From: Clostridiales bacterium
Lineage (GTDB): Bacteria; Bacillota; Clostridia; Lachnospirales; Lachnospiraceae
DNA length: 37,919 nt
Direction: 5' to 3'
NCBI GenBank assembly: GCA_029012085.1
Contig: JAQXLK010000320.1
Location: 1-37,919, forward strand
This document shows, piece after piece, positions 1 through 37,919 of this stretch. The translations under genes and the position numbers were made by a program. The notes under the pieces are model-generated. The model was not told where the DNA came from, ran no database searches, and worked only from the letters and a program-made list of their open reading frames with translations. Position 1 is the first letter of the stretch. Each line of letters opens with the position of its first letter.

Positions 1-343
1 AAACGATCCTCGCATCACTAAGGTTGGAAAGTTTATACGAAAGACCAGTATTGATGAGCTGCCACAGTTTTACAATGTGGTAAAAGGCGATATGAGTCTG
101 GTGGGAACCAGACCGCCTACAGAGGATGAATTTGAGAAATATAATCAATATTATAGGCGGCGCATCAGCATGACCCCGGGACTTACCGGATTGTGGCAGG
201 TCAGTGGGCGCAGTGATATTGAGGACTTTGATGATGTAGTAAAGTACGACCTGGAGTATATTGATGGATGGTCCCTCACGCTGGATATTAAGATTTTACT
301 GCGTACAGTGTGGGTTGTGATTGCAGGGAGAGGTTCTAAGTAA
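1..343 (+). CDS. Phosphoglycosyl transferase (bacterial sugar transferase), C-terminal part
   Basis: This is the 3' end of a gene that begins before the window; the frame is open from base 2 and stops with TAA at 341-343. Enzymes of this family (WcaJ/PglC-like, monotopic) transfer a sugar-1-phosphate from a UDP-sugar to undecaprenyl phosphate at the inner membrane face, the first step of a lipid-linked repeat unit. Visible family motifs are [25 protein letters not shown] and [13 protein letters not shown]. The Asp-Glu in SIDEL matches the catalytic dyad known from PglC. It ends 54 bases before the next glycosyltransferase gene and fits as the initiating enzyme of this cluster. The sugar substrate and the total length cannot be read from this fragment. 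Confidence 0.93.
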
Positions 344-397
344 GGGACGTTTTGCACAATTAGAATTTTACAGGTGTTGGAAGGACATGGTATTTAG

Positions 398-1468
398 ATG
401 TATAGAAAAGCGAAGAACCTAACAAAGGTTCTTATGATTGGACCTGACAGAAGTGTCCATGGTGGGATATCGGCGGTGGTAAATAATTATTACGAGGCCG
501 GACTGAATCAAAAAGTAGATTTGTGTTATATCGGAACCATGGTAGAGGGAAGTAAGCTGCGAAAACTATGGCAGGCCATAAAGGCATTCGTGCAGTTCTG
601 CGTAAAATTGCCGGAGTATGGGATTGTCCATATACATGTGGCATCGGACAGCAGCTTTTACAGAAAATCCGTGTTTATAAAAACCGCACATGTTTTTGGA
701 AAGAAGATTGTGGTTCATCAGCATGGCGGGAATTTTGAAGAATTTTATTACAGACAGTTAACGGAAAAGGGAAGAAAAAATGTCCAAAAAGTTCTTTCTA
801 TGGCAGAAGTTCTTTTGGTGCTTTCCTTGGAGTGGAAACAGTTCTTTTCACAGATAACAGAAGAAAGTCGAATTACTGTGTTTCCCAATTCCATCCAGCT
901 TCCGCAATTGGCAGAGAAGCATTATGGTCAGCATAAGCTGCTATTTTTAGGAAGACTTTGTGAGACCAAGGGAATCAGAGAACTGCTTAATAGTGTGGCA
1001 GAGCTTAGAAGTGAATATCCGGATATGAAGCTGTATTTAGGAGGCATCTGGGAGGATAAGGAGCTGGAAACGCTCGCCGGTGCTTGTCCTGAAAATGTCA
1101 GATATCTGGGATGGATAAACGGGGAAGAAAAGAAAAAATATCTGGAAGAATGTGATATTTTTGTCCTGCCTACTTATTTTGAAGGACAGCCGGTTTCTGT
1201 GCTGGAGGCAATGGCATTTTCCTGTGCGGTAGTGGCATCACAGGTGGGCGGGATTCCACAGATGATAGAGGATGGACAAACGGGAATACTGATTAAACCG
1301 AAGGATGAAGTGTCCTTGCAGGATGGGCTTTTAAAAGTCCTTAAAGATGTCAGGCTATGCGCTGAATTGGGAGCAAATGCCCGCAAAAAAGTTGCCTCAG
1401 AGTTTTCCATTGAAATGAGTATAGAAAAGCTCCTTCAGATTTACAGAAAGGTTTCGGAAGTATCATGA
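398..1468 (+). CDS. Glycosyltransferase family 4
   Basis: Predicted 356 aa cytoplasmic or peripheral retaining glycosyltransferase of GT-B fold that would add a sugar from a nucleotide donor to the lipid-linked glycan. The N-terminal half carries a glycine-rich acceptor loop (GPDRSVHGGIS, about residues 16-26) and VHQHGG. The C-terminal half has FLGRLCETKG and the GT4 donor-site E-x7-E at Glu262/Glu270 (in FEGQPVSVLEAM), followed by GGIPQMI. GGAAGG at 379-384 precedes the ATG at 398. The stop overlaps the next start by 4 bases (ATGA), indicating translational coupling. The donor and linkage are not predictable from sequence alone. Confidence 0.93.
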   Translation: MYRKAKNLTKVLMIGPDRSVHGGISAVVNNYYEAGLNQKVDLCYIGTMVEGSKLRKLWQAIKAFVQFCVKLPEYGIVHIHVASDSSFYRKSVFIKTAHVFGKKIVVHQHGGNFEEFYYRQLTEKGRKNVQKVLSMAEVLLVLSLEWKQFFSQITEESRITVFPNSIQLPQLAEKHYGQHKLLFLGRLCETKGIRELLNSVAELRSEYPDMKLYLGGIWEDKELETLAGACPENVRYLGWINGEEKKKYLEECDIFVLPTYFEGQPVSVLEAMAFSCAVVASQVGGIPQMIEDGQTGILIKPKDEVSLQDGLLKVLKDVRLCAELGANARKKVASEFSIEMSIEKLLQIYRKVSEVS

Positions 1469-2496
1469 ACAAGTATCAGGTAAGCATTATCGTGCCGGTT
1501 TATAATACAGAAAAATATTTAAGGCGCTGCGTAGAAACATTGTCACGACAGACTTATAAAGAACTTGAAATTCTGCTTGTAGATGATGGCTCTACAGATG
1601 GAAGCGGGCGGCTTTGCGACGAACTGGCGCTTACCGATACGCGAATCCGTGTAGTTCACAAGGAAAACGGTGGGCTGATTTCAGCGTGGAAGAGAGGCGT
1701 GGAAGAAAGCCGCGGGGCATATCTGTGCTTTATGGACAGCGATGACTGGGTTGATCTTAACATGATTGAGGAAATGGCAGACCGCTTGTCAGGAAGTGCC
1801 AGAGAAATTATTTCAAGTGACTATGTAATTGAAAGGGAAGACGGCAGCAGGCAGTTTGTCTGGCAGACGCTGCCGGCGGGAGAATACAATCAGCAGGAGA
1901 TAAAAGAAAAAGTCATCCCGAAGCTTCTGGGGAATGAACAAAGAACTGTATGCTTTTCGCGGTGCATGAAACTGATTTCCAGAGAACTGATAGAAGAAAA
2001 CTGTAAATACAGCAATCCTGCGGTCAAGATGGCTGAGGATGTGATCGTGATGCTGCCTTCGCTGATTGACTGTGAACGGCTGGTTATTATGGATCATAAG
2101 GCTTATTATCATTATCTTTATTTAAGTAGCTCCATGGTTCATAGGTATGACAGGGGAATGTATGAGAATGTGCTGTTGCTGCGAAAGATTACACTACAGA
2201 TTCTTCAGGATAAATTCGACGGAAGTCAACTGGTAAATATGCGTGAAAGCGCAGACCGCGAGTTTGTTTTTATGTTGTTCCTCGTATTAAAGAATGAGGC
2301 AAGGGGAAACCCTTCAGGTTATAAAAAGAACATCGTTAATATATGTAAACAACCAGAAATCAGGCAGTTGTGCATGAATACCCCGGTCAAAGTAGAAGAA
2401 AAGGCAAATAAACTGCTTTATTTGGTACTGAAGCACCCCAACGGATTCACTGTCAGGCTGCTTCGGCTGGCAATGGTTCTTTATTACAGGAGATAG
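1465..2496 (+). CDS. Glycosyltransferase family 2
   Basis: Predicted 343 aa inverting GT-A transferase. The N-terminal domain shows SIIVPVYNTEKYL, the nucleotide-binding VDDGSTDGS (Asp40-Asp41) and the metal-binding MDSDDW (Asp91-x-Asp93-Asp94). The C-terminal about 150 residues are more variable and probably carry acceptor specificity. The gene starts in a 4-base ATGA overlap with the upstream GT4 and ends one base before the next GT2, so the three are tightly coupled. The residue added is unknown. Confidence 0.94.
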   Translation: MNKYQVSIIVPVYNTEKYLRRCVETLSRQTYKELEILLVDDGSTDGSGRLCDELALTDTRIRVVHKENGGLISAWKRGVEESRGAYLCFMDSDDWVDLNMIEEMADRLSGSAREIISSDYVIEREDGSRQFVWQTLPAGEYNQQEIKEKVIPKLLGNEQRTVCFSRCMKLISRELIEENCKYSNPAVKMAEDVIVMLPSLIDCERLVIMDHKAYYHYLYLSSSMVHRYDRGMYENVLLLRKITLQILQDKFDGSQLVNMRESADREFVFMLFLVLKNEARGNPSGYKKNIVNICKQPEIRQLCMNTPVKVEEKANKLLYLVLKHPNGFTVRLLRLAMVLYYRR

Positions 2497-2497
2497 T

Positions 2498-3535
2498 ATG
2501 GGCCCTTTAATCAGTGTGATCGTCCCGGTCTATAATGGTCAGGATTATCTGCAAAACTGCATAGAGAGTATTGAGAAGCAGAGTTATCAGCCGTTGGAGG
2601 TCATTATAATTAATGACGGCTCTACAGACCGGACCGCCGAAATCTGTGATGGACTGAAAGAGCGCTATGGGAATACCCGTGTAATTACCATGAATGATGA
2701 GGGGGTTTCAGCTGCCAGAAATGCAGGGATTGACGAGGCGGAGGGAGAATATCTTACCTTTGTGGACGCGGATGACCGCCTGCTGCCCAGAACGATACAG
2801 CTGCTGTATGAGAAGCTGACAGAAACAGGAAGCGATATTGCAGGCTGTGGTTTTGAGGCATGGAGTAATGAGCAGCAGTGGAAACAGATAGAAAGCAGAG
2901 AAGTAAAAACAGACAGTGAGAAGGAACCACAGGTTTTTACGCAGGACTCCTTTGTGAGAGAGGGGCTGCTTAAGGGTAACAGCCGCTGCTGGAGTAAGCT
3001 CTATAAGCGTTCCGCTATAGGGAACATTCGTTTTAGAAAAGGACTTACCATCGGTGAGGATATGCTGTTTCTGGTGGATGTGCTTACGAATGTAGAGAAA
3101 ATCGTAGAAATCTCCTACAAGGGCTACGGTTATTTTCAAAATCCCAAGGGAGCGATGAACCGGGCGTTTCTGCCCCAATATATGGATCAGATTACCTGCT
3201 GGGAGATTGCAAGAAAGAAATTGGTAAGCGATGAAAATGCAGGAAAAGAAATGGCAGCTGGTAAGGAAGCGGAAGTTCAGCTGAAGGTTCAGATTACAGC
3301 GATTTTGATTATGGCAATTATGCTGACGGTGGGGAAATTGTCACTGCTTTCTGCCAAGGAGAGAAGAAAGCAGAAACAGTATGTGAAACAATGCTATTTA
3401 AAGCTGAAGGCGGAGCTGCAGGTGCCGGGTGTATATGAACGGCTCTCCAGAGGGTATCAAATCAAAGTCAAGCTGTTTTCTATAGCACCGGAACTGTATT
3501 TATGGCTGTATCATTTCAGAAAACACAGAAAATAG
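2498..3535 (+). CDS. Glycosyltransferase family 2
   Basis: Predicted 345 aa GT-A transferase with SVIVPVYNGQDYL at the N-terminus, NDGSTDRT (Asp40) and VDADD (Asp90-x-Asp92-Asp93). AGGAG at 2488-2492 sits five bases before the ATG and overlaps the end of the upstream GT2 gene. A hydrophobic stretch near residues 266-284 (QITAILIMAIMLTVGKL) may associate with the membrane. It is a paralogue of the preceding gene but clearly diverged, so it is likely to act on a different linkage of the same repeat unit. Confidence 0.94.
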   Translation: MGPLISVIVPVYNGQDYLQNCIESIEKQSYQPLEVIIINDGSTDRTAEICDGLKERYGNTRVITMNDEGVSAARNAGIDEAEGEYLTFVDADDRLLPRTIQLLYEKLTETGSDIAGCGFEAWSNEQQWKQIESREVKTDSEKEPQVFTQDSFVREGLLKGNSRCWSKLYKRSAIGNIRFRKGLTIGEDMLFLVDVLTNVEKIVEISYKGYGYFQNPKGAMNRAFLPQYMDQITCWEIARKKLVSDENAGKEMAAGKEAEVQLKVQITAILIMAIMLTVGKLSLLSAKERRKQKQYVKQCYLKLKAELQVPGVYERLSRGYQIKVKLFSIAPELYLWLYHFRKHRK

Positions 3536-3580
3536 TTTCTTGCTCGTTACAAAGCTGATACAGGAAATAAGGAGATTGTT

Positions 3581-4798
3581 TTGGAAAATAAATTAGTGAT
3601 GTATATGCATGCGGGCAGTGGAAACCATGGCTGTGAGGCAATTGTCAACAGTGTCTGCCATATGGTAAAAGAAGATAGCGTGCTGGTCAGTTACCGGGGA
3701 ACGGAAGATGAAGCTTATTCTCTAAAGGGACTGTGCGAAATTGTACAGGAGCGCAGCTTCGAAGAGCATAAAATTGCTCATGTGCTGTATTATCTTTACA
3801 GGAAGCTGACCAAGGATGGGGAGAGCTTTATCAGATACCGTTATCATAAAGTGTTTCGCGGGAAGGCGGTTCCGCTTGCAATCTCCATTGGTGGTGACAA
3901 CTATTGCTATGAAAATATGTTGAATGATTTAAAGCTCGCCAATGCAGCATTTAACAGGAAGGGAACCAAAACCCTTCTGCTGGGGTGCTCCATTGAGCCG
4001 GAACTGTTGAAGAAGCAGAGAATCATAGAAGACCTGGCAGAATATCATACTATTATTGCACGGGAGTCCATTACCTATGAGGCGCTAAAAAATGCATTTG
4101 AAGTAGAGGAAGGGGGAAAACCCGAGAAGACGCCCCGGCTTTTATGTTACCCGGACCCTGCTTTTACACTGGAAAAGAAGGAACTTCCACTGCCGGATGG
4201 ATTTGCAAAAGGGAACACGGTTGGCATCAATGTAAGCCCCCTGATACAAGGACAGGAAAAACACCAAGGCATTACTATGGAGAATTACCGGAATTTAATC
4301 AGGTTCATCATAGAACAGACCGGAATGCAGATTGCATTGATTCCTCATGTGGTGTGGAATAATAATGATGACAGAAAACCTCTTGGTGAACTTTATGAAG
4401 AATTTAGGATGACAGGAAGGGTCGTGTTGATAGAAGATGCTTCTTGCGAAGAACTGAAGGGATATATCAGCCGGTGCAGAATGTTTGTGGGAGCAAGGAC
4501 TCATGCGACGATAGCAGCTTATTCTTCCGGGGTTCCTACGCTGGTAGTCGGGTATTCTGTGAAGGCAAGGGGGATTGCCCGAGATTTATTCGGAACCTGT
4601 GAGAATTATGTAATACCGGTTCAAAGTCTGGACAAACCGGATGATCTTGCCAACGGATTCAAGTGGTTATCAGAGCAGGAGGAGAAAATCAGGCAGCAGC
4701 TTGAAGAGAAGATACCTGAATACAAAAAACAGGCACTTTTGACAGGGAAAGAAGTTGACAGACTATGGGAAGAGTTCAATCGGCAGCAAGAAATATAG
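3581..4798 (+). CDS. Polysaccharide pyruvyl transferase family protein
   Basis: Predicted 405 aa enzyme of the polysaccharide pyruvyl transferase family (CsaB/WcaK type). Members move pyruvate from phosphoenolpyruvate to a sugar as a ketal, adding negative charge. The N-terminus has the family pattern HAGSGNHGCEAIV (residues 10-22). ARESITYEAL lies mid-protein, and GARTHATIAAYSSGVP (about residues 304-319) is the conserved C-terminal element. The start is TTG at 3581, chosen because AAGGAG at 3569-3574 lies six bases upstream and no in-frame ATG is better placed. The 3' end overlaps the flippase gene by 34 bases. Some family members act on other acceptors, so ketal addition to this glycan is inferred. 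Confidence 0.9.
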   Translation: MENKLVMYMHAGSGNHGCEAIVNSVCHMVKEDSVLVSYRGTEDEAYSLKGLCEIVQERSFEEHKIAHVLYYLYRKLTKDGESFIRYRYHKVFRGKAVPLAISIGGDNYCYENMLNDLKLANAAFNRKGTKTLLLGCSIEPELLKKQRIIEDLAEYHTIIARESITYEALKNAFEVEEGGKPEKTPRLLCYPDPAFTLEKKELPLPDGFAKGNTVGINVSPLIQGQEKHQGITMENYRNLIRFIIEQTGMQIALIPHVVWNNNDDRKPLGELYEEFRMTGRVVLIEDASCEELKGYISRCRMFVGARTHATIAAYSSGVPTLVVGYSVKARGIARDLFGTCENYVIPVQSLDKPDDLANGFKWLSEQEEKIRQQLEEKIPEYKKQALLTGKEVDRLWEEFNRQQEI

Positions 4799-6288
4799 CC
4801 TTCGGATATGTGGGGAATATGGTAACCCAGCTGCTTGGGTTTGTTCTCCGTACCATTTTCATCGCCCATCTGGGGGATACTTTAAATGGAATTAATGATC
4901 TTTATACAGGACTTCTATCGGTATTGTCCATGGCAGAGTTGGGGGTGGGGACCGCCCTTAACTACAGTCTTTATGGACCGGTGGCGAGAAAGGATTACGA
5001 AAAGATCAAGTCCTATATGCTGCTTTACAAAAAGGCATACCGGATAATCGGGCTGATTATCGCGGTCATTGGTCTTGCAATTTCACCCTTTCTGCCGTAT
5101 CTGGTTAAGCAGCCGGAAGGAGTAGGGGTCAGAGATCTGACGCTGTATTATTTTATTTTTCTGTTCAATACTGTCAGTTCCTACTTTGTGGCATATAAAT
5201 ACAGTCTGGTAAATGCAGAGCAGAATAATTACATTCAGACGAATATCATTACCATAACTAAAATGATTACAGTGACGCTCCAGATTGTGGTAATTATTGC
5301 AACGGAGAATTTTTATCTGTATCTTTTGACAGCCGCTTTTGTGGAACTGGCACAAAAAATATTTGTCAGTAACTATCTGAATAAACGGTATCCATATCTT
5401 CTGGATAAGAATGTAGAAAAGCTTTCCAAAGAGGAAACAGGGGAAATCGTTGATAAGACCAAGGCACTGGTGTTTCATAAGGTAGGGGATGTGGCAAGGC
5501 TCCAGACGGACAGCATGATCATTTCTGCTTTTATCAATGTCACACAGGTCGGCTATGTGGGAAACTACAATATGATCTTGACCTCTGTTGCAAATTTTGT
5601 AAATATCATTTTTAATTCTGTGTTGTCCAGCTTTGGCAACTTGATTGCCACTGAGTCAAGAGAGAAGCAGTATCAGATCTTTAAGGTCTATCGTTTCTTT
5701 GCCTGTTGGATTTATGGCTTTTCGGCAGTGGGATTTTTCCTTCTGCTCACACCTTTCATTGTTATCTGGCAGGGACCGGGAAAGGTACTGACAGTCAGCG
5801 TGGTGGCAAGTATCCTGATTGACTATTATTTTAAAGGCGATAGAATTGTCTTATCCAATTTTAAGACAGCGGCAGGAGTTTTTGAACAGGACAAGTATCT
5901 GGCACTGATTCAGGGGGTGGTCAATCTGATTATTTCCATTGTGCTGGTACAGAAAATCGGTCTTGTGGGAATCTATATCGGAACCATTGTTTCAGGGCTG
6001 ATCGCCAATATCACCAAGCCCTTTATCATCTACAGGGTTTGCTTTGAAAGAAGTGCAAAAGCCTATTTTGTGGATTCTCTGAAATACCTGGCAGTGCTGG
6101 CGGTGATTCTGGGGATTCTGACCGCACTAAAGTCAGCGGTAATGCAGTCGATAACCATTGGTTCCTTTGCGGTAATGTTTGTTCTTATTTGTGTGGTGTT
6201 TAACGGGTTGTTCCTTCTGGTTTTTGGAAGGACGGAGGAATTTGGATATTTGTGGGGGATTATAAAGAAAAAATGCAGAAAAAAATAA
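4765..6288 (+). CDS. Wzx-type polysaccharide flippase (MOP superfamily)
   Basis: Predicted 507 aa integral membrane protein with about 12-14 hydrophobic segments and no catalytic motifs. It opens with GRVQSAARNIAFGYVGNMVTQ, very like the first helix of clostridial polysaccharide biosynthesis proteins of the MOP/MATE-like superfamily, which flip lipid-linked repeat units to the outer face. A basic cytoplasmic stretch with DKTKALVFHKVGDVARLQTD lies near the middle, as usual for this subfamily. The start overlaps the pyruvyl transferase gene by 34 bases and the end overlaps the next gene. A second candidate flippase, an ABC transporter, lies at 24241-25986. Confidence 0.92.
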   Translation: MGRVQSAARNIAFGYVGNMVTQLLGFVLRTIFIAHLGDTLNGINDLYTGLLSVLSMAELGVGTALNYSLYGPVARKDYEKIKSYMLLYKKAYRIIGLIIAVIGLAISPFLPYLVKQPEGVGVRDLTLYYFIFLFNTVSSYFVAYKYSLVNAEQNNYIQTNIITITKMITVTLQIVVIIATENFYLYLLTAAFVELAQKIFVSNYLNKRYPYLLDKNVEKLSKEETGEIVDKTKALVFHKVGDVARLQTDSMIISAFINVTQVGYVGNYNMILTSVANFVNIIFNSVLSSFGNLIATESREKQYQIFKVYRFFACWIYGFSAVGFFLLLTPFIVIWQGPGKVLTVSVVASILIDYYFKGDRIVLSNFKTAAGVFEQDKYLALIQGVVNLIISIVLVQKIGLVGIYIGTIVSGLIANITKPFIIYRVCFERSAKAYFVDSLKYLAVLAVILGILTALKSAVMQSITIGSFAVMFVLICVVFNGLFLLVFGRTEEFGYLWGIIKKKCRKK

Positions 6289-7811
6289 TTAAGATTTATA
6301 ACAGAATATGTGACTTTTTGTCTGAAAAGAAAATTGCGCTGGTTGGGGCGGGCATCTTTCTCATTCTGCTGCTTCCAATCGTATATCTTTCTTTTGTGAA
6401 CCGCGCATCCGGGGATGATTATGGATATGGAACTTATACCCGAGCTGCATGGGTGGCTTCCCATTCATTTATTCAGGTGTTTCAGGCTATCGTAAGGACG
6501 ATTAGGCAATATTATTATGGATGGCAGGGAACCTGGTTCAGTATCGCTATCTTTTCACTGCAGCCGGAGGTGTTTCATAAAGATGCCTATGTGATCGTAG
6601 TATTTTTGATGCTGTTTTTGTGGATTGGGAGCACATTTCTTTTATTCAAGGAGATCTTGTATAAGAGATTGCAGCTGGATATTTGGAGTTATCGGCTAAT
6701 CACAACTGTTTTTATGGTAATCAGTATAGAATTTATTCCAAGCACCAAATCATCTATTTTTTGGTTTAATGGAGCAGCCCACTATATGCTCCCCTTTACC
6801 ATGTGTCAACTTTTGACAGTATGGCTTCTTCGATATGGGGATGAATACAAAAGACGGTATCTTATTGGCATTCTATGTGTCATGACTCTTTTGGGAGGCT
6901 CCAACTATCAGGCGGCATTATTTGCTCTTATCATTGTCTTCTATGCAGGAATTGTCAATTATCTGGAGAAAAGGGACAAACATATCCTATGGCTGTTGGC
7001 TCCGGTTATAACAGAGGCAATTGGTCTGATAATCAGCATGAAGGCCCCCGGAAATAAAATCAGAGGCGGAGAAGAATTTGGATTTTCTGTTCAGAAAGTG
7101 ATATCTACAATTGGCAGTTGTTTTGCAGAGGGATTTCAAACGGCAGTTGACTATGGAAGGGAAAAGCCGTTAGTCTATGTGGGATTATTTTTCATTTTTT
7201 TATTTATGTTGGAAGCGTTGAGAAAAAGAACTGAGGAAAAAGGTGGGAAAGAAGGGTTTGGATTTCAACATCCGGTAATTGGAATTTCTGCATTGATCTG
7301 CCTTTGCTGTGCAATGCATGCACCCACCATTTATGCGGGAGTGGATTTTTCCAGCGGAGTTTACAATATGAACTATCTGGTCTTTCTGCTGGCATTTGGC
7401 GGTATTTTATTGATAATTGCAAAGAAGCTTCTGGAGCTTCTGAAACTGCCCAAAGAGAAACTGCACAGGACAATCACAATGCCGGGAATATTGTTCTGCC
7501 TGCTACTTATGTTTTTCTTCAAAGGCAATATCAAGGCTACAACCTCATGGATTTGTCTGGAATATATTACCAGCGGTCAGGCGGCTGATTATAAAGAGCA
7601 GATGGATTTACAGACAAGGTTAATGATGGACGAAGATACAGAGGATGTGGTACTTCCATTCATCAATGATATTCAGGGACCGCTGATGCATATGCCGGTT
7701 ACTGCTAATCCGGATGCATGGACCAATATGGTTACAAGGGAATTTTATGGTAAAAAGAGTGTAGTGGCAATGCCAAGACCGGAGTGGAATGAGAAGTATG
7801 GAGAACAATGA
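6252..7811 (+). CDS. Polytopic membrane protein, DUF6056-like, possible GT-C glycosyltransferase
   Basis: Predicted 519 aa protein with about 11 hydrophobic segments starting near residues 29-48. A conserved-looking acidic loop, RASGDDYGYGTY, follows the first helix; this placement of Asp-Asp in the first outer loop is typical of DUF6056 and of GT-C transferases that use polyprenyl-linked donors. The start is GTG 6252, with GGAGGA at 6234-6239; ATG 6273 is the alternative and would remove 7 residues. It overlaps the flippase gene by 37 bases. A short hydrophilic C-terminal tail follows the last helix. A role in adding side-chain sugars or phosphate groups on the outer face is inference; DUF6056 has no established function that I know of. 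Confidence 0.75.
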   Translation: MGDYKEKMQKKIIKIYNRICDFLSEKKIALVGAGIFLILLLPIVYLSFVNRASGDDYGYGTYTRAAWVASHSFIQVFQAIVRTIRQYYYGWQGTWFSIAIFSLQPEVFHKDAYVIVVFLMLFLWIGSTFLLFKEILYKRLQLDIWSYRLITTVFMVISIEFIPSTKSSIFWFNGAAHYMLPFTMCQLLTVWLLRYGDEYKRRYLIGILCVMTLLGGSNYQAALFALIIVFYAGIVNYLEKRDKHILWLLAPVITEAIGLIISMKAPGNKIRGGEEFGFSVQKVISTIGSCFAEGFQTAVDYGREKPLVYVGLFFIFLFMLEALRKRTEEKGGKEGFGFQHPVIGISALICLCCAMHAPTIYAGVDFSSGVYNMNYLVFLLAFGGILLIIAKKLLELLKLPKEKLHRTITMPGILFCLLLMFFFKGNIKATTSWICLEYITSGQAADYKEQMDLQTRLMMDEDTEDVVLPFINDIQGPLMHMPVTANPDAWTNMVTREFYGKKSVVAMPRPEWNEKYGEQ

Positions 7812-7844
7812 TAGAAAAGGAAAGTAACAAATGGAGGTACAGTC

Positions 7845-8903
7845 ATGTTGGAAATGGTAAAGGAAGCTGAATATGAATTACTTCATTATCCGAACTGCAA
7901 TTTGGGTTATTACCTGAAAAGAACAATAAAACTGATTGCAGGGCAAAAACAGGCACCCATTGATAAGATTAACTGGCCCAATGGATTACTTGCAAAGGCG
8001 CTTACGGACTATTATATGCAGAATAAGAATTCTGAAGAGGCAAGGATTATTTTGGGATGTTTGACGAAATATTATGATAGATGGATTGACCATGGATGCA
8101 AAATGCATTACTTGGATGATGCGTATAGCGGTATGGCATTAATTGACCTGCATCAGATTACCGGAGAAGAAAAGTATAAGGATGCGGCAGAGCGTATGGT
8201 AAAATTCCTCTTCAACCATGAGACAGATGCATCTGGAAGTCTTCCGTATCGCCCAGAACAAAAAAACGGATATATTTTTGCTGACGGAATAGGGATGATA
8301 TGCCCTTTTCTATGTAAATATGGCAGTACATACAGGGATATGAATGCAATCAATCTGGCAGTAACGCAGATGCAGAATTTTATTAATATGGGAATGGATG
8401 AAAAGACAGGGCTTCCCTATCATGGTTATCAGTATGAAAGTGGTGTGAAATATGGGATTATTGGCTGGGGACGTGCAGTGGGATGGCTGATGATTGGTAT
8501 GTCAGAGAGCCTTGCCTATATGGAGGAAACCAGACCCAGCTATGAGGTCATCAAACAGGCTTACAGGAGAATGGTGGATAAAGTAGAGGCTTACCAGTTG
8601 GAAGGCGGCTTATATAGCTGGCAGTTGGGAGCAAAAGAAGGCCCCGTGGATACCTCTGCTACGGCAATGATTCTTTATGCTATTGCCAGATCATTGGATA
8701 CAAAGGTACTAATTGGTATTCATAAATCCCGAATGATGAGAGGAAGAGAGGCCCTGTGGAATTCTGTAAAGGAAGGAAAAATTTATGGGTGTCTGGCAGA
8801 GTGCCAGGGATTTAGTATGTATCCACAAGTTTATGGGGCTTATCCATGGTCCCTTGGACCGGCATTGTCATTATTTGTAATGACGGATGAGAAGGAAGGA
8901 TAA
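7845..8903 (+). CDS. Glycoside hydrolase family 88/105-type protein (unsaturated uronyl hydrolase-like)
   Basis: Predicted 352 aa (alpha/alpha)6-barrel protein. Family members (YteR, YesR, UGL) remove 4,5-unsaturated uronic acids from lyase products in the cytoplasm. HYLDDAYSG (Asp91/Asp92) and FADGIGMICPFL (Asp147) align in order and spacing with the two aspartates known in YteR (88 and 143). GWGRAVGW and DTSATAMI are also family-like. No signal peptide is seen. GGAGGT at 7833-7838 supports the ATG at 7845. It lies between a membrane protein and a fucosyltransferase, and no polysaccharide lyase is present, so its role may be trimming, turnover or a noncanonical step. Family assignment is good; substrate is unknown. 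Confidence 0.85.
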   Translation: MLEMVKEAEYELLHYPNCNLGYYLKRTIKLIAGQKQAPIDKINWPNGLLAKALTDYYMQNKNSEEARIILGCLTKYYDRWIDHGCKMHYLDDAYSGMALIDLHQITGEEKYKDAAERMVKFLFNHETDASGSLPYRPEQKNGYIFADGIGMICPFLCKYGSTYRDMNAINLAVTQMQNFINMGMDEKTGLPYHGYQYESGVKYGIIGWGRAVGWLMIGMSESLAYMEETRPSYEVIKQAYRRMVDKVEAYQLEGGLYSWQLGAKEGPVDTSATAMILYAIARSLDTKVLIGIHKSRMMRGREALWNSVKEGKIYGCLAECQGFSMYPQVYGAYPWSLGPALSLFVMTDEKEG

Positions 8904-8906
8904 GAG

Positions 8907-9806
8907 ATGATTATTATTCAGGTAGCCGGCGGGCTTGGAAATCAGCTTCAGCAGTATGCATTATACAGAAAGTTTGTAAGGCTTGGAAGAGAGGTAAGAC
9001 TGGATCTTTCATGGTTTACCTCCAAAGACAGGAGAGGAAAGGTGCTGGCAGAAAGAGAACTTGAGCTTGCATATTTTGACAGGCTTGTTTATGAGGTATG
9101 CACAACAGAAGAAAAGGAAAAACTGATAGGATCAGATGGACTTGCAGGGAAGCTGAGAAGAAAATTCCTGCCGGGAAGTATTCACTGGTTCCATGAAACC
9201 CAAATGTATCATCCTGAACTTCTTACACTGGATGATATGTATATCAGCGGTTATTTTGCCTGTGAAAAATATTATGCGGATATCCTCTATGATTTGCGGG
9301 AAAAGCTACAGTTTCCAGTCAGTGACAACAGAGAAAATTTGAAGTTGGCAGAAGAAATGCAAGCATGTGAATCTGTCAGTGTTCACGTTAGACGTGGGGA
9401 TTATCTGGATGCGGAAAATATCGCATTGTTTGGCAATATCTGCACAGAGAATTATTATCAGGGAGCAGTCAGGGCAGTAAAAGAATGCTGCGTTACTCCT
9501 CATTTCTATGTATTTTCTGATGATGTGGAATATGCGAGAAAAAATTTTCCGGGGGAAGAATATACCGTAGTGGATATTAATCATGGAAAGGAGAGTTTTT
9601 ATGATATTTGGCTGATGAGTCACTGTAAGCACAATATTTGTGCTAATTCAACTTTCAGTTTTTGGGGAGCAAGACTAAATCCAAACGATAAGAAAATGAT
9701 GATCCGCCCAACTATTCACAAAAACAGCCAGAAATTTGTAAAAGAAGAAATGCAGGAGCTTTGGCGCGGATGGAAGTTTGTAAGTCCACAAGGAGAATTG
9801 CAGTAA
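8907..9806 (+). CDS. Glycosyltransferase family 11 (alpha-1,2-fucosyltransferase-type)
   Basis: Predicted 299 aa inverting GT-B transferase. The hallmark GT11 pattern is present: the N-terminal GGLGNQLQQYALY (Gly8-Gly9-Leu10-Gly11-Asn12-Gln13), the GDP-fucose-binding HVRRGDY at residues 160-166 and NSTFSFWGARLN at 247-258. Members add L-fucose from GDP-fucose, usually alpha-1,2 to galactose. Length matches the family. It starts 3 bases after the GH88/105-type gene stop. No GDP-fucose synthesis genes (gmd, fcl) are in this window, so the donor must come from elsewhere. Some GT11 members use other deoxysugars, so fucose is likely but not proven. Confidence 0.93.
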   Translation: MIIIQVAGGLGNQLQQYALYRKFVRLGREVRLDLSWFTSKDRRGKVLAERELELAYFDRLVYEVCTTEEKEKLIGSDGLAGKLRRKFLPGSIHWFHETQMYHPELLTLDDMYISGYFACEKYYADILYDLREKLQFPVSDNRENLKLAEEMQACESVSVHVRRGDYLDAENIALFGNICTENYYQGAVRAVKECCVTPHFYVFSDDVEYARKNFPGEEYTVVDINHGKESFYDIWLMSHCKHNICANSTFSFWGARLNPNDKKMMIRPTIHKNSQKFVKEEMQELWRGWKFVSPQGELQ

Positions 9807-9810
9807 ATTT

Positions 9811-11022
9811 ATGGAAAAATTAAAAAGTGACATTTCAAAAATCGCATATTACTGTTTTTATCTTGGCATTGTAATAGAGGTTGCCATGGTAATTATTGAT
9901 AAAAGTGCATATACCAATCCTATTGAAGGAAGATTGTTTCAAATCACGTTTCTTCTGTTCCTGTTGAAGGTTTGTATGAGCCGATATGCACCAAGGGAAT
10001 ACCTGACGATTTTTTTGTTCTGTATATTGGGAGCAGTTTCCTATTTTATTACTGGAAGAAATGAAGTGATTCGTTTAGTGATATTTATAGCGGCATGTAA
10101 AGACATTGATATGAAAGTATGCTTAAAAACAGTGTTTTATATGACATTAGTTGGTTGCGGGCTGCTGATATTTCTTTCTCTGACAGGAATTTATGGAGAC
10201 GTTTCATTGACGCAGGAGTATGGCAGAGGAGGCGTGGAAACAAGATATACATTAGGAATGGGGCATCCAAATGCACTTCAGTGCATGGTATGGGCACTTA
10301 CGGTTTTAGGGTTATACTTATATGGAAAAAAAATGAAATGGTATCATTATGGGTTAATTGTTATTATTAATTTCTTTTTTTTCCTTTTAACCGATTCCAA
10401 GACAAGTTTTCTGGTAACATTGTTTACAGTGATGATTGCTTTTGTTATATCACTTAAAAAAAATAAATGGATACAAAAAATTAGTATCTGGATTTGCTTT
10501 GGAGTAACAATAGTTTCCATAGTGATTTCTGTAGTAATTGCAGGAAATGCCTATCGTCTTCAAAGACATGCGGAGGGGCAGGATAGTTCATTTGTAACAA
10601 TGTTGTTGGTCAGAGTGAATAACGTACTAAATGGGCGGATTCGTGTGCTTTCCGGAACAACAAATTATGAGGGGACGATTCAGACATGGAGCTTATTTTC
10701 CAAGCCTGAGAACAATTATTATTTTGATATGGGATGGGTTCGATTGTTTTATTGGTATGGAATCATACCCGCATGTATATTTATTGCAGTAATGCTGATA
10801 ATTATGTGGTATTGTTATAAGAACAAACACTATATGGCAGTTATGATGATTGCATCCTTTGCATTGTACACTGTGATTGAAGCTCATGGAATTTCTGTGT
10901 ATCTGGCAAGGAATTATGTTTTTTTTCTGATAGGAGCTTATTGGAACTATGCACTTTGCGGAGGAAAAGAAAATGAAAGTATTGATCATGAATCCCATTC
11001 TATACACTTCAGAAACGGATGA
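9811..11022 (+). CDS. Wzy-like polysaccharide polymerase (first of two)
   Basis: Predicted 403 aa membrane protein with about ten hydrophobic segments and a large hydrophilic loop around residues 248-318 that ends in a charged WSLFSKPENNYYFDMGWVRLFYWYG stretch, here given as its key residues Trp, Asn-Asn, Asp and Trp. This layout is that of O-antigen/capsule polymerases, which join undecaprenyl-linked repeat units on the outer face. A GMGHPNALQ motif lies just before the central helices and recurs as GYAHPNVLH in the second polymerase-like gene at 17307. AAGGAG at 9790-9795 is 15 bases from the ATG. The end overlaps the following GT4. Wzy proteins are too variable for firm assignment by eye. 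Confidence 0.75.
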   Translation: MEKLKSDISKIAYYCFYLGIVIEVAMVIIDKSAYTNPIEGRLFQITFLLFLLKVCMSRYAPREYLTIFLFCILGAVSYFITGRNEVIRLVIFIAACKDIDMKVCLKTVFYMTLVGCGLLIFLSLTGIYGDVSLTQEYGRGGVETRYTLGMGHPNALQCMVWALTVLGLYLYGKKMKWYHYGLIVIINFFFFLLTDSKTSFLVTLFTVMIAFVISLKKNKWIQKISIWICFGVTIVSIVISVVIAGNAYRLQRHAEGQDSSFVTMLLVRVNNVLNGRIRVLSGTTNYEGTIQTWSLFSKPENNYYFDMGWVRLFYWYGIIPACIFIAVMLIIMWYCYKNKHYMAVMMIASFALYTVIEAHGISVYLARNYVFFLIGAYWNYALCGGKENESIDHESHSIHFRNG

Positions 11023-12070
11023 GATTCCTAAGGTATCATCAATTAAAGACACGATGATTTATACATTATGCTGTGGATTCATTGAAAATGGTGATGAGCC
11101 GGTTTTGGTTGCAGCAGATGCATATAAACCGGTAGTGGAGGAACAATATCCTTTTCAAATTGTTTGGCTTCCCTGCATGTTTCCACAAATTTGTAAGCCA
11201 AGATGTTTTCCTTGCCTAAAAGGACTTGGGAAATATCTTAGGGAACACGGGGAGGAATTTGAATACATTATTTCCAGTGAGGTATTTTCTCTGCTTACCT
11301 TGTGCGGAGCCTTTTATGCGAAGGAAAAACTATTGATCTGGCATGAGTTAGGAGCACATAACAATATTTTTAAAAAGCTTCCGTCTAAATTTTGGTATCA
11401 TATAATAGCGAGACTGTTCTTGCAGGACATACCGATTATTCCGCGCTCACAGAGGGCAAGGGAGTTTATAGAACAGTACAGTAATCGGGTACTTGATGTT
11501 ACCATTGATCATGGAGTAGACCTTGATAAAATAAAGTTTAGCAGAAAGAAGGAAAATTACTTTGTGGTTGTATCTCAACTGATTGAGAGAAAGCATATTG
11601 ATGGAATTCTTTATAGCTTCTCCAAATTTTACCAAAGAGGCAATGGGGATTATCAGTTAAAGATAATCGGAGATGGAATTTTGAAAAACCAATTGGAAGA
11701 ATTGGTAAAACAGCTTGATATGACCGAAAGTATTATTTTTATGGGGAAATTAGATCACGAACATATGATGCCGATTCTTGCCAATGCAAAGGCCTTACTG
11801 ATTAATACCAGTAAGGATAATAGTATGGTATCTATAGTGGAAAGTATTGGAGCAGGAACCCCGGTCATTACCACAACGGTTCCATTTAATGCGGCATATA
11901 TTCGAAGGTCGTCGCTAGGGATTGTTGAGGATCAGTGGGGAGCAGAAGCATTGGAGCAAATTTGCACAGAAAACAATTATTATGTAGAGAATTGTATTGC
12001 ATATAGAGAAAAGCTAAGCAATATGTATTGTGCAAAACAGTTTGATGATGTAGGAGGCATGCTGAGATAA
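10973..12070 (+). CDS. Glycosyltransferase family 4
   Basis: Predicted 365 aa GT-B transferase. The start is set at ATG 10973 because GGAGGA at 10960-10965 lies seven bases upstream; an upstream in-frame ATG at 10949 lacks such a site. The gene overlaps the polymerase by 50 bases. The C-terminal domain has VVSQLIERKHIDG, KIIGDGILKNQLEELV, FMGKLDHEHMMPIL and a donor site in which the usual first Glu of E-x7-E is replaced by Asp (DNSMVSIVES). The N-terminal domain is less conserved. The Asp-for-Glu change is seen in some GT4 enzymes, so activity is still likely. Confidence 0.86.
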   Translation: MKVLIMNPILYTSETDEIPKVSSIKDTMIYTLCCGFIENGDEPVLVAADAYKPVVEEQYPFQIVWLPCMFPQICKPRCFPCLKGLGKYLREHGEEFEYIISSEVFSLLTLCGAFYAKEKLLIWHELGAHNNIFKKLPSKFWYHIIARLFLQDIPIIPRSQRAREFIEQYSNRVLDVTIDHGVDLDKIKFSRKKENYFVVVSQLIERKHIDGILYSFSKFYQRGNGDYQLKIIGDGILKNQLEELVKQLDMTESIIFMGKLDHEHMMPILANAKALLINTSKDNSMVSIVESIGAGTPVITTTVPFNAAYIRRSSLGIVEDQWGAEALEQICTENNYYVENCIAYREKLSNMYCAKQFDDVGGMLR

Positions 12071-12074
12071 AGCT

Positions 12075-13136
12075 ATGAAAGAAAAGATAAAAATTGTTTT
12101 TGTATTGCCGGACATGTCAGGCGGTGGAACGGAGCGGGTGGTTGCACTTCTTGCGAATGAATATGTCAGAAAAGGATACCAAACAGCAATTTTATTGTTT
12201 GCCGGAAATCAGACAGCATACCATTTGGATCCTAAGGTAGAGTTGTATGTGGCAGGAGAGGCATCAGGAGGAAAATTTTCTATACGATTAAAACGAATTA
12301 ACAGGATGCGGAAATTTTATCAGAAAAATCGTGGATGTTATATTTTTGCATTCAGTGTTATGGGAGCTGTCTTTTCTGTCTTGGCTGCGGCGGGCATTCC
12401 TCATAGGATGTTGGTGTCGGAGCGAAATGATCCCACTAAATTCAAACAGTGGAGAATTCGTAACTGGGCATATATGAAAGCGGAAAAGCTGGTGCTTCAG
12501 ACAGAGGATACAAGGAAATGTTTTCCGGAAAGACTAAGGGAAAAGGCAGTTGTAATACCGAATCCTGTGGCAGATGGAATGCCGGAACCCTTTCAGGGAG
12601 AGAGAAAAAAAAGGGTGGTTTCCGTCGCCAGACTTCAACCACAGAAGAACCACAAGCTTCTGTTAAATGCATTTGCGGAATTTGTAAAGGAATATCCTGA
12701 ATACCAGCTTCACTTGTTTGGAATTGGAGAACTGGAGGAAGAACTTCGTAGTCAGGCTAAGAGACTCAATATTGAAGAAAAGGTAGTTTTCAGAGGTTTT
12801 TCCTCAAATGTGAAGGATGCAATCTGGGATAATGCAATGTTTGTTTTGTCCTCAGATTATGAAGGAATTTCCAACTCCATGATAGAAGCGTTGGCCATGG
12901 GAGTACCGGTAATCTCAACTGATTGCCCGGTGGGAGGGGCTAAGACTTATATTCAGGATAACGTAAGTGGGATTTTGACTCCGGTTGGGGATCAACAGGC
13001 CTTGTGTGATGCAATGAAGAGGATAGCAGGAGATCCCGAACTGGCAAAAAAATTATCTTATCATGGTGCAAGAATTAAAGAACAGTATCATCTGAGTAAG
13101 ATTGCAGATAAATTTTTGGAGGAAGCAGGTATTTAA
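12075..13136 (+). CDS. Glycosyltransferase family 4 (PglH/PglJ-like group)
   Basis: Predicted 353 aa GT-B transferase. The N-terminus has VFVLPDMSGGGTERVVALLA, typical of the group containing N-acetylgalactosamine transferases PglA/PglH/PglJ. The middle shows VARLQPQKNHKLLL, LFGIGELEEELR and VVFRGFSSNVKDAI, then the donor site DYEGISNSMIEALAMG with E-x7-E. AGGAGG at 12052-12057 is about 17 bases upstream, further than usual. The stop TAA shares one base with the ATG of the next gene (TAATG), suggesting coupled translation. The HexNAc preference is an inference from family resemblance only. Confidence 0.92.
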   Translation: MKEKIKIVFVLPDMSGGGTERVVALLANEYVRKGYQTAILLFAGNQTAYHLDPKVELYVAGEASGGKFSIRLKRINRMRKFYQKNRGCYIFAFSVMGAVFSVLAAAGIPHRMLVSERNDPTKFKQWRIRNWAYMKAEKLVLQTEDTRKCFPERLREKAVVIPNPVADGMPEPFQGERKKRVVSVARLQPQKNHKLLLNAFAEFVKEYPEYQLHLFGIGELEEELRSQAKRLNIEEKVVFRGFSSNVKDAIWDNAMFVLSSDYEGISNSMIEALAMGVPVISTDCPVGGAKTYIQDNVSGILTPVGDQQALCDAMKRIAGDPELAKKLSYHGARIKEQYHLSKIADKFLEEAGI

Positions 13137-15073
13137 TGGCAACGTTAGAACTTGAATATTGCAAAATTTTAAAAACAAATATCAATGTAACAAATATGCA
13201 AAAAACAGTTAGATATCTAACGGAAAATCTGGAGAAGCTTCGTGGTAAGTATATTTGCGTTTCTAATGTTCATACCACAGTGATGTCATATCAGAATGAG
13301 ACATACCGAGGGGTGCAGAACAATGCGGCAATGGCACTTCCTGATGGAAAGCCTTTGTCGATTGTCAGCAGGAAAAGAGGTTTCCCTGAAGCTGAGCGTG
13401 TGCCGGGACCAGATTTAATGCCACAAATATTCGAAATATCCAGGGAAAAAGGTTATCGCCACTATTTCTACGGCAGCACAGAGGAGACATTAGAAAAGTT
13501 AAGAGCAAGACTTAAAGAAAGATACCCCTACTTAAACATGGTAGGGATGTATGCACCTCCATTCAGACCACTCACTGAAGAAGAAGATGCACATATTATT
13601 CAAAAAATTAATGAAACCAGACCTGATTTCATATGGGTGGCATTGGGGGCTCCCAAGCAGGAAATATGGATGAATGCCCATATGGATAAGGTAAGTGGGA
13701 TTATGATTGGAGTGGGGGCAGCATTTGATTTTACAGCAGGAACCGTAAAACGAGCACCGGGATGGATGCAGGAAATGTGCCTCGAGTGGTTATACCGTAT
13801 TTTACAGGATCCGGTGCGATTAATTCCCAGATATTTCAGCACCAACCTTTCTTTTTTGTGGAATGTTGCCAGGGAGAGCAGGCTTCTAAGAAAAGAAGCC
13901 AAAATTAAAAAAGAGAATCAAATGAAAATCGCCATGATTGGTCACAAGAGAATCCCTTCAAGGGAGGGTGGGGTAGAGGTAGTGGTAGAAGAATTGTCTA
14001 CCAGATTGATTGATCAGGGGTATCAGGTGGAAGCGTACAATCGTTCCGGTTATCATGTTTCGGGTAAGGAGTATGGAAGCAACCGAAAAAGATTTTATAA
14101 AGGGATACGGATTATTATTGTGCCTACTTTCAAGAATGGCAAGTTAAATGCGATTGTGTATTCTGTTCTGGCAACCATACGGGCATTGTTTGGAAAATAT
14201 GATGTGATTCATTATCATGCAGAAGGACCATGTTCAACTTTGTTTATCCCTAAGTTGTTTGGGATTCGAGTAGTGGCTACCATACATGGATTGGATTGGC
14301 AGCGGGCAAAATGGGGTAATTTTGCATCCAGAGTGCTGAAATTTGGGGAAAAAATGGCGGCGAAATATGCAGATGAAGTCATTGTTCTTTCTAAAAACGT
14401 ACAACAGTATTTCTTGGATACCTATGGGAGACAAACAAACTATATTCCTAATGGAATTTCAAGGCCGATGCCTCAGGAGATACAGGAAATTGGGGATAAA
14501 TATGGACTTATTTCCAATGGGTATATACTGTTTCTTGCAAGACTGGTTCCTGAGAAAGGCTTACATTATCTGATAGAGGCATTTCAAAGCATAGATACAG
14601 ATAAAAAGCTTGTTATTGCAGGGGGAAGCAGTCATTCCTTCGAATATATGAAGCATATCCAGGAAATGGCTGCAAAAGATGAGCGAATTATTATGACAGA
14701 TTTTGTGCAGGGACGCATTTTGGAAGAATTGTATTCTAATGCATATCTGTTTGTGCTGCCAAGTGATATTGAAGGAATGGCATTAAGTTTACTTGAAGCC
14801 ATGAGCTATGGGAACTGCTGTCTGGTCAGTGATATTCAGGAGAATTTGGAGGTCGTGGAAGATAAGGCGGTGGCATTTCAGAAAGGAAATGTGGAAGATC
14901 TAAAACAAAAATTGGAGATGTTGATTTCCCATCCGAAAATGGTAGAAGAATATAAGAAAACAAGTGCAGATTTTATTTGCGGCAAATATAATTGGGATGA
15001 TGTGGTGCTGCAGACAGAAGCTTTGTATGGTGTAAAGAAGGATAGAAAAGATGAGAATACTGATTGTAAATAA
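13136..15073 (+). CDS. Fused GT26 (WecG/TagA/CpsF) and GT4 (DUF1972/WchF-like) glycosyltransferase
   Basis: A single 645 aa frame carries two complete transferases. Residues 1 to about 250 are WecG/TagA/CpsF family: CVSNVHTTV, LPDGKP, ERVPGPDLM, LGAPKQEIW (about 170-178), FDFTAG and APGWMQEMCLEWLYR. That family usually adds the second sugar onto an undecaprenyl-diphosphate-linked HexNAc. From Met263 (ATG at 13922) a full GT4 begins: MKIAMIGHKRIPSREGG, HYHAEGP, ATIHGLDWQRAKWG and E-x7-E at Glu546/Glu554, in the DUF1972 subgroup that includes capsular rhamnosyltransferase WchF. The linker is basic and short, with no clear RBS before Met263. The fusion could channel two consecutive steps. A lost stop codon between two ancestral genes is the simplest origin. 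Confidence 0.92.
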   Translation: MATLELEYCKILKTNINVTNMQKTVRYLTENLEKLRGKYICVSNVHTTVMSYQNETYRGVQNNAAMALPDGKPLSIVSRKRGFPEAERVPGPDLMPQIFEISREKGYRHYFYGSTEETLEKLRARLKERYPYLNMVGMYAPPFRPLTEEEDAHIIQKINETRPDFIWVALGAPKQEIWMNAHMDKVSGIMIGVGAAFDFTAGTVKRAPGWMQEMCLEWLYRILQDPVRLIPRYFSTNLSFLWNVARESRLLRKEAKIKKENQMKIAMIGHKRIPSREGGVEVVVEELSTRLIDQGYQVEAYNRSGYHVSGKEYGSNRKRFYKGIRIIIVPTFKNGKLNAIVYSVLATIRALFGKYDVIHYHAEGPCSTLFIPKLFGIRVVATIHGLDWQRAKWGNFASRVLKFGEKMAAKYADEVIVLSKNVQQYFLDTYGRQTNYIPNGISRPMPQEIQEIGDKYGLISNGYILFLARLVPEKGLHYLIEAFQSIDTDKKLVIAGGSSHSFEYMKHIQEMAAKDERIIMTDFVQGRILEELYSNAYLFVLPSDIEGMALSLLEAMSYGNCCLVSDIQENLEVVEDKAVAFQKGNVEDLKQKLEMLISHPKMVEEYKKTSADFICGKYNWDDVVLQTEALYGVKKDRKDENTDCK

Positions 15074-16262
15074 GTTCCTGTTTCCCAATGGTGGTTCGGA
15101 AACTTATATATTTAAAATTGGAAGTCAATTGCAGAAGATGGGACATGAGGTACAGTATTTTGGAATGGAGCATGAAGGAAGGATTGTGGGAAATCATGCA
15201 GAGAGCTATACCTCTAACATGGATTTTCATGGAAAGGGAATTCAGAAGTTGCTATACCCTTTTAGAATTATCTATTCCGGCGAGGCAAGAAAAAAAATCA
15301 GAGTAGTTCTCGAAGATTTCAAACCTGATGTGGTGCATCTGAATAATTTTAATTTTCAGATTACGCCTTCTATTATTTATGAGATTAGAAAGTGGGAGAA
15401 AGCAGTAAAGAAAAAGGTATCTATTGTATATACTGCACATGATTACCAATGGGTCTGTCCTAATCATTTGCTTACAATACCTGCTACAGGGGAATTGTGT
15501 TTCCGATGTGCAGGAGGAAAATATGGAGAATGTACAAAGAACAAGTGTATTCATAATTCAACCCTTAGAAGTCTATTGGGCACTTTGGAAGCGAAGCTCT
15601 ATCATTCTTTGCATACCTATCAAATGGTAGACAAGATTATTTGTCCCAGCAAATTTATGGAAGAAAAACTTGGAAGTAATCCTTTACTTGCAGGAAAGCT
15701 GGAAACCCTATATAATTTTTTAGATGGGGAAAAATATAAAGCGGCGAAAAAGAAGGATTATATATTGTATTTTGGACGTTTTTCGGAAGAAAAGGGTGTG
15801 AGGACACTGCTGAAAGTTTGTAATGACTTGAAAGAAATTCCGTTCCTGTTTGCAGGCACAGGACCGCTTGAAGAAGACATTTCCCACTATAAAAATATTA
15901 CAAATGTAGGATTTCTCAAGGGTAATGAACTAAAACGAATAATAGGAGAGGCAAGATTTACGATATTTCCGTCTGAATGTAATGAGAATTGCCCGTTTTC
16001 TGTCATGGAATCCCAATGGTATGGAACTCCTGTAATTGCTGCTGATGTAGGCGGTGTGCCTGAATTGGTAAGGAATGGGTATACAGGCGAACTCTTTACA
16101 GCAGGAAAAGAGGAAGAACTGAAAGAAAAAGTCTTGAAATTATGGGAGAACAGGGAATTGTGTGAAGAATACACAAGGAACTGTTCAGATTTATCTTTTG
16201 ATTCTGTAGAGGCTTACTGCAATAAGTTGCTTAAAATTTATGCCGGTTTAGATGAAAATTGA
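15051..16262 (+). CDS. Glycosyltransferase family 4 with cysteine-rich insertion
   Basis: Predicted 403 aa GT-B transferase opening with LIVNKFLFPNGGSETYIF and VVHLNNFNFQITPSI. After HDYQWVCP it carries a cysteine-rich insertion with Cys136, Cys150, Cys153, Cys161 and Cys166 (CFRCAGGKYGEC), seen in a recurrent subgroup of polysaccharide GT4 enzymes and possibly binding a metal. The C-terminal donor site has E-x7-E at Glu312/Glu320. ATG 15051 overlaps the fusion gene by 23 bases and has AAGGA at 15038-15042. Function within the repeat unit is unknown. Confidence 0.92.
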   Translation: MRILIVNKFLFPNGGSETYIFKIGSQLQKMGHEVQYFGMEHEGRIVGNHAESYTSNMDFHGKGIQKLLYPFRIIYSGEARKKIRVVLEDFKPDVVHLNNFNFQITPSIIYEIRKWEKAVKKKVSIVYTAHDYQWVCPNHLLTIPATGELCFRCAGGKYGECTKNKCIHNSTLRSLLGTLEAKLYHSLHTYQMVDKIICPSKFMEEKLGSNPLLAGKLETLYNFLDGEKYKAAKKKDYILYFGRFSEEKGVRTLLKVCNDLKEIPFLFAGTGPLEEDISHYKNITNVGFLKGNELKRIIGEARFTIFPSECNENCPFSVMESQWYGTPVIAADVGGVPELVRNGYTGELFTAGKEEELKEKVLKLWENRELCEEYTRNCSDLSFDSVEAYCNKLLKIYAGLDEN

Positions 16263-16295
16263 AAGGAAAAGCAGTGGGAAAGGGAAGAAAACATT

Positions 16296-17303
16296 ATGAG
16301 TAAAAGAACATTGTACGGAACGGTCATTGTGACATACAGATGTAATGCGCGCTGTAATATGTGTGACTGTTTTAAAGATCCAAGCAAACCCAGCGAGGAG
16401 ATTACGTTGGAGGACATTAAAAAGCTTCCTGAAATGGCATTTACCAATATTACAGGAGGAGAGCCCTTTGTCAGACAGGATATTCCTGATATCGTGAGAG
16501 AATTGTATAAAAAGAGTAATCGAATTGTTATCTCTACCAATGGATATTTTACAGATAGAATTATTGCTCTATGTAAGGAATTTCCCAAGGTAGGTATCCG
16601 TATCAGTATTGAGGGATTGCAGGAAACAAATGACAAGATCAGAGGGATTCCGGATGGATTCAACAGGGGCTACACGACGTTAAAAACTCTGGTGGAAATG
16701 GGACATCCGGATGTTGGATTTGGCATGACGGTCCAGGATATGAATTGTGAAGATTTAGTACCTCTTTATAATATTGCGAATGATATGGGAATGGAATTCG
16801 CCACGGCAACACTCCATAACTCATTTTACTTCCGCAAGACAGATAATAAAATTGATGATAAATTGAAGGTGGCGCAGAATTTTGAAAAGCTCATCAATGA
16901 ATTGCTTAAAAGCAATTCACCAAAAAAATGGTTCAGAGCATATTTTAACCATGGCCTGATTAATTACATTTATGGAAACAAGAGGCTGCTTCCCTGCGAT
17001 ATGTCTAAGAATGCGTTCTTTATAGACCCGTTCTGTGATGTGATTCCCTGTAATGGAATGGCGCAAAAAGCAGTTATGGGCAATCTGAGAGAACAGTCGT
17101 GGGAAGAACTGTGGAATTCTGATCAGGCAAAGCAGGTGCGTGAATGCACCAGAAAGTGTGATCGAAACTGTTGGATGATCGGAAGCGCATCCCCTGCAAT
17201 GCATAAGTATATCTGGGTGCCCGGATGGTGGGTAATCAAGCACAAGTTCTTAAAGGGCGGCAAGTATAGTTTGAAAGAAAATAAATTTATTAGCGAGAAT
17301 TAA
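16296..17303 (+). CDS. Radical SAM/SPASM-like protein
   Basis: Predicted 335 aa iron-sulfur enzyme. The radical SAM cluster motif is Cys16-x3-Cys20-x2-Cys23, with GGEP at 54-57 binding S-adenosylmethionine. The C-terminal third has further cysteines in a SPASM/twitch-like pattern: Cys234, Cys247, Cys252, then Cys284, Cys288 and Cys292, with GNLREQSWEELW between. Such domains hold auxiliary 4Fe-4S clusters. No peptide precursor gene is nearby, and the gene lies between a GT4 and a polymerase, so a glycan or lipid-linked sugar substrate (epimerisation, oxidation or dehydration) is a reasonable guess but is not shown by the sequence. An oxygen-sensitive enzyme fits an anaerobe. Confidence 0.9.
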   Translation: MSKRTLYGTVIVTYRCNARCNMCDCFKDPSKPSEEITLEDIKKLPEMAFTNITGGEPFVRQDIPDIVRELYKKSNRIVISTNGYFTDRIIALCKEFPKVGIRISIEGLQETNDKIRGIPDGFNRGYTTLKTLVEMGHPDVGFGMTVQDMNCEDLVPLYNIANDMGMEFATATLHNSFYFRKTDNKIDDKLKVAQNFEKLINELLKSNSPKKWFRAYFNHGLINYIYGNKRLLPCDMSKNAFFIDPFCDVIPCNGMAQKAVMGNLREQSWEELWNSDQAKQVRECTRKCDRNCWMIGSASPAMHKYIWVPGWWVIKHKFLKGGKYSLKENKFISEN

Positions 17304-17306
17304 GGA

Positions 17307-18860
17307 ATGATGGGAAGAAACATAACAATAAAAACAGAGGAAATTCTCTATCTCCTGTTTTTTGGACTTTTATTTTGGGCAAAAGGAATTGGACTTTATG
17401 ATGGACAACCATTGTTTAAAGTGTTTCTGATTGCAGCAGTGCTTTGCCTTGTGGGTAAGCTGTGTATAGGAGTTTATACAGTTCAGGAATCAATTATAAT
17501 GGCAGGAATTCTCTTGATGGGAGGGGTATGTTATCTTACGTCAGGAGACAAGGGATTGCTTTTATACTGTTTTATGATTGTAGGAATGAAAAATGTGGAC
17601 ATTAAGCGATGCAGTAAAGTTGCACTTATCGTTTGGAGTATTGCATTTGTCGGTTTGTGGCTTGTTTCTCTAACGCATATGTCTGATACCATGTACCGGG
17701 TAGCAAACAAGTTGGGAATGGAGCATATTTTCAGGTGGAGTATGGGATATGCACATCCCAATGTCCTTCATATTACTTATTTGCTTTTTGCTGTGCTTAT
17801 TTTGATAATAGCAGGGAATAGAATTAGCTGGAAGCATTATATTGGATTGACGATTGGTAATTTACTGGTATTTTTGTATTCTGTCAGTTATACCGGTGTG
17901 ATGATTGTATTTATGCTGATAGCCGGGAGAGTTTATCTCCAGTTGCGCACAAAAGGCGGGAAGAGACTAAATATTCTTGAAAGAGGACTATTGGCTTCTG
18001 TATTTCCGGTATGCCTGTTCATTTCACTTGCAGCACCAATATTTTTAGAGGGGAAGGCATTTGAAATACTGGATAAATTATTAAATACACGTCTTACATT
18101 GGCAAGATATTATTTGAGACCTGAATATTTAAGCTGGTTTGGAAGAAGGCTGTCAGAAATCACAACGACACATTTGACAATGGATAATTCGTATGTATAT
18201 GCGTTAATTATTTATGGGGTACTTCCTTTTGTTTTGATAAGTATTGCCTGTGTTATTATGATTCTGAAACTTTTAAAGAAAGAATGCAATGTAGAAGTGT
18301 TATGTGTAAGTGTGCTGTTTGTGGCGGGATTAACAGAACCTTTTTTGTTTAATACTTCTTTTAAAAATATAAGTTTTCTGCTTATGGGAAGTCTGTTGTT
18401 TGAAGCCATGGAGCAGAAGCAGGGCAAGACGGTAAGTTTATCTCCAAAAATGAACAAAGAATATTGTTTTTTGGTGGATAGGCAGTTACAGAAGTGGTAT
18501 GATGGAAAAAGGCACATAGATGCCCACAAAATACCAATCATTGTAGGAGCAATTATCGGAGCAGTTGTTGCAGTAATTATTTATCAGGGAATAGTCCCTA
18601 AGCCTGAAGGATATGTAGTAAGACGTTCCAATTGCGAAGGAATTTCAGAGGAAATTATTTTGTTCGGGGAGCATGATTCTGATTATGCCGGATTTTATTA
18701 TATGGATGACTTTGAACAAGGGGATGAAATTGAGTATTTCACAGGCGATATTGTACTGATGGAGAATATAAGGGGAAGTGTAATGAGCCTTCTGATAGGG
18801 GGAATAATCGGAGGCGTTTTTGTGGTTATAGGGTTGTATTTAAGAAGAAACGTATCATAG
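17307..18860 (+). CDS. Wzy-like polymerase with C-terminal extension (second of two)
   Basis: Predicted 517 aa membrane protein. Residues 1 to about 375 have about ten hydrophobic segments and resemble the polymerase at 9811, sharing the MGYAHPNVLH/MGHPNALQ element and the following KHYIGL helix pattern. After a hydrophilic linker a further helix (about 407-430) and a last helix (about 490-511, rich in GG) enclose about 60 residues that may face outward. That tail is absent from the first polymerase. ATG at 17307 touches AAGGA at 17302-17306, so ATG 17310 is an equally good start. Polymerase or ligase function is inferred from topology. Confidence 0.72.
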   Translation: MMGRNITIKTEEILYLLFFGLLFWAKGIGLYDGQPLFKVFLIAAVLCLVGKLCIGVYTVQESIIMAGILLMGGVCYLTSGDKGLLLYCFMIVGMKNVDIKRCSKVALIVWSIAFVGLWLVSLTHMSDTMYRVANKLGMEHIFRWSMGYAHPNVLHITYLLFAVLILIIAGNRISWKHYIGLTIGNLLVFLYSVSYTGVMIVFMLIAGRVYLQLRTKGGKRLNILERGLLASVFPVCLFISLAAPIFLEGKAFEILDKLLNTRLTLARYYLRPEYLSWFGRRLSEITTTHLTMDNSYVYALIIYGVLPFVLISIACVIMILKLLKKECNVEVLCVSVLFVAGLTEPFLFNTSFKNISFLLMGSLLFEAMEQKQGKTVSLSPKMNKEYCFLVDRQLQKWYDGKRHIDAHKIPIIVGAIIGAVVAVIIYQGIVPKPEGYVVRRSNCEGISEEIILFGEHDSDYAGFYYMDDFEQGDEIEYFTGDIVLMENIRGSVMSLLIGGIIGGVFVVIGLYLRRNVS

Positions 18861-18870
18861 AGGACAGGAT

Positions 18871-21567
18871 ATGCAGAAAAGAAAGAGAACGAATGGAAAA
18901 TATTATTTAGTATATTCGGTTACCTTTGCTTTACTGGCGGGAATCATTTACTCTGTTTTTTGGAGAAATGGTAAGTCATTTGTTTATTCACAGTACGGAG
19001 ATGGGCATGTGTATTTCAACTCCCTTGTTTATTATGGGAGGTGGCTGCGTGAGATTGTACAGACTCTTGTTTGTGAACACCGTTTTGTAATTCCCATGTG
19101 GGATATGAATATCGGTTATGGTTCTGACATTATTATAAGCTTTAATTGGACGACTTTGGGTGATCCCTTAAATCTTTTGGCTGTCTTTTTCCCGGCTGAT
19201 AGAACTGAATTTTTATATGGATTTCTTGCGATACTTAGAATTTATTTGGCAGGATTAACGTTTTCCGCATTTGGGTTATACCAAAAGAATGAAAAACTGC
19301 CGGTATTATGTGGAAGTATTTTATATGCGTTTTGTGGATTCGCATTGTTTGCAGGAGTCAGAGATGTATTTTTTATAATCCCAATGGTCTATTTCCCTTT
19401 GTTGCTTATGGGTGTGGACGAAATATTTTTAGGGAAAAAACCATATCTTTTCATTTCCATGACTGCGCTTGCAGGTATTGCTAATTTTTATTTTTTTTAT
19501 ACGTTAGTAATTTGGGTTTTTATTTATGCGGTTTATAGATACTTTATGCTGTTTGGGAAAAAAGGTCTGAAACTCACTCAAATTGGAGGCTGGCTAATAA
19601 AATGCATAAGTTATTTTGTGTTGGGCGTAGCAATGGCAGCAGGATTGTTAATCCCTATTATTATGCAGCTTCTAGGCTCAGAACGATTTGCAAATCAGCA
19701 TTATATTCCGGTATTATATTCTTTTGAATATTACTGGAAGCTGTTGGTACGATTCACGACTACTGAATCTATGGAATCGTGGTCTCATTTAGGATTTGCA
19801 CCTATTTGCTTTACAGCGGTGTTGGTATTATTTTTGAAAAAAGATAAAAAATGGTTCCCCTATAAGACGGCATTTATTATGTGTACTCTTTTCTTAATGC
19901 TGCCAGTTGTAGGTTCCCTGATGAATGCTGGGTCTTACGTAGTGAACCGTTGGGTATGGGCATTCTCCATGTTGGTAGCCTATATCTTTGTAAAAATATG
20001 GCCGGAGTTATTTACTTTAGGTAAAAGAGAAAAGCTACTGTTGATAATACTGGATGTTGCATATGTTGCAATATGTTTATCAAGAACAGAATATCGTACC
20101 ACCCAGCTTACTATTATGATGATAATTTTGCTGATTGGTGTTTTGGCATTGTTGTCAGGAGACTATTTGGAGAAAAAAAAAGCTATATGGAAGTACTTGG
20201 TCGTGGGATGTGTATTCTTAGGAGTTCTGGCAAACGGCATCCTACGCTATGCATGGTTTGGAAGTAATTATGTTGTGGGGTTCGTAGATAGAGGTCAGGC
20301 ATGGAAGCTGGTTCATGATAATCTTCCCAGCAGGGCAATTGAAGAAATGCCGGACAGTGCAGTAGTAAGATATGATTCTATAGGTGGTTTGGAGCCTATG
20401 TATAATACAGCAATGAATCATGACCTAAATAGCACTAATTTTTATTTTAGTCTGGCAGATGGTGGAGTTGCCAGATATTTTGACGCATTGAATGTTAATG
20501 TGGAACTGGAGCAGCGCTATAAAGGTTTGGACGAAAGAACCATTTTGGAGCGTCTGGCCGGTGTAAAATATTGCATTGCTGATGATACTTCAGCCATTTT
20601 TGTACCCTATGGTTATGATAAAAAGTCTGTAGTAACAGATGAATATACGGTTTATGAAAATGAAAACGCACTTCCAATTGGATTTACTTATGATGCATAT
20701 ATGAGTAGTGAAGAATATGAAGTACTTCCTTCAGTTAAGAAACAGCAGGCATTACTTCAATGTGGGGTACTTAGTCAAAAAGAAGATTCCGAAAAAATTA
20801 ATCGGTTGAACGAAATTACTCCCACTTATACGGAACAAAAGCTCGATTTTAATCTGGAAGCAGAAACTGGAATCGAAGTATTGGAGGATAGAATTGTAGT
20901 ATCAAACCGAGATGCAGTTGTCAAGGTAAGGAGCGATAGTCCGGAAAATAGCGAAATCTATCTGGTATGGGAGGATATCATTTTTGAGGGGATAGAGAAT
21001 GGGGCTCAGGAAGTCGGATCAATTGTTTATACCAGACAGGGGGCATCCAAAGCACAGATTTTATACTCTCCCGGTCATCCATATAATCATGGGAAAGATG
21101 ACTATATAATCAATGTGGGTTATACTGATAAGGCAGAGAATATGGAAATAACCCTGCAATTTACAGAACCCGGAACATATTACATGAAAGAGTTCTCTGT
21201 TGTTGCACAGCCTATGGACCAGATTGAAGCACAGACGGCTGCTTTGGCAGAGGATACACTTGAAAATATTATGGTTGGCACAAATGAAATCAGAGGGACA
21301 CTCTCTCTTGACAGGACGAAGCTGTTATGTATTTCAGTCCCTTATAGCAGAGGATGGAAAGCATATGTGGATGGTGTAGAAACAGAAGTGCATTGCGTAA
21401 ATGGAATTTATAATGGAGTGATTGTATCTCCCGGTGAGCATGAGATGAAAATGATTTATCAAACACCGGGGATAAAAGCAGGATTGTTCTTGTGTTTTGT
21501 AGGAATTGTCGGATTATTTATCATAATGATATATTTTAGAAACAAGGATAAGCAAAACGGACAATAA
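18871..21567 (+). CDS. YfhO family membrane protein
   Basis: Predicted 898 aa protein matching the YfhO layout: about 12-13 hydrophobic segments up to roughly residue 470, then a large outside domain of about 390 residues and one final helix before a basic tail (FRNKDKQNG). Family-like elements are SQYGDGHVYF in the first outer loop, WDMNIGYGSDI, NWTTLGDPLN and, near the end, VPYSRGWKAYVDG with GEHEMKMIY. YfhO-type proteins are GT-C-like and in Gram-positives are linked to glycosylation of lipoteichoic acid or other cell-surface polymers. A run of nine A bases at 20173-20181 lies within the frame. Placement suggests side-chain addition to this polymer. Confidence 0.88.
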   Translation: MQKRKRTNGKYYLVYSVTFALLAGIIYSVFWRNGKSFVYSQYGDGHVYFNSLVYYGRWLREIVQTLVCEHRFVIPMWDMNIGYGSDIIISFNWTTLGDPLNLLAVFFPADRTEFLYGFLAILRIYLAGLTFSAFGLYQKNEKLPVLCGSILYAFCGFALFAGVRDVFFIIPMVYFPLLLMGVDEIFLGKKPYLFISMTALAGIANFYFFYTLVIWVFIYAVYRYFMLFGKKGLKLTQIGGWLIKCISYFVLGVAMAAGLLIPIIMQLLGSERFANQHYIPVLYSFEYYWKLLVRFTTTESMESWSHLGFAPICFTAVLVLFLKKDKKWFPYKTAFIMCTLFLMLPVVGSLMNAGSYVVNRWVWAFSMLVAYIFVKIWPELFTLGKREKLLLIILDVAYVAICLSRTEYRTTQLTIMMIILLIGVLALLSGDYLEKKKAIWKYLVVGCVFLGVLANGILRYAWFGSNYVVGFVDRGQAWKLVHDNLPSRAIEEMPDSAVVRYDSIGGLEPMYNTAMNHDLNSTNFYFSLADGGVARYFDALNVNVELEQRYKGLDERTILERLAGVKYCIADDTSAIFVPYGYDKKSVVTDEYTVYENENALPIGFTYDAYMSSEEYEVLPSVKKQQALLQCGVLSQKEDSEKINRLNEITPTYTEQKLDFNLEAETGIEVLEDRIVVSNRDAVVKVRSDSPENSEIYLVWEDIIFEGIENGAQEVGSIVYTRQGASKAQILYSPGHPYNHGKDDYIINVGYTDKAENMEITLQFTEPGTYYMKEFSVVAQPMDQIEAQTAALAEDTLENIMVGTNEIRGTLSLDRTKLLCISVPYSRGWKAYVDGVETEVHCVNGIYNGVIVSPGEHEMKMIYQTPGIKAGLFLCFVGIVGLFIIMIYFRNKDKQNGQ

Positions 21568-21594
21568 TGAGTGATAACAGAGGAAGGATTTACT

Positions 21595-22728
21595 ATGAAG
21601 GTAATGTATATAGCACCCCGCTTTCACACTAACCAAAGCGCTGTGGTCAAGGGGTGGATTGAAAGAGGAGATGAGGTGCTGTTTATCAGCTATTACGCAG
21701 CTGTTATAGAAGATTACTCATGTATTCATCCACTGGTTCTGGGCTTTTCTCCTGTTTATAAATTGATTGATAAAGTTTATGTAGATGTGATTCATAGAAA
21801 TGATTTATCTGCACTTACATTTAAAATTAAACATGGATTCCCACCAATCCTAAGGTTGAGAAAAGTAATACAGAGTTGGAAACCGGATGTAATTATTATG
21901 CGGGACAGAACCCTGTATACAATTGCAGCGTATCTTCTGGGAAAAAGAAGTAAATGTATTTTATATAATCAAAATCCACTGTGGGACGATGCCCCGAAGA
22001 AGGATTGGGCACATAGAATTGTACAAAGACTTACACCTGAATATCGAATGACTCCTGTGATGGGAAGGAAGTCTTCCGATAAGATAGTGGCAGAACACTC
22101 ATATTACATTCCGCTGATTGTAGAACCGCAATGTTCACCGGAAAATAAGAATTATTTCAAAGATAGGAAAATTCAAATACTCTGTATCGGTAAATTTGAA
22201 CCTAGAAAGAATCATAAAATGTTGATGGAAGCAGTGGCAAAGGTTATGCAGGAAACAGGAGAAGAAATTCATCTAACGATTATAGGTGAAGCAACCAACC
22301 GCCATCAAAAACAGTTCTTTGAAGAGGTGAAGAACTTTGTAGATGAAAATCATTATGAAAGTTTTGTGACATTGCTTACCAATATTCCACGTGACTTAAC
22401 CAATCATTATTATTTGGAAACAGATATATTTGTGATTCCAAGCACAAGGGAGATGGCATCGGTTTCACAGCTGGAAGCAATGAGCTTTTCTATTCCGGTC
22501 ATCTGCAGTGATACAAATGGAACCTCCTGCTATGTGGAAGAAGGAAAAACAGGGTATCTTTTTACGGACTGCAATATGGAAGATTTAAAAAGAAAAATCA
22601 AAGAAATGGTATCTGACAGAAAGAATATCGTGCAGATGGGTATGAATGCATACCAGTCTGTTCTGGAAAATTATACCTTTAAAAATTATTATAAGGGTAT
22701 TCAGCAGATGCTTAATGATATGGAATAA
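21595..22728 (+). CDS. Glycosyltransferase family 4
   Basis: Predicted 377 aa GT-B transferase. ATG 21595 is chosen over GTG 21571 because GAGGAAGGA at 21580-21588 sits six bases upstream. The protein begins MKVMYIAPRFHTNQSAVVKG. The donor domain shows CIGKFEPRKNHKMLMEAV, LTIIGEATNRHQK and STREMASVSQLEAMSFSIP with E-x7-E, then GTSCYVEEGKTGYLF. Its 3' end is 19 bases from the acetyltransferase start. The acceptor and donor are unknown. Confidence 0.91.
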   Translation: MKVMYIAPRFHTNQSAVVKGWIERGDEVLFISYYAAVIEDYSCIHPLVLGFSPVYKLIDKVYVDVIHRNDLSALTFKIKHGFPPILRLRKVIQSWKPDVIIMRDRTLYTIAAYLLGKRSKCILYNQNPLWDDAPKKDWAHRIVQRLTPEYRMTPVMGRKSSDKIVAEHSYYIPLIVEPQCSPENKNYFKDRKIQILCIGKFEPRKNHKMLMEAVAKVMQETGEEIHLTIIGEATNRHQKQFFEEVKNFVDENHYESFVTLLTNIPRDLTNHYYLETDIFVIPSTREMASVSQLEAMSFSIPVICSDTNGTSCYVEEGKTGYLFTDCNMEDLKRKIKEMVSDRKNIVQMGMNAYQSVLENYTFKNYYKGIQQMLNDME

Positions 22729-22747
22729 TATAAAAGGTGCACAAATT

Positions 22748-23326
22748 ATGAAAGAAAAAATATTACTATGGATACTTTTCATTTTTTTGCTTCCGGCAGA
22801 CTTATTATATCTGATTGCAGAGAATAAATCTGTTATTCAGAAAGACCTTGAAAAGTATCTTGGGGGAACTCCATATAGAAAAGTATCACTTGCGGCACTG
22901 AATTATACTTTGCTTTACGCGAAATCTTTTAGAAATATATTTTATTATCGAACTCAAAAGTCAATTTTTCTAAGAAATATCAGTCGATTGTTTATCAAAC
23001 CGTTAGAGACAATTGAGATTGAGGGAGAAATAGGAGAAGGGTTTAGTATATCTCATAATTATGCAGTTATTCACCCTGAGAGGGCAGGGAGAAATCTGTC
23101 AGTGGGACATGGTGTTACAATAGGAAAAGGGAACAAAACTGTAAATGGGCGAGCTTATCCAATCATTGGAGATAATGTGGCAATTAGTACGAATGCAGTT
23201 GTATTTGGATGTATTACGATAGGAAATGATGTTCGGATTGGTGCCGGTGCAATTGTAAATAAAGATGTGCCGGATCACTGTACTGTAGTTGGAAATCCTT
23301 TCAGAATTATTAAAAGAAATGAATAG
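22748..23326 (+). CDS. Hexapeptide-repeat acyltransferase (serine acetyltransferase-like)
   Basis: Predicted 192 aa protein. ATG 22748 is chosen because AAAGGTG at 22733-22739 precedes it by eight bases; the frame stays open further upstream inside the GT4 gene but without an RBS. A hydrophobic N-terminus (WILFIFLLPADLLYLI) is followed by a left-handed beta helix from about residue 85: GEIGEGFSISH, HPERAGRNLSVGHGVTIGKG, IIGDNVAISTNAVVFG, ITIGNDVRIGAGAIVNKDVP and VVGNPFRII. The fold and C-terminus are those of CysE-like O-acetyltransferases using acetyl-CoA. In this context it probably O-acetylates a sugar of the polymer rather than serine. Confidence 0.9.
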   Translation: MKEKILLWILFIFLLPADLLYLIAENKSVIQKDLEKYLGGTPYRKVSLAALNYTLLYAKSFRNIFYYRTQKSIFLRNISRLFIKPLETIEIEGEIGEGFSISHNYAVIHPERAGRNLSVGHGVTIGKGNKTVNGRAYPIIGDNVAISTNAVVFGCITIGNDVRIGAGAIVNKDVPDHCTVVGNPFRIIKRNE

Positions 23327-23344
23327 ATGAAAAGGAGCTTACGA

Positions 23345-24214
23345 TTGAAAGAAAAAGTTAAGGAAATGTTTGCATCATTCGTCTATGCACTATATAAGCA
23401 TGGATTTTTTAAAAATCAAATACACGTTCATTCAATAGACGAAACTATTAACGCCTTAATTGACACAGATAATAGTCTGGTCAGATTTGGAGATGGAGAA
23501 ATTACATTAATTTCCGGAATCGCAAGCGTAACGCAGCAGGGAGATGAAGAACTGGCAAAGCGTCTGCGCCAAGTGCTTACCAGTAATGAGGATAAGTTAT
23601 TAATAGCGATTGTAGATGGATTTAGTGGGATGGAATATATGCATAAAGACAGCCAGAATTTCTGGAAAAAGCATTTTCTTAAGTTTCAGAAAGATTATCG
23701 GAAATATTGCAGCCCAGAGCGAATTTATTATAATGCATTTGTATCAAGGTGCTATTATTTCATGCAAGATCACAGTAAATGTGCGGAGTGGTTTGAAAAG
23801 ATTAAGCGTATATGGAAAAATAAAAAAGTTGTAATTGTGGAAGGAGAACAGACGCATAATGGCGTTGAAAATAATCTTTTTGAAGGTACGGCAGAAATTA
23901 GAAGAATTTTGTGTCCATCTGAAAATGCTTATGAAGTATATGGACAAATCATGGAGGCGTGTTGCCGTTTCGGAAAAGAGAATTTATTTCTATTGTCTGT
24001 CGGGGCGACTGCTAAGCCTTTGGCATATGACTTGTTCAGGAAAGGATATCGGGTAATTGATATTGGGAATCTTGATTTGGAGTATGAGTGGTATCTGGAG
24101 AAGGTACAGACCAAGAAACCTTTAAAGAAACATAAAATTATCGGCATTGAAGAAAACAGACAAGCCGGATATGCAGAATACCTGCAGCAGGTTTTCTGTA
24201 TAATCAAAAAATAA
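23345..24214 (+). CDS. GT-D glycosyltransferase (GT101, DUF1792; SP_1767-like)
   Basis: Predicted 289 aa enzyme of the DUF1792/GT-D fold, first described for the dGT1 glucosyltransferase that modifies the streptococcal adhesin Fap1. Recognisable elements are LVRFGDGEI (Phe48-Gly-Asp50-Gly-Glu52), VVIVEGEQTHNGVENNLFE, LLSVGATAKPLAYDL and the C-terminal DIGNLDLEYEWYL. TTG 23345 is preferred because AAAGGAG at 23331-23337 is seven bases upstream; ATG 23327, directly after the previous stop, adds six residues but lacks a visible RBS. The position among GT4 and export genes suggests it adds hexose to the lipid-linked glycan rather than to protein. Confidence 0.88.
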   Translation: MKEKVKEMFASFVYALYKHGFFKNQIHVHSIDETINALIDTDNSLVRFGDGEITLISGIASVTQQGDEELAKRLRQVLTSNEDKLLIAIVDGFSGMEYMHKDSQNFWKKHFLKFQKDYRKYCSPERIYYNAFVSRCYYFMQDHSKCAEWFEKIKRIWKNKKVVIVEGEQTHNGVENNLFEGTAEIRRILCPSENAYEVYGQIMEACCRFGKENLFLLSVGATAKPLAYDLFRKGYRVIDIGNLDLEYEWYLEKVQTKKPLKKHKIIGIEENRQAGYAEYLQQVFCIIKK

Positions 24215-24240
24215 ATGTGTACTGTGAGAGCGAGGAGAAA

Positions 24241-25986
24241 ATGAAAGAAAAATTCACTTATATATTGACTAAACAAGATAAAAGAACAGTATTTCTTTTG
24301 CTAGTAATGACAGTTATTGGAAGTATACTGGAATTACTCGGAGTATCTATATTTCTTCCTTTTGTCAATATTATTATGTATCCGAATTATGCAACTGATA
24401 ACCCGATTTTAGGATGGTTTTATGCAAAGGGAGGTTTTACTACTGTAAAGGGGTTTGAGGTTTTTTTATGCGTGATAATCATTGCTATTTATATTATTAA
24501 AAATCTGTATTTGATTTGGCAAAAAAATGTAACTTATAGATTTTCGTTTCATATTCAAAAAACGTTGGCAACAAGGCTTTTGAACTCTTATATGAGACAG
24601 CCCTATACTTTTCATCTGCGTAAAAATGTGGCAGAGCTACAAAGAGCATTGCAGGAGGATGTGGCAAATTTTTCCGGGTTTATGATGCAGGCAATGGAAC
24701 TAATTGCGGAGTTAGGTGTCTGTTCACTGATGGGAATCTATCTTTTGACGGTAAGCCCGACGATTACTATAGTAATTGTTGGTTTGCTGATTATTTGTGT
24801 AGTGGGATTTACAATTGGAACAAAGCAGTTATCTAAGGGGTTGGGAAAGGATTGTCAGACCTATAAGGCAAAGATTTATCAGTGGATCAATCAGTCTTTG
24901 GGAGGTATTAAAGAACTCAAAATTTTGTCAAGAGAAGATTATTTTTTAACCTCTTACAATGAATATTATGGGAAATATGCGAAGGCACTGCAGACATTAA
25001 GATTGATTAGTATGATTCCTAAATATATTGTGGAAGCTGTATGTATGACGGGGCTTGTTCTGGCAATTATCATTAAGATTTTATTTGGTGAGGCAGATAT
25101 GATTTATTTCATTCCACAGCTTACAGTATTCGCAACAGCTGCTTTTCGCTTGCTGCCATCAGTGGGAAGAATCAATGGATATCTGACACAGATGCTTTCC
25201 TTTATGCCGAGTATTGAACTTGTATATCATGATTTGAAGGAAGTTGAAATGGAGCAGGAGGAAGGTTCGTTGGAAGAAGAGGGGAAATTTGAACTCTTAG
25301 ATGAAATTCATGTTGACCATGTAACTTTTCGGTATCCGGATGGAGTGGAGGATATTGTTCATGATGTAGATTTCAAGATACCAAAGGGAAAGACAGTTGC
25401 TTTTATCGGTCCATCCGGAGCAGGAAAAACAACTATGGTGGACATCATATTAGGACTTTTGCTTCCGGTAGAAGGAAAGATATATGCAGATCAGATGGAT
25501 ATCCATCTGAATCCGAATAAGTGGCATAAGCAGATTGGGTATATTCCACAGACGATTTATCTGGCAGATGACTCGATTCGAGCCAATATTGCCTTTGGAA
25601 TTTTTGAAAATGAAATTGATGATGAGTCGGTAAACCGAGCAATAAAGCAGGCGCAGTTGGATGAATTTGTCAATACGCTCCCGGAGGGAATCAATACCTA
25701 TGTGGGAGACAGAGGTGTCCGATTGTCCGGGGGACAGAGGCAACGTATTGGAATTGCAAGGGCACTTTATCACAATCCGGAAATATTGGTGCTGGATGAA
25801 GCAACCTCTGCACTTGATACTGAAACAGAGACAGCAGTTATGGAATCAATTGACGGACTACATGGAATAAAAACAATGATTATCATTGCACACAGGCTGA
25901 CAACGATAAGAAATGCAGACTTTATCTATGAAGTGGCAGACGGGCATGTAATCAGAAAACAAAAGCAGGATATATTTGGAATATAG
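24241..25986 (+). CDS. ABC transporter, fused permease and ATPase (PglK/MsbA type)
   Basis: Predicted 581 aa half-transporter. Six hydrophobic segments occupy residues up to about 310, beginning with ELLGVSIFLPFVNII, a stretch resembling PglK-like flippases of lipid-linked oligosaccharides. The ATPase has Walker A GPSGAGKTT (about 390-398), signature LSGGQ (495-499), Walker B with Asp519-Glu520 (LVLDEAT) and the switch His in IAHRLTT. All catalytic residues are intact. ATG 24241 is preferred over GTG 24217; GAGGAG at 24232-24237 is close to it (three bases). It probably works as a homodimer and may flip a lipid-linked intermediate, giving the cluster a second flippase besides the MOP protein at 4765. 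Confidence 0.93.
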   Translation: MKEKFTYILTKQDKRTVFLLLVMTVIGSILELLGVSIFLPFVNIIMYPNYATDNPILGWFYAKGGFTTVKGFEVFLCVIIIAIYIIKNLYLIWQKNVTYRFSFHIQKTLATRLLNSYMRQPYTFHLRKNVAELQRALQEDVANFSGFMMQAMELIAELGVCSLMGIYLLTVSPTITIVIVGLLIICVVGFTIGTKQLSKGLGKDCQTYKAKIYQWINQSLGGIKELKILSREDYFLTSYNEYYGKYAKALQTLRLISMIPKYIVEAVCMTGLVLAIIIKILFGEADMIYFIPQLTVFATAAFRLLPSVGRINGYLTQMLSFMPSIELVYHDLKEVEMEQEEGSLEEEGKFELLDEIHVDHVTFRYPDGVEDIVHDVDFKIPKGKTVAFIGPSGAGKTTMVDIILGLLLPVEGKIYADQMDIHLNPNKWHKQIGYIPQTIYLADDSIRANIAFGIFENEIDDESVNRAIKQAQLDEFVNTLPEGINTYVGDRGVRLSGGQRQRIGIARALYHNPEILVLDEATSALDTETETAVMESIDGLHGIKTMIIIAHRLTTIRNADFIYEVADGHVIRKQKQDIFGI

Positions 25987-26017
25987 GTAATCCAATATAT
26001 AGTGAGGATAGGAAACA

Positions 26018-26980
26018 TTGGATAACAAGCTTAGCGTAATTATACCGGTTTATAATGTAGAAGAATATTTGGAACAATGTGTAGAGAGCGTATTGAAACA
26101 GAATTATTCATCATTTGAGGTTATTTTGGTAGATGATGGTTCCACGGATCAAAGTGGGAGCATTTGTGACCGATATGCTGCAGCAGATAATCGCATTAGA
26201 GTAATGCATCAGCCGAATCAGGGACATACAATCGCAAGACAAAATGGGTTTAAGGTATCGGATGGTAATTATGTTATTTTTATTGACAGTGATGACTGGA
26301 TCGATGACGGAATGTTTGAAGCTATGATGAATAAGGCTGTTGCTGAAGACGCAGATATTGTTCAATGTGGTTTCAGGGCAGTGAGAAATGAAATGAGTGT
26401 TGTTGCTGAGATACCGAATGAGGAAGGACTATATAGCAAAGAGCATCTACAGGAGAAAATTTATCCAACAATGATTTGGAATAAAAAGAAGCATTGCTTT
26501 GGTATTGCGCCTAATATGTGGAATAAGATTTTCAGGCGTACATTGATTGAAAAGTATATTTATCAAATCGATTCAAGGATAAGGAGTGGAGAAGATGGGC
26601 TTTTAACATATTCGTGCTTTTTGAATGCACAGCGCTTCTATAATCTGCATAGTTGCTTTTACAACTATAGAAGTAGGGAAAAATCTATGTGCAGAATCAC
26701 AGATGATAGGAGACTTGACGAAAATCATTTGTTGTTTCAATATTATCAGAAATGGTTTATGCTGGAAGAAGTCTTACATAAATCCATCGACTATTATGTG
26801 GTAAGTCAGACAATTATGGCTGTGAAAGAATTGATGAAAAAAAAGAGTATTTTTCAAATTAAAAAGGAACATCCTTATTTAAGACAAGACAGTATTGAAT
26901 GGCACAGCATTCAAAATTTGAAATTGCGTGATATTAAAGGAAAGAAAAATAAGTTAATATTATTGGGATTAAAATTATGA
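26018..26980 (+). CDS. Glycosyltransferase family 2
   Basis: Predicted 320 aa GT-A transferase with SVIIPVYNVEEYLEQC, VDDGSTDQSG and FIDSDDWIDDGM. RSGEDGLL lies in the acceptor region. The start is TTG 26018, supported by GAGGA at 26004-26008 (nine bases) and AGGAA at 26010-26014; no in-frame ATG precedes the conserved SVIIPVYN. The gene overlaps the following GT8 by four bases (ATGA). It follows the ABC transporter by 31 bases. Confidence 0.93.
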   Translation: MDNKLSVIIPVYNVEEYLEQCVESVLKQNYSSFEVILVDDGSTDQSGSICDRYAAADNRIRVMHQPNQGHTIARQNGFKVSDGNYVIFIDSDDWIDDGMFEAMMNKAVAEDADIVQCGFRAVRNEMSVVAEIPNEEGLYSKEHLQEKIYPTMIWNKKKHCFGIAPNMWNKIFRRTLIEKYIYQIDSRIRSGEDGLLTYSCFLNAQRFYNLHSCFYNYRSREKSMCRITDDRRLDENHLLFQYYQKWFMLEEVLHKSIDYYVVSQTIMAVKELMKKKSIFQIKKEHPYLRQDSIEWHSIQNLKLRDIKGKKNKLILLGLKL

Positions 26981-27900
26981 ATACAAGAATAGAGATTGCA
27001 TTTTGCTTTGATGAAAAAATGGTATATCCTGCATTTGTAGCCATTGCAAGTCTTTTAGATTTTAAAAAGGATATAAATATACATTATGATATTTCCTGTA
27101 TATGTTCAGAAATGGCACTGAATTATGAAAAGGAAATAAATACGCTTGTTAAGAAAAGAGATGAAGAAAGCACTGTTAAATTTTACAGAGCGCCTGAACA
27201 GTTTAGCGGTGCTTTTGAAGTAAGGGGAATTACGGTAAGTACTTATTTGCGCCTTTTATTACATCGTGTGTTGCCTCACAATAAAAAGATAATTTATGCT
27301 GATGTAGACGTCCTGTTTCAAGATTCTTTAAAAGAAATGTGGGAAACAGATATTTCAGATTGTCTTTTAGCAGGCGTAAAGGGGGCGAATAACTTTAAGG
27401 ATACATGGAAAAACCTTGAAACGCAAGCATATGGCAGTGAATTGAAGGGACTTGAGGGTAAATATATTAATGCCGGAATTCTGTTGATGAATTTGGAGAA
27501 AATTAGAATGTGGAATCCGGATGAACAATGGCTTCAAATGTCATGTAAAGGTTACCACTATCAGGATCAGGATATCTTAAATATTACTTGTAAAGACAAA
27601 ATCAAATTTTTAGATATTAGGTTTAATATTCAGGCACATTTAGAAAAAAAGGACTTTAAAGCTTATGCGAGGCAGAATATTTATAGTGAGGAAAGCTGTA
27701 ACAATGCATGGAAATATCCTGTAATATTACACTATACAGGTCAGAAGCCATGGTGCAACCGAGGGGTTAACAGAGGAAAGCTCTGGTGGCAGTATGTAGA
27801 ATCACAGGAGGATTTAAAGGTACTGTTTAATAAGAAGCAAACCCCCAATAGGAAGACAACAGGCTTTGTGGGGAAAATCAACAGGCATTTGCCATTTTAG
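26977..27900 (+). CDS. Glycosyltransferase family 8
   Basis: Predicted 307 aa retaining GT-A transferase. Typical GT8 elements are IEIAFCFDEKMVYPAFVAIAS at the N-terminus (first 20 residues of the domain), STYLRLLLHRVLP, YADVDVLF with the metal-binding Asp109-x-Asp111, YINAGILLMNLEKIR, HYQDQDILN and ILHYTGQKPW. Family members use UDP-glucose or UDP-galactose, often in capsule or LPS outer-core synthesis. Length is normal. Translation is coupled to the upstream GT2 through the ATGA overlap. Confidence 0.94.
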   Translation: MNTRIEIAFCFDEKMVYPAFVAIASLLDFKKDINIHYDISCICSEMALNYEKEINTLVKKRDEESTVKFYRAPEQFSGAFEVRGITVSTYLRLLLHRVLPHNKKIIYADVDVLFQDSLKEMWETDISDCLLAGVKGANNFKDTWKNLETQAYGSELKGLEGKYINAGILLMNLEKIRMWNPDEQWLQMSCKGYHYQDQDILNITCKDKIKFLDIRFNIQAHLEKKDFKAYARQNIYSEESCNNAWKYPVILHYTGQKPWCNRGVNRGKLWWQYVESQEDLKVLFNKKQTPNRKTTGFVGKINRHLPF

Positions 27901-27948
27901 AGATGAGGAACATAAATAAATGACAAAAGTTCAATTGAGGAATGTGTT

Positions 27949-29463
27949 ATGAAGAATGGCTTCAAGAAAAAAATAGTTGTTTTAGTTCTGATAGGATTGT
28001 CTTTTTATTTGTTAATGGGACAAGAATGGATTAATCTTCAAAGGGATTCCGCAACTTATACAGAGCCTAGTGGAGGAACAGGCGTTATGCCAATATATCC
28101 AATGTTTATATTTCTTATGAAATGTATATTTGGGGTCGAGCATTATCTGAACGCTGTTGTAGTTATACAATCTTTATTGGCAGTATTTTGTACTTTAGCT
28201 TTTGTGCTATACCTTCGTAACCGTTTTCAATTAAAGTTTTGGGAAGTTTTATTAATGTATTTTGCGTGTATGCTGCCATTTTCCATTTACCTTCCAGAAA
28301 CCGGAATAACCCACCAGATTTTAACGGAGGGAATTTCCTATTCCCTCTTTTACATCTATTTCATAGCATTAGCACAATATGTATATGTGAAAAAAAGCAA
28401 ATGGCTACTTCCACTTATTGCAATGTCTATGATAATTGCATTAACAAGAAGCCAGCTCTTGCTCCTGATTATTGTTGATGTGGTAGCTTTTTGGTATGTT
28501 TGTTTCAAAAATTGTATGAGAATAAAATTATTCCCCCAAATTATGAAGCTGTTCATGGCTTTAATTGGAAGTGCAGTAGCAGCGCTGCTTCTGGTAATAA
28601 TTGTCTATAAGATTTGCGGGTTATATTTAGTGATGGCCGTGCCCATGATTCAAAATTATGGAAATGAGGTCGCAGAGACGGTCAACATAGAACAAACTAA
28701 TATAGGAGAAATAAATATCGAGGAACGAACCATAGAAGAACAGACAATGGAAGAGCAGGCAAGCGGGGAAGTTCCTTCTGAGGTTATAGTGCCGGAAGTA
28801 AAGCTGTCGCAGTTTACATCAGTAATACTTATCAGAGGACTTTACGAAGCCGATGAAGATGATGTGTTGCTTTTTGATATGCCTGAAAAAAAAGAGATAT
28901 TTCAAAGGGTGTATAAGGCAATAGATGAGCAAGAATATCGGTATGTATATGCTAAGGAAGGTCTGTATATGTGGGAGGATTTGATTTGTGAGAGGATTGC
29001 GGCAATGGTGCCACAGATACTTCATTCATATTTGGAAGAACATCCAGAGGTACATATAGATCCGAATGCAGTGATTAGTGAACTAGGAATGAAAGTGCTT
29101 CTTCATCATTTTGGAAGGTATTTGTATCATACGTTCAGGTTAGCAATACCGGGATTTATCAGTAGTGTTTTCTTCCAAATAAGAAGGATATACTTATTGT
29201 GTCATTTCATTACACTGATGCTCTATTTAATCGGGATTGTAGGATGCGTTAAAGTTAGAAAAAAGAGAGCAGAAGTTTCGGAATTTATGGCTGTAATTAT
29301 AGCATTTCTCATTATTATGGTGGGGGTAACCAATGTTGTTTTTATTGGGCTTCAACGCTATATGGTTTATGGTATGGGTATTTTTTATTGTGGATTATAT
29401 ATGATTTTGAAAGAGCAAGTAAAGGGATATAGAAAAGAAATATGGAACTACATACATTTGTAA
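27949..29463 (+). CDS. Polytopic membrane protein, possible GT-C-type glycosyltransferase
   Basis: Predicted 504 aa protein with hydrophobic segments from about residue 8 to 225 and again from 400 to 490. The first outer loop (residues about 28-48) holds RDSATYTEPSGGTG, a position where GT-C enzymes keep acidic residues. The two membrane halves are separated by about 170 hydrophilic residues that open with an acidic imperfect repeat (ERTIEEQTMEEQ). GAGG at 27937-27940 precedes the ATG at 27949. The end overlaps the last GT2 by 22 bases. I do not recognise the family; an ArnT/PMT-like or DUF6056-like role on the outer face is only a topology-based guess. Confidence 0.7.
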   Translation: MKNGFKKKIVVLVLIGLSFYLLMGQEWINLQRDSATYTEPSGGTGVMPIYPMFIFLMKCIFGVEHYLNAVVVIQSLLAVFCTLAFVLYLRNRFQLKFWEVLLMYFACMLPFSIYLPETGITHQILTEGISYSLFYIYFIALAQYVYVKKSKWLLPLIAMSMIIALTRSQLLLLIIVDVVAFWYVCFKNCMRIKLFPQIMKLFMALIGSAVAALLLVIIVYKICGLYLVMAVPMIQNYGNEVAETVNIEQTNIGEINIEERTIEEQTMEEQASGEVPSEVIVPEVKLSQFTSVILIRGLYEADEDDVLLFDMPEKKEIFQRVYKAIDEQEYRYVYAKEGLYMWEDLICERIAAMVPQILHSYLEEHPEVHIDPNAVISELGMKVLLHHFGRYLYHTFRLAIPGFISSVFFQIRRIYLLCHFITLMLYLIGIVGCVKVRKKRAEVSEFMAVIIAFLIIMVGVTNVVFIGLQRYMVYGMGIFYCGLYMILKEQVKGYRKEIWNYIHL

Positions 29464-30227
29464 TATGTGCTTATAGGGAAAGTCAATATCTTGAAGAATG
29501 TATTCAATCTCTTTTAAACCAGTCAACTAAGAGCAGGATTCTTATAGCTACGTCTACACCCAATGATTATATTGATGAATTAAGCAGACGTTATCATTTG
29601 GAGGTATGTCTGAATGCGCAAGGGGAATGCATAGCAGATGACTGGAATTTTGCATATGAGCAGGCTGACAGCAAATACGTAACATTGGCACATCAGGATG
29701 ATGTTTACGAACCTGATTATGTAAAGACAATGTTGGAACAATTGGAAAAAGCAAGAAATCCACTTATGTTTTTTTCAAACTATGGGGAGATACGAGAAGG
29801 AAATAAGATACAGTCAAACCTGCTTTTGCGTATAAAAAGAATTCTACTTGTTCCAATTTATTTTAGTAAGCTACGAGGATGCAAACGTATTAAGAGGGGA
29901 ATTTTGGCATTTGGTAATCCGATTTGCTGTCCATCGGTAACCCTTGTGAAAGAGAATATGCCATATCCGGTTTTTGAGAACCATTTCAAATCAAATCTGG
30001 ACTGGGAGGCATGGGAGAAAGCCGCAGGCAGAGACGGGAGCTTCGAATTTAGCAGAAAAATACTGATGTATCATAGAATACATGATGGTTCTGAAACAAC
30101 AGCACTGATTAGTGATAAAGGGCGAAACAAGGAAGATTATGAGATGCTATGCAAATTTTGGACACCTCGGATAGCTCAAATTTATCACAGAATATACAGC
30201 AAAGGTGAGAACTCCAACAAATTATAG
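29442..30227 (+). CDS. Glycosyltransferase family 2-like (last gene of the cluster)
   Basis: Predicted 261 aa GT-A-like protein, shorter than the other GT2 genes here. It has FVICAYRESQYLEECIQSLL, a conserved WNFAYEQADSKYV and the metal-site-like LAHQDDVYEPDYV, plus SNLDWEAWEKAAGRDG and YHRIHDGSETT near the end. The usual DDGSTD element is replaced by TSTPNDY, as in a distinct clostridial subgroup. It overlaps the upstream membrane protein by 22 bases. The mobile island begins 25 bases after its stop, so any terminator or further cluster genes are now separated from it. Confidence 0.85.
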   Translation: MELHTFVICAYRESQYLEECIQSLLNQSTKSRILIATSTPNDYIDELSRRYHLEVCLNAQGECIADDWNFAYEQADSKYVTLAHQDDVYEPDYVKTMLEQLEKARNPLMFFSNYGEIREGNKIQSNLLLRIKRILLVPIYFSKLRGCKRIKRGILAFGNPICCPSVTLVKENMPYPVFENHFKSNLDWEAWEKAAGRDGSFEFSRKILMYHRIHDGSETTALISDKGRNKEDYEMLCKFWTPRIAQIYHRIYSKGENSNKL

Positions 30228-30252
30228 TTCTTAACAAAGAATTTCATATAAT

Positions 30253-30262
30253 GTAAGCACCC
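30253..30262 (+). repeat. IS66 terminal end, outer left
   Basis: GTAAGCACCC begins 78 bases downstream of the transposase stop, where IS66-family elements end with a GTAAGC-type inverted repeat. About 12 of the first 24 bases match the opposite end at 36716-36739 read on the other strand. Confidence 0.6.
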
Positions 30263-30288
30263 AACAATCGGGCGTTCTTCCTAAATAT

Positions 30289-30321
30289 CTCGCATCCATG
30301 CAATGGCTTGCTAGATGCGAG
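30289..30321. terminator. Hairpin at the IS66 end
   Basis: CTCGCATC (30289-30296) pairs perfectly with GATGCGAG (30314-30321) across a 17-base loop, followed on the + strand by CATTTTACTTTAATTATTTTT. It could stop transcription leaving the glycan operon, replacing the operon's own terminator, or end the minus-strand transposase message. A similar, G-U-rich hairpin lies at the matching place in the right remnant (about 36671-36703). Confidence 0.5.
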
Positions 30322-30806
30322 CATTTTACTTTAATTATTTTTGCATACATCTATCACAGACTCATTCCAGGGAGCAATCATTTCTAGCCGTTCATCGGAC
30401 CAGTTATTATCCGGACGCTGTTCAAGGATGTATGTTAAGTATTTATAAATGTTTAGATTATTGGCTTTTGCCATCTCCATGATACTGTAGGAGATGGCGC
30501 TTGATTCAGCTCCTTGCGGAGAAGCACTGAACAGCCAGTTCTTTCTGCCGACTGTGAATGGCCGGATTGCATTTTCAGATAGATTATTGTGTAAGCTGCA
30601 TCGTCCGTCTTCTAAGTAGGTATCCAGAAATTCACGGCGATTGCTGATATAGGTCACAGCTTTGTCCGGTCTGGAATTCTTGACTGGGTTCTGTGCTTCA
30701 AGCCACGACCCAAAGACCTCCCCAATAGGCTGTTACTTTTGGAGACGAAGCTTATAACGCTCTTCATATGAAACATGTTTCTTGTTAATAGAAGAAGGAT
30801 AAAAAT

Positions 30807-30860
30807 GAAACAGGATTAAACAGCTCATAATGAACCGTTTAGTCCTGTTTCTTTATTATT
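30807..30860 (+). terminator. Rho-independent terminator-like hairpin
   Basis: GAAACAGGATTAAAC (30807-30821) pairs with GTTTAGTCCTGTTTC (30837-30851) over 15 positions with one G-T wobble and a 15-base loop, followed by TTTATTATT. No + strand gene ends just before it, so it may be an element end carried with the adjacent repeat array, or insulate the island from read-through of the glycan operon. Confidence 0.6.
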
Positions 30861-30870
30861 GAAAGTTCAG

Positions 30871-30943
30871 ACCCTCAAACCAAACCCTCAAGCTAGCCCC
30901 TCACGAACGACCCTCAAGTTTGCCCCTCAAACTAGACCCTCAA
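30871..30943 (+). repeat. 13-base-period CCCTCA repeat array, left
   Basis: Six units of the form (A/C)CCCTCA(A/C) followed by five variable bases start at 30871, 30884, 30897, 30910, 30923 and 30936, exactly 13 bases apart. A seventh, imperfect copy (CCCTTCAA) follows out of phase near 30952. A period of 13 is not a coding period. The same unit occurs on the opposite strand at 37414-37538. Confidence 0.9.
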
Positions 30944-31218
30944 AAAGAGTGCCCTTCAAAAACTTCGATTACTACAGATGTCAGATCCTTTATTCAGTTG
31001 TATGCCTGCAATGGATAGTATGATATTCCTCTAAAACTACAGTATTTGCTGTGGTCTAAGAGAAATACCAAACGCATCTGCAATAGTAGGGAAAATCCTC
31101 ATGTAACTTTTGGGATTCTAATTGTGCAATAAACACGCGAAGTAGAACTTCCGGGCAGAATGAAAGCTTGTGGATGTACACCTATAACAGTTCCATGGTA
31201 GCCAAATAGGCAACAATA

Positions 31219-31230
31219 GAACTATAGTTC
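31219..31230. promoter_or_regulatory. Perfect 12-base palindrome, candidate operator
   Basis: GAACTATAGTTC is a perfect inverted repeat centred about 33 bases upstream of the TATAAT at 31255, overlapping or abutting where a -35 element would lie. A dimeric regulator bound here would affect the promoter of the metallopeptidase pair. No regulator gene is adjacent. Confidence 0.4.
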
Positions 31231-31251
31231 CTACAAAAATATGGAATAAAA

Positions 31252-31260
31252 TGATATAAT
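31252..31260 (+). promoter_or_regulatory. Extended -10 promoter upstream of the gene pair
   Basis: TGATATAAT gives a perfect -10 hexamer (31255-31260) with the TG extension. The -35 position (TACAAA, 31232-31237, 17-base spacer) is weak, as is common for extended -10 promoters. Transcription would start near 31267, leaving about 370 bases before the ATG at 31639. Confidence 0.55.
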
Positions 31261-31324
31261 TTGTTGAATCTGTTTTGCATGAAGAAGGGAAAAGCTTTAA
31301 TATCAATTTTCGGCTTTCAGATTT

Positions 31325-31552
31325 TTGCATAAAAACAATTATGAAAAAGCTATTGAAAACGACTTCCCAAATTGGTTGGTAAATATCCAGAAAGATAAAT
31401 TAAGAGTCGATGAGTATAAAAGAATTGTTGAAGATGAAATCCGGTATGAAAATATGTTGGAGCATGTTTACAAATATACTTTGATAGGACAGTATTATAA
31501 ATTTTTTGCCTTAATTATTGATATTGAGAAAAATGCAAGTTTTAGTCTGTGA
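31325..31552 (+). CDS. Small hypothetical protein or gene fragment
   Basis: A 75 aa frame opening at TTG 31325 without a clear RBS. The sequence looks protein-like, with EKAIENDFPNWLVNIQKDK and EDEIRYENMLEHVYKY, and is charged and helical, but I recognise no family. The frame is open back to 31301. Overlapping its 3' end, a second frame from ATG 31533 to 31676 encodes 47 aa with CESCSRPWHFYYVVC; the two may be pieces of one frameshifted gene. It lies between the promoter at 31252 and the membrane protein at 31639, so it could also be a remnant inside a long leader. Confidence 0.35.
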   Translation: MHKNNYEKAIENDFPNWLVNIQKDKLRVDEYKRIVEDEIRYENMLEHVYKYTLIGQYYKFFALIIDIEKNASFSL

Positions 31553-31638
31553 AAGTTGCAGCAGACCATGGCATTTCTATTATGTCGTTTGCATGAAGGA
31601 GCATATAGCGTTATTAAGACTTCTTAGGAGAAAAATGC

Positions 31639-32901
31639 ATGAATATAATAAAAGCTATTATAGCGTTTGTGAGTAGTGGGTTAGGAATCTTATTTTTGGT
31701 ATTAGGATTAGGAATTGATTTGACATATTCCGGAAGAATAGATTGCTCTTTTTTACAAAGGGTAATTAATGCTCTGAAGGAAATTCTTATACCTATCGGC
31801 TGCAGCTATCATAAGGCTGGCGAGATTATATCTGGTAGCATGGGGATTTCATTTACAACTCTTTCACTATTATTATCAATGGGCATAAATTTGTCAAATA
31901 GATTTGAAATTAAAATATTTGGTATACCTAGATGGGAGTTGGGAGTGTCCGCGGCTCATAAAATGTATAATTGGTTTCGTGTATTGATTTATGTTTTTCC
32001 ATTTGTTATGCTCATATGCGTTAACTTGGAATTTTATGTGCTAGGACACTTGGTTTTGGCATACAGTATGATTTTTTTGATTGTCGAATATATGCTTATA
32101 ATTAGAAGCTATAAATGGAATAAAAATATTGATTTTACAGTGACGAAACTTATTAAGGTCTTTGAGAACAAGAATAATAAGAATATTAGTAACTATTCAG
32201 AGTATCAAGTATGGTTGGAAGAGATAAGACTTGGAATAGAAAAGTCGGACGGCTGGGAAAAGGCAGAACAATTATATGAACATTTTGTACAGAGGGTTTC
32301 TGAATTCCGAGATGAAAAATGTTATATTAGCAGTTATTTCTTTTTTGATATTATATTTTGCAAAGGTAAACAACCCGAATTAAACGATAGTGCATTAAGA
32401 TGTATAAAAAGTTATATATGTCAACTCTATGATAGGAATAATAAAAAATGGAATGAGGTTGTATTTTGTTCTTTAATGAAGGTAGCTTTTAGATATTGGG
32501 ATGAAGCACAAATATATGACTTTTTAAAATGGTTTTTAGATTATACAAATAGAAGTGAAGGAGGAGACATAAATAAGATTAGGTTTATTGAAGCAGAACA
32601 GGTAATCCAAATAAATATTCTTTTGGTTATGATTGAAGAGTGGAAATCACATCAAAAAAAATATAATGGATTATTGAATTCAATTTTAAACGTAATGTGG
32701 TTTCAAGGAGAACTGTCAATTGAATGTGGGGATAAATACTTAAGATTGTTTGAAATTATTCATGATACAGAAAAGCAGTTAAGATATAAAGATGATAACA
32801 CATTAAAAGCTTATGAAAATTTGCAGAAAGACTTTGAAAAAAATCATGGAATAAGTTTTATTGGCAATACGATAAGAAAAGAAATGAGGTTTAATGAATG
32901 A
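31639..32901 (+). CDS. Four-helix membrane protein of the island gene pair, unknown family
   Basis: Predicted 420 aa. AGGAG at 31626-31630 is eight bases before ATG 31639. Four hydrophobic segments lie at about residues 5-28, 66-85, 113-130 and 134-155; the remaining 260 residues are hydrophilic, rich in Lys, Glu, Trp and Tyr, look helical and probably sit in the cytoplasm. A conserved-looking stretch after the second helix reads FGIPRWELG. No enzymatic motif is seen. The stop overlaps the start of the 924 aa gene by four bases (ATGA), so the two are made together and probably interact, for instance as a membrane anchor or effector with a peptidase partner. Base composition is much more AT-rich than the glycan genes, pointing to separate acquisition. 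Confidence 0.8.
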   Translation: MNIIKAIIAFVSSGLGILFLVLGLGIDLTYSGRIDCSFLQRVINALKEILIPIGCSYHKAGEIISGSMGISFTTLSLLLSMGINLSNRFEIKIFGIPRWELGVSAAHKMYNWFRVLIYVFPFVMLICVNLEFYVLGHLVLAYSMIFLIVEYMLIIRSYKWNKNIDFTVTKLIKVFENKNNKNISNYSEYQVWLEEIRLGIEKSDGWEKAEQLYEHFVQRVSEFRDEKCYISSYFFFDIIFCKGKQPELNDSALRCIKSYICQLYDRNNKKWNEVVFCSLMKVAFRYWDEAQIYDFLKWFLDYTNRSEGGDINKIRFIEAEQVIQINILLVMIEEWKSHQKKYNGLLNSILNVMWFQGELSIECGDKYLRLFEIIHDTEKQLRYKDDNTLKAYENLQKDFEKNHGISFIGNTIRKEMRFNE

Positions 32902-35672
32902 AGGATAATGTTTGCAGGGCTATTACTTTTATCAATTATCATATTCCGATTAGATGGGATAGCAATATTTCAGTACAGTATTCTACAGTAGGTTTTTTTG
33001 ATGGATTATTTACAAAACGTATTAATATTAATTATGAAGAGGATGATTTGAAGCCATTGTGGCAGCATACTAGTAGATTGACTGCTGAAAATGAAGGCTA
33101 CTATTCCTATCAAAATATATTTGGCTTTAGCAGGGACACATGGAACAATATAAGTGATGAAATATTTTGGAACAAATCTACAGATGAAGACTATCCACTG
33201 ACCTTTGTAGTCTTTTTACAGATTAGGGACTATTTGACTGATGCCCATACAATAGAAAGTCAGTGTAGAGCTTTTAGCAATGTGATTGATGAGAAATTAA
33301 GAGGAATAGGAAAAGCATATACATATGGTACAATAGATAAAAACGATTTTGTGGTATGTATCAAGAGCAAAAAGTATGAAAATGCAGTAGGGGCAATTAA
33401 AGCACTGCATGATGCAGGTGTAAACGTCGTATATAGTTATACAATTTTTTCTGTCAATAATGAAGTTCTTAAAAATCTAAATGAGGATAAATACAGGTAC
33501 CTTTCAGATGAAATAATTCCATCTATATGTTTGAAAGGGATAGTTAACAGTTTTGAAACTGGCTCCTCAATTGCTTTAGATAGGAAATATCGTCAATTTT
33601 GTGATATTCTTATTCAAAGATTATATGGGGATGATGATCCAAGTAAAAAAATAGAAGAAGATAAAAATAAGGTTTTATATGATATACTTGGGGATAATGA
33701 TTTTCGTCTTATAGCTAGAAACGTACCTCTTAGAAAAATACTTAGGGAATATGCACCGGGGGGGATTTTGTGTTATACGGAACAAGTGTTTCCTTATTAT
33801 CTTTTTTCATCCAGTTTGGTATTGAATACTTGCACAGGAAAAAAAGAGGAAATTGAGGATAGCGAAATAAAAAATGCAATTGAAATGATGCGGAGAGAAT
33901 TTACATGCCATATGTGTGACAATTTGTCCGAGCAAATGGAAGGGATTTTGGAGGTTGTGAAAAAAAAATCCTTAAAAAAAGAGGATAGAGTAATATCAAT
34001 ATGTCAAGCAATTTTTCAATTACTTCAGTCTTTAAAAGTATTGGAAGAAGCACCTACTAAAAAATATGACTTTTATTCATTATATTTACCATTGGAGTCT
34101 CTTGTACAAATTCTTGAATCAAAAATACATGACCCTGATATTGGAAATGTTAAAATGATTTATGAATTTATTCACAAAATAAGCATGACTTTGCATGGTA
34201 CATTAAGAACAGATATACAGTTTTTTCAAATTAGGGATTTTAATGTGATAGTGCATTATGCGCCAGCCAAAATAAGAGCATTTTATGCATTGTGGGCAAT
34301 GAAAATCAGGGATTTTTATAAAAAATTTGTGCTTGAGGGACAAAGTTCGCCGCATGAATATTCATTCATTTTGGCTCCAGGAATGTATAAAGGAACAGCG
34401 GTAAGACAATTGTTTGAGAATAGCCAAGAGGAAAAACGTCTAATGCTAATAACGTTGCCGGAAAGACATATTTATTCACCACGATGGATAACGATTGTTT
34501 TAGCGCATGAGGTATCCCATTTTGTTGGGAGTGGCATTAGAAATAGGAAAGAAAGGCATACGGTATGGCTTAGATTGATTGCCCGGATACTGGAATTGGA
34601 ATTGCAGGCACTATTTTACAGAGAACTTCTATGTATATCTCATACTGAAGTTATGAGTGCTTATAAGAAAAATCCAGATCTGCTTACACAGATTGAAGAC
34701 CAGTTAATAAAAACGGAAGAGAAAATAAGAAGAGAAAATGAGGATAAAAAGGAGTATATATTTCATTCAAAACAATCAATTGAGATTATAATGGAATCTT
34801 ATAGGAAATTTCTAGTTTATTATATAGAACAGATATTGACAAATTTTAGTTGTAATATTAAATATTTTATTTCTGATTCGCGTAAAAAGAATTCAATAAA
34901 AGCCTCAGAAGAGGATATAAGAATAGTCTGCAATAGGGCTACTGAAGATATGAAGCTTTTTTGTAATGAAATTGGGAAAGTGGTTTTTGCAAAAATTCTT
35001 AATCTATTTCATGTGTTGACATCAGAAACTTTTGCAGACATTATGGCAATACTTACTTTAGAGTTATCCTTAGAAGATTATATTAGATCTTTTTTGAAAA
35101 CGGAATTAGGAGAACATGAAGGCGAAATAAGAGAAGATAATACAATAACATTTATAGATGTAAGAATTGCTATAGTTGTAGAGACAATATCTGGAATATT
35201 TAGTGGTAATCCTAATACAAGATTATATTTTTCGAATTATTCTAATTGGATTAATAATCCAATTAGACGTTTGAAGACTGCAAAAACACTTACTGTGGAT
35301 GAAAGAAAAATTTTGGAAGCAGTAAGTATGTTTCTTAAAAAGAAATGTGCATTGTCTTCTAAAATAAATTGTTATAATGCTATTTATGATTCGAGTAGCC
35401 GTAGCTTTAAGGGGAGCAATAGTGATTTTTTAAGGGATGAAAAGGTTTTTGACCTGATATGTGGCTATTTGAGGGGATGTGCTAAACTCTATATTGAAAA
35501 AGTAGTCGAATCGAAAGATGTGGAAGAGTGCAGAAATGATATTCTTAAGACATATAGAAATATTTCAAAAAAAACAGAGATTGACCTTATGGAAGAAATA
35601 GAAAATTTCCTTTCAGGAGCAGAAAGTGAATATGCCAATAAAAAGTTTAGTGATGAAATTTTCGGATGCTGA
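32898..35672 (+). CDS. Large protein with HEVSH zinc-metallopeptidase motif, unknown family
   Basis: Predicted 924 aa, no signal peptide or membrane helix. Centrally LAHEVSHFVGSG provides a zinc-binding HExxH (His537, Glu538, His541) after a hydrophobic beta-like run. ETFADIMAI about 170 residues later supplies Glu710 and Asp714, the pattern of a third ligand in Glu-zincins. The N-terminal about 230 residues contain TVGFFDGLF, YYSYQNIFGFS and, at about 140-190, a beta-rich stretch with GTIDKNDFVVCIKS and VVYSYTIF that may be a ferredoxin-like sensor or degenerate cyclase domain (inference). Between lie helical segments and FNVIVHYAPAKIRAFYALWAM. ATGA overlap couples it to the membrane protein; GAGG at 32886-32889. 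A9 and A7 runs occur near 33960-33980. I know no named family. Confidence 0.82.
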   Translation: MKDNVCRAITFINYHIPIRWDSNISVQYSTVGFFDGLFTKRININYEEDDLKPLWQHTSRLTAENEGYYSYQNIFGFSRDTWNNISDEIFWNKSTDEDYPLTFVVFLQIRDYLTDAHTIESQCRAFSNVIDEKLRGIGKAYTYGTIDKNDFVVCIKSKKYENAVGAIKALHDAGVNVVYSYTIFSVNNEVLKNLNEDKYRYLSDEIIPSICLKGIVNSFETGSSIALDRKYRQFCDILIQRLYGDDDPSKKIEEDKNKVLYDILGDNDFRLIARNVPLRKILREYAPGGILCYTEQVFPYYLFSSSLVLNTCTGKKEEIEDSEIKNAIEMMRREFTCHMCDNLSEQMEGILEVVKKKSLKKEDRVISICQAIFQLLQSLKVLEEAPTKKYDFYSLYLPLESLVQILESKIHDPDIGNVKMIYEFIHKISMTLHGTLRTDIQFFQIRDFNVIVHYAPAKIRAFYALWAMKIRDFYKKFVLEGQSSPHEYSFILAPGMYKGTAVRQLFENSQEEKRLMLITLPERHIYSPRWITIVLAHEVSHFVGSGIRNRKERHTVWLRLIARILELELQALFYRELLCISHTEVMSAYKKNPDLLTQIEDQLIKTEEKIRRENEDKKEYIFHSKQSIEIIMESYRKFLVYYIEQILTNFSCNIKYFISDSRKKNSIKASEEDIRIVCNRATEDMKLFCNEIGKVVFAKILNLFHVLTSETFADIMAILTLELSLEDYIRSFLKTELGEHEGEIREDNTITFIDVRIAIVVETISGIFSGNPNTRLYFSNYSNWINNPIRRLKTAKTLTVDERKILEAVSMFLKKKCALSSKINCYNAIYDSSSRSFKGSNSDFLRDEKVFDLICGYLRGCAKLYIEKVVESKDVEECRNDILKTYRNISKKTEIDLMEEIENFLSGAESEYANKKFSDEIFGC

Positions 35673-35780
35673 AGTGAAAGTTTATATCCACATTGAAAAC
35701 ATCAATTGAAAAGTGGCATTTATTCTTACAGAAAGTGAGAGCGTTTCAAGTTTTGTGTTAACTCAAAAATCTGACATTTA
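35673..35780. other. Short junction between cargo and right IS66 remnant
   Basis: About 108 AT-rich bases between the metallopeptidase stop and the first IS66-like codons. No strong terminator hairpin is visible. Confidence 0.5.
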
Positions 35781-36739
35781 CAGCCGATGTACGATTTCTT
35801 CCATCAGAAACTTCTTTATCGAAGATTTTTAATGATGGAGGAAACACTGGCACAAGTCCTAAAGGAAGATGAGAGGCGAGCTCAGGCGAAATCTTATTTC
35901 CGGGTAATCCGTACCGGAGAGGATGGACTTAATCCTATCGTCCTCTATAATTACACTCCTACGAGAGCAGGAGAAAATGCCAAACGGTTCTTAAACGGAA
36001 TCACCCCCGGATTCTATTTGATGGCTGACGGATATTAGGGATACAATAAAGTACAGGAAACAAACCGCTGCTGTTGCTGGGCACATATCCGCAGGTATCT
36101 TTTGGAATCCATACCAAAGGGAATGGATAAGGATTATACTAATCCTGCAGTCCAGGGTTTTCTCTATTGTGAAAAACCGTTCACTTATGAGCGTTCCTAT
36201 AGGGAAAAAGGTCTTAGCTATAAGCAAATATACACACCCGCCGCCTCAAAGACGAAAAACCGGTTATTGAAGGCTTTTTGGCGTGGTTAAATCAAGCAGA
36301 TCCCGGCAGTAACGGAAAACTTAAAAAGGCAATCACCTATATCAGGAATCGGGAAGACTTCCTGATGACCTACTTAGAGGATGGCCGTTGTAGCTTTAGT
36401 AACAACTTGAGCGAGAACAGCATTCGTCCTGTGACAGTAGGACATAAAAACTGGCTATTCTCTAATCACCGGAAGGTGCTCGGGCTAACACGCTGTATCT
36501 CACAATTGTTGATATGACAAAAGCCTATGGTCTGGATCTATACAAATATCTGAATTTCCTGTTTGAACAAAGACCTAACAAGGATATGTCAGATGAAAAA
36601 CTCGAAAAACTAGCTCCGTGGAATGAAAGTGTGAAGGAGCTTTGTAGTATAAAATAGGGTAAAACGCTTGCATTTCGGATTTCTAGCATGAGATTCGGAA
36701 TACATTTTTAGGGCTACACCCCCTAAATTAAGCGCTTAC
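35781..36739 (+). pseudogene. IS66-family transposase remnant with stops and frameshifts
   Basis: Reads as the central and C-terminal IS66 transposase. Frame one gives PMYDFFHQKLLYRRF, EETLAQVLKE (the family's DET is EET, losing the first catalytic Asp), VLYNYTPTRAGENAKRFLNG and LMADGY followed by TAG at 36036-36038 where family members continue GYN. The same frame goes on to about 36240, then a frameshift leads into LKDEKPVIEGFLAWLNQ and CSFSNNLSENSIRP, GHKNWLFSN. A probable single-base loss near 36463 shifts the end into PEGARANTLYLTIVDMTKAYG and APWNESVKELCSIK, stopping with TAG at 36654-36656. The element end follows at 36739. Clearly non-functional. Confidence 0.88.
36728..36739 (-). repeat. 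IS66 terminal end, outer right
   Basis: Read on the minus strand from 36739 it is GTAAGCGCTTAA, sharing GTAAGC and scattered further bases with the left end at 30253. It lies 83 bases after the transposase stop. Confidence 0.6.
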
Positions 36740-37114
36740 GATATAAAATATTCCTTCTCGCGATATTGTATAATCCAATTATATATTAGAGACGGGGGTA
36801 TCCAATTTTTTTCGCTACTAATTTTACAGGTTCTTCATTGATAGGATGATGTTTTATTATACACTATTTCCTATCGCTTGGAATTTGTCGCTTTCAATAA
36901 TAAAAGTGCTATGAATATTTGTTCTTGTGTGTGACCCATGTTTTATCACATGTTATGTAGACCAACTTTTTGACCGCATCTCTCAAAGTGGAAATAAACT
37001 TTTCACTTCAGTAAAAAATTTAGGATGAAGTTTCAAGAATAATTTTCTTGCATTTATATATAATATAGTCTATACTTTAAAAGTAATTTATACGTTTTGG
37101 ATAGGAGATAATAT
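36740..37114. other. AT-rich intergenic region with promoter
   Basis: No gene recognised. It may resume the sequence that originally followed the glycan cluster. Small inverted repeats occur (CATGT/ACATG near 36949-36963; AGTGGAAA/TTTTCACT near 36989-37009), and a good promoter lies at its end. Confidence 0.5.
37048..37076 (+). promoter_or_regulatory. Sigma-A-type promoter
   Basis: TTGCAT (37048-37053) and TATACT (37071-37076) are separated by exactly 17 bases. The predicted start is about 30 bases before the ATG of the 54 aa ORF at 37115. Confidence 0.6.
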
Positions 37115-37279
37115 ATGAATAATGATATCATTGTGGCATTTGCGAAAGAACGTTTTAGCATATTTGATGGATATGTGTCCGTTCCCATTTTTGATGCTCC
37201 TACTAACTATAGCAGTTATCATGACAGTGAAATTGATCGGCAGATTGTAGTAACTCTGCCGGATGATGGTTGTGATTAG
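37115..37279 (+). CDS. Small protein of 54 aa, unknown function
   Basis: ATG 37115 follows AGGAG (37103-37107) by seven bases and a well-spaced promoter at 37048-37076; stop TAG at 37277-37279. The product begins MNNDIIVAFAKERFSIFDGY and ends LPDDGCD. It is acidic, with no helix long enough to cross a membrane and no motif I recognise. The combination of promoter, RBS and protein-like composition makes it better supported than the other short frames nearby. It could also be the surviving N-terminus of a larger gene. Confidence 0.55.
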   Translation: MNNDIIVAFAKERFSIFDGYVSVPIFDAPTNYSSYHDSEIDRQIVVTLPDDGCD

Positions 37280-37413
37280 GAAAATATATACCAATAAAAG
37301 CACCTAACGAGACTGTGAAAAGCTTGGATTTGTTGATAAACTAAAGGAAAAGTATCTTCTATGTGATATAATTAGTATATCAAACATGGGAGGTATTTGG
37401 ATAATCAAAGTTC

Positions 37414-37538
37414 TTGAGGGTTTGCCAAACTTGTTGAGGGTCTTTCGTGAGGGTTTGGTACAAAAAATAGCATAGTTGTTGAGGGTTCTTCGTGAGGGGT
37501 TGAATTGAGGGTCTTTCATGAGGGGCTAACTTGAGGGT
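37414..37538 (-). repeat. 13-base-period CCCTCA repeat array, right (inverted)
   Basis: On the + strand eight units of (T/G/A)TGAGGG(T/G) start at 37414, 37434, 37447, 37479, 37492, 37505, 37518 and 37531. The last five, and the pair 37434/37447, keep exact 13-base spacing; two gaps of 20 and 32 bases interrupt it. TTGAGGGT and (G/A)TGAGGGG tend to alternate, giving a 26-base super-unit. This is the reverse-strand counterpart of the array at 30871-30943. Confidence 0.9.
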
Positions 37539-37545
37539 ATGAGAC

Positions 37546-37570
37546 AGGGTCTGGCATAACTCCAGACCCT
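37546..37570. terminator. Hairpin after the minus-strand gene
   Basis: AGGGTCTGG (37546-37554) pairs with CCAGACCCT (37562-37570), nine perfect pairs with a 7-base loop, 11 bases past the stop of the 68 aa minus-strand gene. It probably terminates that transcript, though the run of T residues is poor on either strand. Confidence 0.55.
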
Positions 37571-37580
37571 TAAATATTAT

Positions 37581-37787
37581 TTAGTCTATTTCGTATTCTT
37601 CCGGATAAGGGATTCCGTGCTCATCCAGGAGATGCCGCAGCTCTTGGATATATTTGTATTTGCGTTCAATCTCTATCCAGTTTCCGTGGCACAACGTGTG
37701 GCATTCTTCTAATTCTTGTCTTGTGATTTCATAATCAAGCCAGAGTATGCATTTATGATCTTTGCTAAAAGCGCAGTAGTTTTCCAT
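37581..37787 (-). CDS. Small protein of 68 aa downstream of transposase
   Basis: The start ATG (37785-37787 on the minus strand) is fixed by a strong AAGGAGG (37793-37799) five bases upstream, which overlaps the stop of the transposase-like gene before it. The protein begins MENYCAFSKDHKCILWLDYE, contains three further Cys/His positions (CHTLCHG) and ends PYPEEYEID. A longer frame starting further upstream (to 37850) lacks an RBS. I do not recognise the family; the overlap suggests an accessory protein of the same insertion element. Confidence 0.65.
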   Translation of the reverse strand: MENYCAFSKDHKCILWLDYEITRQELEECHTLCHGNWIEIERKYKYIQELRHLLDEHGIPYPEEYEID

Positions 37788-37797
37788 AGGATCCTCC

Positions 37798-37919
37798 TTA
37801 AAATTCATCTTCTTCAAAATATGTGACAGGATTATGATCAGACATTCCATTTAGAACCGGAGCTGACCGTGTGGCATAGAGGAAGCGATTCCTGAAATGT
37901 TCAAAATTTCGAAAGCCTC
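37798..37919 (-). CDS. Probable ISL3-family transposase, C-terminal end
   Basis: A minus-strand frame enters from the window edge and stops with TAA at 37798-37800. Its 39 residues start GFRNFEHFRNRFLYATR, resembling the GYRNFxNFRNR ending of ISL3-type DDE transposases, and finish TYFEEDEF. Only the tail is present, so the family call is tentative. Together with the coupled 68 aa gene and the hairpin it marks a second insertion element next to the island. Confidence 0.55.
   Translation of the reverse strand, partial: GFRNFEHFRNRFLYATRSAPVLNGMSDHNPVTYFEEDEF

Follow-up and report, generated by a model that had tools for sequence, protein, structure and literature searches.

Anti-phage systems are usually built on a constant core with exchangeable partners that are often of effector type; CBASS, Thoeris and similar systems are modular and swap their effectors in this way. 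The SIR2, SLATT and FRG domains act as effectors or conflict enzymes, not as sensors. In gluzincin metallopeptidases, of which thermolysin (M4) is one, HExxH is followed by ExxxD. The nuclease-protease pairs of antiviral systems are reported to use a trypsin-like protease together with a nuclease (PMC12799240). The defence system DS-2 of DefensePredictor is reported to require a diadenylate cyclase (PMC13092281).

The two genes described here (A and B) were found in a Clostridiales contig; «window» means the whole stretch of 37,919 nucleotides analysed. The family of gene B shares with CBASS- and Thoeris-type systems a constant core with differing effectors, including SIR2 and 2TM SLATT types, but the window pair has no match to a CD-NTase (the gene expected in CBASS, looked for in Pfam and PADLOC), a TIR or a reverse transcriptase, its core being an unnamed HExxH protein. 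Gene B has HExxH then ExxxD in common with thermolysin (M4); it differs by the ~169 residues between the motifs and by an added R-x-R-x2-R after HExxH in the window protein, and no credible sequence similarity was found. In the nuclease-protease pairs (PMC12799240), too, activation of an effector may depend on a protein of protease type, whereas the gene B family has HExxH with a membrane protein, SIR2 or a DisA-like variant. Likewise, a DAC-type domain like that of the defence-locus cyclases (DS-2; PMC13092281) is found in the partner at 8 relative loci. Unlike those cyclase loci, the window pair has no DisA-like partner, and the variant of its relatives has RHR altered to R[HYF]N and adjoins the HExxH core.

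Layout and surroundings of the gene pair

The end of gene A and the start of gene B share 4 nt (ATGA), as the original prediction had it for genes of 420 and 924 aa. The pair is indeed AT-rich relative to its neighbours: its GC is 0.308, against 0.351 or more in the other 4034-nt stretches within positions 1-30230. The promoter that had been attributed to the pair is rejected, promoter-like sites being at chance level (33 in positions 30200-37919 vs. a mean of 34.6 in shuffles).

Table 1. Features of the gene pair and its flanks (positions in the window).
Feature	Positions	Strand	Remarks
AGGAG, likely ribosome-binding site of gene A	31626..31630	+	assigned by eye
Gene A	31639..32901	+	ORF, 420 aa, ATG start; membrane protein
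Gene B	32898..35672	+	ORF, 924 aa, ATG start; core protein with HExxH and distal ExxxD
HEVSH (residues 537-541), predicted to bind zinc and to be catalytic	34506..34520	+	followed by R548, R550, R553
E710-x3-D714, predicted to supply the third zinc ligand and the Asp that orients His	35025..35039	+	from the alignment
Probable IS66-type transposase remnant, left flank	30331..30657	-	overlaps 71 nt that match the right remnant in inverted orientation (73%)
Broken IS66-type transposase, right flank	35787..36517	+	Pfam DDE_Tnp_IS66, 9.1e-14 for 35787-36035
CCCTCA array, 13-nt period, left	30869..30943	+	see text
Matching CCCTCA array, inverted, right	37426..37541	-	see text

The bracket of mobile elements that had been described holds on the right, where the IS66 transposase ORF (35787-36038) is matched in Pfam; on the left the remnant is probable only, being assigned from its inverted match. 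A further ORF (36278-36517) of the broken transposase is seen by inspection in the right flank. The pair is also bracketed by the two inverted CCCTCA arrays, the three-unit pattern of which does not recur in the own draft genome. A weak homing-endonuclease match of the small ORF 31325-31552 was treated as chance.

Concerning the surface-glycan locus supposed to lie beside the pair, one of the two left neighbours tested (29442-30227) is a glycosyltransferase and the other has no credible match; with the IS66 remnant, these are the window's own tested neighbours. At the relatives' loci, 16 neighbours, picked for their size or for a motif, were scanned one at a time without background control: 4 match PADLOC (AbiLi-like at L028, AriA-like at L024, MkoA- and DpdF-like at L055, i.e., 3 loci) and 12 have no match, so that any enrichment near known defence genes is anecdotal. 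The tally of the relatives' neighbours covers 86 of 168 listed ORFs plus one outside the list; glycan-related families are among the 25 commonest listed (of 165 and 110).

The two proteins and the predicted metal site

The gene A product has about 4 N-terminal TM segments followed by a mainly hydrophilic C-terminal part of ~250 aa, and a FGIPRWEL motif lies between the second and the third segment. Hydropathy windows are found at ~1, 63, 109 and 128 with a permissive cut-off of 1.4 (plus a weak one at 314), and only three remain at 1.6. Of the four-helix membrane protein of 420 aa that had been predicted, the length is thus exact while the four helices are likely, not certain.

A lone HExxH is weak evidence, because 152 of 5000 shuffles of the 924-aa protein contain one. 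The HExxH announced for this protein (HEVSH) is nevertheless kept in 20 of the 21 aligned family rows, the window's own row included; the only row without it is L051, whose copy starts at a contig edge. In the downstream ExxxD, Asp is present in 21/21 rows and Glu in 20/21 (L051 has Asp there), and E710-x3-D714 is invariant in a smaller alignment (11/11). Loss of HExxH across the family, named in the original prediction as a result that would speak against it, did not appear. Both gluzincin motifs, HExxH and downstream ExxxD, are present in the gene B family and make up a gluzincin-like pattern.

As had been stated, the pair belongs to no family that can be named: Pfam, PADLOC and NCBIfam give no credible match for it. 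Searches with 14 family members gave no named family either, one of them having an FRG domain. No peptidase family is above chance among these 14 members (WLM 0.079, M48 0.16; one member each). Comparison with solved structures gives no convincing relative for the 924-aa protein, for the family of gene A or for the DisA-like partners described below. Two matches were treated as chance: (i) a weak one to a Hantavirus glycoprotein; (ii) with less certainty, one of the 14-member profile to RNase L (E 8.5e-4), which spans the ExxxD region and leaves HExxH outside; its alignment is helical and poor, with an accuracy of 0.67.

Partners and distribution of the gene B family

A partner adjoins the gene B homologue, or is fused to it, at all of the 22 loci studied; the conserved pairing that had been anticipated is thus observed, and homologues occurring singly, which had been named as contrary evidence, were not. 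Pairing with a membrane-type protein, the kind first described, holds at 11 loci; elsewhere the partner is a variant DisA-like domain (8 loci), SIR2 (2) or a fused FRG domain (1), with SLATT once as a third gene. SIR2 is found in L050 and L051 (Pfam 5.9e-17 and 3.8e-10), the former also matching ThsA in PADLOC (5.5e-15). The FRG domain is fused to gene B in L052 (1.5e-20), and SLATT_5 (3.8e-10; PADLOC RTasSLATT 1.6e-14) stands in L021, a locus with a DisA-like partner.

Where it was measured, the gap between partner and gene B is between -35 and 364 nt. In the clade of the window, the partner lies upstream of gene B, overlapping it by 4 nt in the window, L053 and L055, and it is less conserved than gene B (18-26% for 5 relatives vs. 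36-44% for 6). Homology to gene A is not demonstrable for the membrane partners found in L028, L026 and L020 (hhalign probability 0.1-20). In L054, the partner ORF has the C-terminal part only, without membrane segments.

On a tree of 19 rows (L026, L051 and L056 were left out, and L059 is the same locus as L017), the partner labels need 5 changes vs. a mean of 8.7 after shuffling, one of the 5 being only the separate label «TM?» given to L054. L018 and L019, with DisA-like partners, are placed beside the window clade (84/88). Several branches are long and meet each other.

Seven of the 8 DisA-like partners match Pfam DACNH or DAC more or less strongly, and 4 of the 8 pass the DAC cut-off. All 8 keep DG[AS] and have R[HYF]N in place of RHR, with N where the CdaA-like protein of the own genome has the last R; they thus lack the DGA plus RHR combination of diadenylate cyclases. 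The domain would have lost part of its catalytic motif and may make or sense a different nucleotide. Three of the 8 stand 274-364 nt away from gene B, and the two scanned with PADLOC (L023 and L024) have no match. In 290 family genomes, the 4 near-full-length matches of the DisA-like partner profile all lie beside a gene B core, these 4 being among the 8 sequences from which the profile was built; two further matches are a 31-residue one and a stretch with stops.

The gene B family is rare and its distribution is patchy: the profile has matches in 16 of 397 same-family genomes, with none in the only other member of the genus within this sample, and in a 398-genome phylum sample it matches the own genome only. 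Viral, plasmid and phage scans gave no relative of the gene B core; 72,556 plasmid records were covered with three queries (window, L023 and L050). It must be noticed that each of several plasmid, phage, viral and genome-contig scans was made with one to six short peptide patterns, and absence in them is weak evidence; a single-sequence scan of genome contigs also gave no match, although relatives exist. The plasmid matches of L052 (319 records) were set aside, as none of the 20 matches listed extends beyond its FRG part (residues 894-1212).

Readings of the gene pair

A conserved neighbourhood with four types of exchangeable partners, often of effector type, around a constant core is the usual anatomy of anti-phage systems, which argues that bacterial self-defence is the probable role of this unnamed module; a defence role is likely from this comparison, and the anatomy of a conflict module suggested at the outset is supported. 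An even chance is given to the more precise reading of a two-gene conflict module, probably anti-phage and abortive, with gene B as a gluzincin-type core and gene A as an exchangeable membrane effector. Gene B would be the constant core, a zincin with HExxH...ExxxD, and its long N-terminal region would probably sense the trigger, i.e., infection. It would then license gene A, most likely by proteolytic cleavage or else by release from a B-A complex, and the licensed gene A product would damage the membrane, by which the infected cell would be stopped.

The constant HExxH and ExxxD would fit a gene B that is itself the effector, a toxic peptidase kept inactive by partners acting as sensors or regulators; the fast divergence of the partner is also what can happen to sensors that face phage proteins. 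This appears unlikely: SIR2, SLATT and FRG are not sensor domains, and since they are exchanged around a constant core, a core acting as a switch fits better. Overlapping genes flanked on both sides by IS66 remnants and inverted arrays would also suit an addiction pair of a mobile element, gene A being a membrane toxin degraded or masked by gene B. Such a toxin-antitoxin pair is improbable, as gene B is very large for an antitoxin, a single antidote would have to serve against unrelated toxins in relatives with SIR2 or DisA-like partners, and the plasmid records queried gave no relatives.

Still less probable is a housekeeping or surface-glycan membrane protease pair merely lying beside a polysaccharide locus. 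The glycosyltransferase neighbour and the glycan-related families in the relatives' tally are in its favour, but the patchy distribution, the SIR2, FRG and DisA-like partners of the relatives and the AT-rich stretch between IS remnants are not. The lowest probability is given to a gene B with an HExxH fold used without protein cleavage, e.g., as a metal-dependent ligand sensor or another hydrolase; the lack of a convincing peptidase family or solved structure would agree with it, whereas very divergent members retain both the general-base Glu and the pair of ExxxD residues, as expected for catalysis.

Beyond the conflict-module reading, and more tentatively than it, the HExxH core might be the hub of an immune family, plugging into unrelated partners (membrane protein, SIR2, FRG, DisA-like domain, in one case accompanied by a SLATT effector), all of them activated through proteolysis. 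If right, this would (i) add an unnamed system type to bacterial immunity; (ii) offer a clean test of one sensor driving unrelated effectors; (iii) link a DisA-like variant to conflict; (iv) give a role to proteins left unnamed by Pfam, NCBIfam and PADLOC. GxxD-strand domains may be repeated within the N-terminal third of gene B; the signal is weak (hhalign probability 27) and was kept as an idea.

The gene pair and its flanks

The two ORFs proposed at this site, gene A for the membrane protein and gene B for the HExxH core protein, were recovered with their ATGA overlap. Gene A has N-terminal hydrophobic segments and a mainly hydrophilic C-terminal part; the number of segments, given as four helices in the original prediction, is three or four depending on the cut-off. 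In gene B, the HExxH corresponds to HEVSH at residues 537-541. The pair is, as stated, much richer in AT than positions 1-30230, with a GC content of 0.308 vs. 0.351 for the lowest other 4034-nt stretch in that range. Neither protein is credibly matched in Pfam, PADLOC or NCBIfam, in line with the absence of a named family, and a Protein Data Bank search with B gave no credible match. The promoter attributed to the pair is unsupported.

Coordinates of the pair and of flanking features in the window
Feature	Positions	Strand or orientation	Remark
CCCTCA array, left	30869-30943	inverted relative to right array	13-nt period
Gene A	31639-32901		420 aa
Gene B	32898-35672		924 aa
CCCTCA array, right	37426-37541	inverted relative to left array	13-nt period
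ORF	37581-37850	-	89 aa; close to contig end, beyond right array

The slot is bracketed, as proposed; IS66 remnants flank it, as do the two arrays, built of a 13-nt unit and inverted relative to each other, which enclose about 6.7 kb with the pair and one IS66 remnant. A three-unit CCCTCA pattern has 7 matches in the draft genome, all within the two arrays; of 73 loci searched for a two-unit pattern, 65 have none, and the other 8 are pieces of this window. Because of this bracket and of a unit pattern confined to it, the pair may have come on a mobile element. The arrays look like iterated protein-binding sites ending an unknown mobile element.

Distribution of B and its predicted metal site

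With the B protein as query, matches were found in 13 of 397 same-family genomes, and in 16 of 397 with an 11-member profile (own genome counted in both cases). A 14-member profile matched the own genome only, among 398 genomes drawn from the phylum. GTDB contigs, scanned with two peptide patterns and an alignment of two members, yielded 7 loci, six titled Lachnospiraceae, including L059, which is the same locus as L017, and one titled «Bacterium D16-50». In total, 22 loci were studied: the window and the relative loci L017-L028, L050-L052 and L053-L058. In L020, L026 and L056 the core gene is broken into two ORFs, as is the partner gene of L056; this reflects either decay or assembly error.

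The B alignment comprises 21 of the 22 loci, L056 being omitted because its B ORF is split, and L020 and L026 each being represented by a single fragment of their split ORF. In this alignment HExxH is retained in 20 of 21 rows. The exception is L051, where B starts at the contig edge; with an in-frame stop 19 codons in, this copy may be decayed as well. In the downstream ExxxD, Glu is found in 20 and Asp in 21 of the 21 rows. The residues invariant in a 14-member alignment (M1, Y475, H545, E546, H549, R558, R561, E761 and D765, L023 numbering) cover the predicted metal site plus a tyrosine and two of the arginines in R-x-R-x2-R. Such a pattern would be expected from selection on an active metal centre, and zinc binding is predicted.

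The N-terminal third of gene B has three stretches (residues about 28-36, 143-151 and 261-269) showing a strand-like motif with Gly and Asp. Alignment between the second and third is weak (hhalign probability 27); perhaps these are tandem ferredoxin-like domains.

Partners of B

The pairing is conserved, i.e., a partner was found for B at all loci, but its type varies. Within the window clade (the B relatives nearest the window), an upstream membrane protein is present in the window, L017, L053, L055, L057 and L058. The partner is a fragment in L054 (247 aa, encoded close to the contig start and lacking membrane segments; partner profile 1.8e-22) and two fragmentary ORFs in L056 (2.3e-18 and 2.8e-17). 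The more distant L020, L026 and L028 also have a membrane protein upstream of B, for which homology with gene A was undetected (hhalign probabilities 0.1-20). Of 9 membrane partners tested, 8 have the pattern [YFL]G[IV][PSR]x3[LV], defined post hoc after inspection, between the second and third segments; these 8 include two of the three from L020, L026 and L028. Among window-clade members, the membrane partner has diverged further than B, with 18-26% vs. 36-44% identity to the window.

Eight loci (L018, L019, L021-L025, L027) have a soluble partner with a C-terminal DisA-like domain. Pfam matches exceed the cut-off for DAC in 4 of 8 and for DACNH in 3 of 8; L022 and L024 have below-cut-off matches only, L018 a below-cut-off DACNH alone, and L027 neither. 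DG[AS], G[AS]RxNS and S[ED]D are aligned in all eight. RHR is replaced by R[HYF]N, also in all eight (reference: the own genome's CdaA-like protein), so that activity may differ and a different nucleotide may be made or bound. The DisA-like gene follows B in L018 and L019 and precedes it in the other six, at 274-364 nt from B in L024, L025 and L027. L021 has a third gene, SLATT_5, which overlaps B at its end. A SIR2-like gene is immediately 3' of B in L050 and L051, and an FRG domain is fused to B in L052.

The profile of DisA-like partners matched 6 of 290 family genomes. Four near-full-length matches adjoin B, in genomes (G226, G309, G424, G467) whose sequences were among those building the profile; of the other two, one spans 31 residues and one is interrupted by stops. 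No near-full-length DisA-like partner lacking the B core was seen in the 290 genomes.

In the B tree (19 rows), the window clade is united at 100/100 and adjoined by the L018/L019 pair (84/88); the other six rows with DisA-like partners group at 95/97. Partner labels change 5 times (least possible 4, shuffled mean 8.7), one change coming solely from the separate label given to L054. Deeper order is unsure because several branches are long.

Proposed mechanism and known systems

What the data show is how the genes are arranged and that the partners differ. As the core is constant while the partner varies (SIR2, FRG, DisA-like, once with SLATT, or membrane protein), B is best read as sensor and switch, the partner being the putative killing or signalling arm; the main rival takes B as the toxin and the partners as its regulators. 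With B as sensor and switch, infection would activate B, which would cleave or release A, as suggested by the conserved peptidase-type metal-site pattern of the core, and A would then damage the membrane.

In anatomy the pair resembles the modular immune systems already known, built here around an unnamed core. The pair is not CBASS, from which it differs by having no CD-NTase match in Pfam or PADLOC. In the portion of the literature consulted, (i) the DS-2 defence system contains a DAC and loses protection when its predicted catalytic residues are altered (PMC13092281); (ii) nuclease-protease systems are known protease-effector pairs (PMC12799240). An HExxH core joined to these partners is absent from the titles and abstracts listed, a set of largely open-access papers.

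PADLOC matched 4 of 16 singly scanned neighbours of B loci (12 unmatched): AbiLi-like in L028 (4.1e-66), AriA-like in L024 (5.1e-36), MkoA-like (3.5e-50) and DpdF-like (2.9e-197) in L055. As these neighbours were picked by size, motif or position and had no background set for comparison, proximity of B loci to known defence genes is no more than suggestive. Glycan, sortase and two-component families also occur in the neighbour tally.
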